Assembly: GCA_009922595.1 (NCBI GenBank)
Contig: RFVC01000007.1
Coordinates: 1-64,000 of the forward strand
Source: Gammaproteobacteria bacterium
GTDB taxonomy: Bacteria > Pseudomonadota > Gammaproteobacteria > Pseudomonadales > Pseudohongiellaceae
DNA: 64,000 nucleotides
Direction of reading: 5' to 3'
Shown here: positions 1 through 64,000 of the stretch, in pieces
Position numbering within the stretch: the first letter of the stretch is position 1
Layout: each line of letters opens with the position of its first letter
The notes under the pieces: generated by a model
The model's database searches: none
What the model was told of the DNA's origin: nothing
What the model saw: only the letters and a program-made list of their open reading frames with translations
Position numbers and translations under genes: made by a program

Positions 1-1376
1 GCCATTGGGTCGCGGCGGATGGAGGCTTGGTTCTCGGCGGCGGCGGTAGCCTCACTGCCCAGTGTAGCGCCCATGTACACGCCGTGAGACCAGTCCTGGC
101 TCTGGTAAACCAGCGGGAATGTTGTGCTGAGACGGCCGCCAAAGAGGAATGCACTGATAGGCACACCAGCAGGATTTTCCCAGTCTGGGTCGACACTCGG
201 ACACTGACTGGCCGGCGCTGTAAAGCGCGCATTAGGATGGGCCGCATTGCGGCCGCAGTCAGGCGTCCAGTCTTTTCCCTGCCAGTCGATCAGGTGAGGG
301 GGCGGCTCGTCAGTCATGCCCTCCCACCAGACATCGCCATCATCAGTAAGGGCGACATTGGTGAAAATGGAATTCTCTTTCATGGTTTCCATAGCAGCCG
401 GATTGCTTTCCATAGATGTGCCGGGAGCAACACCAAAGTAACCTGCTTCCGGATTGATCGCATACATTTGGCCGTCTTTTCCCGGCTTGATCCAGGCAAT
501 GTCGTCGCCGACCGTATGCACTTTCCAGCCCTCGAAACCCTCAGGTGGAATCAGCATTGCCAAGTTGGTTTTACCGCAGGCACTAGGAAACGCGCCGGCA
601 ATATAGGTTTTTTCACCTTCCGGTGATTCCACGCCCACAATCATCATGTGCTCGGCCAGCCAGCCCTCGTCGCGAGCCATGACTGAGGCAATACGTAGCG
701 CGACACACTTCTTGCCAAGCAAGGCATTACCCCCGTAACCAGAACCGTAGGAAATGACCTCACGGCTTTCAGGGAAGTGAACGATATAGCGGTTATCTGG
801 ATCACAGGGCCACGGCACATCGGCTCTGCCGTCTGCAAGAGGATAACCAATGGAATGCAGACACTGAATAAAATCATTATCACTCAGGATATCCAGTATT
901 TCGCTGCCGATACGGGCCATGATGCGCATACTGACAACCACGTAGGGGCTGTCTGTAATCTGCACGCCAATCTGTGCAATATCAGAACCAAGCGGTCCCA
1001 TGCTGAACGGGATCACGTACATGGACCGCCCCTTCATGCAGCCATCAAAAAGACCATTCAGGGTTCCGCGCATTACATCGGGAGCCATCCAGTTATTCGT
1101 GGCGCCGGCATTCTCTTCTTTCTCACTGCATATATAGGTGCGGCCTTCGACGCGGGCTACGTCGCGTGGGTCGGAACGGGAAAGGAAGGAGCCCGGCCTG
1201 AGTTCAGGATTCAGGCGGATAAAAGTTCCGGCTTCTACCAGTTCATTACACAGCCTGTTGTATTCGTCTTCACTGCCGTCACACCAATGGATCTTGCTGG
1301 GTTTACAGAGGGCTTCTATTTCTTTAATCCAGTTGATCAGTTTCTGGTTCGTCGTGTTGGCCTGTGATGAGGTCAT
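1..1376 (-). CDS. pckG: Phosphoenolpyruvate carboxykinase (GTP), C-terminus cut by window edge
   Basis: GTP-dependent PEPCK converts oxaloacetate plus GTP to phosphoenolpyruvate, CO2 and GDP in the cytoplasm and feeds gluconeogenesis. The minus strand reads open from an ATG at 1376 to the window edge, giving 458 residues; the family is about 600, so roughly the last quarter is missing. The N-terminus carries the family sequence [15 protein letters not shown]. The P-loop [11 protein letters not shown] holds the mobile catalytic cysteine at residue 267. [10 protein letters not shown] and [11 protein letters not shown] also match. A GGAG lies about 11 nt before the ATG. Many gammaproteobacteria use the unrelated ATP-type PckA instead. 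Identity is secure; only the 3' end is unseen. Confidence 0.95.
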
Positions 1377-1541
1377 GAATAAATTAGCTCCGAATCTATC
1401 AGCGGCGAGTAGCCACCATTTTTGAAGCGGTGCATTTTATAGTTTCTTTACTGTTTTGAGTACCGTATGGGACTAATTTGCGGGTAAAAAAGGAAAAATA
1501 CCCTGTTATCCCTAAGGAAATAGATTTTATCCCCGAGACTT

Positions 1542-1570
1542 TTGAATGCAGGGGATGAAAGTGGTACATT
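1542..1570 (+). promoter_or_regulatory. Candidate sigma-70 promoter for the LeuB-like gene
   Basis: TTGAAT, 17 nt, TACATT lies about 40 nt before the start codon at 1610. Each hexamer matches the consensus at 4 of 6 positions. The 233-bp gap between pckG and this gene shows no other obvious signal except a near match to the I-SceI site at 1497-1514. Confidence 0.35.
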
Positions 1571-1609
1571 AGCGCGCCTTTTCGCTCCCCAAAATAGCGG
1601 ATTATTTTC

Positions 1610-2707
1610 ATGAGCACTTACAAAATTGCCCTTTTGGACGGTGACGGCATTGGCCCAGAAATCATGGCCGAGGCGGTCAAGATTCTGAAACTGGTCGAAG
1701 AACGCAACGACGTGATTTTCGACCTGGTGCACACGCCATTTGGCGCAAGTGCCTGGTTTGAAACAGGTTCTTCCTACCCGGATGAAAGCAAGAAAGTGAC
1801 CGACGAGGCCGATGCCATCCTGAAAGGCCCCATAGGCCTTAGCCATGAAGAATCCAAGAAAATCCCCGTCGACGAGCAGCCAGAGCGCGGCGCCCTGCTA
1901 CCTATGCGCCGCCGCTACAACACGTACGCCAATTTCCGCCCCGTCTACCTGCCCAAGGGGCTGGTGCACTTTTCACCGCTTAAGCCGGAAGTGATCGGAG
2001 ACGGCATTGATATCATGATGATTCGCGAATTGGTGGGTGGTCTTTACTTTGGCAATAAAGAAACCGGGATCAATGAAGACGGCCGCCGTTATGTCAACGA
2101 ATCACTGGAATACAATGAGGACCAGATCAAGCGCATTATGAAAGTGGCCTTCAAAACGGCCATGAAGCGCAAAAAGGTCCTGCACAATATTCATAAATCG
2201 AACGTACTGAAATCGAGCGTGCTCTGGAATGAAGTTATGGAAGAAGTGCATGCAGACTTCCCCGAGGTCGAGGTAGTTAATATCCTGGTCGATGCCGCGG
2301 CAACCTATCTCTGCCTGAACCCTGACATGTTTGACACCATGGTAATGGAAAACATGTTCGGCGATATCCTGTCTGACCAAGGCGGCGGTATTCTGGGCTC
2401 ACTGGGCCTGATGCCTTCCGCCTGCGTGGGCGACAAGAAAGCCTATTATGAACCTTCCCATGGGTCCGCGCCGGACATTGCCGGCAAGAACATTGCCAAT
2501 CCTTACTCCATGATTGGCTCAGTCGCCATGATGCTCGACATAAGTTTCGACATGGAAGAAGAGTCGAAGAAAGTCTGGAACGCGATGCAGTCAGTATTTG
2601 CTGACGGCTTCAGTACACCCGACCTGTCAAAGGAAGGCTCTGGCGTGACCATGATCAGCACGTCTGATTTCGGCAGCAAGGTGGCGGAAGCTTTATCTAA
2701 AATTTGA
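1610..2707 (+). CDS. Isopropylmalate/isocitrate dehydrogenase family, LeuB-like
   Basis: 365-residue NAD-dependent beta-decarboxylating dehydrogenase. GDGIGPE is at 11-17. The catalytic and metal positions of isopropylmalate dehydrogenase are all present: R110, R129, Y136, K186, D218, D242 and D246. The NAD-binding EPSHGSAPDIAGKNIANP is at 281-298. The substrate loop is unusual: PMRRRYNTYANFRP near 98-111 and RELVGGLYFG at 129-138, where typical LeuB has LRKxLxLFANLRP and RELTGGIYFG. No leuCD lies nearby. It may be a true LeuB or a paralogue acting on a related malate; the 3-methylmalate of the citramalate route is possible because a citramalate synthase-type gene lies 2.8 kb away. Family certain, substrate not. 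Confidence 0.85.
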   Translation: MSTYKIALLDGDGIGPEIMAEAVKILKLVEERNDVIFDLVHTPFGASAWFETGSSYPDESKKVTDEADAILKGPIGLSHEESKKIPVDEQPERGALLPMRRRYNTYANFRPVYLPKGLVHFSPLKPEVIGDGIDIMMIRELVGGLYFGNKETGINEDGRRYVNESLEYNEDQIKRIMKVAFKTAMKRKKVLHNIHKSNVLKSSVLWNEVMEEVHADFPEVEVVNILVDAAATYLCLNPDMFDTMVMENMFGDILSDQGGGILGSLGLMPSACVGDKKAYYEPSHGSAPDIAGKNIANPYSMIGSVAMMLDISFDMEEESKKVWNAMQSVFADGFSTPDLSKEGSGVTMISTSDFGSKVAEALSKI

Positions 2708-2722
2708 GTAAGTTTTTACTCC

Positions 2723-2740
2723 CGCCGTAACGGCGTTTTT
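2723..2740 (+). terminator. Intrinsic terminator after the LeuB-like gene
   Basis: CGCCG, loop TAA, CGGCG and five T begin 15 nt after the stop codon. A short but perfect GC stem with a T-run. The rest of the 299-bp gap to 3006 holds only a small hairpin (CCCAGA/TCTGGG at 2767-2784) and no recognisable gene. Confidence 0.7.
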
Positions 2741-2972
2741 GTGTTAATTCTTTTAAAAAAGAGTAACCCAGAAACCTGTCTGGGGATCGCTGGCCTCGAG
2801 CTCCCTTCGTCACAGGAACATTGCGAGAGGTTGTGAGGACTCGGCTTCCTGTCTAGGCCTTCCTCAACCTGCGGTCCATGGCAACTTGATTCTTGAAATA
2901 ACCCTGTTCCTCAGCAATTCCCACTCGACTTTGATTCTTCGACCTGTTCAGCCTAATACTAACTTCGATAGA

Positions 2973-3014
2973 TTTTCTAACCTTGAAAAGTCGCAACGGC
3001 GACTGGTTAGAAAA
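2973..3014 (-). terminator. Nested palindrome; likely terminator of the GST gene
   Basis: An outer inverted repeat (TTTTCTAACC at 2973-2982 and GGTTAGAAAA at 3005-3014) encloses an inner one (AGTCGC at 2989-2994 and GCGACT at 2999-3004, loop AACG). Read on the minus strand, the inner stem follows the GST stop codon directly and is trailed by TTTTC, as in an intrinsic terminator. The outer arms overlap the stop codon. Confidence 0.55.
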
Positions 3015-3840
3015 AAAGCTTGGTTGATAATCGGCCTTCTGAAGAAAAAATCATTTCCTCTATTTCAGGCCAAGATCTCTTTCCATTTTCATACATTTCT
3101 TTTTTTAATTCGGCTGGCAGCCATTGATCAAAAGCGGGCTCAAAGGTTTTACGTTTCCTGATGGTTTCAAACCATCTTCCAACAGAGGGGAGCCTCCCGT
3201 TCTCCCATAAGGGCTCCATCGCCAGGGCCGCCAGGCGATTAACGTAAGGTGCCATGGCCACGTCGGCCAACGAGAACTGTGTACCACAGAGCCAGTCATT
3301 CCTGCCTAGCGCCTCTTCCATCTTGTCGAGGTAATACACAAACAGTTGAATCTTGTCACGTGCTCCGGGCGCATTAATGCCCTCCTGAATCCACTGCCAT
3401 TTCAGCAGCCTGGCTGCCTTGCCGGCACTGTCGCCTTTCTCGACAAAATCCTTAAAACTGCCGGCTCCGTTCGCAAGGATGGTATGCCGGTGGGATACCA
3501 CATAGGTCAGTGCCGAACAGGCAGGGTGCAGCTCCTCATCCACGGCCTTGGTCCATGCGCGCACCTGCGCCCTGCCCGCTGCGTTACCCGGCATAAGTGC
3601 CGGTTCCGGGTACTTGTCTTCTAGGTATTCACAGATGATGGTCGACTCTGAGATCACCAGGCCATCATCAATCAGCAGCGGAACAACCCCCTTGGGATTG
3701 AGCTTGAGGTATTCTTCGTTGAACTGCTCACCCTTGAGAATATCCACGTAATGGCCTTCCCAGTCTAGGCCCTTTTCTACCATGGCAAATCGCACCTTGG
3801 CAGCACAGGCAGAGGAGCCGTGGTGATAAAGTTCAAGCAT
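3007..3840 (-). CDS. Glutathione S-transferase family protein
   Basis: 277 residues. The N-terminal thioredoxin-like domain has SSACAAKVR near 9-17 with the family's active-site serine/cysteine region, the cis-proline stretch NPKGVVPLL and the glutathione-contacting ISESTIICEYL. An all-helical GST_C domain follows, including FSLADVAMAPYVNRL. It would conjugate or reduce small electrophiles with glutathione in the cytoplasm; the substrate cannot be told from sequence. It lies 21 nt downstream of the MOSC gene on the same strand and may be co-transcribed with it. The C-terminus is slightly long and basic. A terminator-like palindrome overlaps its end. Confidence 0.85.
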   Translation of the reverse strand: MLELYHHGSSACAAKVRFAMVEKGLDWEGHYVDILKGEQFNEEYLKLNPKGVVPLLIDDGLVISESTIICEYLEDKYPEPALMPGNAAGRAQVRAWTKAVDEELHPACSALTYVVSHRHTILANGAGSFKDFVEKGDSAGKAARLLKWQWIQEGINAPGARDKIQLFVYYLDKMEEALGRNDWLCGTQFSLADVAMAPYVNRLAALAMEPLWENGRLPSVGRWFETIRKRKTFEPAFDQWLPAELKKEMYENGKRSWPEIEEMIFSSEGRLSTKLFF

Positions 3841-3861
3841 ATAGATCTCTCAGTATTTCAA

Positions 3862-4413
3862 TCAGATTTTGCGGATGGTATCGCCCTTGCTCACCATGCC
3901 GGGCTTTACAATTCGCGCGTTGATACCGCACTGGTTGAGTGACTTGCCAAGTTCAGAGTTTACGAACTGGGTTGCCGGCTTGCCGAAGCGCGCGCCAAAT
4001 TTTGCACAGCCCAGGTGAGGCAGCTCCGTGACTTCTATTTCAGCATCTCCGATAACCAGGTGTGTACCGGGAGGGATGTTGGCATTACTAAGGTCAAAAT
4101 CGACGAAAAACTGGTCGCCGGCTTCAGGCCAAAGATGCTCAGAATCTGTTATTGCGGCAATGGCCCGGCTGCCCATCAGGGTCAGCTGCCGGCCGGGGTC
4201 CGCTGAACCTTCCGCTTTATGTTTGTCTCCCCGTCTCAGCCAGTTGTCCCCCACCAGGCCCAGCTCCTTATCCAGTTCACCCGCTTCTGCTACCAGGCGT
4301 TTTCCTGTTTCTGGTCGAATCACAATCATGTCCACACTGCCCTCTGCCGCAGGCGCCTGGCGAATAGTCTCCAGGCAGAATTCCATGTCTTCCAATGGTT
4401 TGAGTTCACTCAT
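3862..4413 (-). CDS. MOSC domain-containing protein
   Basis: 183 residues consisting of a stand-alone MOSC domain, the molybdenum-cofactor sulfurase C-terminal fold. The key cysteine lies in LPHLGCAKFGARFG, and FVNS follows as in small bacterial MOSC proteins of the YiiM type. Such proteins bind molybdenum cofactor and reduce N-hydroxylated compounds or carry sulfur; the exact role is unknown. No molybdoenzyme gene is nearby. It sits 27 nt downstream of threonine aldolase and upstream of GST on the same strand, so a catabolic or detoxification read-through unit is possible. Confidence 0.85.
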   Translation of the reverse strand: MSELKPLEDMEFCLETIRQAPAAEGSVDMIVIRPETGKRLVAEAGELDKELGLVGDNWLRRGDKHKAEGSADPGRQLTLMGSRAIAAITDSEHLWPEAGDQFFVDFDLSNANIPPGTHLVIGDAEIEVTELPHLGCAKFGARFGKPATQFVNSELGKSLNQCGINARIVKPGMVSKGDTIRKI

Positions 4414-4440
4414 TGTTGTTACCTCTCGTGTGTAGTGATC

Positions 4441-5454
4441 TCATGATTGCTGGTAAAAAGCCTTTATAGCTTCTGCAGTGGCAAGCACATCGTCCGCGCT
4501 CACCTGCATATGGGTTACTAGACGTATTTCTGACCCCGGTTCAATCAGGATTTCCCTTGAGGCCAGGTGGTCAGTCAATTCCTCCACGCGCCCATCCCGG
4601 GGTTTGAAAAACACCATGTTGGTATGCATCGTCTGCAGGCTGACATCAAGTTCATCGATTTCAGCCAAGGCTTTGCCAAGTAGTGCTGCATTGTCATGAT
4701 CCTCGGCCAGGCGATCGATATTGTTTTCAAGTGCATAAAGCCCCGCGGCGGCAATGATGCCAGCCTGACGCATCCCGCCCCCCAGCATTTTTCGCCAGCG
4801 CCGCCCTGTCTTGATGAAATCGGCTGGCCCGCAAAGCACGGAGCCAACGGGTGCACCAAGCCCCTTGGACAGGCAGATAGAAACACTGTCAAAGAAACGG
4901 GTAATGTCGGTTGCCTTGCAGCCAAGCCTGACCACTGCGTTAAAAAGTCTCGCACCATCGAGGTGGTTGCCAAGCTTATGATCTGAGGCGAGGCTTGTTG
5001 CAGCGCTGATGTATTCCATTGGCAGCACTTTCCCACCGATGGTGTTTTCAAGACACAGCAGTTTCGAAATGGCGTAATGAAAATCATCAGGCTTGATTAC
5101 GGCACGGATTTTTCCCAACGGCATGGTGCCGTCAGGCTCCAATTCAACTGGTTGTGGCTGGATGCTGCCAAGAACAGCGGCACCACCGCCCTCATATTTG
5201 TAGGTATGGGCCTGCTGGCCGACGATATATTCCTCGCCGCGCTGGCAGTGACTGAGAATGCCTACAAGATTGGACTGAGTACCACTGGGGACAAAGAGTC
5301 CGGCTTCCATGCCTGTTATTTCGGCGGCATAAGCTTCAAGTCGGTTAACGGAGGGGTCATCGCCCCACACATCATCCCCTACTTCTGCATCCACCATGAC
5401 CTTACGCATTGCTTGAGTGGGCTTGGTTACCGTGTCGCTGCGCAGGTCTATCAT
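4441..5454 (-). CDS. ltaE: Low-specificity L-threonine aldolase
   Basis: PLP enzyme that cleaves L-threonine or allo-threonine to glycine and acetaldehyde. The start is taken at MIDLRSDTVTKPT because that is the family N-terminus and AAGGA precedes it by a few bases; a longer open frame upstream reads into the preceding gene. The 337 residues are full length. The PLP lysine is K197 in SICLSKGLGAPVGS, and HLDGAR supplies the cofactor-binding aspartate. Only 11 nt separate it from the citramalate synthase-type gene, so the two are probably one operon under the same isoleucine-responsive leader. That pairing makes sense if threonine is diverted to glycine while isoleucine is made from pyruvate (inference). 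Confidence 0.93.
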   Translation of the reverse strand: MIDLRSDTVTKPTQAMRKVMVDAEVGDDVWGDDPSVNRLEAYAAEITGMEAGLFVPSGTQSNLVGILSHCQRGEEYIVGQQAHTYKYEGGGAAVLGSIQPQPVELEPDGTMPLGKIRAVIKPDDFHYAISKLLCLENTIGGKVLPMEYISAATSLASDHKLGNHLDGARLFNAVVRLGCKATDITRFFDSVSICLSKGLGAPVGSVLCGPADFIKTGRRWRKMLGGGMRQAGIIAAAGLYALENNIDRLAEDHDNAALLGKALAEIDELDVSLQTMHTNMVFFKPRDGRVEELTDHLASREILIEPGSEIRLVTHMQVSADDVLATAEAIKAFYQQS

Positions 5455-5465
5455 AGCTTTTCCTT

Positions 5466-7067
5466 TTATTCCTGCCGTAACCGACTGTGCAAGTGGGTGT
5501 TGATCATTCGCAGGGTGGCTACGACGGCAGCATACACCTGGTTGGAATGCACGCCTCGGGTACGCATATTCCTGCCCGAGTTGCCGCGGGCATCGCCGGC
5601 CCAGGTTATGGTACATTCTGTAAGGGCCCCGGTTTTACCCCCTTTGGGAATACGCACCGCATAATCCACAAGCTCGGGCATGTCGAAACTTATCTGGACC
5701 AGGATTTTTTCAAGGGCATTCATGAACGCAGCGTAACCGCCGTTACCACTTCCTGATTCTTGATAGGCCGCACCGTCAATTTCCACTTTGAGGTTAACCT
5801 CTGACTGGCTGTCAAGCTTGCTCTGGATTTCACAGTCCACCAGACGGATATGCTGGTAATCGTTACTTTCAAGTACGTCCGCAATAATGAAGGGTAAATC
5901 ATCTGCCGTGATGGTTTCCTTTGAATCTCCAAGGGTAACGACCCTGTCCAGAACACGCTTGAGGTTTTCATCTGAAAGCGTGATACCCAGTTCTTCTATA
6001 TTTTTCAGCACAGAAGCCTTGCCGCTCAGTTTTCCGAGCGCATAGGTACGCTTGCGATCAAACCGCTCCGGGCTGAGACGTGTTTCATAAAGGCCACCCT
6101 TAACATCACCGTCGGCATGAATACCTGCGGTCTGGGTGAATACATCCTGTCCAAGTATCGGCATGTTGGCCGCGATGTATTTACCGGAGAACTGCTCAAC
6201 CATGACGGATATATGATGCAGGTGACTTTCATCTATACCAGTTTTTATTCCGATCTTGTCGCGCAGGACAACCGTGAGTTCGGCTAATGAGACATTACCG
6301 GCCCGCTCACCGAGACAGTTCATCGTGCAGTGCAGGTTGGTAATGCCGGCACGCACCGCAGCCATGCAGTTGGCCGTGGCCAGGCCGTAATCGTTGTGGG
6401 GGTGAAAATCAAAAACCTGGTCGGGAAAGTTTGATCGCATGTCAGTTAGCGCAGCAAAAACCTCATCGGGACTCATCACGCCCAGCGTGTCAGGGAGCAT
6501 GAAATGCTCGATGCCGCAGTCACCGATCGCCTTCATCAGGTCGAAAACATAGGATTTGTTATCAGCGTAACCGTTGGACCAGTCCTCGAGATAGCAGTTC
6601 ACATGCATGCCCTGCTCTTTGGCATAAGCCACGGTTTTTAGGATGTCAGCAACATGCTCTTCCAGCGTTTTACCCAGCTGGTTGGTACAGTGTTTTTCAC
6701 TGCCCTTAACAAGCAGGTTGATGACTTTGCCACCGGCTTTACGGATCCAGTCAACGCTGCGGTTGTAATCAACAAAACCAAGCACCTCGACACGTTCGTC
6801 CAGTTCATGTTCAGCCGCCCAGTTGATGATATTGCGCAGGGCTTGCTGTTCACCGCTTGAAACCCGTGCAGAGGCCACCTCGATGCGATCCACACCAAGG
6901 GATTCGAGCATGGCCTGGACAATATTCAGCTTTTCATCCGCGGTAAAGGAAACCCCCTGGGTCTGCTCACCATCGCGCAGGGTGGTGTCCATCAGGGCCA
7001 CGTATTCCGGTAATGTCTGTGTCTGGACAGTATTAGTCACTGTTTTCCCATTTCCATGTTTTGTCAT
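5466..7067 (-). CDS. cimA: (R)-citramalate synthase / 2-isopropylmalate synthase family with regulatory domain
   Basis: 533-residue enzyme of the DRE-TIM condensing family. TTLRDGEQTQG is at 28-38, HPHNDYG at 222-228 and GIHADG at 315-320; a C-terminal LeuA-type allosteric domain covers about 400-530. It resembles the Leptospira citramalate synthase closely, as I recall that sequence. Its pyruvate-contacting residues (R16, L81, L104, Y144) align at a constant offset with R31, L96, L119 and Y159. The reaction would be pyruvate plus acetyl-CoA to citramalate, the first step of threonine-independent isoleucine synthesis. The isoleucine-rich leader peptide and attenuator upstream support isoleucine rather than leucine. 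Start choice: the ATG at 7067 lies just after the terminator U-tract without a clear Shine-Dalgarno; GTG at 7040, preceded by GGGA, is an alternative. Residual doubt is a leucine-pathway LeuA. Confidence 0.8.
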   Translation of the reverse strand: MTKHGNGKTVTNTVQTQTLPEYVALMDTTLRDGEQTQGVSFTADEKLNIVQAMLESLGVDRIEVASARVSSGEQQALRNIINWAAEHELDERVEVLGFVDYNRSVDWIRKAGGKVINLLVKGSEKHCTNQLGKTLEEHVADILKTVAYAKEQGMHVNCYLEDWSNGYADNKSYVFDLMKAIGDCGIEHFMLPDTLGVMSPDEVFAALTDMRSNFPDQVFDFHPHNDYGLATANCMAAVRAGITNLHCTMNCLGERAGNVSLAELTVVLRDKIGIKTGIDESHLHHISVMVEQFSGKYIAANMPILGQDVFTQTAGIHADGDVKGGLYETRLSPERFDRKRTYALGKLSGKASVLKNIEELGITLSDENLKRVLDRVVTLGDSKETITADDLPFIIADVLESNDYQHIRLVDCEIQSKLDSQSEVNLKVEIDGAAYQESGSGNGGYAAFMNALEKILVQISFDMPELVDYAVRIPKGGKTGALTECTITWAGDARGNSGRNMRTRGVHSNQVYAAVVATLRMINTHLHSRLRQE

Positions 7068-7076
7068 GGTGCAAAT

Positions 7077-7102
7077 AAAAAACCCGCCTTGAGGCGGGTT
7101 TT
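7077..7102 (-). terminator. Attenuator terminator before the citramalate synthase-type gene
   Basis: On the minus strand AAAACCCGCC, loop TCAA, GGCGGGTTTT form a perfect 10-bp stem, and the T-run at the end of the stem is followed by ATTT. It lies 42 nt after the stop of the isoleucine-rich leader frame and 9 nt before the structural ATG. A terminator in this place makes sense only as a conditional one. Confidence 0.88.
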
Positions 7103-7134
7103 CTAAATCTTTTTGCAAACAATAATCAAAGATT

Positions 7135-7154
7135 CCACCCGCTTTCAGCGCTGG
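7135..7154 (-). promoter_or_regulatory. Antiterminator / pause-hairpin segment of the attenuator
   Basis: This overlaps the leader stop codon. The RNA CCAGCGCUGAAAGCGGGUGG can fold on itself (CCA/UGG and CGCU/AGCG). Its GCGGGU can instead pair with the ACCCGC of the terminator's first arm. These are the segment 1:2, 2:3 and 3:4 alternatives expected of a ribosome-mediated attenuator. A ribosome stalled on the isoleucine codons just upstream would cover segment 1 and favour 2:3, allowing read-through. Confidence 0.7.
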
Positions 7155-7192
7155 ATAATAATGCCCTTGATGATTGTGATTCTTAGGTTCAT
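7145..7192 (-). CDS. Isoleucine-rich attenuator leader peptide
   Basis: A 15-codon reading frame, MNLRITIIKGIIIQR, then TGA. Six of fifteen codons are isoleucine (four ATC, two ATT), including an uninterrupted run of three just before the stop. There is one leucine and no valine, so the expected signal is charged isoleucyl-tRNA alone. The ribosome-binding site is weak (GAG about 11 nt upstream). The frame lies between the arylamine acetyltransferase and the citramalate synthase-type gene and is followed by alternative hairpins and an intrinsic terminator. I do not recognise a described leader with this sequence. Confidence 0.82.
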   Translation of the reverse strand: MNLRITIIKGIIIQR

Positions 7193-7232
7193 GGCGCGCA
7201 GTCTCGGAGGTTTCGCCTGTAAAGTCAAGTTT

Positions 7233-8042
7233 TCAGCGGAGATTGGCAAATTTTTCAGCCAGTAAAGGCATATCAATGCCGGAGCCGATTGAAAGGCGAA
7301 AGGTATTTTCAAGCAGGTCGAGCAGTTCCTCCACGGAAGCTATTTCTCGCTGCGCTTTATCACCCTCCACCGTGTGACGGGTGTATGTATGGTTCTGGAC
7401 AGCATGTCGCTCACGCTCATCTGCCCGCCCGAGCATGAGGTTACTGGTAAATAGGGACTCCGGATGGGAGGAGACGAAATGGTTGGCCATTTCATAATCG
7501 ACCGGGTACTGGGGAACCGTATCGAATACATACATCGCCTTCCAGGCACCATTTAGTAATACGTAAATCGTAAATTCATTCCCATCCTGCCCGATCCTGA
7601 ATTGCTCGTGCGGTGAGTCCTGCACCTTGCCAGTCTCAAGTTTTACGGGACCTGTCATGGTAATGCCGCCAAAGCCTACATCAGCAATCCACTGATCTTG
7701 ATCAAGGCTGACTTTTAGCAGCATATGGGTTCGCGCCATCCGGGTTTTATCAAAGGAACGCCAAACAACCCGGGCCGCATGTTCACTTACCTGGAAACCC
7801 AGCGACCTGAGCACATCGGCGAAAAGCCGATTATGTTCAAAACAGTAGCCACCCCTGCCCTGGTTAACCAGTTTTTCAAAAACATTCTCTGAGCGGATAC
7901 TGACAACACCTTTAAGCCATGCATCCAGATTCTCAAAGCAGATTGCCCTAGGATGCAGTCGGTGCAGCTGCTGCAAGGTCTGCAGGTCTGCTTTTGCAGA
8001 CCCCTCAAAGCCTATCCGATCAAAGTATGCCTGTGTATTCAT
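7233..8042 (-). CDS. Arylamine N-acetyltransferase
   Basis: 269 residues, normal for the family. The catalytic triad is visible: C67 in GRGGYCFEHN, H106 in ARTHMLL and D121 in IADVGFGG. It moves an acetyl group from acetyl-CoA to arylamines, arylhydrazines or related amines in the cytoplasm by a ping-pong mechanism. It ends 40 nt before the isoleucine leader frame on the same strand and is divergent from the EamA transporter. Natural substrate unknown. Full length, no irregularities. Confidence 0.93.
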   Translation of the reverse strand: MNTQAYFDRIGFEGSAKADLQTLQQLHRLHPRAICFENLDAWLKGVVSIRSENVFEKLVNQGRGGYCFEHNRLFADVLRSLGFQVSEHAARVVWRSFDKTRMARTHMLLKVSLDQDQWIADVGFGGITMTGPVKLETGKVQDSPHEQFRIGQDGNEFTIYVLLNGAWKAMYVFDTVPQYPVDYEMANHFVSSHPESLFTSNLMLGRADERERHAVQNHTYTRHTVEGDKAQREIASVEELLDLLENTFRLSIGSGIDMPLLAEKFANLR

Positions 8043-8071
8043 GCTATCTATACGTTTTTCAGCGGAGTAGA

Positions 8072-9001
8072 ATGCCGCCCCTATTTATCTCAATTCACCC
8101 TCAACAGGCAAAATATATTTTGGCCACTGCATCAAAATCACCTGTCATTCTTGCTGCATTCTGGATGTGCGGCACCCTGACATCACTGTTGATGCTGGCC
8201 ATATCGGCGCGTGAACTTTCTGAAACCATTACAACGGTGCAGATGATAACAGTCCGCAATGCCGTCAGCTTCCTTTTGATCGCATTTTTACTCCAGGTCA
8301 GCGGCTGGCAACAGCTTAAAACAGGCCAGCCTGGGCTGCACATCATCCGCAGCGTCTCTCACCTGGCAGCCCAGTTTGCCTGGATCTTCGGCCTTGCCTC
8401 TATCCCCATGACCGAGGTTTTCGCTCTGGAGTTTACCGGCCCGGTCTGGACGGTCATTATTGCCGCCCTGCTGCTGGGTGAAAAAATCAACCGCTACAGG
8501 ATACTCACCCTGTGCCTGGGGTTCGTTGGTGTCCTGATTATTCTGCGCCCCGGCTTTCGCGATCCCGACCCGGCCATGTTCATTGTCATCCTCAGCGCGA
8601 TCTGTTTTGCCCTGGCCAATGTCCTGACCAAGAAACTCGTGGCGAATAATTCTCCACTTAATATTATTTTTTACGTCACTGTTATTCAGTTTGCCATGAC
8701 AGTAGTTCCTGCCTGGCGGGTATGGGTCGAGCCTGAAATGGTTGAATGGATCTGGATGGTTGTCATGGGCATCGTTTCCGTTACAGCCCACTATAGCTTT
8801 GCCCGCGCCTTTTACTTCGCCGACGCCATGGTAGTAATTCCAATGGACTTCCTGCGTCTGCCCCTTGCCGGCATCGTAGGCTGGGTGCTGTACAATGAGG
8901 GCCTAGATCCCTTCGTGATCGTGGGTGCACTAATCATGTTTGCCGGCAACTTCATCAACATCAGCGCTGAAAAGAAAATGCGTGAAGCGCATGACGGATA
9001 A
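8072..9001 (+). CDS. EamA/DMT family transporter
   Basis: About 309 residues with ten predicted transmembrane segments in two EamA repeats, as in drug/metabolite exporters of the inner membrane. Hydrophobic stretches begin at SPVILAAFWMCG, and the repeat end VFALEFTGPVWTVIIAALLLGE is typical. The start MPPLFISIHPQQ at 8072 was chosen because GGAG lies 4 nt upstream; the frame is open further upstream but would then overlap the divergent acetyltransferase. The next gene, an RDD protein, overlaps its end by 11 nt, suggesting translational coupling. Substrate unknown. Confidence 0.85.
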   Translation: MPPLFISIHPQQAKYILATASKSPVILAAFWMCGTLTSLLMLAISARELSETITTVQMITVRNAVSFLLIAFLLQVSGWQQLKTGQPGLHIIRSVSHLAAQFAWIFGLASIPMTEVFALEFTGPVWTVIIAALLLGEKINRYRILTLCLGFVGVLIILRPGFRDPDPAMFIVILSAICFALANVLTKKLVANNSPLNIIFYVTVIQFAMTVVPAWRVWVEPEMVEWIWMVVMGIVSVTAHYSFARAFYFADAMVVIPMDFLRLPLAGIVGWVLYNEGLDPFVIVGALIMFAGNFINISAEKKMREAHDG

Positions 9002-9491
9002 AATGAACGAAGAGCATCTCTCATGTTTACCATCCGGGCCTTTGTGGCGACGCCTTGCGGCAATGGCCTATGACAGCATCCTGATCCTGGCTATCTGGAT
9101 GGTTGTAACCTTCGTTGTGCTTTCCTTTTTTGGTATTGAAAACGCCAGGACCGTGGAAGGTGAAACGGTAACGCTCGATCCGATTTATAAAAATATCCTT
9201 TTCCTTTCCATGCTGGTCAGTGCCTGGGCATTTTTCGGCTGGTTCTGGACTCACAGCGGCCAGACTCTTGGTATGCAGGCATGGCGCCTGAAAGTAGTGA
9301 CCCGGGAAGGTGAAAAAATTTCCGTCGCCCAGTCTATAGCCCGCTTTCTGCTCGCGATACCTGCCTTTCTTATGGTCGGGATCGGATATTTCTACATGTA
9401 TTTGAACCCGGAAAGGGAAACCCTGCACGGCAAGTTGTCGGGCACCAAAGTTGTGCTGGTGCCCCTGATGGAAAAAAAGCAAGTTGATTAG
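8991..9491 (+). CDS. RDD family membrane protein
   Basis: 166 residues. The RDD signature region starts at LWRRLAAMAYDSILILAIW (Arg then Asp-containing first helix). A second helix, a conserved GQTLGMQAWRLKVV loop and a last helix at LAIPAFLMVGIGYFYMYL follow. RDD proteins are small inner-membrane proteins, some linked to ion or osmolyte transport. Start is ATG 8991 or the next in-frame ATG at 9003. It overlaps the EamA gene by 11 nt and its stop overlaps the convergent lptG stop by 4 nt. Confidence 0.85.
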   Translation: MTDKMNEEHLSCLPSGPLWRRLAAMAYDSILILAIWMVVTFVVLSFFGIENARTVEGETVTLDPIYKNILFLSMLVSAWAFFGWFWTHSGQTLGMQAWRLKVVTREGEKISVAQSIARFLLAIPAFLMVGIGYFYMYLNPERETLHGKLSGTKVVLVPLMEKKQVD

Positions 9492-10567
9492 CCGGCCCGT
9501 CGTAGCAGGAACATTCCCAGCAACAGGCAAAAAAGGATAGGGCCCAGTACAGCCAGGAAGGGATTAAGCTGGTACACAAGACTTACCGTGCTTAACAGGT
9601 TCTGTATCAGGTAAAACAGGATACCGAAGCAGACAGCCGTGAAGAGTTTTGAGCCCATGGTGGCTGAGCGCAGAGGGCCAAAAATAAAAGAAACTGCCAC
9701 GATGACCAGCGCAGCGGTTGTGATTGGCTGCAGCACCTTTTTCCAGAAAGACAGGTAATAGGCGCTGCCATCCTGGCCCTGATTCTCAAAGCGATCTGCA
9801 TACTGGTAGAGGTCAGAGATCGACATATTGTCCGGGTCTATTATCAGGACTTTCAGCAGGTCCGGCGTCAGTTCCACTGACCAGCTCTTTTCAACAAAGT
9901 GAAACACCTGGCCTGACGGGTTGTTCTCTGCTCTGTTGAAAACAGTTTCTTCTCCATTTTGCAGCATCCAGTAACCGCTGTCTGAATTGCCGTCGTATAG
10001 TGCGGACTCGGCGGTGGTAATACCGGTCAGTTCCTGATCCTGGAAACTATAAATGCTGACCCCGTGCAGTACGCCATTGGGATCAATGGCATTGAAGTGC
10101 ATGAACTCATTACTGTCACGCTGCCAGTGGCCATAGCGCGACAAGGCCACCTGCTCACCCCGGGCAAGTGCCCTGCCCAGTTCGCCTGCCAGTTCAAGGC
10201 GCGGCGCGATAAATTCACCAAGCACAAGCCCAAGCGCCATGACAGCAATGGCCGGTTTCATCACTGACCAGACAATCCGCAGAACTTTCATTCCCGATGC
10301 CTGCAGCACAACCAATTCATTAGCCGAGGCCAGGATACCAAGCCCCACCAGGGAACCTATCAGAGCGGTCATCGGCAGCAATTCATAGATACGTCTTGGG
10401 AAAACAAAGAGCACGTATCGCACGGCGTCCCAGGTCTGGTAAGTCCCTTCCGTTTCCCCGATCTCATCCACGAGCGTAAACACGAGGTCGAGTCCTGCCA
10501 GCACCATTAACACAACGCCCATTGCCATCAGAACCTGCTTGTATATGTAGCGGTCAATTCGCGTCAT
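9488..10567 (-). CDS. lptG: LPS export ABC transporter permease LptG
   Basis: 359 residues of the YjgP/YjgQ family. The N-terminal helix of MTRIDRYIYKQVLMAMG, the motif ELLPMTALIGSLVGLGILASANELVVLQASG, a large periplasmic beta-jellyroll and three C-terminal helices are in the normal order. With LptF and the LptB ATPase it extracts lipopolysaccharide from the outer leaflet of the inner membrane. It overlaps lptF by 4 nt, so translation is coupled. The pair divergent from pepA is the usual gammaproteobacterial arrangement. Confidence 0.96.
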   Translation of the reverse strand: MTRIDRYIYKQVLMAMGVVLMVLAGLDLVFTLVDEIGETEGTYQTWDAVRYVLFVFPRRIYELLPMTALIGSLVGLGILASANELVVLQASGMKVLRIVWSVMKPAIAVMALGLVLGEFIAPRLELAGELGRALARGEQVALSRYGHWQRDSNEFMHFNAIDPNGVLHGVSIYSFQDQELTGITTAESALYDGNSDSGYWMLQNGEETVFNRAENNPSGQVFHFVEKSWSVELTPDLLKVLIIDPDNMSISDLYQYADRFENQGQDGSAYYLSFWKKVLQPITTAALVIVAVSFIFGPLRSATMGSKLFTAVCFGILFYLIQNLLSTVSLVYQLNPFLAVLGPILFCLLLGMFLLRRAG

Positions 10568-11634
10568 TTCTGCAGGAACCCGGTGATAGATAGATCGGGC
10601 ATTTTATTGGTGAAGAGCACCCAACCGAGAAAAAGAAAAATCATGTGCACCCACCAGACCCCCAGTACCGGCGGCAATTCACCGGCAGCAGTCAAATCCC
10701 TGCTGACCAGTAGCAGTCCGAAATATAGTATGTAGAGGAATACTGCCGGGACCAACTTGGCAAAGCGCCCCTGTCGGGGACTGACGCGGCTCAAGGAAAC
10801 CGCCATCAAGGTCAGTACCGGAATCAAAAGCACCAGGGAAATACGCCACTGCAATTCAGCAAGATGTGCAGCCTGGCCCGTTTGCCAGAGAAGCATCGTT
10901 GGCATGGCTTTTTCCTCGACCGTGATATCAATAGTGATTTCCCGGTCAGGAATACGCACGCCCATTTCACCGAAGCTAGTTAGCACAAACCCCTCACCCT
11001 CCACTTCTTTTTCAGATACCGATCCGTTAGAGAACATGACAATGCGACCCTCTTCATCCTCGACTGGCACAGCGCTGTCCGCGACGGTCACGCGGCCTGT
11101 TGCGCTTTCGTACATGAAGACATTCAGCATTTCCTCGTCTTCAATGTTTTCGGTATAAGTAGTTCGAGCGCCGCGGGAAATATTCTGGAAAAGTCCTGGC
11201 ACCATGACATCGAATTCATTCAGTTCTTTTTGCGCTTCCAGCAGGTTAGCCGTATTGACGAGACCCCATGGCGTCACTTTAAAACTGAATACGCCGACGG
11301 TAACCGCGACGATGGATGCAGATATCAACGTGATGCCCAGCAGCCGGCGAGTACTGAGGCCACAGGCGGACAGAACTGTCATCTCGTTATCGGCATACAT
11401 GCGCCCGTAGGCAAGAAGGATGCTCAGTAATAGTGCCAGCGGCAAAATCAGCTGAATGAATTCAGGAATCTTGTACGACATCAGGAGCAGGAGTACACCC
11501 GGATCAATTTCTCCCTGGGAGGACTGGGCCAGGTATTTAAGAAAACGACCCAGCACAACCACCGCCAGCAGGATGAGGGTGGTTGCTGCCGTAACCTGGA
11601 GGATCTGCCGAGTCAGGTAGCGAGAGATAATCAT
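10564..11634 (-). CDS. lptF: LPS export ABC transporter permease LptF
   Basis: 356 residues beginning MIISRYLTRQILQV, the usual LptF N-terminus; an in-frame ATG at 11688 would add 18 unlikely residues. The family motif PLALLLSILLAYGRMYADNEMTVLSACGLS is present, followed by a periplasmic jellyroll and C-terminal helices. It partners LptG in the LptB2FG lipopolysaccharide extractor. First gene of the lptFG operon, divergent from pepA across 145 bp that must hold promoters for both. Confidence 0.95.
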   Translation of the reverse strand: MIISRYLTRQILQVTAATTLILLAVVVLGRFLKYLAQSSQGEIDPGVLLLLMSYKIPEFIQLILPLALLLSILLAYGRMYADNEMTVLSACGLSTRRLLGITLISASIVAVTVGVFSFKVTPWGLVNTANLLEAQKELNEFDVMVPGLFQNISRGARTTYTENIEDEEMLNVFMYESATGRVTVADSAVPVEDEEGRIVMFSNGSVSEKEVEGEGFVLTSFGEMGVRIPDREITIDITVEEKAMPTMLLWQTGQAAHLAELQWRISLVLLIPVLTLMAVSLSRVSPRQGRFAKLVPAVFLYILYFGLLLVSRDLTAAGELPPVLGVWWVHMIFLFLGWVLFTNKMPDLSITGFLQK

Positions 11635-11695
11635 GCGACTGATTTTAGAGTATGTCTTCACCCTCAGCCAGTACAAGCGCTGGAACATTGCTTTT

Positions 11696-11724
11696 TTGAT
11701 ATAGTGAAACTGCCGGAGTAAAAT
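11696..11724 (+). promoter_or_regulatory. Sigma-70 promoter for pepA
   Basis: TTGATA, 17 nt, TAAAAT; both hexamers match the consensus at 5 of 6 positions with ideal spacing. It lies 55 nt before the pepA start in the lptF-pepA divergent region. The best promoter match I found in the window. Confidence 0.7.
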
Positions 11725-11779
11725 CGCGTCCTGCTCCTGTAATCAATAACTTACCTCCCTAGGTTGGACAATCACTTTT

Positions 11780-13261
11780 ATGAATTTCACAATCAAAACT
11801 TCTGCCTTACAAAATCTTACCACCTCATGCCTTGTGCTAGGCGTCTTTCAGAACAAGAATCTGCCCGACTCAACTGCGCAGGTAGACAAAGCGCTCAAGA
11901 GACAGCTCAGTAAAATTATTGATGCCGGCGACATCTCGGGGACCGCTGGTCAGAGCCTGCTGATCCATAATCCAGCCGGCATTCGCGCGAAGCGAATAAT
12001 GCTTGTTGGGCTCGGCAAGAAGAACGAGTTGGACAGAAAGAAGTATGTCGCTGCACTTAAAAATACGGCAGCCGCACTTGCCAAGTATTCTCTTGCTGAT
12101 GCGCTGCTCACCCTGGCAGAACTCCCAGTCAAGGAAATGGATGCTGGTAAACGTTACCAGCTATTGGCCCAGGTCCTTGAAAACAGCACGTACCGCTACA
12201 ACCACACCAAATCCACCAAGGGTAAAAAGCCGGCGCTGAAAAAAGTGGATGTCTCCCTGTCCGACAAGTCAGAGCGTGCTGCAGCTAGAAAAGGCCTGGA
12301 TATTGGTTCCTGTGTAGCCAGGGGAATGGCCGTAGCCCGTGAAATGGGCAACCTGCCAGCGAATATCTGCACACCGACCTACCTTGGCGAGCAGGCACAG
12401 GCGCTGGGCAAAAATAACCGCCTGTTGAAAACCCGCGTACTGTCCGAAGCTCAAATGCGCCGGATGGGTATGGGCTCCCTGCTTTCTGTGGGCCACGGCA
12501 GCGACCAGGAATCGCGACTGATTGTTATGGAGTACAACGGAGCTAGTGAACGCACCAAGCCAAATGTTATTGTCGGCAAAGGCATTACGTTTGATACCGG
12601 CGGCATCAGTCTCAAACCCGGCAATGCCATGGATGAAATGAAATTTGATATGTGTGGTGCAGCCAGCGTCCTCGGTACGATGACAGCCCTGTGTGCACTG
12701 AAACCGAAAATCAACGTGATTGGTGTAATAGCCGCGGCCGAAAACATGCCCAGCGGTCGTGCCACCAAGCCGGGCGACATCGTCACAAGCATGTCTGGAA
12801 AAACTATTGAGGTACTCAATACAGATGCCGAGGGCAGACTGGTACTTTGTGATGCCCTGACCTATGTCGAGCGGTACAAGCCGAAATCAGTCATTGATAT
12901 TGCCACCCTCACCGGCGCCTGCATTGTTGCCCTTGGGGATGTGAACACAGGTCTGATGAGCAACAACGATGATCTAGCCGACAAACTCTTTCATCATGGA
13001 CAGGAAGTCGTCGATACCTGCTGGCGTCTGCCCATGTCCGAGGAATACCAGAGGCAACTTGACAGTAATTTTGCCGATATCGCCAATATCGGGGGCCCCA
13101 AGGCCGGCACCATCACGGCGGCATGCTTCCTCTCGCGGTTTACCGAAAGCTATCCCTGGGCGCACCTGGATATTGCCGGCACTGCATGGCTGTCTGGAAA
13201 AGCCAAGGGCGCAACCGGTCGACCTGTTCCACTCCTGATGGAATATCTGCTTAGCAACTAA
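11780..13261 (+). CDS. pepA: Leucyl aminopeptidase (M17)
   Basis: 493 residues, normal length. The M17 signature NTDAEGRL is at 347-354; metal-binding and catalytic residues are in GKGITFDTGGISLKP and ENMPSGRATKPGDI. It removes N-terminal residues from peptides in the cytoplasm; in E. coli the same protein also binds DNA as an accessory factor for site-specific recombination. Followed 10 nt later by holC and then valS, a very common gammaproteobacterial order. Confidence 0.97.
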   Translation: MNFTIKTSALQNLTTSCLVLGVFQNKNLPDSTAQVDKALKRQLSKIIDAGDISGTAGQSLLIHNPAGIRAKRIMLVGLGKKNELDRKKYVAALKNTAAALAKYSLADALLTLAELPVKEMDAGKRYQLLAQVLENSTYRYNHTKSTKGKKPALKKVDVSLSDKSERAAARKGLDIGSCVARGMAVAREMGNLPANICTPTYLGEQAQALGKNNRLLKTRVLSEAQMRRMGMGSLLSVGHGSDQESRLIVMEYNGASERTKPNVIVGKGITFDTGGISLKPGNAMDEMKFDMCGAASVLGTMTALCALKPKINVIGVIAAAENMPSGRATKPGDIVTSMSGKTIEVLNTDAEGRLVLCDALTYVERYKPKSVIDIATLTGACIVALGDVNTGLMSNNDDLADKLFHHGQEVVDTCWRLPMSEEYQRQLDSNFADIANIGGPKAGTITAACFLSRFTESYPWAHLDIAGTAWLSGKAKGATGRPVPLLMEYLLSN

Positions 13262-13271
13262 AGAGCCAACC

Positions 13272-13706
13272 ATGAGCCAGGCCGATTTCTACATCCTGAA
13301 GGAAGCAGAGGACGAGCAGCGTTTCTTCGTTGCCTGCCGCCTGACAGAAAAAGCCATGGCGCAGGGCCTGAAAGTGTATATCCATACCGCTTCGGAGCAG
13401 TCAGCCCAGGATATGGACGACCTGCTGTGGAGCTTCAAACCCGAGAGTTTTATTCCTCACACCATCGTTGGACTGGAAGACAACATGGACGACGAGGAAA
13501 TTCATGTCTTGATCGGATACGAGGGCAACGCATCGACTAAAGGCCAGTTATTGATCAACCTGTGCGACAAGGTGCCAGACGAACATGAAAATTTTGACCG
13601 TATCGCCGAAATAGTTCCCAACCGGGAAGAAGCCAAGGCCATAAGCCGCGAACACTGGAATACCTACAAAACACTTGGTTTCGAACTGAAACATCACCAA
13701 ATGTAA
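13272..13706 (+). CDS. holC: DNA polymerase III subunit chi
   Basis: 144 residues matching HolC in length and N-terminus (ADFYILKEAEDEQRFFVACRLTEKAMAQG), with DDLLWSFKPESFIPH typical of the family. Chi belongs to the clamp-loader complex and binds single-stranded DNA-binding protein, linking the replisome to SSB. Position between pepA and valS is conserved. Confidence 0.94.
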   Translation: MSQADFYILKEAEDEQRFFVACRLTEKAMAQGLKVYIHTASEQSAQDMDDLLWSFKPESFIPHTIVGLEDNMDDEEIHVLIGYEGNASTKGQLLINLCDKVPDEHENFDRIAEIVPNREEAKAISREHWNTYKTLGFELKHHQM

Positions 13707-13764
13707 GCTTCGAAACTGACCCCGCTATCAAAATTATTCTGCCGCCGGTATCTGGCCTGCAACC

Positions 13765-13794
13765 TTGGGTGAAATCGGCCTGACAGGCTATAAT
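13765..13794 (+). promoter_or_regulatory. Candidate promoter for valS
   Basis: TTGGGT, 18 nt, then a perfect TATAAT, ending 46 nt before the valS ATG. The -35 is weak (3 of 6) but the -10 is perfect. valS may also be reached from the pepA promoter. Confidence 0.5.
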
Positions 13795-13840
13795 GCGCGG
13801 CTTTGCATGCCTTCACACTGAGCATCTATTAACAGCAGTA

Positions 13841-16624
13841 ATGGACAAGACCTACCAACCCCACGAGATCGAAAGCGCCTGGTACCAATCCTGGGAAGAA
13901 AAGGGCTACTTTGCCCCGGACGGCCAGGGTGATTCCTACAGTATTGCCATACCGCCCCCTAACGTGACGGGCAGTCTGCACATGGGGCATGGATTTAACA
14001 ATGCCATCATGGATGCGTTAATCCGTTACCACCGTATGAAGGGATACAACACGTTATGGCAGGTCGGAACCGATCATGCGGGCATTGCCACGCAGATGGT
14101 TGTGGAACGCCAGCTGCAGGCGGAAGACCTTACCCGCCATGACTTCGGCAGAGAAAAATTCATCGACAAGGTCTGGGAATGGAAAGCTGAATCCGGCGGC
14201 AATATCACACGCCAGTTAAGGCGCCTTGGCTCATCCATAGACTGGTCCCGCGAGCGCTTCACCATGGATGAAGGTCTGTCCCGTGCTGTCGAGGAAGTGT
14301 TTATCCGTCTCTTTGATGAGGGCATTATTTATCGCGGTAACCGCCTGGTGAACTGGGACCCAAAACTGCACACGGCCATCTCTGACCTGGAGGTTATTTC
14401 CGAGGAAGAGAAAGGCTATTTCTGGTATTTCCGCTACCCTTTAACCGAGGGTCAGACTACCGCTGAGGGTAAGGATTACATCACCATAGCCACCACGCGA
14501 CCGGAAACCATGCTAGGTGATTCAGCTCTCGCCGTGCATCCTGATGACGAACGTTTCAAGGCCCTGGTGGGTAAAACCGTCACCCTGCCGCTGTGCAATC
14601 GTGAAATTCCGGTCATCGCTGATGAATACGTGGATCCCGAGTTTGGTACCGGCTGCGTAAAAATTACCCCCGCCCATGACTTTAACGACTACGAAGTAGG
14701 TAAACGACACGACCTTGAGCTTATTAATATCCTCACGCACGATGCCGCCATTAACGACAATGCACCCGAAGCCTATCGCGGCATGGACCGTTTTGAAGCC
14801 CGCAAACAAATCGTGGCCGACATGGAAGCAGCCGGCCTGCTGGATAAAATTGGAGACCACACTCTCAAGGTTCCTCGCGGGGACCGCAGCGGAGTTGTCA
14901 TCGAACCTTACCTGACCAACCAGTGGTACGTAGCCGTGGAGAGCCTGGCCAAACCAGCAATTGAAGCGGTTAAAAACGGAAACATAGAGTTTGTCCCACG
15001 CAACTGGGAAAATACCTACTTTGCCTGGATGCGTGACCTGCAGGACTGGTGCATCAGCCGACAGCTCTGGTGGGGACATCGGATCCCTGCCTGGTATGAC
15101 GCCGAGGGCAATATCTATGTTGGCCTCGACGAGGTCGACGTTAGGAAAAAATATGGGCTGTCGAACGACCTGGCGCTGAAACAGGATGAGGACGTTCTCG
15201 ACACCTGGTTTTCTTCAGCGCTGTGGACTTTTTCCACGCTCGGCTGGCCGGAAGACACAGAAGAATTGAAAATTTTCCATCCCACTGAAGTGCTGGTAAC
15301 CGCCTTCGACATTATTTTCTTCTGGGTAGCACGCATGATCATGATGACCCTGAAATTCACCGGTGAAGTTCCTTTCAGAAAAGTCTATATCCATGGCCTG
15401 ATCCGTGATGGTGAAGGGCAAAAAATGTCGAAATCCAAGGGCAATGTCCTTGACCCCATCGACCTCATTGACGGTATCGACCTGGACAGCCTGGTGTGCA
15501 AGCGCACCACCGGCCTGATGCGCCCTCAGGATGCCGAAAAAATTGAAAAGAAAACCCGCAAGGAATTTCCTGACGGTATCCCGGCATTTGGCACGGACGC
15601 CCTACGCTACACTTTCTACTCCCTTGCCACCACCGGCCGTGACATTAATTTCGATATGGGCCGAATCGAGGGCTACCGCAATTTCTGCAACAAGATCTGG
15701 AATGCGGCCCGCTACGTTTTCATGCAGGTGGAAGAAAATGCCGTAACAGCACCAACCAAGCATGACGATTACTCACAGGTTGATGCCTGGATCCTGTCTC
15801 GCCTGCAAAACACACTGCAGAATGTCGAAGACGCCATGACAGTTTACCGCTTCGATCTGGTTTCCCAGGCCATTTATGACTTTTTCTGGAACGAGTACTG
15901 CGACTGGTATCTCGAGCTCTCCAAACCCGTGCTCTGGGATGACAACGCCAATGAAGATCAAAAAAATGCTACACGCCATACCCTGCTCAATGTCCTGGAG
16001 CAAAGCCTTCGTATGCTGCATCCACTGATGCCTTTTATTACAGAGGAAATCTGGCAGAAGGCAGCGCCCCTTCTTGGCATCGAGGGCGACACGGTTATGC
16101 TGCAGCCCTACCCGGCAGTCTCTGCTGATTCAATAGATGAAGAAGCCGATTCGGCCATCGAGTGGATCAAGAATGTCATTATAGCCATCCGCAACATTCG
16201 CGGTGAGATGAATATTTCACCTGCAGTGAATATCAACGTCCTCTTAACCAAGGGCAGCAGCAGTGACCAGCTGCATTTGGAAGCCAACAAGCAGTTCCTG
16301 GTCAAACTGGCCAAGCTTGAATCTGTGGAGTGGCTAGACAGTGATTCCGAGGCACCCCCCTCTTCCATGCAGGTAATTGGTGATCTGGAAGTACTTGTGC
16401 CCATGGCCGGACTTATAGACGTTGAGGCAGAACTGGCAAGACTCCACAAGGAAAAGGAAAAGCTGGACAAGGAAATTAGCAGGCTTTCAAGCAAACTCAG
16501 CAATGCCAAGTTTGTTGATAATGCCCCGGCGGAGGTTGTTGCGAAGGAAAAAGAAAAACTGTCTAATGCCAAAACAACCCTGAACCAGCTGCAGGAACAA
16601 ATTATAAAGCTGCAGCAGTTATGA
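13841..16624 (+). CDS. valS: Valyl-tRNA synthetase
   Basis: 927 residues from ATG 13841 ([20 protein letters not shown], the family start). Class I synthetase: HIGH-type HMGH at 47-50 and KMSKS at 528-532. Between them lies the editing domain, with [19 protein letters not shown]. The C-terminal coiled-coil arm from about residue 860 is Lys/Glu rich and specific to ValRS. It charges tRNA-Val with valine and edits threonine. The stop overlaps the first ATG of the following frame, but that gene probably starts later. Confidence 0.98.
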
Positions 16625-16662
16625 TTAAGTCATTATCTGTTGACGCTATCACAGGGGAGCTT

Positions 16663-17436
16663 ATGCGAAATCTGAAAAAAGTACTAGTTGTTCTTACTTC
16701 GTCAACCGCCGCCATTATTTCGACTGCCGTATATGCCCACATAGACAAGAACTTTGACCTCAACGGTGGTCACTACGGACCCTTTGGTGACTACCATTGC
16801 CACCAGCAGGGCTGCCGTATTGCTCCTTCCCGCCGCGATTTCACCTGGCGTAACAACCGCGCTAGGGTCAACATACGCGACCAGCAGGATTTTTACCTCG
16901 AGGACGACTGGCCGCACTGGATGCTGGTGGGTCAGTGCCAGACAATCCGCACCCAGATTCTTGAGGCGACCAGTGAAGTGCCCGTCACCTGGACCAACCC
17001 CAGGCAATGCGAAATTCGCGAGGGCAAATGGACTGATCCCTATACCGGCGAGGAGTTTGTCCGCGCTGCCCGGCTGGAACTGGACCACATCATTCCGCCC
17101 TCCTATGCCAATGTGTCCAATGGCTTCCGGTGGGATGACAGGACACGCATGGAGTTCGCCAACGACCCCTTGAACCTGATTCCGGTAAGCAGGGATGTCT
17201 ATCGCAAGAAAAGAGAGCGGCCTATCGCGTCATGGCGCCCGCCGGAAGAAAATTTTCATTGCGAGTATGCCGCCGCCTGGCGCGATATTTCACGCAAGTA
17301 CGACCTGGATCTCTTTGCTAGTGATCGCACAAGGATGAATAACATACTCAAAGACTGCGACATTCCGGAAAAAGATTTTGAATCCAGGGAAAATGAAACT
17401 GATATACAGGTTAACGGTGTTCCCATACCTCTCTAG
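16663..17436 (+). CDS. Secreted HNH endonuclease family protein
   Basis: 257 residues from ATG 16663, chosen because GGGGAG sits 2-3 nt upstream and a clean signal peptide follows (MRNLKKVLVVLTSSTAAIIS to VYA). The mature part opens with GGHYGPFGDYHCHQQGC, a Cys/His motif seen in secreted nucleases and calcium-binding repeats. The nuclease core is LELDHIIPPSYA, followed by FANDPLNLIPVSRDVYRKKRERP, as in HNH proteins of the DUF1524 type. It probably cuts DNA in the periplasm or outside the cell, for nutrient scavenging or defence against incoming DNA. It follows valS directly. Confidence 0.75.
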   Translation: MRNLKKVLVVLTSSTAAIISTAVYAHIDKNFDLNGGHYGPFGDYHCHQQGCRIAPSRRDFTWRNNRARVNIRDQQDFYLEDDWPHWMLVGQCQTIRTQILEATSEVPVTWTNPRQCEIREGKWTDPYTGEEFVRAARLELDHIIPPSYANVSNGFRWDDRTRMEFANDPLNLIPVSRDVYRKKRERPIASWRPPEENFHCEYAAAWRDISRKYDLDLFASDRTRMNNILKDCDIPEKDFESRENETDIQVNGVPIPL

Positions 17437-17600
17437 GACGAAACTCCAGTTCAGCGCCCAGCGACTTTAAAAAAAACCGGAGATAGTGATAATATCCTTT
17501 GCTTGGCGGAGTGTTATACAAATCTACACACCGCCGGCATAAAAAAATAGCGACAATAAAAGAATAATAGAAACAAGAACAATCTCCAACTGAGCTAACC

Positions 17601-18047
17601 ATGAACATCAAGATATTTATTGCTTCCTTAATAGTAGCGATAGTGCTTGCTGCTATTTCATTTTTTGCAGACCTCTACACCCTGTTCCCGGCGCCCCTGG
17701 CAATCTTTGTTATCGCCCTGGTCAGTAGCTGCCTCACCAGTTTCTGGGTGTGTTCTGCAGAAGGTATTAACCAGTCAACAGCTAAGAAACTCGCCAAGCC
17801 TGCCCGGCAGAAGAAAGGCAAACCCGTAAACAAGGGAGCCAAGGAAACCGGCAGCGTGAAGTGGTTCAGCGCGAGCAAGGGCTTTGGTTTTATCACCCGC
17901 GAGAACGGTGAAGATATTTTCGTTCACTTCCGTTCAATCATGGGCAAGGGACATCGCATCCTGCGCGAAGGGCAGCGAGTGGAATTTGCTGTTTCCGAGG
18001 GTGATAAGGGTCTGCAGGCCGAGGACGTTTCAGCAATCAAGAGCTGA
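17601..18047 (+). CDS. Membrane-anchored cold-shock domain protein
   Basis: 148 residues. Two transmembrane helices fill about 3-25 and 30-55. A Lys-rich linker (about 63-80) leads to a complete cold-shock domain at about 82-147. The domain has both RNA-binding motifs, KGFGFI and DIFVHF, after GSVKWFSAS. CspA-type proteins bind single-stranded RNA or DNA and melt structure; this arrangement would hold the domain at the cytoplasmic face of the inner membrane. Similar fusions occur in other gammaproteobacteria but I know no assigned function. It is convergent with slyX 15 nt away. Confidence 0.85.
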
Positions 18048-18061
18048 TGGACTTCAGCTCT
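18040..18061. terminator. Hairpin between convergent csp-like gene and slyX
   Basis: AGAGCTG, 8-nt loop, CAGCTCT is a perfect 7-bp inverted repeat that includes the stop codon of the cold-shock gene and ends 2 nt before the slyX stop. There is no T-run on either side, so termination is only suggested by position. Confidence 0.35.
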
Positions 18062-18062
18062 A

Positions 18063-18308
18063 TTAGTAGTGCGGAGGCTTTTCATCGGCTGGCTTGATGC
18101 CTGCCGTCTTGTCTACGGACTCTTCCAGCCCGTTCAACCTGTCACTAAGTGATTTCAGCTGCAGCTGCAGCCTGTCTATCTGCTGCTGCTGGCTGGCAAC
18201 AACATCATTGAGCTCATTTACAGTCTGATCCTGGAAGGCCAGTCGCGTCTGCAGATCAACCAGCAGATCGTGATCAGTGTCTTTATTCACTCTCATTAAT
18301 CTGCCCAT
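18063..18308 (-). CDS. slyX: SlyX family protein
   Basis: 81 residues, almost entirely coiled coil (LQTRLAFQDQTVNELNDVV, then QQQQIDRLQLQLKSLSDRL), ending in the family's C-terminal PPHY. Function unknown in the whole family. Start is ATG 18308 or ATG 18296; neither has a strong ribosome-binding site, and the shorter form is closer to the E. coli length. Confidence 0.9.
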   Translation of the reverse strand: MGRLMRVNKDTDHDLLVDLQTRLAFQDQTVNELNDVVASQQQQIDRLQLQLKSLSDRLNGLEESVDKTAGIKPADEKPPHY

Positions 18309-18473
18309 TAACGCAAGAGATCATGGTACGTACCAGCTATGTCGGTTAAAGCAGACTGGCCCGGCGAATCCTTGGCGATTTTCTGTATGGAATTATTCAG
18401 CGTATATAGACCTGAGTTTCGGCGTGTTAACGAAACCAGAGCATTATAGCGGACAGCTTGGATAATGCCCAAC

Positions 18474-18486
18474 GTGCAAGCTGCAC
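18474..18486. promoter_or_regulatory. Small palindrome upstream of the desaturase gene
   Basis: GTGCA-AGC-TGCAC is a perfect inverted repeat 64 nt before the desaturase ATG. It could be a repressor site, since desaturases are often controlled by TetR-type regulators, but nothing else supports that. The remainder of the 241-bp gap shows no gene. Confidence 0.25.
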
Positions 18487-18549
18487 TCCCGGTTTTAAAG
18501 ACAGTCGGTTTTTGCAATAATTTCAAAATCTTAATTTCTATTCAACACG

Positions 18550-19728
18550 ATGCAGTCTATGTCTTCAGATAACAGTAAACCACCGATTCGTTGGCTGAAT
18601 CTTTCGGTTCTAGGTATACCACCCCTTGTCGCCGTCACCCTTGTTCCCTGGTATGGATTTACCGAGGGTTACGATCGCTTTGAATGGATTAGCTTTATCG
18701 TCCTGATGGTGTTCTGTGAAATGTCGATCACAGCGGGGTATCACCGGCTATGGTCACACAAAGCCTACAAGGCTCATCCGATCATGAAATTCATATTTGC
18801 TTTGGGAGGTGCATGCGCCCTCCAAAACGACTGCATTACCTGGGCCTCAGACCACCGCCGTCATCATCTGCATGTGGATGATAATGACCAGGATCCCTAC
18901 TCTGCTAACCGAGGCTTCTGGTACTCGCATTTCGAATGGATGATCAGGGAATTTGAAAGCACCAAAGATGATACAAGTAATGTCCGAGATCTCCTGAAAG
19001 AGCCGATTCTTGCCTGGCAGCGAAAGCACTACCTCATTCTCCTGCTATTAATGAATCTAGGCCTACCCCTTCTCCTCGGCTGGTTGAACGGCGATATCTG
19101 GGGCAGCCTGCTTCTCGCCGGCTTCCTCAGACTGGTGCTGAGCCAGCATTTCACCTACCTGATTAATTCGGCGGCGCATATCTGGGGCAGCCGAAGTTAT
19201 GACCCCACCCAGACAGCCAGAGACAACTGGTTTATATCCCTGTTTACCTTTGGTGAGGGTTACCATAATTACCATCACACTTTTGCCTGGGACTACCGCA
19301 ATGGGATCAAGTGGTATCACTGGGATCCAACCAAGTGGCTAATTCGACTCTGTTCCTGGCTGGGACTTACCAGCGAACTGCGCCGCTGTTCGGTCTACCG
19401 ACAGGAACGGACTCGACTGGAAGTGCAATATAAAAATGCCCTGCAAAAATGCGAAACCCTGATCGACTCCATGTTATGGCGCAAAAAACTCGAGCAGGAA
19501 TACCAGCAGCTGATTGCTACTCTGAATCACTGGGCAGAGTTAAAACAGCAATGGTGTCAGGCAAAATCTGCGCAATTGTCCTCTGAGCTGCATGACAAAA
19601 TCCAGGAACTGGATCCGGAATCCATCCGCCATCGCTACCGTTTGCTGAAAATCGAATTACAGGGCAAGCGCCGAAGCTGGCAGGCTCTGCTCAACACTTT
19701 CACAGCACTTCCGTACCAGGCAGCCTAA
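18550..19728 (+). CDS. Delta-9-type acyl-CoA/fatty acid desaturase
   Basis: 392 residues. All three histidine boxes of membrane acyl-CoA desaturases are present: HRLWSH, HRRHH and HNYHH. Four hydrophobic helices separate them. The enzyme would introduce a cis double bond into saturated acyl chains using O2 and a di-iron site at the inner membrane, adjusting membrane fluidity. After the desaturase domain ends near residue 275 there is an unusual, charged and probably coiled-coil extension of about 115 residues (from RRCSVYRQERTRLEVQYKN). The tRNA hydroxylase miaE follows 12 nt later, so the two O2-dependent enzymes may be co-transcribed. Confidence 0.9.
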   Translation: MQSMSSDNSKPPIRWLNLSVLGIPPLVAVTLVPWYGFTEGYDRFEWISFIVLMVFCEMSITAGYHRLWSHKAYKAHPIMKFIFALGGACALQNDCITWASDHRRHHLHVDDNDQDPYSANRGFWYSHFEWMIREFESTKDDTSNVRDLLKEPILAWQRKHYLILLLLMNLGLPLLLGWLNGDIWGSLLLAGFLRLVLSQHFTYLINSAAHIWGSRSYDPTQTARDNWFISLFTFGEGYHNYHHTFAWDYRNGIKWYHWDPTKWLIRLCSWLGLTSELRRCSVYRQERTRLEVQYKNALQKCETLIDSMLWRKKLEQEYQQLIATLNHWAELKQQWCQAKSAQLSSELHDKIQELDPESIRHRYRLLKIELQGKRRSWQALLNTFTALPYQAA

Positions 19729-19740
19729 TCAGCAACAGCG

Positions 19741-20316
19741 ATGGACTTCACTCTAAGAGAAACTTCATCTGTAGCGTGGCTGGAAACGGTCATGGCTGAC
19801 TTTGATTCCTTTCTGAAAGATCACGCCAGCTGCGAAAAAAAGGCCTCGGGCATGGCCATGTCAATGATCTCCCATTACCCTGACAAGCCTGAATTGATCA
19901 CCGGGATGCTGAATCTGGCTGTGGAAGAACTCAGCCACTTTCGCGATGTCATGCGCCTGATACTCGATCGAGATCTTGAACCAGCCGCCGATGCCAGGGA
20001 TGAATACGTCAATAGCCTGCATAAGGCCATGGACCAGGGAAAGGACGCCTACTTGCTCGACCGCCTACTCATTGCCAGTATCGTCGAAGCCAGAGGAGCT
20101 GAGCGTTTCGCCATGATTGCCGAGGCCCTGCAAAAGGGGAAGCTGAAGAATTTCTACTCTGCAATCAGCGATTCAGAGGCCAGACATTATCAACTCTTTC
20201 TCTCCCTTGCGGAGCAGTATTTTCCTGAGGAAAAGATAAGCACCAGACTGGAGGCTCTACTGAATATCGAGGCCGATATCATTCGCAGTTTGCCTCTGAA
20301 ACCCGCCCTGCACTGA
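19741..20316 (+). CDS. miaE: tRNA 2-methylthio-N6-isopentenyladenosine-37 hydroxylase
   Basis: 191 residues of the MiaE family, a ferritin-like di-iron monooxygenase. Iron ligands are visible as E and ExxH pairs: VEELSHFRDVM, EARGAERF and SEARHYQLF. It hydroxylates ms2i6A at tRNA position 37 to ms2io6A using O2. The enzyme for the preceding step, MiaB, is encoded at 47.8 kb in this same window, so the substrate should exist in the cell. Twelve nt downstream of the desaturase. Confidence 0.92.
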   Translation: MDFTLRETSSVAWLETVMADFDSFLKDHASCEKKASGMAMSMISHYPDKPELITGMLNLAVEELSHFRDVMRLILDRDLEPAADARDEYVNSLHKAMDQGKDAYLLDRLLIASIVEARGAERFAMIAEALQKGKLKNFYSAISDSEARHYQLFLSLAEQYFPEEKISTRLEALLNIEADIIRSLPLKPALH

Positions 20317-20421
20317 ACTCGGTAGTTCATCAGTTCACTAGCCCCCGGATTGCCTCATTTTTTCACAAATCCTAACGGATTGTCGTTGCCTAAACACCAT
20401 GATGAGAGTAAGATCGCCCGC

Positions 20422-20447
20422 CAATTATGACTGATTAGTCATAATTG
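20422..20447. promoter_or_regulatory. Perfect 11-bp palindrome, likely operator of the RND genes
   Basis: CAATTATGACT, spacer GATT, AGTCATAATTG. It lies 166 nt upstream of the membrane-fusion gene in a 296-bp intergenic region that otherwise holds only a small hairpin (AATCC/GGATT at 20368-20381). AT-rich and with perfect dyad symmetry, it looks like a TetR- or MarR-type repressor site; no regulator gene is adjacent. Confidence 0.5.
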
Positions 20448-20612
20448 AAAAGTTAATCTAAATCAGGGTGTTGTACGTAAACTTTCTAAGATCAGGCCCG
20501 TTATATTCTGCAGGATCTGCAAATTTGTATTGGCCATCATATATCGCCGCCAGGTGCAAAATAACTGCCAACTTAAATCCGGCAATTCGGCGAAAATAGC
20601 TAGGAAAAACAA

Positions 20613-21815
20613 ATGTATAAAAAGGTATTGCCTATTCTGATAATTGTAGCTGCTATTGTGGTTTCGGCATTACTTCGTATGTCCCGCCCGGATGCCGAGC
20701 AGAATGACCCCTTACAGCTAGTTGTCACGGTCGATGCTATAAGCGTTGCCGTCGTGGACTCCTACATTACGGTTCCCTCTCAGGGCACGGTGGAGCCTCG
20801 AACCCGAACCAACCTTGTATCCGAAGTAGCTGGTCAGGTTGTTGAAGTTTCTCCCGCCTTCGTTGCAGGTGGATTTTTTCGCGAAGGCGATGTCCTCGTC
20901 AAACTGGAAGATCAGGACTACCGCGCCGCCGTCCGCCGTGCTGAAGCCTCCGTGGCTTCTGCCCGCAGCCTGCTAGAGCAGGAAAAGGGCCAGGCAGATG
21001 TTGCCCAGCGCGAATGGGACAGAATGACCGCGCAAGAACAGTCTCGTATCAGGGCCAGGGAACTTTACTTGCGCAAACCCCAGCTTGAGGAGGCCAGGGC
21101 AAGGCTGGCGTCTGCCGAGGCTGACCTAGAACAGGCCATGACTGACCTGGCCAAAACCACCATCACGGCTCCCTATGACGGCCTGGTCAGTGCCAAGAAC
21201 ACCGATATTGGCCAGTTTGTGACAACTGGTGCCTCAATCGCAGAAACGTTCGCCGTAGATTACGCCGAGGTGAGACTCCCTGTTCCGGAAACTAAGATCA
21301 GTTTCCTGGATCTGCCCCCGGCTACAGGTTACAAAAATGACGATTATGCACCCGAGGTGGATCTGGTCAGCCGCATTGGAAACAACGAATATCACTGGAA
21401 CGGTAAATTGACCCGCACTGAAGGCGTTCTGGACACGCGTACTCGGGTACTTTTTAGCGTGGTACAGATAGAAGACCCTTACAACCTTTACAGTAATGAG
21501 ATGGGCCGGGAACCTCTGCGTATCGGCACCTATGTGAACGCCGCTATACAGGGCCGACTGCTTGAAGATGTGGTGGTACTCCCTCGCTATACCCTGCAAT
21601 CCAACAACATAATCTGGACAGCCGATAATGAAGGACGTCTTAGACCGAAAACAGTTGAGGTGCTGACAATTAATGGAGACAACGTCTATATCTCTTCCGG
21701 TCTCAAGGATGGAGACCAGGTGGTTATTACCCGCCTGGAAAATCCGCTCAACGGCATGCAAGTCCAGGTAAACATTGCGGAAGGGACTATCCAGACAGTC
21801 CAGGCCTCGCAGTAA
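20613..21815 (+). CDS. RND efflux periplasmic adaptor (membrane fusion protein)
   Basis: 400 residues. One N-terminal anchor at about 5-22 is followed by a lipoyl-like half motif, a helical hairpin of about 100-180 (AEASVASARSLLEQEKGQADVAQREWDRM), the second lipoyl half with LAKTTITAPYDGLVSAKNTDIGQFVTTG, a beta-barrel and a membrane-proximal domain. It bridges the RND pump and an outer-membrane channel. The permease gene starts 15 nt downstream. No outer-membrane factor is encoded here, so a TolC-like protein elsewhere is assumed. Substrate unknown. Confidence 0.92.
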   Translation: MYKKVLPILIIVAAIVVSALLRMSRPDAEQNDPLQLVVTVDAISVAVVDSYITVPSQGTVEPRTRTNLVSEVAGQVVEVSPAFVAGGFFREGDVLVKLEDQDYRAAVRRAEASVASARSLLEQEKGQADVAQREWDRMTAQEQSRIRARELYLRKPQLEEARARLASAEADLEQAMTDLAKTTITAPYDGLVSAKNTDIGQFVTTGASIAETFAVDYAEVRLPVPETKISFLDLPPATGYKNDDYAPEVDLVSRIGNNEYHWNGKLTRTEGVLDTRTRVLFSVVQIEDPYNLYSNEMGREPLRIGTYVNAAIQGRLLEDVVVLPRYTLQSNNIIWTADNEGRLRPKTVEVLTINGDNVYISSGLKDGDQVVITRLENPLNGMQVQVNIAEGTIQTVQASQ

Positions 21816-21830
21816 ACGGGAATAATAAAA

Positions 21831-24800
21831 ATGAGCGCACCTAGGGAAGAAAAAGGGATTATTGCCTGGTTTGCCCACAACCATGTGGCGGCCAACCTGC
21901 TGATGATCCTCATCATCCTCTCCGGCCTGTATTCTATTTACACCATTACCAAGAAAGCAATGCCAGACTTTGATCTGGCAAGCATCCAGATCACAATGGC
22001 ATACCCCGGCGCCACCCCGGCCGATATAGAGAAAGGCATTGTCGTTCTGATTGAGGAGGCCGTCGAAGATGTGGACGGCATCAATGATATTCGTTCAGTG
22101 GCCAATGAAGGCAGCGGCAGTGTAACCCTTGAGGTAGACGAGTCATATGACATCAATGAAGTCCTTAACGATGTAAAAACCCGCATAGACGGCATTATTA
22201 ATTTCCCGGTGGATGCAGAACCGGCCTCCGTTAGCCGCACCCTGATTAGGAATGACGCCCTGCGCGTCGAAGTATATGGGGACATCGACCCGGTCAGTCA
22301 GAAAGAACTGGCGCAGCAGATCCGTGAAGAATTACTGGCATTGCCTGACATCACCGCTGTACGCATGGCCGGTGACCGCCCCTACGAAATAGGGATTGAA
22401 GTCTCTGAAAACACACTACTCAAATACGGTCTCAGCCTTGACCAGATTGCCCAGCGTATTCGTGCGTCCTCGCTTGACCTGCCCGCCGGATCTATTGATA
22501 CAGAGGGCGGTGAGATTTTGGTCCGCACCCAGGCCCTGGCCTACAACTACCAGGATTTTGACAAGATCGTCCTACTCACCACTGTTGATGGTACCATCCT
22601 GACACTTGGCGACATCGCTACCATTGTTGACGGTTTCGAAGATACAGAATCCTATGCTCGTTTTGACGGAAAGCCGTCAATCAGCCTCACTGTGTTGACC
22701 ACTAGCAATCAAAATATGCTCAAGGTCACGGAAGCGGCCAGACAGTTTGTTGAGGAAAGACAGAAAACTTTACCTCAAGGTATTTCACTGAGCATCTGGG
22801 CCGACTCCTCCTATTATCTTCAGGACCGTCTAGACCTAATGACGGAAAACTTACTAATGGGCGCCTTCCTGGTGCTTGTAATTCTCAGCGTTTTTCTGGA
22901 AATCAAGCTTGCCTTCTGGGTAATAGTTGGCATTCCTATTTCATTTCTCGGTGCGTTTGCCTTGATGCCCCCTGTGGGACTTGATCTAAACATGCTCAGC
23001 CTGTTTGGCTTCATTATGGTGCTCGGCATAGTAGTGGATGACGCGATCATTATCGGCGAAAGTGCCCATCACAGTATTACCAAGTACGGCCATAGCACGA
23101 ATAGCATAGTACATGGAGCAAACCGAGTAGCCATTCCGGCCACCTTCGGTGTACTAACCACAATTGTCGCTTTTATGCCGCTTCTGATGATCAGCGGTTT
23201 TGCCGCCGCCTTCACCGAGTCAATCGGCTGGGTGGTAATTCTTTGCCTAATTTTCTCACTTATAGAGTCAAAGCTGATACTACCATCTCACCTGGTTCAT
23301 TTCGGCAAGCCAAACGAGGAAAGCTGGTTCAACAAGATCCCAAAACGCGCCAATGCAAAACTGGAAGACTTTGTTCACACCTATTATGTGCCCTTTGTGC
23401 GCAAATGTATTGATAACCGCTACATCACATTATCAACATTTATAGGCATGTTTATCGTTGCGACTTCGCTGCTTGCTGGCGGGATTGTGCGGGTAGTCTT
23501 TCTGCCAGAAATACCCAGTGATTTTGTGCAGGCCAGCGTGACGATGGTTGAAGGCAGCCCTGAAAGCCAGACTCGCGCCATCATGAATAAGCTGGAAGAT
23601 GCAGCGTTGTCTATGAATGGTCAATTTCAATTTGAAGATGTTGAAACCGGTGAAATTTCTACCGATGTGGTTGACCATGTCATCATAGTGGGCAGCAATG
23701 CGGCCTCAGGAACGATGGCCATTGAACTCGACAAGGACGTCCCAAGCCAAGTAGATGCTGACCTTATGACGCAGTACCTTGAAAATTTCGTCGGTAATAT
23801 GCCAGGCTTAAAATCGCTCGTATTCAGTACCGGCCAGGTTTTTGGGGGCAGTCCGATATCCTACCAGCTGGTCAGTGATAGTCCCGAAGAATTAACAGCT
23901 GCTGCAACTGAACTGGAAGCTAAACTGCGCACATACAGCGGCCTCATCAATATACGGAACGAAGCAGTCAATATTAAGGACGAACTGCGCCTGCAACTAA
24001 AACCCCGAGCCGAAATCATGGGCTTTACCCTCAATGACCTGTCCACTCAGGTGAGGAACGCCTTTTACGGCTCCCAGGCCCAGCGCCTACAGCGTGGTGA
24101 TGACGAGGTGCGTGTCATGGTACGCTATCCAGAGGATGAGCGTGTATCCATTGGTGATCTTGAGAACATGTATATTCGAACCGACCAAGGTGATACGGTA
24201 CCTTTTACCTCTGTTGCTGATTTCGACATGCAGCCTGGTTATGCGCGTATCAACCGTGTGGAAGGCAAACGCTCTGTTGCTGTGAACGCCGACATAATTG
24301 AATCGCTGGTTGAACCCAACGTGGTCAACACCGACATTAAGGACAATTTTTTTCCGGAGCTCCAGTCACGCTACCCTAGCGTCAGCTATCTAGAGGACGG
24401 CGGCACCGCTGAGCAAAGCAGCATTATCCAGGATATGGTACGCGGTATGATCTTTGCCATCTTCGGCATCTACGCACTGCTAGCTATTCCTTTGAAATCC
24501 TATACCCAGCCCATTATCATTATGGGAGTCATACCATTTGGCATTGTGGGCGCCATCCTTGGCCACCTTATCGTCGGCATCCCAGTAAATTTCTTGTCCT
24601 TTCTCGGCATTATTGCCCTGTCTGGAGTGGTGGTGAATGACAGCATCATCCTGGTGAACTTCATAAACAAGGCCGTGGAATCAGGCACAGCGACTATGAA
24701 GGCCGTGATAAAAGGTGGTATCCGCCGCTTCCGGGCGATCCTCCTGACGTCGCTGACAACCTTCTTTGGACTGCTGCCTATCCTTACGGAAACGAGCATG

Positions 24801-24962
24801 CAGGCCAAGTTCCTGATTCCGATGGCAACTTCCCTCGCCTTCGGCATAGCCTTTGCGACCGTAATTACCTTGCTATTGATTCCTTGCCTATATGTGGTTC
24901 TGGAAGATTTCAAAACAAAAAAACCGGTCGAAAACACCGCTGGGACACCTGTCACTGCCTGA
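21831..24962 (+). CDS. RND family efflux permease
   Basis: 1043 residues, normal for the AcrB/MexB superfamily: twelve transmembrane helices in two halves and two large periplasmic loops. The proton-relay acidic pair is in FGFIMVLGIVVDDAIIIGES. It begins HNHVAANLLMILIILSGLYSI and ends after a last helix at IPCLYVVLEDFKT. The sequence belongs to a branch distant from the classical AcrB drug pumps. It works with the adaptor encoded just upstream to move a substrate across the envelope using the proton gradient. Confidence 0.94.
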   Translation: MSAPREEKGIIAWFAHNHVAANLLMILIILSGLYSIYTITKKAMPDFDLASIQITMAYPGATPADIEKGIVVLIEEAVEDVDGINDIRSVANEGSGSVTLEVDESYDINEVLNDVKTRIDGIINFPVDAEPASVSRTLIRNDALRVEVYGDIDPVSQKELAQQIREELLALPDITAVRMAGDRPYEIGIEVSENTLLKYGLSLDQIAQRIRASSLDLPAGSIDTEGGEILVRTQALAYNYQDFDKIVLLTTVDGTILTLGDIATIVDGFEDTESYARFDGKPSISLTVLTTSNQNMLKVTEAARQFVEERQKTLPQGISLSIWADSSYYLQDRLDLMTENLLMGAFLVLVILSVFLEIKLAFWVIVGIPISFLGAFALMPPVGLDLNMLSLFGFIMVLGIVVDDAIIIGESAHHSITKYGHSTNSIVHGANRVAIPATFGVLTTIVAFMPLLMISGFAAAFTESIGWVVILCLIFSLIESKLILPSHLVHFGKPNEESWFNKIPKRANAKLEDFVHTYYVPFVRKCIDNRYITLSTFIGMFIVATSLLAGGIVRVVFLPEIPSDFVQASVTMVEGSPESQTRAIMNKLEDAALSMNGQFQFEDVETGEISTDVVDHVIIVGSNAASGTMAIELDKDVPSQVDADLMTQYLENFVGNMPGLKSLVFSTGQVFGGSPISYQLVSDSPEELTAAATELEAKLRTYSGLINIRNEAVNIKDELRLQLKPRAEIMGFTLNDLSTQVRNAFYGSQAQRLQRGDDEVRVMVRYPEDERVSIGDLENMYIRTDQGDTVPFTSVADFDMQPGYARINRVEGKRSVAVNADIIESLVEPNVVNTDIKDNFFPELQSRYPSVSYLEDGGTAEQSSIIQDMVRGMIFAIFGIYALLAIPLKSYTQPIIIMGVIPFGIVGAILGHLIVGIPVNFLSFLGIIALSGVVVNDSIILVNFINKAVESGTATMKAVIKGGIRRFRAILLTSLTTFFGLLPILTETSMQAKFLIPMATSLAFGIAFATVITLLLIPCLYVVLEDFKTKKPVENTAGTPVTA

Positions 24963-25059
24963 TCGATTCAGTCCCTGATCTTGGCTAAGCCCGTCTTAGC
25001 ATCAATGCGTTATGCGCGCGGTCTACAGTAGGTATACAGCAGCAGCGCACATGCTTGGC

Positions 25060-25149
25060 CTACAACCTCTGCTCAATATAGGCGAGGAATTGTTTAGTGG
25101 TAACGCTGAAAATGCCGCCGCCATCGGGAGAAAGAACACACTTGGACAT
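25060..25149 (-). CDS. Possible 29-residue small protein with a strong ribosome-binding site
   Basis: In the 291-bp gap after the RND permease, the minus strand has GGGAGGTGGT directly before an ATG at 25149 and a 29-codon frame beginning MSKCVLSPDGGGIFSV and ending in IEQRL. The Shine-Dalgarno is among the strongest in the window, which is the main reason to list it. I do not recognise the peptide. It is divergent from the DUF8021 gene and antisense to nothing annotated. It could also be the remnant of a longer gene. Confidence 0.35.
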   Translation of the reverse strand: MSKCVLSPDGGGIFSVTTKQFLAYIEQRL

Positions 25150-25253
25150 ACCACCTCCCTGTAGATGATTTGAATCCTCAATTCTATGCCTTGAATTGTC
25201 CGTCCAGCAATTAGAGAATCAGTCTTCTGATCCGCTCAAACAGAGAACTCATC

Positions 25254-26201
25254 ATGCCGAAAATAAAAACAATCTTTTCCTCGCTGTCAGTCATGGCAGC
25301 CCTTGCGAGTAGTTTTGCACCCCGGGTGTTAGCCCAAGACTGTGACCGGGCATGCCTAGCCAATTATCTGGACCAGTACCTTGAAGCTGTTGCCGCTAAT
25401 GATGCCAGCCAGGCCCCACTAAGCTACGGTTTTCGCCAAACAGAAAATGCTATTGTTGTACCAAACGATGAAGGGCTCTGGGCATCGGTCACTGGACTTG
25501 GGGAATTGCAGCGCCGCTATTTTGATCCCAAGGATCAGACTGCAGGATTTTTTGGCTTGCTCGAGGAAGGTGACGATCTCGCCGTTGTCGCCCTACGCAT
25601 GAAAGTTGCCAACAGCCAGATTACCGAAGCAGAGTGGCACATAGGTCGTGAAGCAGATGTTGGCATCACAGGCGAACCGGGAGAGGTGCTTTTTGATGTT
25701 GAAAATTTGGTGGTGAACCCTCCCAACGGGGGTTTTGTTCCCCTGGATCGCCGTATTAACCGTGATGACCTGATTGCCGTGGCCAACAGTTATTTTGACG
25801 GCATCATTGCGCAGAATGGCAAGGTCATTAAAGGCCATCCGGGCTGCTCTCGCCGTGAAAACGGAGCAGACACATTTGGCGGCCCTATGCGTGAGGGTTC
25901 TACCGTGGGCTATAACGGCACCATCGACTGCAGAACCGAAGGTGATTACGGCCTGGCCCAGATCTCAGCACGCCGCGTTCAGGTGGTGGATATTGAACAG
26001 CAGATTGTAATGATGTCCGTCGTCTTCCTACGCCGTCCCGGCAACGAGCGATGGCGCAATCATTTCACTCATACGATTAGCATTGAGGACGGCCTCATAA
26101 GGCATGTCCATGGTGCTATGTTCTATGCACCGCCAACACAGCCTGTACCCAACTGGCCGCCTTTTGACGGCAATTTTCCGTTGTCTTTTGGCAGTGAGTA
26201 A
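25254..26201 (+). CDS. Secreted DUF8021/SnoaL-like domain protein
   Basis: 315 residues with a signal peptide (about 1-27, ending VLAQ). The mature protein starts DCDRACLANYLDQYLEAVAANDASQAPLS and has two NTF2-like alpha/beta units, the second beginning near RDDLIAVANSYFDGIIAQNG. Cysteine pairs in the N-terminus and in HPGCSRRENG and TIDCRTEG suggest disulfides outside the cytoplasm. This resembles the DUF8021 family of secreted proteins; no enzymatic role is established. It ends 15 nt before the M2 peptidase on the same strand, so co-expression is likely. Confidence 0.75.
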   Translation: MPKIKTIFSSLSVMAALASSFAPRVLAQDCDRACLANYLDQYLEAVAANDASQAPLSYGFRQTENAIVVPNDEGLWASVTGLGELQRRYFDPKDQTAGFFGLLEEGDDLAVVALRMKVANSQITEAEWHIGREADVGITGEPGEVLFDVENLVVNPPNGGFVPLDRRINRDDLIAVANSYFDGIIAQNGKVIKGHPGCSRRENGADTFGGPMREGSTVGYNGTIDCRTEGDYGLAQISARRVQVVDIEQQIVMMSVVFLRRPGNERWRNHFTHTISIEDGLIRHVHGAMFYAPPTQPVPNWPPFDGNFPLSFGSE

Positions 26202-26216
26202 TTTCGGAGTCGATTT

Positions 26217-28019
26217 GTGGAAAAGTTTTTCATTGTAATTTCTGCCCTGGCCCTTCTTTTTCCCATCTATGCCAGCGCGCAGACGGTCGAGGAAGCCAAG
26301 GAATTCCTGGCCGAAGCCGAAAGTCGGCTTGAGATAGCTAGCCATGAATACGCGCATGCGGCATGGATCGCAGCCACCTACATCACCTATGACAGCCAGC
26401 GCGTGGAAGCGACTGCATACCAGCGTTTCCTAGAATTATCCGTGGAATATGCCAACGCTGCTGCCAGCTTCAATGATCTGGATCTTGATTTTACCGACCG
26501 CCGCAAGATGGAGCTCTTAAAACAGTTCCTGGTAATCCCCTCACCCAGTGATTCCGAAATGGCACAGGAACTGGCCGAAATCGGCTCTGAAATGAGCGCC
26601 ATGTACGGCGCCGGGGAATACTGCCGCAATGAAGGAATTACCGGCGAAGAAATTTGCTATACAGGTGACCAGATTGAAAACCTGATGCGCGAGCTACGCG
26701 ACCCTGATGAGCTGCTTGAATTCTGGGCCGGCTGGCGCGAAAACTCGATTCCCATGAAACCGCTTTATGAGCGCCAGGTGGAAATTGGCAACATGGGTGC
26801 ACAGGAACTTGGTTACGACAACCTGAGTACCTTTTGGCGCGCCAAGTACGACATGGGCCCGGATGCCTTTGCCGCAGACGCCGATGTCCAGTGGGCCAAG
26901 GTAAAACCTTTTTACGATGCGCTGCACTGCCATGTGCGCGCCGAACTCAGTGATTACTATGGACCCGAGGTGGTACCGCCAAGCGGACCAATTCCTGCAC
27001 ACGTCCTTGGTAATCAGTGGGCCCAAGACTGGAGCTATCTTTTCGACATCGTGAAACCTGAATCTTCGGATCTCGGTTACGATCTCGACCAGCTGGTGCA
27101 GAAAAATACCGATGGGCCGGAAGACATTGTTCGTATCGCTGAGAACTTTTTCATCTCCCTTGGCTTTGATCCCCTCCCCGAAACCTTCTGGGAACGTTCA
27201 ATGTTCTCTGAGCCGGAAGATCATAAGGCGGTATGTCATGCCAGCGCATGGGACCTGGATGACAAGGATGATCTTCGAATCAAGATGTGCATCGATCCCA
27301 CCGCAGAGGAATTCCGGGTAGTGCACCACGAGCTTGGGCACAATTTTTACCAGCGCGCTTACAAGGAGCAACCGCCTCTTTTTCGCGGCAGTGCTAACGA
27401 TGGCTTCCATGAAGCCACCGGCGACACTATTGCCCTTTCGGTCACCCCTAAATACCTTGTTGATATCGGCTGGCTGGAAGAGGAGCCCCCTGCCGAGGGG
27501 GATATTGGCTACCTGATGAGCATGGCGCTGGACAAGATTGCCTTCCTGCCATGGGGATTAATGATCGACAAGTGGCGCTGGCAGGTATTCAACGGCAAGG
27601 TCAGCCCTGATGAATACAACCAGGCGTGGTGGGCACTTCGTGAAGAATACCAGGGCGTTGCCTCTCCCATCGCTCGCTCAGAGGATTACTTTGATCCTGG
27701 CGCCAAGTATCACATTCCAGGCAATACACCTTACATGCGATATTTCCTTGCCTATATTCAGCAGTTCCAGTTTCATCGCGCACTTTGCGCTGAAGCGGGC
27801 TACGAAGGTCCCTTGCACCGTTGCTCTATCTACGGGAGCAAGGCAGCCGGGGAAAAGCTCAATGCGATGCTGGAAATGGGCATCAGCCGCCCCTGGCAGG
27901 ATGCCATGGAAGCCATGACCGGTCAGCGTGAACTGGATGCATCAGCGATTATCGATTACTTCGCGCCGCTGAAAGACTGGCTTGATCAGCAGAACCAGTT
28001 CAGGCAGTGCGGCTGGTAA
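26217..28019 (+). CDS. M2 family peptidyl-dipeptidase (ACE-like)
   Basis: 600 residues starting with GTG, with GGAG 7 nt upstream, and carrying a signal peptide (about 1-21, ending ASA). The zinc site HELGH is at 371-375, and the third ligand lies in the downstream GFHEATGD segment. These are the hallmarks of the angiotensin-converting-enzyme family. It would release dipeptides from peptide C-termini in the periplasm. The bacterial enzymes are single-domain like this one. It fits with the many other exported peptidases in the window and follows the DUF8021 gene by 15 nt. Confidence 0.93.
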   Translation: MEKFFIVISALALLFPIYASAQTVEEAKEFLAEAESRLEIASHEYAHAAWIAATYITYDSQRVEATAYQRFLELSVEYANAAASFNDLDLDFTDRRKMELLKQFLVIPSPSDSEMAQELAEIGSEMSAMYGAGEYCRNEGITGEEICYTGDQIENLMRELRDPDELLEFWAGWRENSIPMKPLYERQVEIGNMGAQELGYDNLSTFWRAKYDMGPDAFAADADVQWAKVKPFYDALHCHVRAELSDYYGPEVVPPSGPIPAHVLGNQWAQDWSYLFDIVKPESSDLGYDLDQLVQKNTDGPEDIVRIAENFFISLGFDPLPETFWERSMFSEPEDHKAVCHASAWDLDDKDDLRIKMCIDPTAEEFRVVHHELGHNFYQRAYKEQPPLFRGSANDGFHEATGDTIALSVTPKYLVDIGWLEEEPPAEGDIGYLMSMALDKIAFLPWGLMIDKWRWQVFNGKVSPDEYNQAWWALREEYQGVASPIARSEDYFDPGAKYHIPGNTPYMRYFLAYIQQFQFHRALCAEAGYEGPLHRCSIYGSKAAGEKLNAMLEMGISRPWQDAMEAMTGQRELDASAIIDYFAPLKDWLDQQNQFRQCGW

Positions 28020-28038
28020 AATATTTATGTAAAAAGGA

Positions 28039-28551
28039 TTATTCCGCGTAGGATTGATCTAGGCTGAATGTCCGCAGCGTTCTGCTGCTGATTTCCCAGC
28101 CACTTCCGGCGTCACGAAGCTCCATGTGATCATGGCCCTGCTCGTAAGGTTTAGGCGCCTCTGCAGAGTCAGTGTTTAGAAAACCGGTGTAAATCAGGTC
28201 AACGACTGCCTTCTCACCGTCAATCTTAATGCGAGGGATATTGGTCTGGAATACGAGCCTTCCGCCAGGGCCAAGTCCGAGCGAATACACATCGTTGATG
28301 GCCTTGAGACCCTCATACACAGCGCCATTAACATCAAACACGGCATCTTCAGCCCAGAACAGGGATAAATCTCGCTCGCCGATAGTGGCAAGTTCCCAGT
28401 AATAATCATTAATAAAGTCCTCGACCTGGATCCGCGCGAGCAAGGTGTCGGAGGTAGTATGAATTTTTTCCTCTGCCGCGATAGCAGGTAAAACCTGTAA
28501 CAGAATTGTAGTCACGAATACGGCGACGCTGATATTCCAATATTTTTTCAT
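28039..28551 (-). CDS. Secreted nuclear-transport-factor-2-like protein
   Basis: 170 residues from ATG 28551, chosen because a signal peptide follows (MKKYWNISVAVFVTTILLQV, cleaved near AIAAEE); a longer open frame upstream lacks one. The mature part is one SnoaL/NTF2-like domain: a helical start VEDFINDYYWELATIGERDLSLFWAEDAVFDV and then beta strands. NTF2-like folds form small binding or enzyme pockets; no function can be given. Convergent with the M2 peptidase, 19 nt away. Confidence 0.75.
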   Translation of the reverse strand: MKKYWNISVAVFVTTILLQVLPAIAAEEKIHTTSDTLLARIQVEDFINDYYWELATIGERDLSLFWAEDAVFDVNGAVYEGLKAINDVYSLGLGPGGRLVFQTNIPRIKIDGEKAVVDLIYTGFLNTDSAEAPKPYEQGHDHMELRDAGSGWEISSRTLRTFSLDQSYAE

Positions 28552-28682
28552 ATTAAGAGACCTTCTATAGACGCTACCCGACATTCTATAAGTGCAGGAA
28601 TGGAAATGCATGACTTGTTAATTTACGCTAACACGCTGTACTCTTGTCAGTCCCTGCACTATCAGAATGAAAAGAGGCGTTC

Positions 28683-29693
28683 ATGAACCCTGCACTCCCT
28701 CCAATCGATGACACGCAAATCTGGGACTCGATGCTCAGCCTGTACAACACCCATGCAATTGCGCTGGCACTTGAGCTCCAGGTTTTCGAAGCCTTTGATG
28801 CACCCATGTCAGTCGAGGAATTGGTCAGTAAAACCGGTTATTCAACCCGTGGTATTAAGGCCCTGCTAGCGATGCTGAAAATTCGAGGCCTATTGGACCG
28901 GCATGAGGGCAGGTACCAGCTGAACAATCTCTCCCGCACTTACATGCTCAAGGACAGCCCTTACTACTGGGGCCCGTTCTTCAGCTGGACTTCAGCCTCT
29001 CTCCCGAACTACAAAATTTATATGGAAAACATTCGCGACGGTGGAACCAAGGAAGAACGTGAAGCCGCTGACGGATGGGAATCCGGTGAGATGGATCCTG
29101 AATTTGCGCGCACCATCACTGACTACATGCACTGCCACTCTATTGCTTCTGCCGTAGGCATGTCACATACCTGCGATTTTTCCGGCGTGAACAAACTGCT
29201 GGACGTGGGCGGCGGCTCAGGCTGTTACGCCATTGCCATAGCTAATGCCAACACGGATATGCAGGCGACCATCATGGAGTTAAAACCAGTATGTGCCGTC
29301 ACTGAGGATTACATTACCAAGGCCGGCGTTTCTGACCGGGTGGACACCAAAGCAGTAGACATGTTCAGGGAGGCCTGGCCCGAAGGCTATGATGCCCATT
29401 TCTTCGCCAACGTTTTCCATGACTGGAGCTTTGAAACCTGCGCTGAACTGGCGAAAAAAAGTTACGCGTCCCTCGCACCCGGCGGCAGAATATGCCTGCA
29501 GGAGATGCTACTGGATGAAGGCGAAGACAACCCGGCCGCCCCGGTGGCGTTTTCTTTTCTCATGACCTGGGGAACCAAGGGACAGCAGTTCACTCTTGAT
29601 GAACTCAGGGGCATTCTGGAAAGCTCCGGCTTTAAGAACATACGGGCGCAGCGCTCTTATGGCTACTATTCACTGGTAACCGGCGACAAGTAA
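28683..29693 (+). CDS. SAM-dependent O-methyltransferase (acetylserotonin O-methyltransferase type)
   Basis: 336 residues. An N-terminal winged-helix dimerisation domain (about 1-100, ALALELQVFEAFDAPMSVEELVSKTGY) precedes a Rossmann SAM-binding domain with LLDVGGGSGCYAIAIA, then FFANVFHDWSFETC and GGRICLQEML. This is the layout of plant and bacterial small-molecule O-methyltransferases. The acceptor is unknown and no biosynthetic partner is adjacent. Monocistronic by position. Confidence 0.85.
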   Translation: MNPALPPIDDTQIWDSMLSLYNTHAIALALELQVFEAFDAPMSVEELVSKTGYSTRGIKALLAMLKIRGLLDRHEGRYQLNNLSRTYMLKDSPYYWGPFFSWTSASLPNYKIYMENIRDGGTKEEREAADGWESGEMDPEFARTITDYMHCHSIASAVGMSHTCDFSGVNKLLDVGGGSGCYAIAIANANTDMQATIMELKPVCAVTEDYITKAGVSDRVDTKAVDMFREAWPEGYDAHFFANVFHDWSFETCAELAKKSYASLAPGGRICLQEMLLDEGEDNPAAPVAFSFLMTWGTKGQQFTLDELRGILESSGFKNIRAQRSYGYYSLVTGDK

Positions 29694-29835
29694 TTACCAA
29701 TCTGGACACTCCAAGCACTTTTTCAATATCTGAGATACCAGGAATAAAGACAAAAACTTTTTCAACACTAGCGGGCTGCATTATAACCGAGGCGCCGCTT
29801 GCCAAGGCTGCCGGCTTCAGACATAAGTGGTGGGA

Positions 29836-30360
29836 CTAAATTTTCTCTATCACCAGGGTCAACTCGGCCACGCGTAACCCGAACTTGCGCAGCTCAGTGC
29901 GGTTAATCAGGTGATTTTCTTCAACCAGGTACAGCCAATCATCAAGATTGAGCATAATATTGCTGTCATTCCAGGGTACGTTCAGGCTGTACTTCCAGTT
30001 AAACGCTGAGCCTGCTACCTGGCCATTGGCCGTACCAACGACGTCTCCAGCCTGTCCTGTATACCGGTTATTTCCAAGATGGCTCAGTGTCCAGGTCCTG
30101 TCCTGCTCCTCGCCATCATCGAAGGTAAAGTGTTCAACCAGTGTCCCAACTTCTCCTGACCATGAGGCGTCAATAGTGGCAGTGAATTTACGCGTTACCT
30201 TTCCAGAGCGGTCCTGGAGAATACCGTATGCCATCAGTTTGCCATTGAAAAACGTTTTCAGGTCGAGCGCCGGACTGGTGCCTTCATATGACTCTATCGA
30301 CACCTGGCTGCAGGCAGAGAGCACAGGAATTAAGAACAGGATGATAAGCAAACGTTTCAT
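29836..30360 (-). CDS. DUF3833 family lipoprotein
   Basis: 174 residues with a lipoprotein signal; the lipobox LSAC places the lipidated cysteine at 17. The mature part matches the DUF3833 family (LKTFFNGKLMAYGILQDRSGKVTRKFTATI, then TWTLSHLGNNRYTGQAGDVVG) and is all beta. Function unknown; the family repeatedly travels with DUF2878, a chalcone isomerase-like protein and the ChrR regulon genes, as it does here. Last gene of a three-gene minus-strand operon. Confidence 0.85.
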   Translation of the reverse strand: MKRLLIILFLIPVLSACSQVSIESYEGTSPALDLKTFFNGKLMAYGILQDRSGKVTRKFTATIDASWSGEVGTLVEHFTFDDGEEQDRTWTLSHLGNNRYTGQAGDVVGTANGQVAGSAFNWKYSLNVPWNDSNIMLNLDDWLYLVEENHLINRTELRKFGLRVAELTLVIEKI

Positions 30361-30384
30361 GATTTCTTCTCTATAAATGATGAA

Positions 30385-30909
30385 TCAGCTTTGGCCGAGC
30401 AGATCGCTGCGTATTTTAGGGCGCGTTGTTCTTTCTGACAGCCAGATACCGGCAAATTGCCTTGTAAACTCCGGATCCTTAATGGCACCAACGAACGAGC
30501 CGTTGAAATAGAAATGGCTGTTATAACTGGCATCTACGTACAGGGTTATCTGGTCCTTTTCCTGCACATCAACTAGCAGCGTAGAAAGCTGTTCAATCCA
30601 GTCCCCTTCGAAACTAGTACCCGTTTGTTTCCACTGGCGCCTGGTTTCTGAGACAAGATCCTCCTTCGAGAAACTGCGCTGGTATTCCAGTTCCAGCGCA
30701 AATGGCTGCTGAGCTGAAAATTCAAAAGCAGGAGTTTCACTGAGCAGCCTGGCGGTATAGACGGACCAGAACAGAAAATTCAGTTTCGCCATCCCGACAA
30801 CACTGAACTGATGCCAGGGTTCTGGCACCGGGTTCAGGGTGGATGACTGCAGCTGGGCAAACCCGGGATGCAGAAGCAAGAGCAACATAAGAAACAATAC
30901 CTTACGCAT
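30385..30909 (-). CDS. Chalcone isomerase-like exported protein
   Basis: 174 residues from ATG 30909; the start overlaps the end of the preceding gene by 8 nt. A signal peptide (MRKVLFLMLLLLLHPGFA) is followed by a chalcone isomerase-like fold: VVGMAKLNFLFWSVYTARLLS, then ALELEYQRSFSKEDLVSETRRQW and FNGSFVGAIKDPEFTRQFAGIWLSERT. Bacterial members are not flavonoid enzymes; the fold binds fatty acids in some plant relatives, which would suit a lipid-remodelling island (inference). Middle gene of the DUF2878-to-DUF3833 operon. Confidence 0.8.
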   Translation of the reverse strand: MRKVLFLMLLLLLHPGFAQLQSSTLNPVPEPWHQFSVVGMAKLNFLFWSVYTARLLSETPAFEFSAQQPFALELEYQRSFSKEDLVSETRRQWKQTGTSFEGDWIEQLSTLLVDVQEKDQITLYVDASYNSHFYFNGSFVGAIKDPEFTRQFAGIWLSERTTRPKIRSDLLGQS

Positions 30910-31441
30910 TGGAACTGACCCTTGCCGGCTGGTAGCAGGATTTATCAAGCCAAAGCAATGCCGGAACGAACAGTGACCATAGAATGGAAATTAGCAGGAT
31001 GGCAGCCACGTTTGGGATACCGAACTGGACCGCACCGAGAAGGTAGCCGGCAAAATAGCCGACACCGCCGGCAATAAAACCTGACAGTGCTTGCAGGCCA
31101 GGATGGAGCTTTATGGTAAAACCAAAACCGCGAGGCAATGTTAGAGCAAAGGATATCCACAGCATAATCAGCCACAGAGGAAAGGGTTCGGAAAAAATGA
31201 ATACACCGGTACCGGCCATAACGAAATCCATACCAATGCCCACCAGTGCAGTTGTAAACACGAGGGCCAGGGAATGACCTAGCTCCTGCCAGGTGAAAAG
31301 CTTGAGAAAAATTACCAGCATGGCTGGAACAACCGCTGCCGACTGGTAAAGCACAAGCATAACCCAGCTAACCTTAAACAGAACGAGGTCGGTCCAGGAG
31401 CTGGAAAGAACGCGTACTATCATGTTGTCGGTTACTTGCAT
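30902..31441 (-). CDS. DUF2878 family membrane protein
   Basis: 179 residues with five or six predicted transmembrane helices (from DLVLFKVSWVMLVLYQSAAVVP to AAILLISILWSLFVPALLWL). It belongs to DUF2878, an uncharacterised inner-membrane family found with DUF3833 and cyclopropane-fatty-acid synthase genes in marine gammaproteobacteria. First gene of the operon; 88 bp separate it from the divergent glycosyltransferase-like gene, and I found no clear promoter there on either strand. Confidence 0.8.
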   Translation of the reverse strand: MQVTDNMIVRVLSSSWTDLVLFKVSWVMLVLYQSAAVVPAMLVIFLKLFTWQELGHSLALVFTTALVGIGMDFVMAGTGVFIFSEPFPLWLIMLWISFALTLPRGFGFTIKLHPGLQALSGFIAGGVGYFAGYLLGAVQFGIPNVAAILLISILWSLFVPALLWLDKSCYQPARVSSNA

Positions 31442-31529
31442 AAAAAAGTCCGTTAATACGTATTTTTACGCTTCTTCCTCGTTTTCAGATTAGCCCCTAA
31501 AACACTCTCCTTAACTGGTAATATGGGCC

Positions 31530-32816
31530 ATGGCGATGAGAAAATATCTCGATCTGTATGCCGAGGATGAAGCCGTCCTTCCTGGGCTTCAGGGCACCCA
31601 ATATAGGCACGTCTTGTGCATTCCGGCTTTTGCCGAGCCGGCCTCCTTTCTGTCCAAATGTCTGCAGCATGTCGAAACCGACAGGCTTCTGATTATCCTT
31701 GTCATTAACGCGAACGAATCCGCCAGTCCGGAAAACAAAGCACTCACCATCAAACTTTATGAGCAACTGGCGGATTCTAACCCGTTAAAACTACAGTTAG
31801 CAGAACACGTTAGCCTGCACAAGTACACCCAAAACATAGACTTGCTGCTGCTACAACGCTGCAAACCCGGATACACCCTGACAAAAGGTGTTGGACAGGC
31901 AAGAAAAATAGCTTGTGACATAGCTGTCAAACTGATTGATGAAGGTGTAATCGAAAGTCCGTGGATACACAGCACCGATGCTGACGCCACAGTGCCAAAG
32001 GATTATTTTGATGCTGTTATGTCATTGAACGTTAAAGAAGTTGCTGCCGGAATTTATCCATTCCAACACCTGCCTTCCCCAAATCAGCACTTGCAGCTGG
32101 CGCAGCAGCTTTATGACTGCTCACTAAACTATTATGTCGACGGCCAGGCATGGGCGGGCTCGCCCTGGGCCTTCCATACTATCGGTAGTACGCTGGTCAT
32201 CAACGCAGAGCACTATGCAATCGCGAGGGGTTTTCCGCAGCGTGAAGCAGGTGAAGATTTTTACTTGTTAAACAAGCTGGGCAAGACTGGCGAAATCAGC
32301 AGGCTGGATAGCAAACCAGTAGCCCTGACCACGCGACAGTCCGACCGCGTACCCTTCGGCACCGGACCGGCTATCAAAAAAATTCTGAGAATGCAGGATC
32401 CTCTCAGGGATTTCCTCTTCTACCACCCCGCCTGTTTCCAGTACCTGAAAGGCTGGCATAGCATTGCCAGGTATCTATGGGAAGAAACGCAAACATCCCT
32501 AACCACTAATTTTATTGCTGGGCATACCAGCGACGTCGACCCGGAAATACTGATGAGTGGCATGGAGGCCCTGGGGATCAACCGCTTCCTGGAGCATGCA
32601 TTCAGTCACAGCAAGTCGGCATCGGTATTTTCAGGACACATGCACCACTGGTTTGACGCCTTTCTGACATTGAAGGCTATTCACTGGTGGAGGGATCATC
32701 ATTTCCCTTCACTAAATCTTGAAGCGGCGCTACAACTGCTGCCGGAGGGCTTCACTTACTCGCCAGTGTTGCCGGCTTCTGCTTTTGCAGATTGTGGCCA
32801 AGAGCAGCCAGCATAG
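31530..32816 (+). CDS. Glycosyltransferase family 2-like protein
   Basis: 428 residues. The N-terminal half looks like a GT-A fold: RHVLCIPAFAEPASFLSKCLQHV resembles the first strand-helix of family 2 transferases, and STDADATVPKDYFDA provides a DxD-type metal/nucleotide-sugar motif. FPQREAGEDFYLLNKLGKTG matches the acceptor-site ED motif. The C-terminal part has no fold I recognise. The acceptor is unknown; a cell-envelope sugar is likely. Its 3' end overlaps the convergent EamA gene by 65 nt, which is unusual. Confidence 0.65.
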   Translation: MAMRKYLDLYAEDEAVLPGLQGTQYRHVLCIPAFAEPASFLSKCLQHVETDRLLIILVINANESASPENKALTIKLYEQLADSNPLKLQLAEHVSLHKYTQNIDLLLLQRCKPGYTLTKGVGQARKIACDIAVKLIDEGVIESPWIHSTDADATVPKDYFDAVMSLNVKEVAAGIYPFQHLPSPNQHLQLAQQLYDCSLNYYVDGQAWAGSPWAFHTIGSTLVINAEHYAIARGFPQREAGEDFYLLNKLGKTGEISRLDSKPVALTTRQSDRVPFGTGPAIKKILRMQDPLRDFLFYHPACFQYLKGWHSIARYLWEETQTSLTTNFIAGHTSDVDPEILMSGMEALGINRFLEHAFSHSKSASVFSGHMHHWFDAFLTLKAIHWWRDHHFPSLNLEAALQLLPEGFTYSPVLPASAFADCGQEQPA

Positions 32817-33696
32817 AGCCCATTACCACAATTATTGCGCCAACGTATGCCAGCATGTTGAGCTCACTGTCGGGAAAAGTTTGAGGCCAGTACCTGACGA
32901 CAATTTCCATAGAGAGTATGGTGCAGAGTGGTGCGAGTGTAATTACTGCGCTTACCTTTGCAGCTTCCCAAACCTGCAGCGCTTCAGTAAAAGCGCCGTA
33001 AGCCACCAGAATATTAAGACTGCAAAAAACCAGTGCCCATAGCTGCAGTGCATCCAGATCAAAGATGGTCATTGGACTGATGAAAGGCAGCAGCAAGACA
33101 GTCCCGCCGATGTACATCAGGCTGGTGAGCTGCACCGAATCCATGGCGTTAAGCAACGTTTTCTGCAGCAGCCCATATACTCCCCAGGACAGCGAAGCCA
33201 GGACCATGAAAATGATGCCTATGGAGTAATCGTTCACTGAGGAGAAGATATCGTCAAGCCGGTTATTAAAAAACAGTGCAAACCCTAATAACAATAGAAC
33301 AACGCCAAGCCATTCTAGGCGGCCAAATTTTTCTCCGAAGAAAAAAATACTGCCGAAAAGCAGGATGAAGGGAGCGAGTTGTATAAGGACCTGCGCACTT
33401 TCAGGGTTCAGATACGAGAGGCTGCTCAGGTACAGCACGAAATTGCCGGACAGCATGGCAGCAGCAAGAAACAGCAGACCGTTTGTTTTTTTTGAAAAGC
33501 GGTGCACTGGCGGCAGCCTGCCCTTGTACCAGAGAAATAGAAGAACAAAAAGGGCCGCCGAGGAAAATCGATACCAGGTGATGGTAATCGTATCCATGTT
33601 GCCGATGAGCAAAACAAACGATACAGGCAACACACCCCACATCAGAGCAGTTAATAACGACAGGAAAAAGCCCGCCCAAGGATTACGTGAACTCAT
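32752..33696 (-). CDS. EamA/DMT family transporter
   Basis: 314 residues, ten predicted transmembrane helices in two EamA repeats (first LLTALMWGVLPVSFVLLIGNMD; second LASLSWGVYGLLQKTLL). Inner-membrane metabolite exporter of unknown substrate; not closely similar to the EamA protein encoded at 8.1 kb. The last 65 nt overlap the end of the glycosyltransferase-like gene on the other strand. Confidence 0.87.
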   Translation of the reverse strand: MSSRNPWAGFFLSLLTALMWGVLPVSFVLLIGNMDTITITWYRFSSAALFVLLFLWYKGRLPPVHRFSKKTNGLLFLAAAMLSGNFVLYLSSLSYLNPESAQVLIQLAPFILLFGSIFFFGEKFGRLEWLGVVLLLLGFALFFNNRLDDIFSSVNDYSIGIIFMVLASLSWGVYGLLQKTLLNAMDSVQLTSLMYIGGTVLLLPFISPMTIFDLDALQLWALVFCSLNILVAYGAFTEALQVWEAAKVSAVITLAPLCTILSMEIVVRYWPQTFPDSELNMLAYVGAIIVVMGSMLAALGHNLQKQKPATLASK

Positions 33697-33733
33697 AGCC
33701 AGTGATTATAGCCTTCTGCGCACTTTGCACTTG

Positions 33734-34714
33734 TTAATATAAGGCGAGCGGCGGTTCGTCAAGCGCGGCAAGCTGCTCACGCAGTTCTAGAATATGGCCG
33801 GCCCAGTAACTCTCCGTATTAAACCAGGGAAAGCTTTGCGGAAAGGCCGGATCGTCCCAACGCCTGGCCAACCATGCTGCATAGTGCATTAAACGCATAG
33901 TGCGCAGAGACTCCACCAGCACAAGTTCTGCCGGATTAAATTCATGAAACTCATCGTAGCCATCGGCCAGCTCGCTTAATTGTGCCTGCTGGTTTTGCCT
34001 GTCGCCGGAGAGCAGCATCCATAAATCCTGGATGGCCGGCCCCTGCATTGTGTCATCGAAGTCAACAAAATGCGGCGTGTCATCCCGCCAAAGAACGTTA
34101 CCCATATGGCAGTCGCCATGAATACGAATAGAGGCGGGCGCCGTTGTTGCGGCAAAAATGGCATTAACTCGGTTTATAAGGTCCTCTGACAATGACGCAT
34201 AGGCTTCGCGCATCTCGGCCGGAATGAAGTCATGCTCAAGCAGGAATGCAGCACTGTTTTCAGCGAAGCCTTCTACAGTCACATGCACCCTGCTCTTGAA
34301 TGGTCTCGAAGCACCCGCCTTATGCAGCCGGCCAATAAAACGCCCCATGATAAGAAGGTTGTCCAGGTTGAGGTCAGGACTGCGCCCACCCCGGCGCGGG
34401 AAAAGCGCAAAGCGAAAACCCTCAAATTCTCTCAGCGTTGTCCCGGACAGGTCCGATGGGGGAACCACGGGAATCTCGAGATCTGCCAGTTCCTGGCTGA
34501 AGGCATGCTCTTCCAGGATCTGTTCATCACTCCACCTGCCAGGACGATAAAACTTGGCGATGAGAGGCTCAGCTTCCTCGATACCGACCTGGTAGACACG
34601 GTTCTCGTAGCTATTAAGTGCCAGAATGCGTGCATCAGAAACAAGCCCGGTGCTTTCGACAGCATCGATGACCAGGTCGGGGGTCAGACGTTCAAAGGGA
34701 TGGCTATCAGGCAA
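33734..34714 (-). CDS. srkA: Stress response serine/threonine protein kinase SrkA (YihE/RdoA)
   Basis: 326 residues of the eukaryotic-like APH/choline-kinase fold. The catalytic loop is HGDCHMGNVLW and the metal-binding motif VDFDDTMQGP, both as in SrkA. N-terminal NSYENRVYQVG and LIAKFYRPGRWSDEQILEEH also match. In E. coli this kinase protects against stress-induced death during envelope and oxidative stress. Here it lies 53 nt downstream of the fatty-acid synthase gene of the ChrR-linked operon, on the same strand, and could be transcribed with it. Confidence 0.92.
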   Translation of the reverse strand: MPDSHPFERLTPDLVIDAVESTGLVSDARILALNSYENRVYQVGIEEAEPLIAKFYRPGRWSDEQILEEHAFSQELADLEIPVVPPSDLSGTTLREFEGFRFALFPRRGGRSPDLNLDNLLIMGRFIGRLHKAGASRPFKSRVHVTVEGFAENSAAFLLEHDFIPAEMREAYASLSEDLINRVNAIFAATTAPASIRIHGDCHMGNVLWRDDTPHFVDFDDTMQGPAIQDLWMLLSGDRQNQQAQLSELADGYDEFHEFNPAELVLVESLRTMRLMHYAAWLARRWDDPAFPQSFPWFNTESYWAGHILELREQLAALDEPPLALY

Positions 34715-34767
34715 GGACCTGTCTCCAGTTGTAATACTTCACCGGAGATATCTTACCATGCAAGGAC

Positions 34768-36027
34768 TTACTGGATTCTGGGTTGGCCCCTGAAATTCGG
34801 TTTTGCAATCAGGAACTGGCCGGCGTGAATGACGCGCTCCATGAAACCACCTTCGCAGAAACACAGGTAATAGTTCCACATGCGAATGAACACATCATCG
34901 CAGCCAAGCTGCTTGACTTCATCCAGGCGCTGCCAGAAACGCTCGCGCCAGGCGCACAGGGTCTGAGCGTAGTCCTGGGTAATATCCTCAAGACCTATTA
35001 ACTGCATATCGGTTTGCCTGGCGATACAGTCGGCTATTACCGAGTTGCTGGGCAGCTGACCGCCAGGGAAAATATAGCGCTTGATAAAGTCGATGTTCTT
35101 AACCGACTCGGCGAAACGCTGGTCTGAAATTGTGATGGCCTGTATCAGCATGAGCCCGTCTTCCTTGAGCAAACGATTACAGGTGCTGAAGTAGTTGTCA
35201 TAGTACTTGTTGCCTACTGCCTCAATCATTTCCACAGAGACCAGCTTGTCAAATTTGCCTTCAAGTTCACGGTAGTCTTTTTCAAGCAGAGTAATGTGGC
35301 CTTCCAAGCCTTCCTTCTTTACCCACTCACAGGCATAGGCGTATTGCTCGTGGGAAATGGTGGTGGTGGTCACCTTGCAGCCAAAGTGCTTGGCTGCATG
35401 AATGGCCAATCCGCCCCACCCGGTTCCAATTTCCAGCAAATGATCCTCGGGCTTGAGCTGCAGCCTTTCACAGATATGCTGGAACTTGTTTATGGAGGCT
35501 TCCTCTAATGAATCATCCTCATGTTTGAATACCGCTGAGGAATACGCCATGGTTTTGTCGAGGAACAGGGAGAAAAAGCGGTTGCTCAGGTCGTAATGAG
35601 CGGAGATATTCTTTTTCGAACCCGTCAGGGAATTTTGCCTGAGCAGGTGAAATAGCTTCCCAGCCATCAGGCGTAGGAATGACTGGTTCTTGCCCATGTT
35701 CTGCAGTACCTGCATGTTGAGTACAAACAGCCTAATGACTTCAAGCAGGTCCGGGGTATCCCAGTATCCCAGCATGTAGGCTTCGCCGGCACCGGTGGAG
35801 CCATCCCTGAGTACGCTGCTGAATGCTGCCCCGTTCTCAACGCGGATACGTGCAGAGACACGTTTATCCTCACGATCGCCAAAGGTTAGCAATTGGCCGC
35901 CCTCTTCAAGCGTCAGGGAACCTATTTTCAGGTTTGTCAGCAGTGCATGCACAGCATGCCGTGACATACTCTCGATACTGAGTGTATTTCTGGTGTTTTT
36001 GGGCTGGTCGATTGCTGTAATTCTCAC
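34768..36027 (-). CDS. cfa: Cyclopropane-fatty-acyl-phospholipid synthase family protein
   Basis: 419 residues. SAM-binding [19 protein letters not shown], then [12 protein letters not shown] and [10 protein letters not shown], with the bicarbonate-site region and [25 protein letters not shown] all typical of CFA synthases. It transfers a methyl or methylene group from SAM to the double bond of phospholipid acyl chains at the inner membrane. The gene overlaps DUF1365 by 4 nt and is the last of a tightly packed operon divergent from a ChrR-type sigma locus. In Rhodobacter, a CFA-like methylase under the same kind of sigma factor makes methylated (furan-precursor) fatty acids, so true cyclopropanation is not certain. 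Confidence 0.9.
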
Positions 36028-36851
36028 TTACTGCTCCTGACTATCGAATACGTTTGATTTATGCCGTCTTTTGAATCGGGTTTACCTGCGAGCGCCTTGG
36101 CACGCTTCGGATGCGGCACAAAGGGAACTTTTTTCAGCCAAAGCTTTGATGCCTGCCAGTAAATACCCCAGGCAACTTTCATGGTCATGAACGGATAGCT
36201 GACAAGAAAACGGTTCAGCGAAGCTGGTGTCATGGCTCTCGCCTTCAGGTGCATCGAGGCATTGAATACGCGTTCATCACCCAGGTAATTCTCCATGTAG
36301 ATGCTGGCATTTTTTCCCGGCACCGTGCTGCGCCAGTGATAGCGCATGTCCATGGGCATGAAAGGGGAAACGTGATGATCCTTGTCGAAACCTGTCTGCG
36401 TTGGCTTGTTATTTTCAGCCGCCTTGATGACGTAACTGTGCTTTTCACCCCACGGCGTGTTTGTGACCTCGGCTACGACGTACTGCAGCGTTTCGTTATC
36501 GTCAAAACAGTAATAGGTGGTGATGGGGTTAATAATGAAGCCAAAGTAACGCAGATTAGTGAGAATCCTCACAGGACCGCTGATTTGCTCACCCGTTTCT
36601 TGATAAACTTTTTCCCTGACCGCATCGGCGAGCGGCAGCTCAGGATCACCCAGGTAATCCTTGCGTTTGAAAGAGGCAAGATTGGCGCGCTCCATTGACC
36701 AGAAACGACAGCGGGTAAAAATGGACTCCACCTCGCCAAGATCAAGATACATCATGAAAACGCGATAGCTGAAACGGTGTTTTTGAGGCAGAAAACGGCA
36801 GTGACTGACGACGCCTTCGAAAATACGGCTATGATGTGGTTCAGCATTCAT
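36024..36851 (-). CDS. DUF1365 domain-containing protein
   Basis: 275 residues of DUF1365 ([34 protein letters not shown]; later [15 protein letters not shown] and [14 protein letters not shown]). Function unknown, but the family is nearly always encoded between an FAD-dependent oxidoreductase and a CFA synthase-like gene, exactly as here, with 4-nt overlaps on both sides. A role in lipid modification is implied by that constant company. No signal peptide; one possible C-terminal hydrophobic stretch at [18 protein letters not shown]. Confidence 0.9.
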
Positions 36852-38158
36852 ACTACTGCAGCGGCAAGACGCTCATTGTTGCCGGGCATTTTGACCCGGG
36901 ACAGGTTTTGCAGGTCCTGTACGACTCTCTTCGCACTCCAGACGCCATCCTCGTGGAAGCCGTTACGCCAGTAAGCGCCGCAGAACCAGGTGTTGTTCAC
37001 TCCATTGATTTCAGACCAGCGGCTCTGTGCGCCCATGCCCACCTCCGTAAAAACAGGATGATCGTAATGGTAAACGCCCAAGATTTTTTTTTCATCTATG
37101 TCGCGAGTCTGGTTCAGGGTAACGCAGAAAGTCGTGTCCGACTCAATGCCCTGCAGGATATTCATATTGTAGGTAAGTGTCGGCTGCTCGATAACCGAAC
37201 TGTCCAGTGAGACATTCCAGCTTGACCAGCAGCGCCTGTTCTCAGGAAGCAGTGTATGGTCGGTATGCAAAACAACTTCGTTACTCGTGTAGGGAATAGC
37301 CTCGAGAATTTCTGTCTCCTCCCTGCTCGCATCCACGAGCACCCCCAGGGCCTGGTTACTGTGACAGGCAAAAATGACCTGGTCATATTCAGCAGTAAAC
37401 CTGCGACTTTCAACTATTACTGACGTAGTGCCATCAGCCCTGGCCTTTCTCGTCACTTTGAGCACAGGGTTATCAAGCTCGATACCTTTCTCAAAATTCT
37501 CTGTCAGCGGTGCAATGTAGCTCCGGGAGCCGCCCTTGATCACACGCCACTGTGGGCGGTTCTTGATATTGAGTAAGCCGTGATTGCGGAAAAAGCGGAC
37601 AAAAAACTGCAGCGGGAAATTCAGCATCATCGCGGTATTCGAAGACCAGATGGCGGCACCCATTGGAACCAGGTAAAGGTTTCGGAAAACATTGGAGTAA
37701 CCAAACTGGTCCAGGTACTGGCCAAGCGTCATGGCTGCACATTCAGGATTCTCCGCCAGGTGCAGTTCTGATTCCTTGTTGAAACGGAGAATGTCGCGCA
37801 CCATGGTCAAAAAGCGCGGCGATAAGAGATTGCGTCGCTGAGCAAACAGGGCATTTAAACTAGTGCCCGCGTATTCGACACCGGAAAGTGCATCACTAAC
37901 ACTGAAACTCATACTGGTAGGCTGGCTGTCCACACCCAGCTTGTTCATTAATCGAATAAATTCAGGATAGGTCCAGTCGTTGAAAACGATGAAGCCGGTA
38001 TCAATGGCATATTGCCGGCCTGCAACCTCGATATCCTTTGTAGCGGTGTGCCCGCCCAAAATCGGGGCCGACTCAAATAACGTTATGTCATGGTCTTTGG
38101 CTAGCTCGTGCGCGGCCACCATGCCGGAAATACCACTGCCTATTACGGCGATTTTCAT
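36848..38158 (-). CDS. FAD/NAD(P)-binding amine-oxidase-like oxidoreductase
   Basis: 436 residues. The N-terminal dinucleotide-binding motif is [19 protein letters not shown], followed by [12 protein letters not shown], and the substrate region has [16 protein letters not shown]. This is the amine-oxidase/phytoene-desaturase superfamily. The same family member linked to CFA-like synthases and DUF1365 is, in Rhodobacter, a desaturase of methylated phospholipid acyl chains on the route to furan fatty acids, as I recall. Overlaps both neighbours by 4 nt, so expression is strictly coupled. Confidence 0.88.
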
Positions 38159-38922
38159 TGCTGGCCCCCCTGCGCTCGGCTCATGCGAGCCGCAATGGTG
38201 TTGTACCAGAGGCCAGGCATCACTTTCATCGCTTGCAGCAGCAGGTGCAAACGTGAAGGGAAGGAAATTTTTAGTGGCCGTTTGCTGGATTTTTTCAGTA
38301 TTACCTCGGCCGCCTTTTCTGCGGTCATGAGGAACGGCATCGGGAAATCATTCTTGTCTGTAAGAGGCGTTTTGATAAAGCCGGGGTAAACCACGGTCAC
38401 GTCAATCTCGCCAACGAGGTCACAGCGCAGTGAATCGAGGAAGTAGCTCATGGCGGCCTTGGACGCTCCGTAAGCCTCTGCTCTTGGAAAACCGAGATAG
38501 CTGCTCATGCTGCCAACACCAACAATATGCGTCGTATTTGGTGACTTTCTCAGTAGCGGTAGCGCGGCAATGCAGGAGTTCACAATGCCGAAGTAATTGG
38601 TATCGGCTACGCGTCGAACCATGTCGATATCGAGTACAGGCATATCGATATACTCACAGGTGCCTGCACACAGGAAAATACTGTCGAGTGTTTCAATGCC
38701 ATAATTGCTAAGTATGTCGGCCATCGCCCGATCATCGCTCACATCGCAGGGTATTGCCGTAACATTGCCTTTCGCCGAGTGTACGAGGGAAGCCAATGAT
38801 TCAGCATTCCTCGCGCTGGCATAAACATTATGCCCCTCTCCAGCAAGCTGTTCAGCCACCTCTCTGCCGATGCCGGAACTGGCACCTGTGACCCAGATAC
38901 TAAGGGGAGCTTTGGAGTACAC
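38155..38922 (-). CDS. Short-chain dehydrogenase/reductase
   Basis: 255 residues. NAD(P)-binding VTGASSGIGREVAEQL and catalytic YxxxK in AEAYGASKAAMSYF, with the serine in VGSMSSY, define a classical SDR. A C-terminal extension from about 215 is hydrophobic. It reduces or oxidises a carbonyl/alcohol on an unknown substrate, perhaps an acyl chain given the operon. It is 2 nt downstream of the NTF2-like gene and overlaps the FAD oxidoreductase by 4 nt. Confidence 0.88.
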   Translation of the reverse strand: MYSKAPLSIWVTGASSGIGREVAEQLAGEGHNVYASARNAESLASLVHSAKGNVTAIPCDVSDDRAMADILSNYGIETLDSIFLCAGTCEYIDMPVLDIDMVRRVADTNYFGIVNSCIAALPLLRKSPNTTHIVGVGSMSSYLGFPRAEAYGASKAAMSYFLDSLRCDLVGEIDVTVVYPGFIKTPLTDKNDFPMPFLMTAEKAAEVILKKSSKRPLKISFPSRLHLLLQAMKVMPGLWYNTIAARMSRAQGGQQ

Positions 38923-38924
38923 GG

Positions 38925-39380
38925 TCAGCTTACCGAGTCACCCACGCGTATTTTGATGGATCGAATGATTTTTCCGATAACGGGGAGATGTTCGTAAACC
39001 ATTGCGCCCAGGTCGTAAACATCCTCGTGGTAGTATACGCGGTTGGTAAACTTGAGATTGGTAACTCCCCTGAGGGAAATCACCTTGCCGCCAGCCAGTT
39101 TGGGATTGGCAAATTCCATATCCCAGGTAAGGTAGGCACTATTCTCAGACATGGCGACATCTACGTACCTGATTTTGTAGTGAGTAAGGTTAGTTGCCAT
39201 CTGTTTCATGTAACGCTTAAGGGACAAGATACCCGTGACCTTGTGGATAGGATCCAAGAATTCAATATCCTGAGTATAGATATCTTCCAATGCCGACAGT
39301 TTGTCAGCCGCAAAATCTTCATAAAATGCCATCAGACTGGAAACTAGCGGATGCTTTTTAATATCAGTGACTGCGTTCAT
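38925..39380 (-). CDS. NTF2/SnoaL-like protein, first gene of the lipid operon
   Basis: 151 residues from ATG 39380 (MNAVTDIKKHPLVSSLMAFY); AAAGAA lies upstream. The frame continues further upstream but would run into the promoter region. NTF2-like fold: helix AFYEDFAADKLSALEDIYTQDIEFLDP, then strands. Cytoplasmic, function unknown. It opens the five-gene operon ending in the CFA synthase-like gene, about 35 nt downstream of an ECF-type promoter. Confidence 0.75.
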   Translation of the reverse strand: MNAVTDIKKHPLVSSLMAFYEDFAADKLSALEDIYTQDIEFLDPIHKVTGILSLKRYMKQMATNLTHYKIRYVDVAMSENSAYLTWDMEFANPKLAGGKVISLRGVTNLKFTNRVYYHEDVYDLGAMVYEHLPVIGKIIRSIKIRVGDSVS

Positions 39381-39420
39381 TTTTTCTTTACAGATTAGGG
39401 ATTTATGTTGACAATGGGAA

Positions 39421-39450
39421 CTTATACGCACCTTGAAATCGAATAGATCA
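39421..39450 (-). promoter_or_regulatory. ECF-type promoter for the lipid-modification operon
   Basis: On the minus strand TGATCT (39450-39445), 18 nt, TATAAG (39426-39421), ending 40 nt before the first ATG. The -35 resembles the TGATCC of RpoE/ChrR-controlled promoters described in Rhodobacter. A similar element on the other strand serves the sigma gene. The -10 assignment is less sure than the -35. Confidence 0.6.
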
Positions 39451-39478
39451 GAACTTTTAAACTGGTCTGAATTTTCAA

Positions 39479-39508
39479 TGATCCGAACTATCAACACCCC
39501 CGTATCTA
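39479..39508 (+). promoter_or_regulatory. ECF-type autoregulatory promoter for the sigma factor gene
   Basis: TGATCC (39479-39484), 18 nt, TATCTA (39503-39508). It matches the -35 and spacing of the element on the opposite strand; the two -35 boxes stand back to back 28 bp apart. This is consistent with the sigma factor activating its own gene and the divergent operon together. Confidence 0.6.
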
Positions 39509-39571
39509 TTGAGGATCCCGTCATAAAATTCGGGAAAAAAGCCCCATGACTATCCTGAAATTCATGGTGTT

Positions 39572-40258
39572 ATGGGTACCCAGGACCTTAACCAGCTTGG
39601 AAGGCAAAAATTGGTGGCAGTCACCGGATCAATCAAAACACACCCCAGGAATATGAATACGAGTGTCGTAAAGGACGAATCGTCTACCTGGACCGAGTGC
39701 CTACTACGGATTGCAAATCACAGCGACCAAGCGGCGTTTCAGCAGCTGTTCAAAAAATTTTCCCCCCTGATCAAGGCATTTGCTATCAGGCAATCTGCTG
39801 TTGGCGAGCAGGCCTCTTTAAGTGAGGAGCTGGTCCAAGAGACGATGGTGAAGATTTGGCAGAAAGCCGGCTCCTTCAACCCTAAGAAGGCCAGTGCGAG
39901 CACGTGGATTTTTACCATTGCACGTAATACGCGTATCGATTTATTACGTAAGACTGCCCGCCATCATCAGAATAGGATCAGTAACGACCATAGTGAAGAC
40001 GGGTTCGATGTTGAAGACATCTGGATTGAAAACGAAGATGAAGATGCCTTTAACCAGCTCGTAAAGCAGCGCAACAATGAAATGCTGCATAAATCCATCA
40101 AGGAGCTGCCAGATGAACAAGAATTCATTCTTAAAAAGGTATATCTCGAGGACAAATCCCATACCGAGATAGCAGAAGAATTAAACCTGCCTCTGGGTAC
40201 TGTGAAGTCCAGGGTCAGGCTGGCTTTAACTAAACTACGCGTGTCTGTAGAACGCTAG
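39572..40258 (+). CDS. rpoE: ECF RNA polymerase sigma factor, RpoE/ChrR-associated group
   Basis: 228 residues if ATG 39572 is used, 201 if ATG 39653. Region 2 is EELVQETMVKIWQKAGSFNPKKASASTWIFTIARNTRIDLLRK; region 4 is KSHTEIAEELNLPLGTVKSRVRLALTKLR. Both belong to the ECF11-like group that partners ChrR anti-sigma factors and responds to singlet oxygen. The ChrR gene follows 30 nt downstream, as expected. An acidic insert rich in Asp/Glu lies between the two domains. Not the envelope-stress RpoE of E. coli despite the shared symbol. Confidence 0.9.
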   Translation: MGTQDLNQLGRQKLVAVTGSIKTHPRNMNTSVVKDESSTWTECLLRIANHSDQAAFQQLFKKFSPLIKAFAIRQSAVGEQASLSEELVQETMVKIWQKAGSFNPKKASASTWIFTIARNTRIDLLRKTARHHQNRISNDHSEDGFDVEDIWIENEDEDAFNQLVKQRNNEMLHKSIKELPDEQEFILKKVYLEDKSHTEIAEELNLPLGTVKSRVRLALTKLRVSVER

Positions 40259-40288
40259 TAGTTATCAACAACGGAATTATTAATCGAT

Positions 40289-41002
40289 ATGGCTAACAAA
40301 CAATTGGTTAAATATCACCCTGACACGCGTTTCCTGACGGATTACGCTGCGGGCAGCCTGCCTGAATCACAGGCGCTGTGTGTTGCAGCCCACCTGCATC
40401 ACTGTGCCGACTGCCGCGCGCACATCAGGGAACTAACCCAAGTCGGTACAGAATTATTTATGGAACAGCCCGCCGCTGAAGTAAGCTCCGGCTGCCTTGA
40501 CCAAGTCATGGCCCGCGTGGCTGGTGCTATAAATGAACCTGCAAAGACCCCCGCTACGGCAGCAAACGACAGTTCGTCTTCTGATGCAGTCAAGAAAACC
40601 GAAACTGTCAGCCTCCCCCGCGCGATCAGCAAGATGACCAGCGGCAACCTGGAAAATCTAAAATGGCGGACATTAGGTAAATCTTTCCGCTATTCAACCA
40701 TCAATACTGGTGATGAATTCCGTGAATCATCCCTGCTGGAAATTAAGGCCGGCGGTGAGATACCAAGGCATCATCATGGCGGCGATGAAATTACAGTTAT
40801 CCTGAAAGGCAGCTTTTCAGACCAGGAAGACAAGTATAACGTGGGTGACTTCATCGTACGTTCGCAGGGTGAAACCCATACCCCTGTAGCTTCACAGGAT
40901 GAAGACTGTCTATGCATCACCACCCTGGATGCTCCGATCAAGATGAACAATGTCTTTTACCGGATGCTGATGCCATTTCTGAACAGGCCCACTTCCGCAT
41001 AA
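40289..41002 (+). CDS. chrR: ChrR family zinc-binding anti-sigma factor
   Basis: 237 residues in two domains. The N-terminal anti-sigma domain has the zinc motif H35-x3-C39-x2-C42 after YHPDTRFLTDYAAGSLPES. The C-terminal cupin has metal ligands H161, H163, E167 and H197 (HHHGGDEIT, then GETHTPV). In Rhodobacter the N-domain holds the sigma factor and the cupin is needed to release it on singlet oxygen. A low-complexity linker (about 82-105) joins the two. Transcribed with the sigma gene. Confidence 0.93.
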   Translation: MANKQLVKYHPDTRFLTDYAAGSLPESQALCVAAHLHHCADCRAHIRELTQVGTELFMEQPAAEVSSGCLDQVMARVAGAINEPAKTPATAANDSSSSDAVKKTETVSLPRAISKMTSGNLENLKWRTLGKSFRYSTINTGDEFRESSLLEIKAGGEIPRHHHGGDEITVILKGSFSDQEDKYNVGDFIVRSQGETHTPVASQDEDCLCITTLDAPIKMNNVFYRMLMPFLNRPTSA

Positions 41003-41030
41003 AATCATTGGCTCTTCACAACGTTAGCCT

Positions 41031-42422
41031 TTAAAACTTGTTGTTTTTAAAGGCTGCCAGCGCTCTTTGCCTGCTCATTTTCAGATCTACGATCGGTAAC
41101 GGATATTCGGCGGGTTTGAGCATCCCCGGATCATGAATACTCTTCTCATCGAGTTCGCTTAGCTCGGGTACGAAATAGCGAATGAAATCCCCCTGCGCAT
41201 CAAAACGCTGCGACTGTGTTATCGGATTAAAAATTCTGAAATAAGGGGCTGCGTCAGTACCGGTAGAAGCGCTCCATTGCCAGCCGCCGTTATTGGCCGA
41301 AAAATCTCCGTCTACCAGGTGCTCCATAAACCACTTCTCACCCCATCGCCAGTCAAGCAGGAGGTTCTTGCTCAGAAACATGGCCGTTATCATTCGCAGC
41401 CGGTTGTGCATCCAGCCCGTTTCTTTCAACTGGCGCATGGCGGCATCGACTATGGGTATGCCGGTCTTTCCCTCACACCAGGCTTTGAAGTCATTCTCAT
41501 CATACCTCCAGGGCAGAGAATCAAGTTCCTGACGAAAGGCTTTATTCATATTGACGTGCGGGTAATGAAAAATAATGTGCTTGTAAAATTCCCGCCAAAG
41601 CAATTCGTTTTTCCACGTCTCCGGTCCTTCACCCGAATGGCTGAGGGTGGCTTCACGCCAGCAGTCACGGATTGAAATAACGCCGGATGTAAGCCAGGGT
41701 GACAGCGTGCTGGTTCCGGGAAGCGCAGGAAAATCCCTGTTCTGTTTATAGCCGGCAACGGGCTGACTACAAAAGTGCTTAAGCTTTTCACGGGCTGCCT
41801 TTTCCCCTGCCGGCCATAAGTCCGTCCATCTGCTCTCTGGCGCCGGCCAGCCCAGTTCTTCTAGCGGTTTCTGTCCTTTAATAGCCTCGGGAACCCCTAA
41901 GCTGCTGTTGGGCCCTAGCTTTTCTGCCCGGTCAGGCAGCTGCAGCATAACCCTGCATTTCTTAGAAAAAGGAGTAAAAACTTTGAATGGCTCTCCACTG
42001 TTATTGAGCACTGAACCCGGCTCAATAAGGATCTGGTCGTGGTGAATGACAGCTTCCACGCCAAGCTCCCTTGCTGCGGATAAGACCTGGTGATCACGGC
42101 GAACTTCGTTAAGCGGGTATTCGGCATTCAAGTGCAGGCTGTCAGCCTGCCAAACGGACAGGGCACTGCAAATAATCTCGATACTGCCCGGGTAGTCCGG
42201 CGCCTGGGCGCAGACAAGGGGAATCTTAAGCCTAGAAAGTGCTTTTTCGAGCTCTAGTAGGTTACGCCGCCAAAAATCCAGCTTGATAGGGGCATCATTA
42301 TGCGTCTGCCACTGATCAGGCGTCGCAATGTACAGCGCTATAACCTCGCCGCGTTGGCGGGCTGCTTCAAGCGCCAGATTATCCTCAATTCGAAGATCCG
42401 TTCGGAACCAGACTACATTCAA
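41031..42422 (-). CDS. phrB: Deoxyribodipyrimidine photolyase
   Basis: 463 residues, class I CPD photolyase. The N-terminal antenna-binding domain begins MNVVWFRTDLRIEDNLAL. The FAD domain has ELLWREFYKHIIFHYPHVN, DAAMRQLKETGWMHNRLRMITAMFLSKNLLLDWRWGE and GGWQWSASTGTDAAPYFRIFNP. It repairs UV-induced cyclobutane pyrimidine dimers using blue light. It overlaps the DUF523/DUF1722 gene by 4 nt (the ybgA-phr pairing known from E. coli). Photolyases are regular members of ChrR regulons. Confidence 0.96.
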   Translation of the reverse strand: MNVVWFRTDLRIEDNLALEAARQRGEVIALYIATPDQWQTHNDAPIKLDFWRRNLLELEKALSRLKIPLVCAQAPDYPGSIEIICSALSVWQADSLHLNAEYPLNEVRRDHQVLSAARELGVEAVIHHDQILIEPGSVLNNSGEPFKVFTPFSKKCRVMLQLPDRAEKLGPNSSLGVPEAIKGQKPLEELGWPAPESRWTDLWPAGEKAAREKLKHFCSQPVAGYKQNRDFPALPGTSTLSPWLTSGVISIRDCWREATLSHSGEGPETWKNELLWREFYKHIIFHYPHVNMNKAFRQELDSLPWRYDENDFKAWCEGKTGIPIVDAAMRQLKETGWMHNRLRMITAMFLSKNLLLDWRWGEKWFMEHLVDGDFSANNGGWQWSASTGTDAAPYFRIFNPITQSQRFDAQGDFIRYFVPELSELDEKSIHDPGMLKPAEYPLPIVDLKMSRQRALAAFKNNKF

Positions 42423-43396
42423 ATCTGGTTCCTCAGACTCAGGTCATCGGGATAAGGCTGCAGGAAGGACTGCATTTCAATGTAGTCGTTCGGGTAGACA
42501 TGAAAATAATGCCGCAGCATGGTGACTGGAACGATTAACGGCACAATTCCGTTGCGGTACTGCTCTATGACTTCGCCGAGTTTTTCCTTTTCCTTGCCAC
42601 CAAGATCCTTTTTTAGGTAGCCCTGCAAATGCCGCAGCACGTTTGCATTACTCTTGCGACTGGCCTTACGCGACAGTGACTCCATGAGGGCGGTAAAATA
42701 TTTTTCACCCAGTTCATAAGGATCCTGTTTGCCAGCATCTCCGAGCATTCGGCCCAGCGTAGTATAGGACTGGGGATTATTTGCCATGAGGGAGTACTTG
42801 TAGCAGGAATGGAAATCAATCAACTTTTTGGCCGTAAGCCCCGAAGCCTTCATTGCCTGCCAGTTGCTGTAGGCAAAGACGCGAGTGATAAAGTTTTCCC
42901 TGAGCACAGGATCCATTAACCTACCGGCTTCTTCTACCGGCAAAAGCGGATACGTGTCAGTGATTACCTTGGCATAAACACCTCGGCCCATTTCTTCCTG
43001 GGGAAAGCCCTTGTCGTTGTAGACCTTTACCCGAAAAAGCCCGCAGCTGGGCGAGCCCTTAATAAAGATGTAGCCGGACAGGTCGTTGAGCTCATGCGCC
43101 TTTTCCCGACCAAAAAGCTTGAGCTCCTGCGTGACGTTTATGGAAGCGTCATCAACACCGACAACATCAGGGTCGGAGGGAGTACCAACAAGCCGAATGG
43201 GTTTGCGCGGAATACTAAGACCAATGCCCACTTCAGGACAAACAGAGATAAAGTCGAAATAACGGGATAGTTCTCTGGTGCAGAGCGTGGAATGTTTGTG
43301 TCCGCCGTTGTAACGGACTTCCTCACCAAGCAGGCAACTGCTGATTCCAACCCGGATCTTTTCGCTAGACTGAGGACTGGATTCCTGTTGATTCAC
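42419..43396 (-). CDS. DUF523-DUF1722 protein (YbgA-like)
   Basis: 325 residues from GTG 43396, or 338 from TTG 43435; the family core starts at IRVGISSCLLGEEVRYNGGHK in either case. The DUF523 part carries CPE and a conserved cysteine (KGSPSCGLFRVKVY); the DUF1722 (YbgA) half begins near FITRVFAYSNWQ and is helical. Function unproven, but the gene is coupled to phrB in many bacteria. The longer start would overlap the chelatase gene by 71 nt, the shorter by 32. Confidence 0.85.
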   Translation of the reverse strand: MNQQESSPQSSEKIRVGISSCLLGEEVRYNGGHKHSTLCTRELSRYFDFISVCPEVGIGLSIPRKPIRLVGTPSDPDVVGVDDASINVTQELKLFGREKAHELNDLSGYIFIKGSPSCGLFRVKVYNDKGFPQEEMGRGVYAKVITDTYPLLPVEEAGRLMDPVLRENFITRVFAYSNWQAMKASGLTAKKLIDFHSCYKYSLMANNPQSYTTLGRMLGDAGKQDPYELGEKYFTALMESLSRKASRKSNANVLRHLQGYLKKDLGGKEKEKLGEVIEQYRNGIVPLIVPVTMLRHYFHVYPNDYIEMQSFLQPYPDDLSLRNQI

Positions 43397-43781
43397 TGCT
43401 GTTCGCGGCCTCTGCTGATGGATAGTGATTAGCAATTAATTCACCGAGACCTATCCAGAAGGCATCATAACTGCCAACTTCATTCAAGAGAGTTATGTCG
43501 ACTCCCTTGAACTGCTGATTCAGTCTGGTGATTTTATCCGGTACATCATGCAGCAAATGACGTCCGGCAGCAAAGAATAACGGAAGGACCTCGAATGAAC
43601 GTTCCCCCTGCAGGTAATTTTTACTAATCACATGCTCTAGACTGGGCGATGCCATTTCCATGTAGGCAAGGCTGGCGTTTTTTTCAAGACGCTTGTTTAT
43701 GGTTTTCAGGCCCAGCTCAAAGGTTTGGCACCAGTTGCTGTCCTTGCTGCCATGCGCGAGAAGAATGAGGTGTGAGGACAA
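43365..43781 (-). CDS. Sirohydrochlorin chelatase-like CbiX protein, single domain
   Basis: 138 residues with start codon TTG 43781, supported by AAGGA 7 nt upstream. LLAHGSKDSNW near the N-terminus holds the chelatase histidine; a second histidine lies in FAAGRHLLHDVP. This is one CbiX/SirB half-unit, which inserts metal into sirohydrochlorin-type tetrapyrroles, or may be a binding protein. It opens the operon with the YbgA-like and photolyase genes and is divergent from ferrochelatase, so tetrapyrrole handling and light repair are physically linked here. Confidence 0.8.
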   Translation of the reverse strand: MSSHLILLAHGSKDSNWCQTFELGLKTINKRLEKNASLAYMEMASPSLEHVISKNYLQGERSFEVLPLFFAAGRHLLHDVPDKITRLNQQFKGVDITLLNEVGSYDAFWIGLGELIANHYPSAEAANSSESTGIQSSV

Positions 43782-43833
43782 TTTGTATTCCTTGTTACAT
43801 CTGTTGCATCAGGTAATGCGTAAATAACTGACA

Positions 43834-43839
43834 TATAAT
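43834..43839 (+). promoter_or_regulatory. Candidate -10 element for hemH
   Basis: A perfect TATAAT lies 61 nt before the hemH ATG in the divergent chelatase-hemH region, without a good -35. Nearby ACCGG-CTTGA-CCGGT is a small perfect palindrome (43847-43861) that could be a regulatory site. Confidence 0.3.
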
Positions 43840-43900
43840 GAGTATAACCGGCTTGACCGGTAAAAAAGTTATTCTACGCAGTTTGCCGGTAAACAGATTT

Positions 43901-44935
43901 ATGCCTAATCGCGCCGTACTTTTCGCCAACCTGGGCTCTCCTGACAGTCCTGATATCCCTGCCGTCAGGCGCTACCTAAACCAGTTCCTGATGGATCCAT
44001 ATGTTATACAGCTGCCGTGGCTACTGCGCCGCCTTATTGTCGGTTTGTTTGTACTGCCTTTTAGGCCGAAGTATTCCGCGGAGGCCTATGAAAGCATCTG
44101 GACTGACAAAGGCTCACCGCTGATTTCCCTCTCAATGGAACTTTTGGATGCGGTTAAACGCACTACGGACATTCCCTTGGCAATGAGCATGCGCTACGGC
44201 AATCCATCCATCGAGTCAGAGCTGCTAAAGCTTGCAAAGGAACCCGGAATCAAGGAAATTCTTTTTGTGCCGATGTACCCGCATTACGCTGAATCCACGA
44301 TCACCACTTCAGTGAAAGAGGCTGAGCGTGTGGTTGAAAATCATGGACTGAATGTGAAGCTACAGGTGATGCACCCCTTCTACAATCATCCTGATTACAT
44401 AAAAGCCCTGGTGGCCAGTGCTGAAACTCACTTCGCAGATACCAGTGCCTACGATCACGTCATATTCAGTTACCACGGCCTTCCGGAACTGCATATCACC
44501 AAGGCTGATCCCACCGGTTCACACTGTCTAAAAAAAGAAAACTGCTGTCAGACGCCATCCCCCGCGCATTCTATTTGTTACCGGCATCAAGTGGTTGAGA
44601 CAACACGATTATTCGTGGAACAGGCTGGTTTGAGAGAGGACCAGTACACGCTGGCTTTTCAATCAAGACTGGGACGTGCCAAGTGGCTTGAACCGAGTAC
44701 TGAAGATACCCTGAAGAAACTGGCAGGCAGCGGCGTCAAAAAAGTGCTAGTGTTATGCCCGGCATTCGTGACCGACTGCCTGGAGACACTTGAGGAAATT
44801 GAAATCCAGGGAGCAGAGGTGTTCGAGGAGGCTGGCGGTGAATCGCTTACCTTGGTTCCTTGCCTGAATTCCCATCCGGACTGGGTCTCTGTGCTCACCG
44901 ACTGGATAAAAAACTACCCGTCACCCGCGGCATAA
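43901..44935 (+). CDS. hemH: Ferrochelatase
   Basis: 344 residues from ATG 43901 (MPNRAVLFANLGSPDSPD, the family start). Metal-site histidine in FSYHGLPE; conserved FQSRLGRAKWLEPSTEDTLKKLA and CPAFVTDCLETLEEI with the catalytic glutamate. It inserts Fe2+ into protoporphyrin IX at the inner membrane. Protoporphyrin is a strong photosensitiser that makes singlet oxygen, so its place next to photolyase and the ChrR locus is functionally sensible. Confidence 0.96.
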   Translation: MPNRAVLFANLGSPDSPDIPAVRRYLNQFLMDPYVIQLPWLLRRLIVGLFVLPFRPKYSAEAYESIWTDKGSPLISLSMELLDAVKRTTDIPLAMSMRYGNPSIESELLKLAKEPGIKEILFVPMYPHYAESTITTSVKEAERVVENHGLNVKLQVMHPFYNHPDYIKALVASAETHFADTSAYDHVIFSYHGLPELHITKADPTGSHCLKKENCCQTPSPAHSICYRHQVVETTRLFVEQAGLREDQYTLAFQSRLGRAKWLEPSTEDTLKKLAGSGVKKVLVLCPAFVTDCLETLEEIEIQGAEVFEEAGGESLTLVPCLNSHPDWVSVLTDWIKNYPSPAA

Positions 44936-45388
44936 TCTCAGGCGGAATCGACCCTAAGGCCGCCTGCATCAAAACCCATCAGTCCTTCCGCCAGCAATTC
45001 ATTACCGCGTTCATTAAACTCAGTGTAAACCAGGACAAGGTAGTAATGATTCTGAGCCAGCCTTCTGTGCGTTACCACCTGGACTCAATAAGCAGACTGT
45101 CACAACTGATTTGAATACTCGAACGGGAAATGTCCACGCACTCAACATTAAACTGGAGTTTTTCTTCCGGCCCTTCCAGGCCAACCTTTACGGGAAAGAT
45201 AATTTGTTATCTCGGAAAAGCGCGTCTTTCTTTCATAGCAGAACTCAAATAGTTCGATGAATGCGAGGTTAGATTCTAAGTTTGCCGCGCTCTTGAATGT
45301 ATCCGTCGACAAATAAAATTTGCCCCTCTTCACAGGATTGTAATTGAATAATGGAAAAGTATTAGCTAAAGCACTGTATTTAATGGTT
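44936..45388. other. 453-bp region without a recognisable gene
   Basis: It holds an inverted repeat (CAGGCGG at 44939-44945, CCGCCTG at 44960-44966) right after hemH, possibly a weak terminator without T-run. Short open frames exist on both strands, e.g. the minus strand is open for about 80 codons down to 45148, but it overlaps the epimerase gene out of frame. No homology or ribosome-binding site persuaded me. It may contain gene remnants. Confidence 0.5.
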
Positions 45389-46294
45389 TTATTTGGGAAA
45401 AACTCCTGCAAAAGCCGCCTCAATATCCGGGTATTCGAACTCAAAACCGTTGTCGAGCAGCCGTGCTGGTACAACATTTTGGCCGTGCAGCAGCAAGCGG
45501 TCACCCATTTCACCAAATAGCAGTTTGACCATGAAGCCCGGTAAGGGTAAAAAAGCAGGCTTGGAAATAGCCCTACCCAGCGCCCGGGAAAAAGTTTTGC
45601 TATCAACCGCTGATGGAGCCGCAAGATTAAATATCCCGTCAAGCTGAGAATTATTGATAAGAAAATTAAAGGCATTGATGACATCATTCATGTGAATCCA
45701 GGACATCATTTGGTGCCCTGAACTTATGGGGCCGCCAAGGCCACACTTAAAAGGTGGCAGGAGTTTTTTAATTACTCCGCCACCGCGTTCCAATACAACC
45801 CCGAGACGAACAATGCAAAGACGGACACCGAGATCTTTTACCTCGGCTGCAGCCTCTTCCCATTGCTGGCATATCGCATGGGAAAACTCGTTAACATAGT
45901 CATCCTCTTCTTTCAGGGGCTTTTCACCCTGCGCACCGTACCAGCCAACAGCGGAACCGCTGATCATGACTTCCGGCAGCGCCTGAAGCCGGGCAAGACA
46001 ACTGACCAGGTCACGGGTGGTATTGATGCGGCTATCAAGAAGCTGCTGCTTACGTTTTTCAGACCAGCGTTTGTCCCCGATACCTTCACCGGCAAGATTA
46101 ATGACAGCCTGGAAACAGGTTTCACCGGAAACAGCATCAAAACTGTCAATAAATGACACCGCATTGCCGAACTGACCGGCAAATTTATCTGGCCTACGCG
46201 TGAAGACAACAACTTCGTGTCCGGCATCAACCAACCGTGGCAGCAACGCACTGCCAATGAATCCGGTACCGCCTGTTACAAGAAATCTGGCCAT
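45389..46294 (-). CDS. TIGR01777 family NAD-dependent epimerase (YfcH-like)
   Basis: 301 residues from ATG 46294. N-terminal MARFLVTGGTGFIGSALLPRLVDAGHEVVVFTR is an extended-SDR nucleotide-binding motif. FQAVINLAGEGIGDKRWSEKRKQQLLDSRI, ISGSAVGWYG and the C-terminal DUF1731 part (PLPGFMVKLLFGEMGDRLLLHGQNVVPARLLDNGF) are the TIGR01777 pattern. A cytoplasmic nucleotide-sugar or quinone-related oxidoreductase by fold; function unproven. It begins 16 nt after the methyltransferase stop on the same strand, so it is probably co-transcribed. Confidence 0.9.
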   Translation of the reverse strand: MARFLVTGGTGFIGSALLPRLVDAGHEVVVFTRRPDKFAGQFGNAVSFIDSFDAVSGETCFQAVINLAGEGIGDKRWSEKRKQQLLDSRINTTRDLVSCLARLQALPEVMISGSAVGWYGAQGEKPLKEEDDYVNEFSHAICQQWEEAAAEVKDLGVRLCIVRLGVVLERGGGVIKKLLPPFKCGLGGPISSGHQMMSWIHMNDVINAFNFLINNSQLDGIFNLAAPSAVDSKTFSRALGRAISKPAFLPLPGFMVKLLFGEMGDRLLLHGQNVVPARLLDNGFEFEYPDIEAAFAGVFPK

Positions 46295-46310
46295 GGATAC
46301 ATTACGAAAA

Positions 46311-47159
46311 TTAGCAGCTTGCCCTGACAAGCCAGGCACAACCCTGCATTTCGACACTACCATCAACAACGCAGCCGCTTAGCAATTCCACGCTGTCCTG
46401 GTAGGCCTGCTCCACCACTTCCTCTAGTTGACCTTCGAGCGCATCTCCCATGAAAAGGGCATCGATAACAAATCTCGCTGCTTCCTCGGGCGTGGACCCG
46501 GGTCCACCTAATCGCTGGTTACCGCTCCATCGCGTGATTTCTATATTGTTAAAACCGGCCTTTTCTAAAATATCGGTCAGGTAATACTTATCACCAAAGG
46601 CAAAGGGTCCTGGGGCATTCGGGACGGGCGGGGGTAATTCAACATACTTAGCGGCAATTGCCATTAACTGCCCCACCCATGGCTGCTCTGTTGGTGGTCC
46701 CCAGCAGACGAAACTGAGTCGCCCGTCATCCTTCAGGTAAGAGCGCATGTTGGTAAAAGCGGCGTAGGGATCCTCGAAAAACATAACGCCGAAGCGGGAA
46801 AACAACACATCGTAAAGCCTATCAGTTTTGTCTGTTGCCGCATCTGCACAGATAAAATCCACGTTGCCGAGATCCATATTTGCAAGTCGGTTGTTTGAGG
46901 TATTAACAAGGGTGGGAGAAAGGTCGAGGCCGGTCACATGGCCCTCACCGATAAGCCTCGCAATGTCAAAAGTAGTCGCCCCGCCTCCACAGCCAATATC
47001 AATAACATCTTCGCCATGCTGAAAATCGGCGTGAGCAATGGCTGCAGAACCAACGGGGGCAATCATTCCTTCAAACTGATCGACATAGTTATTCCATTTT
47101 TCGCCCATCTCCCCGGCCCAGCTCTCGGACTCCATTTCCTGTGGCAACTTGTCAACCAT
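46311..47159 (-). CDS. Class I SAM-dependent methyltransferase (UbiE-like fold)
   Basis: 282 residues. SAM-binding VIDIGCGGGATTFDIARLIG, acidic LDLSPTLV and post-motif LSFVCWGPPTEQPW. The N-terminal helix with EKWNNYVDQFEGMIAPVG resembles methyltransferase family 11/25 proteins that act on small molecules or lipids. Substrate not predictable. First of a pair with the epimerase. Confidence 0.8.
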   Translation of the reverse strand: MVDKLPQEMESESWAGEMGEKWNNYVDQFEGMIAPVGSAAIAHADFQHGEDVIDIGCGGGATTFDIARLIGEGHVTGLDLSPTLVNTSNNRLANMDLGNVDFICADAATDKTDRLYDVLFSRFGVMFFEDPYAAFTNMRSYLKDDGRLSFVCWGPPTEQPWVGQLMAIAAKYVELPPPVPNAPGPFAFGDKYYLTDILEKAGFNNIEITRWSGNQRLGGPGSTPEEAARFVIDALFMGDALEGQLEEVVEQAYQDSVELLSGCVVDGSVEMQGCAWLVRASC

Positions 47160-47235
47160 AGTGTGTTCCTCTGCTCATAATGCCTGCCTCAATAAAAATA
47201 TAGCGGTTTAAATTCACGGTCGAAACCGCAGACAG

Positions 47236-47266
47236 AAAAAAAGGTGCCTGATTAAAGACACCTTTT
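47236..47266 (-). terminator. Intrinsic terminator after the DUF1820 gene
   Basis: On the minus strand AAAAGGTG, 12-nt loop, CACCTTTT and a seven-T run. It begins 52 nt beyond the DUF1820 stop and separates that gene from the methyltransferase-epimerase pair. Confidence 0.8.
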
Positions 47267-47317
47267 ATTCATAGTTGTCACTCAAGAGATTGTCCCGCTG
47301 TTCTGAGCAGAAAACTG

Positions 47318-47653
47318 TCAGTTTTCGCCCCGGCTGCCCTGCGGTGAGATTAGTGTGGGAAACGGCGCAATGTTGTCACCGTTTTCAATTTTACTGACCC
47401 CTTCCTTTTCCACCTCGTCAATCCGAATTATGGCCTGCATGGGGATGAAGCTGCGTTTCACATCCTGGAATTCCGCCTTGAGTTTCTCTTCGCTGGGATC
47501 AACGACGACCTTGGTTTTTTCGCCAAAGAGATAATCCTCGATCTCGATAAAACCATAAAGGTCACTGGTATAAACCTGCTTGGCAAAAACCTCGTAAATC
47601 TGCCCCTTGTTAATGAAGGTAATTTTATAAATAGGTTCTTTCTGTTTTGGCAT
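47318..47653 (-). CDS. DUF1820 family protein
   Basis: 111 residues of DUF1820 (YKITFINKGQIYEVFAKQVYTSDLYGFIEIEDYLFG, then VVDPSEEKLKAEFQDVKRSFIPMQAIIRIDEVEKEG). A small, soluble, all-beta looking protein of unknown function, restricted to gammaproteobacteria and commonly encoded divergently from miaB, as here. Its end is marked by an intrinsic terminator. Confidence 0.9.
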   Translation of the reverse strand: MPKQKEPIYKITFINKGQIYEVFAKQVYTSDLYGFIEIEDYLFGEKTKVVVDPSEEKLKAEFQDVKRSFIPMQAIIRIDEVEKEGVSKIENGDNIAPFPTLISPQGSRGEN

Positions 47654-47776
47654 GATAAGTTCCGCCTTTGTCTGGACTGCGCTTTATATCTGGGTATTTT
47701 CCTCTATTTCAAGGGTAAGTAACTGATTTTTCGATGACTTAACCAAGTCTTCTAGAGAGTTAATTCCGATCTGGTT

Positions 47777-47782
47777 ATAATT
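47777..47782 (+). promoter_or_regulatory. -10 element for miaB
   Basis: A perfect TATAAT, 39 nt before the miaB ATG, in the region divergent from DUF1820. No convincing -35 is present at 16-18 nt. Confidence 0.4.
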
Positions 47783-47820
47783 CACGCTCTTTTTTTTACG
47801 TTAATGATCCGCTTTATACC

Positions 47821-49143
47821 ATGGGCAAAAAAGTTTTTATCAAGACGCACGGCTGCCAAATGAACGAGTATGACTCGGCACGCATGTATGACCTGCTCCA
47901 TGAAAACCAGAATATGGAACGTGCGGAGACAGCTGAAGAAGCCGATGTACTTCTCTTAAATACCTGTTCTATAAGGGAAAAAGCAGAGGAAAAGGTCTTT
48001 CACCAGCTGGGTCGCTGGCGTGAGCTAAAAAATGCAAAACCAGATCTGAAGATTGCCGTGGGCGGCTGTGTGGCCAGCCAGGAAGGTGAGATGATTGGCA
48101 AGCGCGCGCCCTACGTGGACGTGATATTTGGCCCGCAAACCCTGCATCGTCTTCCGGAAATGCTCGAAAGTCCCCAGGACGGCAGTCCTGTGGTCGATAT
48201 CAGTTTCCCGGAGATTGAAAAATTCGACCGCCTGCCCGAACCCAAGGTTGCCGAGTGCCAGGCCTTCCTCACCATCCAGGAGGGGTGCAGCAAGTACTGT
48301 TCCTTTTGCGTGGTCCCCTACACCCGCGGGGAGGAAGTCAGCAGACCCTTAGATGACATTCTCGCTGAGGCTGTCGCCCTAGCTGATCAGGGCGTCCGCG
48401 AAATCAACCTACTGGGACAAAATGTAAATGCCTATCGTGGACTCAGCCATGAAGGCGATGTGATTGATATGGCGACACTGGTCACTTATATCGCGGCCAT
48501 CGACGGCATCGACCGCATTCGCTATACCACTTCGCACCCGGTTGAGTTCAACCAGAACCTGATTGACACCTATGACAGCGTGCCGGAACTGGTCAGTCAC
48601 CTGCACCTGCCCGTGCAGCATGGCTCTGATCGCATACTAGCCCTGATGAAACGCGGACATACCGTCCTGGAATACAAATCCACCATTAGAAAACTCAGGG
48701 CAATTAGACCCAACATCAGTATTTCTTCCGATTTCATCGTCGGCTTCCCGGGTGAAACTGAGAAGGATTTCGAGGACACGATGAATCTTATTGCAGAAAT
48801 AGGTTTTGACCACAGCTTCAGTTTTATCTACAGCGCCCGCCCCGGAACTCCGGCTGCCGACCTGCTGGATGAAACTCCCATGGAAGTTAAAAAACAGCGC
48901 CTGAGTATCCTGCAGAGCAGAATCCTGCAGCATGCCAACGGTATTTCAAAAGCCATGGTGGGCACCATCGAGCCAGTGCTGGTCACGGGCATTTCCAAGA
49001 AAGACCCGGGCGAGCTGCAGGGACGTACCGAAAACAACCGCGTGGTGAATTTCCGGGCTGATGACCACAATGTAATTGGTCAGATCGTGGACATGAAAAT
49101 CACTGACGCCCTTCCAAATTCCCTCAGAGGCGAACAAGTCTAA
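47821..49143 (+). CDS. miaB: tRNA i6A37 methylthiotransferase
   Basis: 440 residues, radical-SAM methylthiotransferase. The N-terminal cluster cysteines are C12, C49 and C83; the radical-SAM cluster is C156-x3-C160-x2-C163 ([16 protein letters not shown]); a C-terminal TRAM domain follows. It converts i6A37 to ms2i6A37 in tRNAs reading UNN codons. Together with the MiaE encoded at 19.7 kb this predicts ms2io6A in this organism. First gene of the miaB-phoH-ybeY-ybeX-lnt block. Confidence 0.98.
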
Positions 49144-49279
49144 TTTTCATATTCACATTAAATTCAAGTACTTGCAGTCCTAGCCTCTGCGGATAATGAC
49201 TAAAATTTAATACCATTTACCCTTGCAGTTGGTATACTGCATCCATGTTTATTACCCCGGAGGCCTTTTTTCCCCATAC

Positions 49280-50335
49280 ATGACCAGTCAAATCCTTTCC
49301 CAGCACCTAGTGCTGGAGCCCGACAATCCTCAACGTCTTGCCAATCTCTGCGGACGTCTCAATGAACACCTGAAACAGATCGAAGAGCGCCTGCTGGTCA
49401 AAATCAAGAACAGAGGCTGTGAATTCATGGTGACCGGCGCCCCTGAGGCGGTGGAAAACTGCGCTAGTATTCTGCTCGCGCTTTATGAATTGACCAGTGA
49501 GGGCGAGGATCTGTCTCCGGACACCATCCACATGGCAATACAGGAAGGCATTAATGACATGGCCGCTGCCAGTGCTGGGCAGAAACACGAGGAGACAGAG
49601 CACCAGGAAGACTTCATTCTACTGCGTACACCGAAAACTTCAATCAAGCCCAGGGGCCGCAACCAAAACAACTACGTTCGCGATATTCTGCGTCACGATA
49701 TCAACTTTGGTATTGGCCCTGCCGGTACAGGCAAAACCTACCTCGCGGTTGCTTGTGCGGTAGAAGCACTAGCGAAGGAACAGATCAGCCGCATTCTGCT
49801 GGTAAGGCCCGCCGTCGAGGCCGGTGAAAAGCTGGGCTTTCTGCCCGGTGACCTGAGTCAAAAGGTAGACCCCTACCTGCGCCCTCTTTATGACGCCTTG
49901 TATGAAATGCTTGGCTTCGAGAGAGTCGGCAGACTTATCGAAAAAAATGTTATCGAGGTAGCTCCGCTTGCCTATATGCGCGGCCGTACCCTTAACAATG
50001 CCTTCATTATCCTTGATGAGAGCCAGAACACCACCGCATCTCAGATGAAAATGTTTCTGACCCGTATTGGCTTCGGCTCAACCGCAGTAATAACCGGTGA
50101 CGTGACCCAGATAGACCTGCCCAAAGGCGTAAGCAGTGGACTGGTCCAGGCCAGCAAAATATTGAAAGACGTTAATGGCGTCAGTTTTACCTACTTTAAA
50201 TCGCAGGATGTAGTGCGCCACCCCATAGTACAGCAGGTTGTTGAGGCCTATGACGCACATGACCGGCAAAATATTTCTGAACTGAATTCCGACAAGAATT
50301 GGGACAACGATCGATTCAATGAACGTGACCATTGA
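49280..50335 (+). CDS. ybeZ: PhoH-like ATPase (YbeZ)
   Basis: 351 residues from ATG 49280 (MTSQILSQHLVLEPDNPQRLANLC, family-like). Walker A is GPAGTGKTYLAV, Walker B AFIILDESQNTT; an N-terminal KH-like domain spans about 20-100. A putative RNA helicase/ATPase that works with the YbeY ribonuclease encoded next. A perfect small palindrome (TGCAGT-N6-ACTGCA at 49224-49241) lies upstream around a TATACT that could be its -10. It overlaps ybeY by 17 nt. Confidence 0.94.
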   Translation: MTSQILSQHLVLEPDNPQRLANLCGRLNEHLKQIEERLLVKIKNRGCEFMVTGAPEAVENCASILLALYELTSEGEDLSPDTIHMAIQEGINDMAAASAGQKHEETEHQEDFILLRTPKTSIKPRGRNQNNYVRDILRHDINFGIGPAGTGKTYLAVACAVEALAKEQISRILLVRPAVEAGEKLGFLPGDLSQKVDPYLRPLYDALYEMLGFERVGRLIEKNVIEVAPLAYMRGRTLNNAFIILDESQNTTASQMKMFLTRIGFGSTAVITGDVTQIDLPKGVSSGLVQASKILKDVNGVSFTYFKSQDVVRHPIVQQVVEAYDAHDRQNISELNSDKNWDNDRFNERDH

Positions 50336-50810
50336 CCTGGTGAATGCCAGCTCAGAAAACAAGCTGCCGCAGGAACAGGATTTCCAGCACTGGTCCGAGG
50401 CAGCACTGAAAGCTATTGCGACTGAAGGCAGTCAACCAGTTTCAGATTCATCAGAGCTTAGTATCAGGCTGGTGGGTGAAGCGGAATCGGCCAGCCTGAA
50501 CAAAAATTTCAGACAAAAGGATGGCCCTACCAACATACTTTCCTTTCCCTATGCCGGGATAAACGGCAGCAATATAGAATTACTTGGCGATATAGCCATC
50601 TGTGCGCCGCTGGTAAAGAAAGAGGCAGCGGAGCAGAATAAAAAGGAGGAAGCTCACTGGGCACACCTCACTATCCATGGTGTCCTGCACCTCAACGGTT
50701 ATGATCATGAACACCCTGGCGAAGCCGAGGCAATGGAATCTCTCGAAATCAGGATTCTTGACTCAATGGGATTTGCGAATCCCTATGAAACAGAACCACC
50801 AACCAGATAA
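50319..50810 (+). CDS. ybeY: Endoribonuclease YbeY (rRNA maturation)
   Basis: 163 residues. The zinc site HGVLHLNGYDHEH near the C-terminus is diagnostic. The single-strand RNase acts in 16S rRNA 3' maturation and ribosome quality control. Overlaps ybeZ by 17 nt and precedes ybeX by 12 nt; all three are normally an operon. Confidence 0.96.
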   Translation: MNVTIDLVNASSENKLPQEQDFQHWSEAALKAIATEGSQPVSDSSELSIRLVGEAESASLNKNFRQKDGPTNILSFPYAGINGSNIELLGDIAICAPLVKKEAAEQNKKEEAHWAHLTIHGVLHLNGYDHEHPGEAEAMESLEIRILDSMGFANPYETEPPTR

Positions 50811-50822
50811 ATATGTAAGGCA

Positions 50823-51680
50823 ATGAGCGAAGACCAATCTAGCAGCGATTCAGGAAAATCTTCCTGGATCGGTAAACTGACAAACCTCTTCTCCGACTCT
50901 GTTGAAGACACAAAAGAACTGGTGGACTTTCTGCGCAAGGCAGAAAAGAACCAGGTCATTGATGCAGACGGACTCAGCATCATTGAAGGCGCTCTGCAGG
51001 TAACCAACATGCAGGTACGTGAAATCATGATCCCACGCTCACAGGTCGCCACCATCGATATCACCGACTCGCCTGAGGATATTATTCCCAAGGTTATTGA
51101 AGCCGGACATTCACGCTTTCCGGTAATCGGTGAAAGCAAGGACGATGTGGTCGGCATCCTCTTGGCCAAGGATCTGCTGCCGCTGATTACCAATTCCGAA
51201 TCGCGTTTTAACCTCAAGGATGTCCTGCGCAAACCAATATTTGTTCCGGAGTCCAAGCGCCTGAATGTCCTGCTCAAGGAGTTTCGGGAAAACAGGAACC
51301 ACATGGCCATTGTCATTGATGAGTATGGCGGCCTTGGCGGCGTCATTACAATTGAGGATGTACTGGAGCAGATTGTTGGCGAAATTGAAGATGAATTCGA
51401 TGTTGATGAAGAGGATTACATCAAGGCCTACGACCGCGAAAGTTACACAGTGAAGGCGCTCACTCCCATCGAGGAGTTCAATGCTTTCTTTCACAGCAAT
51501 CTTCCGGATTCAGAATTTGACACTATAGGCGGCCTGGTGCTTGACCAGTTCAGGCATATACCGGCCCGGGATGAAACCGTCGGCATTGGCCCCTATCTGT
51601 TCAAGGTACTCAATGCCGACAGTCGACAGATTCGCTTGTTGCTGGTCACCACTGTTTTCGCCGAGACAACCAGCGACTGA
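50823..51680 (+). CDS. ybeX: CBS-domain CorC/YbeX family protein
   Basis: 285 residues. Two CBS domains (VREIMIPRSQVATIDITDSPEDI and HMAIVIDEYGGLGGVITIEDVLEQIVGEI) and a C-terminal CorC_HlyC transporter-associated domain (FDTIGGLVLDQFRHIPARDETVGIG). Soluble, without membrane helices. Linked to Mg2+/Co2+ resistance in Salmonella and to ribosome metabolism in E. coli; adenosine nucleotides probably bind the CBS pair. Confidence 0.95.
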   Translation: MSEDQSSSDSGKSSWIGKLTNLFSDSVEDTKELVDFLRKAEKNQVIDADGLSIIEGALQVTNMQVREIMIPRSQVATIDITDSPEDIIPKVIEAGHSRFPVIGESKDDVVGILLAKDLLPLITNSESRFNLKDVLRKPIFVPESKRLNVLLKEFRENRNHMAIVIDEYGGLGGVITIEDVLEQIVGEIEDEFDVDEEDYIKAYDRESYTVKALTPIEEFNAFFHSNLPDSEFDTIGGLVLDQFRHIPARDETVGIGPYLFKVLNADSRQIRLLLVTTVFAETTSD

Positions 51681-51692
51681 TCGGTGCCCACC

Positions 51693-53258
51693 ATGGACAA
51701 TGACCACAACATTGCCGCGGCCGATACTGTTACACACTTTACCCTGTTCAAACGCTGCCTGATTGCGCTGCTGTCCGGCGCCATAGGCCCCCTTGCCTTC
51801 AGTCCCAACAACATGTGGCTGCTCGGCCTGTTTTCCGTGATGGGCCTGTATACAGCGCTGAAATTCGCCACTCCCAGACATGGCGCCATAGCGGGCTGGT
51901 TTTTTGGTCTCGGCTTTTTTGGTGTGGGCGCTTCCTGGGTTTTTGTGAGCATCAACGTTTATGGTAATGCAAGCTTTCCCCTGGCCGGGTTTCTCACAGG
52001 TCTCTTTGTCATGGGACTTGGCCTGTTGTTTGCCCTGCAAGCATGGCTGACCCAGCGCTTCTTCGACCGCTCGTTCTATCTCTTCAGTTTTGCCGCGCTG
52101 TGGGTACTGGGCGAATGGTTCCGTAGCTGGTTTCTTACCGGTTTCCCATGGCTCTACCTGGGTTATCCCCATATTGAGTCCGGACTGGCCGGCATTGCAC
52201 CGATATTTGGTGTGCTCGGCATTAGCCTCGTGGTGGCAATCTCGGGCGCTGCCTTCGGGGAGATGGCGCTTATCTGGCGTAAGACAGCGGCTCACAAAGC
52301 CTACGCTGTAGCCCGTTCCTATATACCGACGGGACTATTTGTACTCTGGATACTGGCGCTGCTCTGTGGAAAGCTGACCTGGGTGACACCTTCCGGTGCA
52401 AACATTAGCGTGGGTATCGTCCAGGCGAATATAGACCAGGGTGAAAAATTTGATGCGGCTTTTATTGAACAGAACCTGGCACTTTACGATGAGCTAAGCA
52501 GCCCGCTCTGGCATAACGATGTCGTGGTCTGGTCGGAAACTGCCATCCCCTATATTTATGAAAATGCTTCCCCGGTAGTCAATTATTTAAGCTCCCAGGC
52601 CAGCACTAATAGCGCAGCCCTGGTTACTGGAATATTTGGGCAATCCGATGAAGGCGTGCACAACAGCATCATCAGCCTGGGTGATGGTGACGGCATTTAC
52701 CATAAACAGCGGCTGGTTCCCTTTGGCGAGTACGTCCCTTTGCGCGCCGTTTTTTCCTCCCTGTTGCAGATTTTTGATCTGCCCATGTCTTCCCTGACCA
52801 GGGGAGCGCCAGGACAGGACGCCTTGTCGGCGGGAGGTTATCTTATTGCCCCTTTTATCTGCTATGAAGTGGTCTACCCGGATTTTGTCAGGCGTCATGC
52901 CGCCAGCGCCGATTACCTGGTGACCATCAGCAATGACACCTGGTTTGGTGCTTCATGGGGACCACTGCAGCATCTTGAAATGGCGCAAATGCGTGCCCTT
53001 GAAAACGGACGCTACATGATCAGGGCTACTAACAACGGTGTGTCCGCCATCATTAACGCCAGGGGGGAAATAACAGCCAGGACCGAGCAGTTCAGGGCCC
53101 AGGTGCTGGAGGGTGAGATTCAGTTGATGTCGGGGCGTACCCCTTTTTCTTTCTGGGGTTCCTGGCCTGTTTTATTGGCTTGCCTGCTGCTGTTAATCGT
53201 CAGCCGCAAAGTGGAAGCCGAACGGGTTAAAAATTTTTTCAGAAAATTAAAGCAATGA
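51693..53258 (+). CDS. lnt: Apolipoprotein N-acyltransferase
   Basis: 521 residues from ATG 51693 (GTG 51684 is also in frame). An N-terminal membrane region of about seven helices and a periplasmic nitrilase-type domain. The catalytic Glu-Lys-Cys triad lies in VVWSETAIPY, GIYHKQRLVPFGEYVP and APFICYEVVYPDF. It adds the third acyl chain to lipoproteins at the inner membrane and is essential in most gammaproteobacteria. Last gene of the block; convergent with the AEC transporter 3 nt away. Required for the lipoproteins encoded here, such as the DUF3833 protein. Confidence 0.97.
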   Translation: MDNDHNIAAADTVTHFTLFKRCLIALLSGAIGPLAFSPNNMWLLGLFSVMGLYTALKFATPRHGAIAGWFFGLGFFGVGASWVFVSINVYGNASFPLAGFLTGLFVMGLGLLFALQAWLTQRFFDRSFYLFSFAALWVLGEWFRSWFLTGFPWLYLGYPHIESGLAGIAPIFGVLGISLVVAISGAAFGEMALIWRKTAAHKAYAVARSYIPTGLFVLWILALLCGKLTWVTPSGANISVGIVQANIDQGEKFDAAFIEQNLALYDELSSPLWHNDVVVWSETAIPYIYENASPVVNYLSSQASTNSAALVTGIFGQSDEGVHNSIISLGDGDGIYHKQRLVPFGEYVPLRAVFSSLLQIFDLPMSSLTRGAPGQDALSAGGYLIAPFICYEVVYPDFVRRHAASADYLVTISNDTWFGASWGPLQHLEMAQMRALENGRYMIRATNNGVSAIINARGEITARTEQFRAQVLEGEIQLMSGRTPFSFWGSWPVLLACLLLLIVSRKVEAERVKNFFRKLKQ

Positions 53259-53261
53259 ACT

Positions 53262-54194
53262 TCAAACGCCGAGAAGATAGGCAAACAGGGTAATGCTAAA
53301 AATTGAAAGAATGCATGACATGACGATTGATGTTGCCGCCAGGTCTTCAAGGCAGCGGTAGCGAATAGTAAAGACATACACCGAAATACCGACGGGCATG
53401 CACGACAGCAGTACAGCGGTCTGTACCAGCAGAAAATCCATTTCAAACACGACACCCGTGAAGAACCACACCAGCGCCGGTTGTACCAGCAGCTTGATAA
53501 AAGTGACCAGCACCGCCTTCGGGATTTCGCCACGGATGCTGTAACGGTTAAGACCTGCCCCCAGGGCCAGCACCGCCGCCGGCACCCCTGCCCTGCCAAG
53601 CAGCTCCATGGAATCCATGACGGGTTGGTAAACAGGTATGCCAGCAAAATTGATGGCCGCCCCCAAGAGCAGACTACCGCTGATGGGGTTTTTCAATAAG
53701 CCTTTTGCCACCCCCCAGACATGTGCTCCGATGGCTTTGCCCTCTTCTTTCTGCATCTCGGCAACAATAATGCCGAAGGAAAATATCAGCAGGTTATGAA
53801 TCGCCACTACCATGAAAATAGGCACAAATGCCTCGTCGCCCAATAACTCGAGACAAATGGGAATACCAAGGACAACGGCATTGGGATAAGCACAGCCCAT
53901 TCCGAAGGCGGCCAGTTTGGGCAGGTTGCGGCCGTAAAAAAACACGCCTATCAGTATGCCGGCCAGGTAGATGGCAAAGATGCCGAGGTAGTAGCCCCAG
54001 AGCAGGTCCCAGTCCAGCACTGACGGCAAATCTGCCGTGGCTGTGCCGTAAAAGAGCATGCAGGGGACAAAAAAGTTAAAGGCAATTTTCTCAAATGCCC
54101 TGGTTTCTGATTCAGACAGGAATTTCCAGTAAGCCGCGCACCAGGCCAGGAAGGCAATGGCGACGATAGGAAAAAGGGCTTCTAGAATAGTCAT
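53262..54194 (-). CDS. AEC (auxin efflux carrier) family transporter
   Basis: 310 residues from ATG 54194 with ten predicted helices in two halves, typical of AEC permeases (MTILEALFPIVAIAFLAWCAAYWKFLSE; conserved NPISGSLLLGAAINFAG). These export organic acids such as malate or malonate, or amino acids. The start codon lies only 5 nt after the T-run of an intrinsic terminator and lacks a ribosome-binding site, so either it is made by read-through or the hairpin regulates it. Convergent with lnt. Confidence 0.87.
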   Translation of the reverse strand: MTILEALFPIVAIAFLAWCAAYWKFLSESETRAFEKIAFNFFVPCMLFYGTATADLPSVLDWDLLWGYYLGIFAIYLAGILIGVFFYGRNLPKLAAFGMGCAYPNAVVLGIPICLELLGDEAFVPIFMVVAIHNLLIFSFGIIVAEMQKEEGKAIGAHVWGVAKGLLKNPISGSLLLGAAINFAGIPVYQPVMDSMELLGRAGVPAAVLALGAGLNRYSIRGEIPKAVLVTFIKLLVQPALVWFFTGVVFEMDFLLVQTAVLLSCMPVGISVYVFTIRYRCLEDLAATSIVMSCILSIFSITLFAYLLGV

Positions 54195-54198
54195 GGGC

Positions 54199-54238
54199 AA
54201 AAAAAAATGCTGACTGCATTAAAGCATGTCAGCATTTT
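54199..54238 (-). terminator. Strong intrinsic terminator directly before the AEC start codon
   Basis: On the minus strand AAAATGCTGAC, 13-nt loop, GTCAGCATTTT with nine T in a row. Perfect 11-bp stem, with a further TGC/GCA inside the loop. It ends transcription from the secreted-protein gene at 54261, but the T-run stops 5 nt before the AEC ATG. Confidence 0.88.
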
Positions 54239-54260
54239 ATGCGAAATAAAGTATGCAGCA

Positions 54261-54857
54261 CTATTTGAGGTAGTAAGGCGTACTGTCTCTCAGGCTGGCA
54301 AACTTTGAAAGTGATTCAAACTTGTCGAGTACCAGGTTGCCTGATTCATTAACAACTATCTGTCCGTCAAGAGAGCTTTTCGCAACCCCGGTTTCATCAT
54401 CCATCTGGACCTGTACTAGCGTGAACTCAGGTGAGTCATTGTTTGGTGTACTCCACATGTAGGGATTTCTTGTCTTCAACCCCGGCATGACGAGAAAGTG
54501 CATCATTTGCCCGTTTCTGGATTCTTCCTGCCAGGCATATTTGATTCTGTAACCCGTTGCGGCAGCGGTAAACAGGTAACCCCTGGACTCCTGGGCCTCA
54601 AGTGTTTCAAGAAATGCATCAACATCATTGTCCTGCTGGTATTTTTTCCAGGCCTGTTCAACAGCGGTTTTCGCTTCTTCCCCTGACCAGTCAATTACAG
54701 AGATGCGTATTTCACGATCCGAATCGTATTTGACCTGTTCTGTCTCACCCGACAAAGTCAAAATTGAGGCGGCCTGCACACCCGCTGATAACATCATCAT
54801 TACCGTAAACATTGTCAGACCCTTAGCGGCTGACAGTGAATTGAAAAATAGTTTCAT
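54261..54857 (-). CDS. Secreted protein of unknown function, DegQ partner
   Basis: 198 residues from ATG 54857, preceded by a perfect AAGGAGG. Signal peptide about 1-30 (GLTMFTVMMMLSAGVQA, then A). The mature part (SILTLSGETEQVKYDSDREIRISVIDWSGEEAKTAVEQAW; later GYRIKYAWQEESRNGQMMHFLVMPG) matches no family I recognise. It lies 37 nt downstream of the DegQ-type protease on the same strand and ahead of a strong terminator, so the two form an operon. A periplasmic substrate, inhibitor or adaptor of the protease is conceivable. Confidence 0.75.
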   Translation of the reverse strand: MKLFFNSLSAAKGLTMFTVMMMLSAGVQAASILTLSGETEQVKYDSDREIRISVIDWSGEEAKTAVEQAWKKYQQDNDVDAFLETLEAQESRGYLFTAAATGYRIKYAWQEESRNGQMMHFLVMPGLKTRNPYMWSTPNNDSPEFTLVQVQMDDETGVAKSSLDGQIVVNESGNLVLDKFESLSKFASLRDSTPYYLK

Positions 54858-54894
54858 TATCAAATCCTCCTTAAGTGTGAGTAATGTTTCGTTG

Positions 54895-56271
54895 TTAACG
54901 CATAATCAGAAACAGCTGCTGCTGTCCACGCAACACGTTCATGGCTACGGTGCCGGAGTTTTCCTCCAGGATATCGATCAATTCACGCCGGGTACTTACA
55001 GGTTGCCTGTTAACGGCCGTGATGATATCGCCCGCCTCAAGACCATTTCTAAAAGCTCGGCTGCCCTGGGTGACGGCTGAGATATACACTCCCTCAACTT
55101 CACCATAAGCGCTGTGATTCAGAGGAATACTGTTCAATTCAGCTCCCTCGAGGACTGAAGTAGCGTTGGCTTCAATGGACTCACTAGCAACGTCCGGTGA
55201 ATCTCCAATCTGGACAGCAAAATTTCTGCCCCGGTTTTCACGTACTACGCCGATTTCCACTTCGGTGCCTGCGCGTGTCAATCCAATAATATTGCGCAGG
55301 TCCGAGGCACTCTCAACAGGTTCCCCATCCACTGACACTATGATGTCTCCGGCTTCTATTCCTACGTTCTCCGCCGGCGAGTCAGCAACCACACTGGATA
55401 CAACAGCACCTCTGGTTACCTGCAGCTCCAGTGCTTCAACAAGATCAGGATCGAGATCAGTGATCTGCACACCAAGCATGCCACGCCTTATTTCACCAAA
55501 TTCAAGCAACTGTTCCACCACGGCCATGACCATGTTGATGGGAACAGCGAAACCAATACCCACGTTACCACCAGCCGGAGCAATAATGGCCGTATTGATA
55601 CCGACGAGATTGCCGTTGTAATCGACCAGGGCACCACCGGAATTGCCGGGATTAATAGAAGCATCGGTTTGGATGAAATCCTCGTATCCACCCTGGCTTA
55701 TACCGGTCTGACGGCCTAGCGCGCTCACCATACCTGTCGTCACCGTCTGGCCGATGCCAAAGGGATTACCGATTGCAGCAACATAATCCCCGACTCTTAG
55801 TGTTTCGGAATCTGACCGGGCAATGGCCACAAGGCTATCTGCAACTATCCTGAGTAGTGCAATATCGGTGCCTGCATCACTACCGACAAGTTCTGCGGTA
55901 ACCCTGCGACGGTCCTGAAGTGTAATTTCAATTTCCTCTGCGTTATTCACCACATGATGATTGGTCAGCACATAGCCTTCATCGGCATCTATGATCACGC
56001 CGGATCCTGCACTTTGAACCGGACGTGTCTGCGGCTGTTCAGGGACGTTGAAAAAACGTCTGAAAAAAGGATCGTTTAGTAATGGGTTTTGAGGGATCGC
56101 GGCAGAGCCGGTAACGGATATATTCACCACCGCCGGGGTGATGCCCTCCAGTATGCCCGCGATTCCGGGTCTGTCGCCGGGCTTTTCCTGCGCAATGTTG
56201 TTGGTGCTTAAGCCAAAAGATAAGAGGCAAACCAACAGCATCACAGGAAAATAACGCATTGTTATTTTCAT
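54895..56271 (-). CDS. degQ: Do-family periplasmic serine endoprotease (DegQ/MucD-like)
   Basis: 458 residues. A signal peptide is followed by a trypsin-like domain with the triad H in VLTNHHVVNNA, D in DAGTDIALLRI and S in NPGNSGGALVD, then two PDZ domains (about 270-360 and 380-455; MLGVQITDLDP and VYISAVTQGSRAFRNGLEAGDII). It degrades misfolded periplasmic proteins. GGAG stands 8 nt before the ATG. A GAATT-N16-TCTGA element upstream resembles envelope-stress sigma-E promoters. An uncharacterised secreted protein is co-transcribed behind it. Confidence 0.95.
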   Translation of the reverse strand: MKITMRYFPVMLLVCLLSFGLSTNNIAQEKPGDRPGIAGILEGITPAVVNISVTGSAAIPQNPLLNDPFFRRFFNVPEQPQTRPVQSAGSGVIIDADEGYVLTNHHVVNNAEEIEITLQDRRRVTAELVGSDAGTDIALLRIVADSLVAIARSDSETLRVGDYVAAIGNPFGIGQTVTTGMVSALGRQTGISQGGYEDFIQTDASINPGNSGGALVDYNGNLVGINTAIIAPAGGNVGIGFAVPINMVMAVVEQLLEFGEIRRGMLGVQITDLDPDLVEALELQVTRGAVVSSVVADSPAENVGIEAGDIIVSVDGEPVESASDLRNIIGLTRAGTEVEIGVVRENRGRNFAVQIGDSPDVASESIEANATSVLEGAELNSIPLNHSAYGEVEGVYISAVTQGSRAFRNGLEAGDIITAVNRQPVSTRRELIDILEENSGTVAMNVLRGQQQLFLIMR

Positions 56272-56300
56272 GCTTCAACTCCTAAATCTTGGATGTTTTC

Positions 56301-56320
56301 CTGACAGTCTCTGCTGTCAG
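56301..56320 (-). promoter_or_regulatory. Hairpin in the degQ leader
   Basis: CTGACAG-TCTCTG-CTGTCAG, a perfect 7-bp stem about 30 nt upstream of the degQ ATG and, if the promoter below is right, within the untranslated leader. A second perfect palindrome, CATACA-GAATA-TGTATG, is at 56339-56355. Either could be a protein-binding site. Confidence 0.35.
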
Positions 56321-56356
56321 CGCAGGTCTATTTCAGACCATACAGAATATGTATGT

Positions 56357-56382
56357 TCAGAAAATCGAATTTCAAGTAATTC
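56357..56382 (-). promoter_or_regulatory. Possible sigma-E (RpoE/AlgU) promoter for degQ
   Basis: On the minus strand GAATT, 16 nt, TCTGA. The consensus is GAACTT-N16/17-TCTGA or TCAAA, so the -35 is imperfect. Position 86 nt before the ATG and the nature of the gene (periplasmic protease) make it plausible. Confidence 0.35.
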
Positions 56383-56430
56383 TCAAGCTGGCAGAGATTA
56401 TCAGCAAAGAAGAAGAGTAAATAATTGTTT

Positions 56431-56871
56431 TTAATCAGGAAATATTCTGTCGTGCAGAAAGATTCCAGCTAGCATGGCAACTACAAAGGCCACTACCCGG
56501 ACATCCAGACTGTTGAGAGCCACAAGCGAGGGCCCTGGACAGATGCCAGCAAGCCCCCAGCCGATACCGAAAAGCACGGCACCGAGAATAAGCTTTTTAT
56601 CCAGGTCTTTCTTGCCCGGCATAGAGAATTCGATGGAAAGGAAAGGCTTGTGCATCAGTTTCGCATACTGGAAACCGGGCACTGCAACAGTCAGGGCACC
56701 TGCCATGACAAAAATCAGCGTGGGATCCCATGAACCCAGGACGTTAAGAAAACCCAGGACCCGAACCGGATTGACCATCTCCGACACACTTAAACCAAGC
56801 CCAAAGAGAACACCGCTGGCAACAATGACCAGGATATTGGAAAACGGCAAAGATGAATTCTGTTTTTCCAT
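56431..56871 (-). CDS. YeeE/YedE family (DUF6691) membrane protein, second half
   Basis: 146 residues, four or five helices. The conserved cysteine sits in GIGWGLAGICPGPSL. Together with the gene before it, it forms the two-protein version of YeeE/YedE thiosulfate/sulfur-compound transporters. The genes are 6 nt apart in the same order as other such pairs. Role: uptake or export of a reduced sulfur species across the inner membrane (family inference). Confidence 0.88.
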   Translation of the reverse strand: MEKQNSSLPFSNILVIVASGVLFGLGLSVSEMVNPVRVLGFLNVLGSWDPTLIFVMAGALTVAVPGFQYAKLMHKPFLSIEFSMPGKKDLDKKLILGAVLFGIGWGLAGICPGPSLVALNSLDVRVVAFVVAMLAGIFLHDRIFPD

Positions 56872-56877
56872 GGCGTC

Positions 56878-57300
56878 TTACCCTGTAAACACGTTAACTA
56901 GGGTGTGGGTAACGACAGCAGCAAGGATGAACGTAACAGTAGCCACCATCGAGCGCGGCGAGAAACGGGCCAGTCCGCAGATGCCATGACCACTTGTACA
57001 GCCGCTGCCTGTACGCGTGCCGAAACCGACAATCAAACCCGCAACAAAATAAAGAACCCAGGAACCATTGAGCTCTACAGGAAGGTCGCGACCCCAGAGC
57101 GAGGGGTAAACAGCACCGCCCACCATCAGGCTGAGTATAAAAATAAGGCGCCAGCCCACCGGCCCTGATGCCGGCTTCACCAGGCCACCAACTATGCCGC
57201 TGATCCCGGTGATTTTTCCCAGGCAGAGAAACATCAGTACCGTGGCAATGCCAATCATGATGCCGCCGCTAAAAGCATTAATAAAAGAAAAGCCAGTCAT
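56878..57300 (-). CDS. YeeE/YedE family membrane protein, first half
   Basis: 140 residues, four helices. The cysteine motif GTRTGSGCTSGHGICGLARFS is the sulfur-relay signature of YeeE/YedE. It pairs with the following small membrane protein. A peroxiredoxin gene lies 88 nt upstream on the same strand, separated by a hairpin, suggesting a thiol/sulfur theme. Confidence 0.9.
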   Translation of the reverse strand: MTGFSFINAFSGGIMIGIATVLMFLCLGKITGISGIVGGLVKPASGPVGWRLIFILSLMVGGAVYPSLWGRDLPVELNGSWVLYFVAGLIVGFGTRTGSGCTSGHGICGLARFSPRSMVATVTFILAAVVTHTLVNVFTG

Positions 57301-57348
57301 GGTGTAGTTGACTCTTACGTGAGCGCTAAAGAGTAAAGCGATAAGTGA

Positions 57349-57378
57349 CCGGAGACCTGATGTTGATCAAGTCCCCGG
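57349..57378 (-). terminator. 13-bp RNA hairpin between peroxiredoxin and YeeE genes
   Basis: Arms 57349-57361 and 57366-57378 around a 4-nt loop. In the minus-strand transcript all 13 pairs form, two as G-U wobbles; in the plus-strand transcript those two would be mismatches. It starts 11 nt after the peroxiredoxin stop. No U-tract, so it may stabilise a 3' end or separate expression levels rather than terminate. Confidence 0.4.
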
Positions 57379-57388
57379 CAATAGCGCT

Positions 57389-57865
57389 TTAAATGACTTC
57401 GAGTATAGCTTCAGCCGTGCTGATACCCATTTCTCCAGGAGGCTCGATGGCCAGGTGGGTAACCACGCCGTCTTCAGCCACCAGTGCCAAGCGCTTGCAG
57501 CGCGTGCCAAGGCCAAATCCGCTGCCGTCGAGTTCAGTGCCCATGGCAGTAGTCAGTTCAGCATTACCATCAGCGAGCATGGTGATTTTTTCAGCGTTCT
57601 GGGCTTCGCCCCATGCGCCCATGACAAAAGCGTCGTTCACTGACAGGCAGATAATGCTGTCGGCTTTGTCCAGTATGGCATCGGCGTTAACCACGTATCC
57701 TGGCAGGTGAGTCATGGAACACCCAGGGGTAAACGCACCAGGAACTGCAAACATGACAACTTTCTTGCCACCAAACAGCTCGTCCGTGGTGACCGCTTCA
57801 GGGCCTTCATTGCCCATTACTTTCAGTTCAACTGAAGGAATCTTGTCTCCAACTGCAATAGTCAT
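57389..57865 (-). CDS. Peroxiredoxin, Prx5/hybrid type
   Basis: 158 residues. Peroxidatic cysteine in VPGAFTPGCSMTHLPGY, with the conserved threonine and later arginine (GTRCKRLAL). It reduces hydroperoxides in the cytoplasm using glutathione or thioredoxin; a fused glutaredoxin domain, present in some relatives, is absent here. Further cysteines in SIICLSV and TRCKR could serve as resolving residues. Confidence 0.93.
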   Translation of the reverse strand: MTIAVGDKIPSVELKVMGNEGPEAVTTDELFGGKKVVMFAVPGAFTPGCSMTHLPGYVVNADAILDKADSIICLSVNDAFVMGAWGEAQNAEKITMLADGNAELTTAMGTELDGSGFGLGTRCKRLALVAEDGVVTHLAIEPPGEMGISTAEAILEVI

Positions 57866-58007
57866 TTCATTCTCCGAGTTAACAAGGGGGATAAATTTTG
57901 AATACCAATGATCCAGAAATCATGCAGGCAAGACAACTGTTTTTGGTTAATTTACACTTGCAGGCCACCATCAGGAAATGGCTGGAATTGATACTTGGAT
58001 TAAACCC

Positions 58008-59879
58008 ATGAAAAACATACTTTTTTACACTTCATTTATTTTACTGTTATTTTTTACTACTTCATTCTCTTTTGCCCAGAATGAAGAATTTGATCCGCAT
58101 ACCTGGGATTTGGAGTCACTTTACCCCAGCCTGGAAGCCTGGGATGCTGAACGCAACCGACTTCTCGAGCAGATCAATAACATCGAAAGCTTTCGTGGTT
58201 CACTCGGTAATGACGCAGAATCCCTCTATACCGCCATGCGTCTTGTTTCCGACATCTACAAGGAAGTATTGCGGGTGTATTCCTACGCCAGCATGGAACA
58301 AGATGAAGACCTGCGAGTTACCGATGCCCAGGAGCGCAACCAGCTTGCCGAGGGACTCTTTGCAAGTTTCAACCAGGCCACTGCCTGGATAGATCCGGAA
58401 CTTATTGCCGTCGGTGCTGAGCGCATTAATGCCTTTGTTGAGGACAATGAGGACCTGGCGCCCTTTGCCTTCATGCTGGGAAACACTCTGCGCCAGGGTG
58501 AACACACCCTGAGTGACGAAACTGAACAGGCTCTGAGCTATTTTTCACAGTCGTTCGATGCGCCTTCCAATATCTATTCCCTGATCGCCAACTCTGACAT
58601 CCCTTTTCCAACACTGACCATGTCCAACGGTGATGAAGCGCTGATCAATTCCCAGGGCTACAGCTTCTGGCGCGGCAGCCAGAACCGGGACGACCGAAAG
58701 ACGGCGTTCGATGCGTACTGGGGCAAGTGGGCCGAATATAACTCCAGTGTCGGCATGGTGCTTAATTCACACGTCCAGATGCAGGTGGCACTTGCCAGGA
58801 CCAGGCAGTATGACAGCGTGCTCGAGAGAGAGTTATTTAACGACAACCTGCCAAATGCTGTTTACCGCACCCTCGTAGAGGAAGTGAACAACGCCCTGCC
58901 CACCCTACACCGCTACTTCAAACTGCGTGGCCGTATGCTTGGTGTGGAACAGATGCACTATTACGACATTTACCCTTCACTGGTTTCCCTGGACAAGGTC
59001 TTTGATATAGAAACGTCCAAGGAAATCACGCTGGATGCCATGTCAGTGTTAGGCGAGGACTGGGTCAGCATGCAGCGCGATGCCATAGCCCAGCGCTGGA
59101 TGCATGTATACCCGCAACAGGGAAAACGCAGCGGTGCCTACATGAACGGCTCCGCCTACGACGTGCATCCCTACCTGCTGCTGAATCACAATGATGACTA
59201 TGATTCGCTGTCCACGTTTGCCCATGAATGGGGCCATGCCATGCATACGCTTTATGCCCAGCAGGCCCAGCCTTTTGAAACTGCAGACTACGCCACCTTC
59301 ACCGCGGAAATTCCCTCCACCTCACTGGAACTGATCCTCGAACAATACATGGTGAATAATGCCGAGAGCGTTGAAGAAAAACTCTTCTACCTGGGCCAGG
59401 GACTGGAAAACATGCGCGGCACATTTTTTCGCCAGACCATGTTCGCCGAGTTTGAATTGGCGCTTTACGAAGCCGTTGAGAGAGGCGAAGCCCTCAGCGG
59501 TGCTCGCATTACTGAAATCTACGGCGATATCCTGCGCCGCTACCACGGCCATGATGAAGGCGTTGTGCTGATTGATGATCTTTACACCAACGAGTGGATG
59601 TTTGTACCCCACTTCTACTACAACATGTACGTGTTTCAGTATGCGACTTCGCTGACAGCCGGAACGGCGCTTTACGCCAAGATCGTTGAGGAAGGCGAGG
59701 CAGGCGTTGAAAATTATAAGAACCTGCTGCGCGCAGGCGGATCGGATTATCCCTACGATATTCTCAAGGCCGCCGGCGTTGACATGGCCACCCCTGAACC
59801 TTACCGGGCCGTGGTGGCGCGCATGAATGCAATCATGGATGAAATGGAGGCACTGCTGGACGGGCAGGCTGTGAATTAA
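58008..59879 (+). CDS. pepF: Exported oligoendopeptidase F-type (M3) metallopeptidase
   Basis: 623 residues from ATG 58008, chosen for its signal peptide (MKNILFYTSFILLLFFTTSF, ending FAQ); ATG 57978 is in frame but would bury it. The zinc motif HEWGH is at 406-410; PYLLLNHNDDYDSLSTFAHEWGHAMHT and DYATFTAEIPSTSLELIL are M3B features. PepF enzymes are usually cytoplasmic; this one should be periplasmic. It cleaves short oligopeptides. An amidohydrolase gene follows 40 nt later. Confidence 0.92.
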   Translation: MKNILFYTSFILLLFFTTSFSFAQNEEFDPHTWDLESLYPSLEAWDAERNRLLEQINNIESFRGSLGNDAESLYTAMRLVSDIYKEVLRVYSYASMEQDEDLRVTDAQERNQLAEGLFASFNQATAWIDPELIAVGAERINAFVEDNEDLAPFAFMLGNTLRQGEHTLSDETEQALSYFSQSFDAPSNIYSLIANSDIPFPTLTMSNGDEALINSQGYSFWRGSQNRDDRKTAFDAYWGKWAEYNSSVGMVLNSHVQMQVALARTRQYDSVLERELFNDNLPNAVYRTLVEEVNNALPTLHRYFKLRGRMLGVEQMHYYDIYPSLVSLDKVFDIETSKEITLDAMSVLGEDWVSMQRDAIAQRWMHVYPQQGKRSGAYMNGSAYDVHPYLLLNHNDDYDSLSTFAHEWGHAMHTLYAQQAQPFETADYATFTAEIPSTSLELILEQYMVNNAESVEEKLFYLGQGLENMRGTFFRQTMFAEFELALYEAVERGEALSGARITEIYGDILRRYHGHDEGVVLIDDLYTNEWMFVPHFYYNMYVFQYATSLTAGTALYAKIVEEGEAGVENYKNLLRAGGSDYPYDILKAAGVDMATPEPYRAVVARMNAIMDEMEALLDGQAVN

Positions 59880-59919
59880 TTGCGGGGACTAGGTAAAACC
59901 TTCAAGAAGGGAAATAATA

Positions 59920-60915
59920 ATGAAAAAACTGCTCATCCCTCTTTTGCTTCTGACTCAGGGTGTTTCAGCGCAAACCTCTTTCGGGGAATTTGATCCAGAG
60001 AGTCTGCCGCCCATCATAGACGTCCATTTTCACGCTGTGGTAGCAGGCGGCAATGAAGTGAACACCATGTGCCCGAACCAGCAGCAGTTCCTTGCCGCTG
60101 ATCCCGCAGACCCCAACCCGGCTTTCATTGGCTGGTCTACAGAGGACTGCTCGCCTCGCCTCTATACCTCCATTGGCGATGCCTACCTGGATGACATCGT
60201 GGCCGAAATGGAAAGGCTGAATGTCACCGCCGTGGTTTTTGGAGATCCCAATTCTGTCAGGGCCTACGAGGAAGCAGCACCAGGGCGTATTATTCGCGGC
60301 ACCAGTTTCAGCATGGGGCCTGATGTAAACAAGGAAGAGGAACTGGCCAGGCTGGAAACACTTTTCACCGAGGGTGGTTTCCAGGTGATGGGGGAAATCG
60401 GCCTGCAGTACCAGGGCATGTCGCCCAGTGACATGAGCGTTGATGAATACTTTGCGCTGGCTGAGCGACTGGATATTCCAGTGGCCATTCACATGGGCAC
60501 CGGCGGCTCCGGGCGGGCCAATATCTTCATGCCGAATTTCCGTGCGTCCATGGGCGACCCTTTCCTGTTGGAAGAACTGCTGGCGCGACATCCAAAACTG
60601 CGGGTGCAGGTGATGCATGCCGGTTACCCTCTAATCGACAACATGCTTGCCCTGCTGCAGGCCAATAGTTACGTCTACGTGGATGTAGCAGGCTTGATCT
60701 GGAGTTATCCTATCGAGGAAGTGAACCGCTACATTGAGCGCCTAGTGGATGGCGGTTTCGGGGACCGCGTGATGTTTGGCACTGACCAGTTTGGCTATCC
60801 AAAGATGATGGCCTACTCCATTAGCATCATTCAGAATGCTGATTACCTGCTGCCATCGCAGAAACGGGATATCCTGTATAACAACGCCGCACGCTTTTTC
60901 AGGCTGGAGCAGTAA
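59920..60915 (+). CDS. Exported amidohydrolase family protein
   Basis: 331 residues with a signal peptide (about 1-17, ending VSAQ). A TIM-barrel amidohydrolase of the PF04909 type: IIDVHFHAVV holds the first histidines, then VAIHMGTGGSG, VQVMHAGYP and FGTDQFGYP with the catalytic aspartate. Substrates of this family range from decarboxylated acids to amides; none can be named. Good ribosome-binding site (GAAGGGA). Two nt after its stop (60913-60915) starts the gene of a small membrane protein, so they are translationally coupled. Confidence 0.85.
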   Translation: MKKLLIPLLLLTQGVSAQTSFGEFDPESLPPIIDVHFHAVVAGGNEVNTMCPNQQQFLAADPADPNPAFIGWSTEDCSPRLYTSIGDAYLDDIVAEMERLNVTAVVFGDPNSVRAYEEAAPGRIIRGTSFSMGPDVNKEEELARLETLFTEGGFQVMGEIGLQYQGMSPSDMSVDEYFALAERLDIPVAIHMGTGGSGRANIFMPNFRASMGDPFLLEELLARHPKLRVQVMHAGYPLIDNMLALLQANSYVYVDVAGLIWSYPIEEVNRYIERLVDGGFGDRVMFGTDQFGYPKMMAYSISIIQNADYLLPSQKRDILYNNAARFFRLEQ

Positions 60916-60916
60916 T

Positions 60917-61078
60917 ATGAATGATATTAAAGACGATGAAGTCTTGCAGGAGCACCAGGAAAGGCATGATGAGGGAAGCGATCTGAATACCGTACAGATC
61001 GTGATTGCCGGTGGCGTAGTGCTGCTGGTGGTTCTGATTTTTTCAGTCTACTTTATGATGCAATCACCGCTCGATTGA
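60917..61078 (+). CDS. 53-residue single-pass membrane protein
   Basis: ATG 60917, with GGAG 7 nt upstream, right after the amidohydrolase stop. The first 30 residues are acidic and polar (MNDIKDDEVLQEHQERHDEG). A single hydrophobic helix (IVIAGGVVLLVVLIFSVYFMM) follows and the protein ends shortly after. I recognise no family. The soluble acidic part probably faces the cytoplasm. It may anchor or accompany a partner from the pepF-amidohydrolase unit. Confidence 0.7.
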   Translation: MNDIKDDEVLQEHQERHDEGSDLNTVQIVIAGGVVLLVVLIFSVYFMMQSPLD

Positions 61079-61126
61079 GCCAGTTCATAAAATTTATTTA
61101 TTAAACCATCCAATACCAAGGTTCTG

Positions 61127-61247
61127 GTCGCGTAGCGAGCGATGCCAGGTCTAGGCAAAAATATTTTTCAGAGCCGGGAGCTTACGGATTGTAGGTGACC
61201 GGTTTGGAAAATATTTTTAACGACTAGATGGCGAGCGCAGTAGCGAC
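61127..61247. repeat. ~120-bp imperfect palindromic repeat, copy A
   Basis: The ends are GTCGC and GCGAC. The left arm reads GTCGCG...CCAGGTCTAGGCAAAAATATTTTT and the right arm returns AAATATTTTTAACGACTAGATGG...GCGAC, so the element folds on itself around a short centre. It closely resembles the element at 62077-62196 in the same orientation and abuts the SDR stop codon. Not a known insertion sequence; a REP-like intergenic repeat is the best description. Confidence 0.65.
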
Positions 61248-61249
61248 AT

Positions 61250-61990
61250 CTACCCACGTCCGATGTAGGGCATGTCGCGCGCCATCACGGTCATGAACAG
61301 AACGTTGGTATCGAGTGGCAAGCCATCCATATAGACCACAGCGTCACCCACATGCTTCACTTCCATGAGCGGTTCACTCTTCACCGAACCATCCGCCTGG
61401 GGCGCTCCCTGGCTGATTTTCTGACCCAGCGCCGTGGCAGCGTTGCCAATATCGATCTGACCGCAGGCAATATTGTACTTGCGGCCATCCAGCGACGTGG
61501 TCTTGGTCAGGCCGGTCACGGCATGCTTGGTTGCGGTATAGGCAATGGAGTTCGGCCTGGGGCGGTCCGCTGAAATTGAGCCGTTGTTTATTATGCGGCC
61601 ACCCTGGGGATCCTGTTCCTTCATCATTCTGAAGGCTGCCTGCAGGCACCAGAAGGCGCCGTTGAGATTGGTATCCACCACCGACAGCCAATCCTCGGCG
61701 ACAAGATCTTCCAGCGGCGTGCCAATGCCTATTCCGGCATTGTTAAACAGGAGATCAAGCCGACCAAAAGTCCCATGAATATTTTCAAACAGGGCATCCA
61801 CCGACGCTTTATTCGCCACATCGGTGACCACGCACAGCGACTGCACATCGCCCAAAAGTGAGGCAGTCTCTTCCAGCGTTTCGGCATTACGCCCAGCCAG
61901 CACAAGTGAATACCCCTTTTCCGCCAGCGCTTCGGCAACGCCCCGCCCGATACCGCTGCCGGCACCTGTGATTAAAGCTACTTTGTTCAT
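61250..61990 (-). CDS. Short-chain dehydrogenase/reductase
   Basis: 246 residues. [23 protein letters not shown] binds NAD(P); NNAGIG and YxxxK in [14 protein letters not shown] with the serine of NGSISADRP form the active site. Classical SDR; substrate unknown. The gene is flanked on both sides by similar 120-bp palindromic repeats, the only such pair seen in the window. Confidence 0.92.
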
Positions 61991-62076
61991 ATTTTTTCTC
62001 TGATTTTTTTTTCAAACATTACAACGCAAAGACAAAAGACTTTCCAGAAACGAAAAAATACCCGAAAGCAGATAGC

Positions 62077-62196
62077 GTTGCGAACAAAGACCAGGCGAGG
62101 CAAGAGATTTTTTGAGTCAGTGCACAGTACAAATAGTACGGGCGCTTGACCCAAAAAATCTATTAACGATGTATGGTCGAGTGCAGCAGCTACGAC
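62077..62196. repeat. ~120-bp imperfect palindromic repeat, copy B
   Basis: The left arm (GACCAGGCGAGGCAAGAGAT then TTTTTGAGTCA) is answered by the right arm (TTGACCCAAAAAATCT then ATTAACGA, GTATGGTCGAGTGCAGCAG, ACGAC). The centre has its own small palindrome, GTAC-AAATA-GTAC. Shared with copy A: CCAGG-N3-AGGCAA, ATTTTT, TTAACGA, ATGG-CGAG-GCAG and the ACGAC-like end, in the same orientation. Confidence 0.65.
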
Positions 62197-62220
62197 AGAC
62201 TGGGACTAAAACCTCAGGAT

Positions 62221-62251
62221 AAAAAAAAGCCCACGGAGAGTTGGAGGGCTT
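62221..62251 (-). terminator. Intrinsic terminator after the small basic protein gene
   Basis: On the minus strand AAGCCC, 13-nt loop, GGGCTT and eight T. It lies 50 nt beyond the stop codon at 62301 and supports that gene being transcribed. Confidence 0.75.
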
Positions 62252-62300
62252 AAAAGTTAGCGCCCAGAAGCCGTGGCGCATTGTTGGTAAGCGTAGGGAC

Positions 62301-62567
62301 TTACCAGGAGTTTCGGTTCTTTGCATCGGGCCGGCGGTCAATTACCACTGGCACCATGTTGTAGTGTTTCTGGCTGTAATAACCCACCTCTCTACGTGTC
62401 TGGTGTATCGAGATCAGGCGTCTTTTTTTATTAATCAGCCAGACAACGTCGCCTGAGAGGATCTCTGCAGTGTACTTCATAAACTTTTCCCGAATAGGAC
62501 CCAAAGGACCCTGGTCACTGGTGACTTTTTTCGCCTTGCGGTCACCGCGCATGTCCTTGTTTCCCAC
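62301..62567 (-). CDS. Small basic protein of unknown function
   Basis: 88 residues with a GTG start at 62567, AGGA 8 nt upstream. The N-terminus is Lys/Arg rich (MGNKDMRGDRKAKKVTSDQG); the middle has a beta-like KYTAEILSGDVVWLINKKRRLISIHQTRR, followed by more basic residues. No family recognised. An intrinsic terminator downstream and a sensible ribosome-binding site argue it is real. Its charge suggests nucleic-acid binding, but that is only a guess. Divergent from leuS. Confidence 0.5.
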   Translation of the reverse strand: MGNKDMRGDRKAKKVTSDQGPLGPIREKFMKYTAEILSGDVVWLINKKRRLISIHQTRREVGYYSQKHYNMVPVVIDRRPDAKNRNSW

Positions 62568-62801
62568 TGTCTCTGTCCTAACCCCAAATACTGCTCAATT
62601 GACCCTGAAACCGGCTGATTCGGGCCTTTCAGCACTCCTTCTTTACCGGCTTCTCTGGTATCCTAATCGCCTTTTTTACAGGCGCTAATTTAGTTACGCT
62701 GCCTTTACTGGATTAGACCAGCTTTACGGGCAAGGATTTCAAGGCTAGCCCGACCGTTAAGCTTTGATTCAGTCAAATTTTCATCTGATACAAGAAATAC
62801 G

Positions 62802-64000
62802 ATGACGATCACATTTTCAGACGACTACAACCCGAGCGCTGTCGAAAGCGAGGCACAGCGCTACTGGAAGGACAACGACAGCTTTGCCGTAGAGGTTGAT
62901 CCTGACAGGGAGAAGTTCTACTGCCTCTGCATGTTCCCCTACCCAAGCGGAAAGCTTCACATGGGCCATGTACGCAACTACACCATCGGTGATGTCGTCA
63001 GCCGGTTCCAGCGCATGCTGGGCAAAAACGTGCTGCAGCCAATGGGTTGGGATGCCTTTGGTCTGCCGGCTGAAAATGCGGCGATGAAAAACAAGGTGCC
63101 GCCCGCCAAATGGACATACAGCAATATCGGTGACATGCGTGCACAGCTTCAGCAGCTTGGATATGCCTACGACTGGAGCCGGGAACTGGCTACCTGTCAC
63201 GTGGAATACTACAAGTGGGAGCAGTGGTTCTTTATCCAGCTCTACAAGAAGGGCCTGGTATACAAGAAAGAATCGGAAGTGAACTGGGACCCCGTCGACC
63301 AGACCGTCTTGGCGAACGAACAGGTAATTGACGGCAAAGGCTGGCGCTCCGGTGCTACAGTAGAACGACGTAAGATTCCACAGTGGTTTATCAAGATCAC
63401 CGACTACGCCCAGGAACTTCTGGATGACCTGCAGAAGCTGGACGGTTGGCCAGAGCGCGTAAGAGTGATGCAGCAAAACTGGATCGGACGCAGTGAAGGC
63501 CTTGAGTTTGAATTTCAGGTAAAAGACAAGACAGAGCCGATGCAGGTCTATACCACCCGGCCAGATACCATCATGGGCGTTACCTACTGTGCTGTGGCTC
63601 CGGAACATCCACTCGCCCTTGAAGCGGCGGAGAACGACCCCGCCGTCAAAGCCTGGCTGGATGGTCTGGAACTCGGTGGCGTATCAGAAGCGGATATGGC
63701 CACTATTGAAAAGGAAGGCATCGATACCGGCTTTAAAGCCATTCATCCTGTCACCGGTGGAGAAATTCCCATCTGGGTGGGTAATTTTGTGCTCATGAGT
63801 TACGGCTCTGGCGCCGTGATGTCTGTACCAGGCCATGACCAGCGTGACTGGGAATTTGCCCGTAAGTACGGCATTAGAATCAAGCAGGTCATTCAACCCG
63901 CTGACGACTCTACAGAGTGTAATCTGGATAAGAAAGCGTTTACAGAGAAAGGCATTTGCATGAACTCTGGCGAACTGGACGGCATGAACTTTAAGGATGC
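62802..64000 (+). CDS. leuS: Leucyl-tRNA synthetase, C-terminus cut by window edge
   Basis: Open from ATG 62802 to the right edge, about 399 of roughly 860 residues. HIGH-type HMGH is at 53-56 in [39 protein letters not shown], and the editing domain with [22 protein letters not shown] and the conserved [14 protein letters not shown], follow. It charges tRNA-Leu. In related genomes it follows lnt more closely; here about 9 kb of accessory genes lie between. The KMSKS half is outside the window. Confidence 0.97.

Follow-up and report, generated by a model that had tools for sequence, protein, structure and literature searches.

The citramalate synthase gene (cimA) on the minus strand of the window (the whole 64,000-nucleotide stretch of DNA analyzed here) is preceded at positions 7077–7192 by a short segment that combines an isoleucine-rich reading frame with a terminator-like hairpin. 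The locus thus raises the question of whether expression of cimA responds to isoleucine through a transcription attenuator, as the preliminary description of this DNA had proposed, and how far such a design extends to other genes and other genomes.

Read along the minus strand, the element consists of a −35 box, a −10 box, the leader frame, strand 2, strand 3, a loop, strand 4 with its U tract, and finally cimA. The −35 box TTGACT (7223–7228), a position at which all 19 cimA leaders compared below have either TTGACT or TTGACA, is separated by a 17-nt spacer from a weakly matching −10 box, GAGACT (7200–7205), which lies 7 nt 5′ of the ATG. The leader peptide frame, MNLRITIIKGIIIQR (7192–7145, stop included), has 15 codons, six of them for Ile: it opens with ATG AAC CTA AGA, continues with ATC ACA ATC ATC and AAG GGC, and ends with the triple run ATT ATT ATC, followed by CAG CGC and the TGA stop. 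The triple run had been placed immediately before the stop; the run is indeed present, but a Gln and an Arg codon intervene. An Ile run of two to four codons in frame with the ATG is found in 19 of the 19 cimA leaders. Around the stop codon, a 1:2 (pause) hairpin (7135–7154; −5.5 kcal/mol) pairs CCA with TGG and CGCT with AGCG, with CGCT-GAA-AGCG at 7150–7140; its exact pairing varies among relatives. Strand 2, the antiterminator sequence GCGGGT (7142–7137), is complementary to ACCCGC (7099–7094) within strand 3, GAAAACCCGCC (7093–7103), which is common to the antiterminator and the terminator. Strand 4, GGCGGGTTTTT, and the U tract (7077–7088) complete a terminator hairpin of −16.8 kcal/mol, the stem of which (AAAACCCGCC/GGCGGGTTTT) is a perfect 10 bp. 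The frame, the pause hairpin, the pairing of strand 2, the terminator and the structural gene behind it had all been described correctly.

This observation of a leader element was confirmed. A scan for an ATG frame of 8–32 codons with Ile-rich last nine codons and a stem of at least 8 bp with a U tract found a single such element in the window, and the probability of at least six Ile among 14 residues is 1e-4 at the Ile frequency of six window genes (6.1%). A generic promoter and terminator scan of the window reported neither the leader promoter nor the leader terminator, and no Rfam family, T-box included, reached its gathering score anywhere in the window.

The likely start of cimA (5466–7040, minus strand), from comparison with relatives, is the GTG at 7040; an ATG at 7067 is possible, and the TTG at 7118 given in the list of open reading frames is not favored. 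Among all NCBIfam models the product matched NF042433 best, with 647 bits, short of the curated cut-off of 950 bits. It scored 367.6 bits against the structure of the Leptospira catalytic domain (3ble) and 87.1 bits against the regulatory-domain entry 3f6g, and contains a LeuA_dimer domain. Of the 21 positions that we take to make up the active site and pocket of the Leptospira enzyme, 20 are identical, and Val47 is replaced by Ile. Of the known families the product thus most resembles the citramalate synthase of the Leptospira type, and it is predicted to use pyruvate. An ltaE-like gene for a low-specificity threonine aldolase (4441–5454, minus strand; NF007825, 478.6 bits with a cut-off of 312) starts 11 nt past cimA and is probably on the same transcript.

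The pyruvate route to isoleucine, which the preliminary description had read from the leader, is backed by the gene content of the genome (98.9% complete), in which none of the five PALP-family proteins is a threonine dehydratase; their best NCBIfam models are those of CysK, CysM, TrpB, ThrC and a relative of D-cysteine desulfhydrase. A second, isopropylmalate synthase-like gene is located elsewhere in the genome (L002). Across the eight genera of the family (g1–g8), dehydratase matches (TIGR02079, E 1e-60) were found in none of the 17 genomes of g1 and g8, in four of the five genomes of g2, and in 64 of 77 in the other five genera. Because such matches are absent from g1 and g8, CimA is probably the only source of 2-oxobutyrate there, including in the genome of the window. 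The dehydratase-like gene of g2 may provide a second source; the leader is still present in that genus.

At E 1e-100, cimA was detected in 95 of the 99 genomes of the family. Seventeen cimA leaders were aligned initially, and two more (G026 and G032) were added later, giving a set of 19 genomes from g1, g2 and g8. (G043 and G047, which had no cimA match, and G055, in which the match starts inside the gene at a contig end, were left out.) None of these 19 readable leaders has lost the Ile run, strand 2 or the terminator, and in each the −10 box lies 6–8 nt from the ATG. A covariance model built from the first 17 leaders (R1) and applied with strict filters at E 1e-4 matched every one of the 22 genomes of g1, g2 and g8, and none of the 77 genomes of g3–g7. 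One of the 22 matches, that in G047, proved on inspection not to be a true leader. Weaker matches (E 0.0002–0.009) were found in six genomes of g3 and g4 (G003, G016, G017, G028, G029 and G037); the match in G037, the only one of the six with a listed place, covers the terminator part alone. The expectation that homologous upstream regions would share the design thus held for g1, g2 and g8, but cimA of the other five genera lacks it. At 68 loci with a cimA identity of at most 67% (L046–L113), a simple scan found terminator-like sites in nine, none of them of the ACCCGCC type. (The scan recovered 10 of 11 known leaders, missing L037; L097 had only 43 nt of upstream sequence.) By eye, several of the cimA genes at these loci follow an apparent leuD end.

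R1 also matched a second place in the genome of the window (G000:C69:24974–25091, or L159:1975–2092) with 62.9 bits. Behind the leader at this place, MNNTTFYSFFIYIIRR, lies a gene that scored 959.7 bits against TIGR00392, the ileS model, above its cut-off of 621.4. An Ile leader with an ileS-like frame behind it is present in 20 genomes, those of the window and 19 relatives, and the identity of the gene was confirmed by family in two of the twenty; a 21st leader, in G043, runs to the contig edge. Of 354 residues in the ileS leaders, 71 are Ile, 46 Phe and 33 Tyr, and sensing of aromatic residues by these leaders is possible. The ileS leaders of g2 (L203, L204, L206, L207 and L211) have TTGCTC instead of TTGACA at the fitted −35 position.

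The composition of the cimA leaders is dominated by isoleucine, which accounts for 83 of the 332 residues after the start Met in the 19 leaders, followed by Thr (48), Leu (15) and Val (13); the Ile codons are ATT (59), ATC (21) and ATA (3). The footprint of a ribosome reaches 12 nt, counted from the start of the A-site codon. With this value, strand 2 stays accessible when a ribosome stalls at any codon of the longest Ile run and is covered when the ribosome has arrived at the stop codon, in 19 of 19 cimA leaders and in 21 of 21 ileS-type leaders. The antiterminator and the terminator share strand 3 and are mutually exclusive, with the complementarity that this takes. The antiterminator of the window could form, with −13.8 kcal/mol, before strand 4 is made, compared to the −16.8 kcal/mol of the terminator hairpin. 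Once the full leader is present, the terminator is favored even with a ribosome placed at the Ile run; switching must therefore be kinetic.

The fitted −10 box lies 6–9 nt from the ATG in all 40 cimA and ileS leaders, and none of the 40 has a Shine–Dalgarno-like motif at −16 to −4. With the usual start of transcription some 7 nt past the −10 box, the AUG would stand at or next to the 5′ end, so that the mRNA of the cimA and ileS leaders is probably leaderless. Such a start would explain why the elements are missed by searches that expect a Shine–Dalgarno site. The ilvA leaders L165, L168, L171 and L176, described below, have no TTGAC box at the usual distance, and the leaderless pattern is not clear there.

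R1 was also searched against 390 genomes of the order, and about 30 of the best matches were read. The leader design extends beyond cimA, to ileS here and to ilvA and other genes elsewhere in the order. Ile leaders precede ileS in two other families (L164 and L167), and ilvA at L165, L168, L169, L171 and L176, where threonine ammonia-lyase is the best model and two of the five genes exceed its curated cut-off; L152 and L157 are further ilvA leaders by sequence. Others precede a gene for a small P-loop kinase with a remote likeness to “DNA topology modulation protein”, assigned by family, far below the cut-off, at L170 and L172, and by sequence at L144, L145, L150, L151, L153, L174 and L175. 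At L170:693–1375, L172:2000–2679, L174:2623–3293 and L175:2628–3303, the leaders are of the type RIIIIP-stop and stand before this kinase as a single small gene. Toward the low end of its scores in the order, R1 often picked up plain terminators; inspection of L135, L146, L155, L156 and L158 showed none of the five to be an Ile leader. Among 369 genomes drawn from the class, R1 gave five matches at E 1e-6 besides that of the window itself, none with a recognized cimA, ileS or ilvA behind it. One of these, L224, has a Trp-rich frame and no recognized gene behind it, and two, L225 and L226, have by eye Ile-containing frames before an NTF2-like gene. Leaders with both Ile and Thr codons (e.g., IITTI) were seen by eye before an NTF2-like gene at L232, L233, L235, L225 and L226.

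Conserved pairing was assessed in an alignment of 57 Ile leaders (A2) that was fitted to the terminator, with strand 2 misaligned in several rows. Compensatory stem changes, which the preliminary description had proposed to look for, were absent from the first 17 cimA leaders, in which RNAalifold returned the terminator only. In the 57 leaders they are present in the terminator, with two-sided changes at four of 10 pairs (10 cells), a level reached in none of 500 shuffles. The antiterminator covariation in A2 was not significant, as shuffles reached the number of two-sided cells in 38 of 500 cases and the number of such pairs in 395 of 500. The antiterminator is nevertheless paired in 86.8% of cells, compared to 38–57% when it is slid, and strand 2 pairs with strand 3 at a mean of 7.1 of 8 positions over the 57 leaders, where random 8-mers drawn from these leaders average 2.7. 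In a table anchored on the strands, which covered 57 of 58 leaders (L169 dropped out, and L044 and the window were given a wrong strand 2), the outer position of strands 2, 3 and 4 reads A, U, A instead of G, C, G in three ileS leaders, and the middle position of the three strands reads U, A, U in three kinase leaders.

The Rfam family that best matched the window leader was RF00624, “Pseudomonas sRNA P9”, with a score of 30.4 bits (E 5.7e-5 for 241 bases) that falls short of the gathering score, 43; the Pseudomonas rnk leader followed with 30.0 bits. The amino acid leaders of Rfam also remained below their gathering scores at the window (Trp, 26.8 of 41 bits; Leu, 21.9 of 50; Thr, 19.2 of 55; Phe, 25.1 of 55). 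P9 shares with the window leader an AUU (Ile) run, a hairpin, strand 2 and an ACCCGCC terminator; it differs in that the gene here is cimA, and in that Rfam classes P9 as an sRNA gene and not as a cis-regulatory leader. The P9 threshold was passed in 15 of the 390 genomes of the order, that of the window not among them, and it was passed on Ile leaders before ilvA (L171 and L176) and before the kinase (L170). The three best P9 matches in the order (L228, L229 and L230, each starting near position 1501 of the matched strand) overlap Ile frames before ilvA, such as MTSTVLRCQPSIITAIPYLAG, located by eye 6 nt past a −10-like box, and two of the three ilvA proteins behind them pass TIGR01124. Since P9 scores highest in the order on Ile leaders of ilvA, it is probably a cis-acting isoleucine attenuator. 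A search of the literature under the names of P9 found no paper.

We considered what else the element in the window might be. The upstream acetyltransferase gene (7233–8042), also on the minus strand, stops 40 nt short of the leader, so that the hairpin could be a plain terminator of that gene, with the Ile-rich frame there by chance. This is extremely unlikely: none of 40 first-order Markov copies of the window contains such an element, the in-frame Ile run, strand 2 and terminator are kept together in 19 of 19 leaders, and the same design recurs before ileS. The leader might instead sense threonine and isoleucine together, as the thr leader of E. coli does, and Thr is the second most common residue of the cimA leaders (48 of 332). 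However, the Thr codons lie mostly 5′ of the Ile run by eye, farther from strand 2, only one Thr codon occurs in the leader of the window, and threonine is not a substrate of CimA, all of which make a bivalent attenuator improbable.

The similarity to RF00624, together with the trans functions reported for a leader RNA of S. meliloti (PMC7298713), raises a third alternative, namely that the element acts in trans as an sRNA, as P9 is annotated to do, alone or alongside a role in cis. The position before cimA in 19 of 19 genomes, the Ile codons and the way these are phased relative to strand 2 are accounted for by cis attenuation instead, and we regard this alternative as very unlikely, while a role in trans in addition to cis attenuation is possible.

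The reading that we favor, with a probability of roughly 0.87, is transcription attenuation of cimA by a translating ribosome, specific for isoleucine; the threonine aldolase gene is probably under the same control. This reading draws on the anatomy and conservation of the element, the in-frame Ile run, the strand geometry and the terminator covariation across related Ile leaders, along with the ileS leader of this genome and the lack of a threonine dehydratase among its five PALP proteins, and it leaves the original proposal largely right, backed by 19 of 19 cimA leaders. Transcription would begin at or beside the AUG of the leader, and a ribosome would translate the leader directly. With ample charged tRNA-Ile, the ribosome would reach the stop codon and cover strand 2, leaving strands 3 and 4 to form the terminator, and transcription would stop 5′ of cimA. 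A shortage of charged tRNA-Ile would stall the ribosome in the Ile run, and strand 2, being free, would pair with strand 3 and prevent the terminator from forming, so that cimA would be transcribed in an isoleucine-dependent read-through. We also think it likely, with less confidence, that the leaders of the order make up a widespread family of isoleucine-only attenuators, many of them leaderless, and constitute an isoleucine regulon of cimA and ileS here, ilvA in others, and the small P-loop kinase gene. P9 would be the ilvA branch of this family and not primarily trans-acting, and the sensor would sit on whichever gene makes 2-oxobutyrate for isoleucine.

Citramalate synthase would thereby gain an end-product sensor at the RNA level, tied to the gene of the cognate tRNA synthetase in the same genome, and a function is offered for an Rfam family otherwise known only as a Pseudomonas sRNA. 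A leader reading isoleucine alone would also be a sign, legible in the genome, of a gene that feeds isoleucine synthesis. The attenuator is classical in mechanism and, as far as searches show, new for citramalate synthase. In the titles, abstract openings and passages retrieved from the literature, no leader-peptide attenuator was linked to citramalate synthase, to ileS or to P9; an earlier mention of Ile leaders, above all before ilvA, is possible, most likely in Vitreschak et al. 2004.

The principle is that of the E. coli ilvGMEDA, ilvBN and leuABCD operons, for which PMC6123439 describes attenuation by leader peptides rich in the end product. Those leaders contain several branched-chain amino acids or Leu, whereas Ile is dominant in the cimA leader and the gene behind it encodes a citramalate synthase. 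The predicted position of the start codon at or near the 5′ end has parallels in two leaderless attenuators whose start codon coincides with the 5′ end or is one nucleotide away: C. glutamicum ilvBNC, in which transcription starts one nucleotide before the leader start codon (PMC11857589), and trpL of S. meliloti trpLE(G) (PMC7298713). Both belong to other bacterial groups and other operons, and the C. glutamicum leader, unlike that of cimA, senses Ile, Val and Leu codons. The ileS leader resembles the attenuators of pheST, trpS and leuS, synthetase genes that, according to PMC1262725, are under leader peptides of their own amino acid. These are other synthetases, and the ileS genes of that paper carry T-boxes, in Actinobacteria; the likeness to the ileS leader described here lies in the cognate amino acid of the leader.
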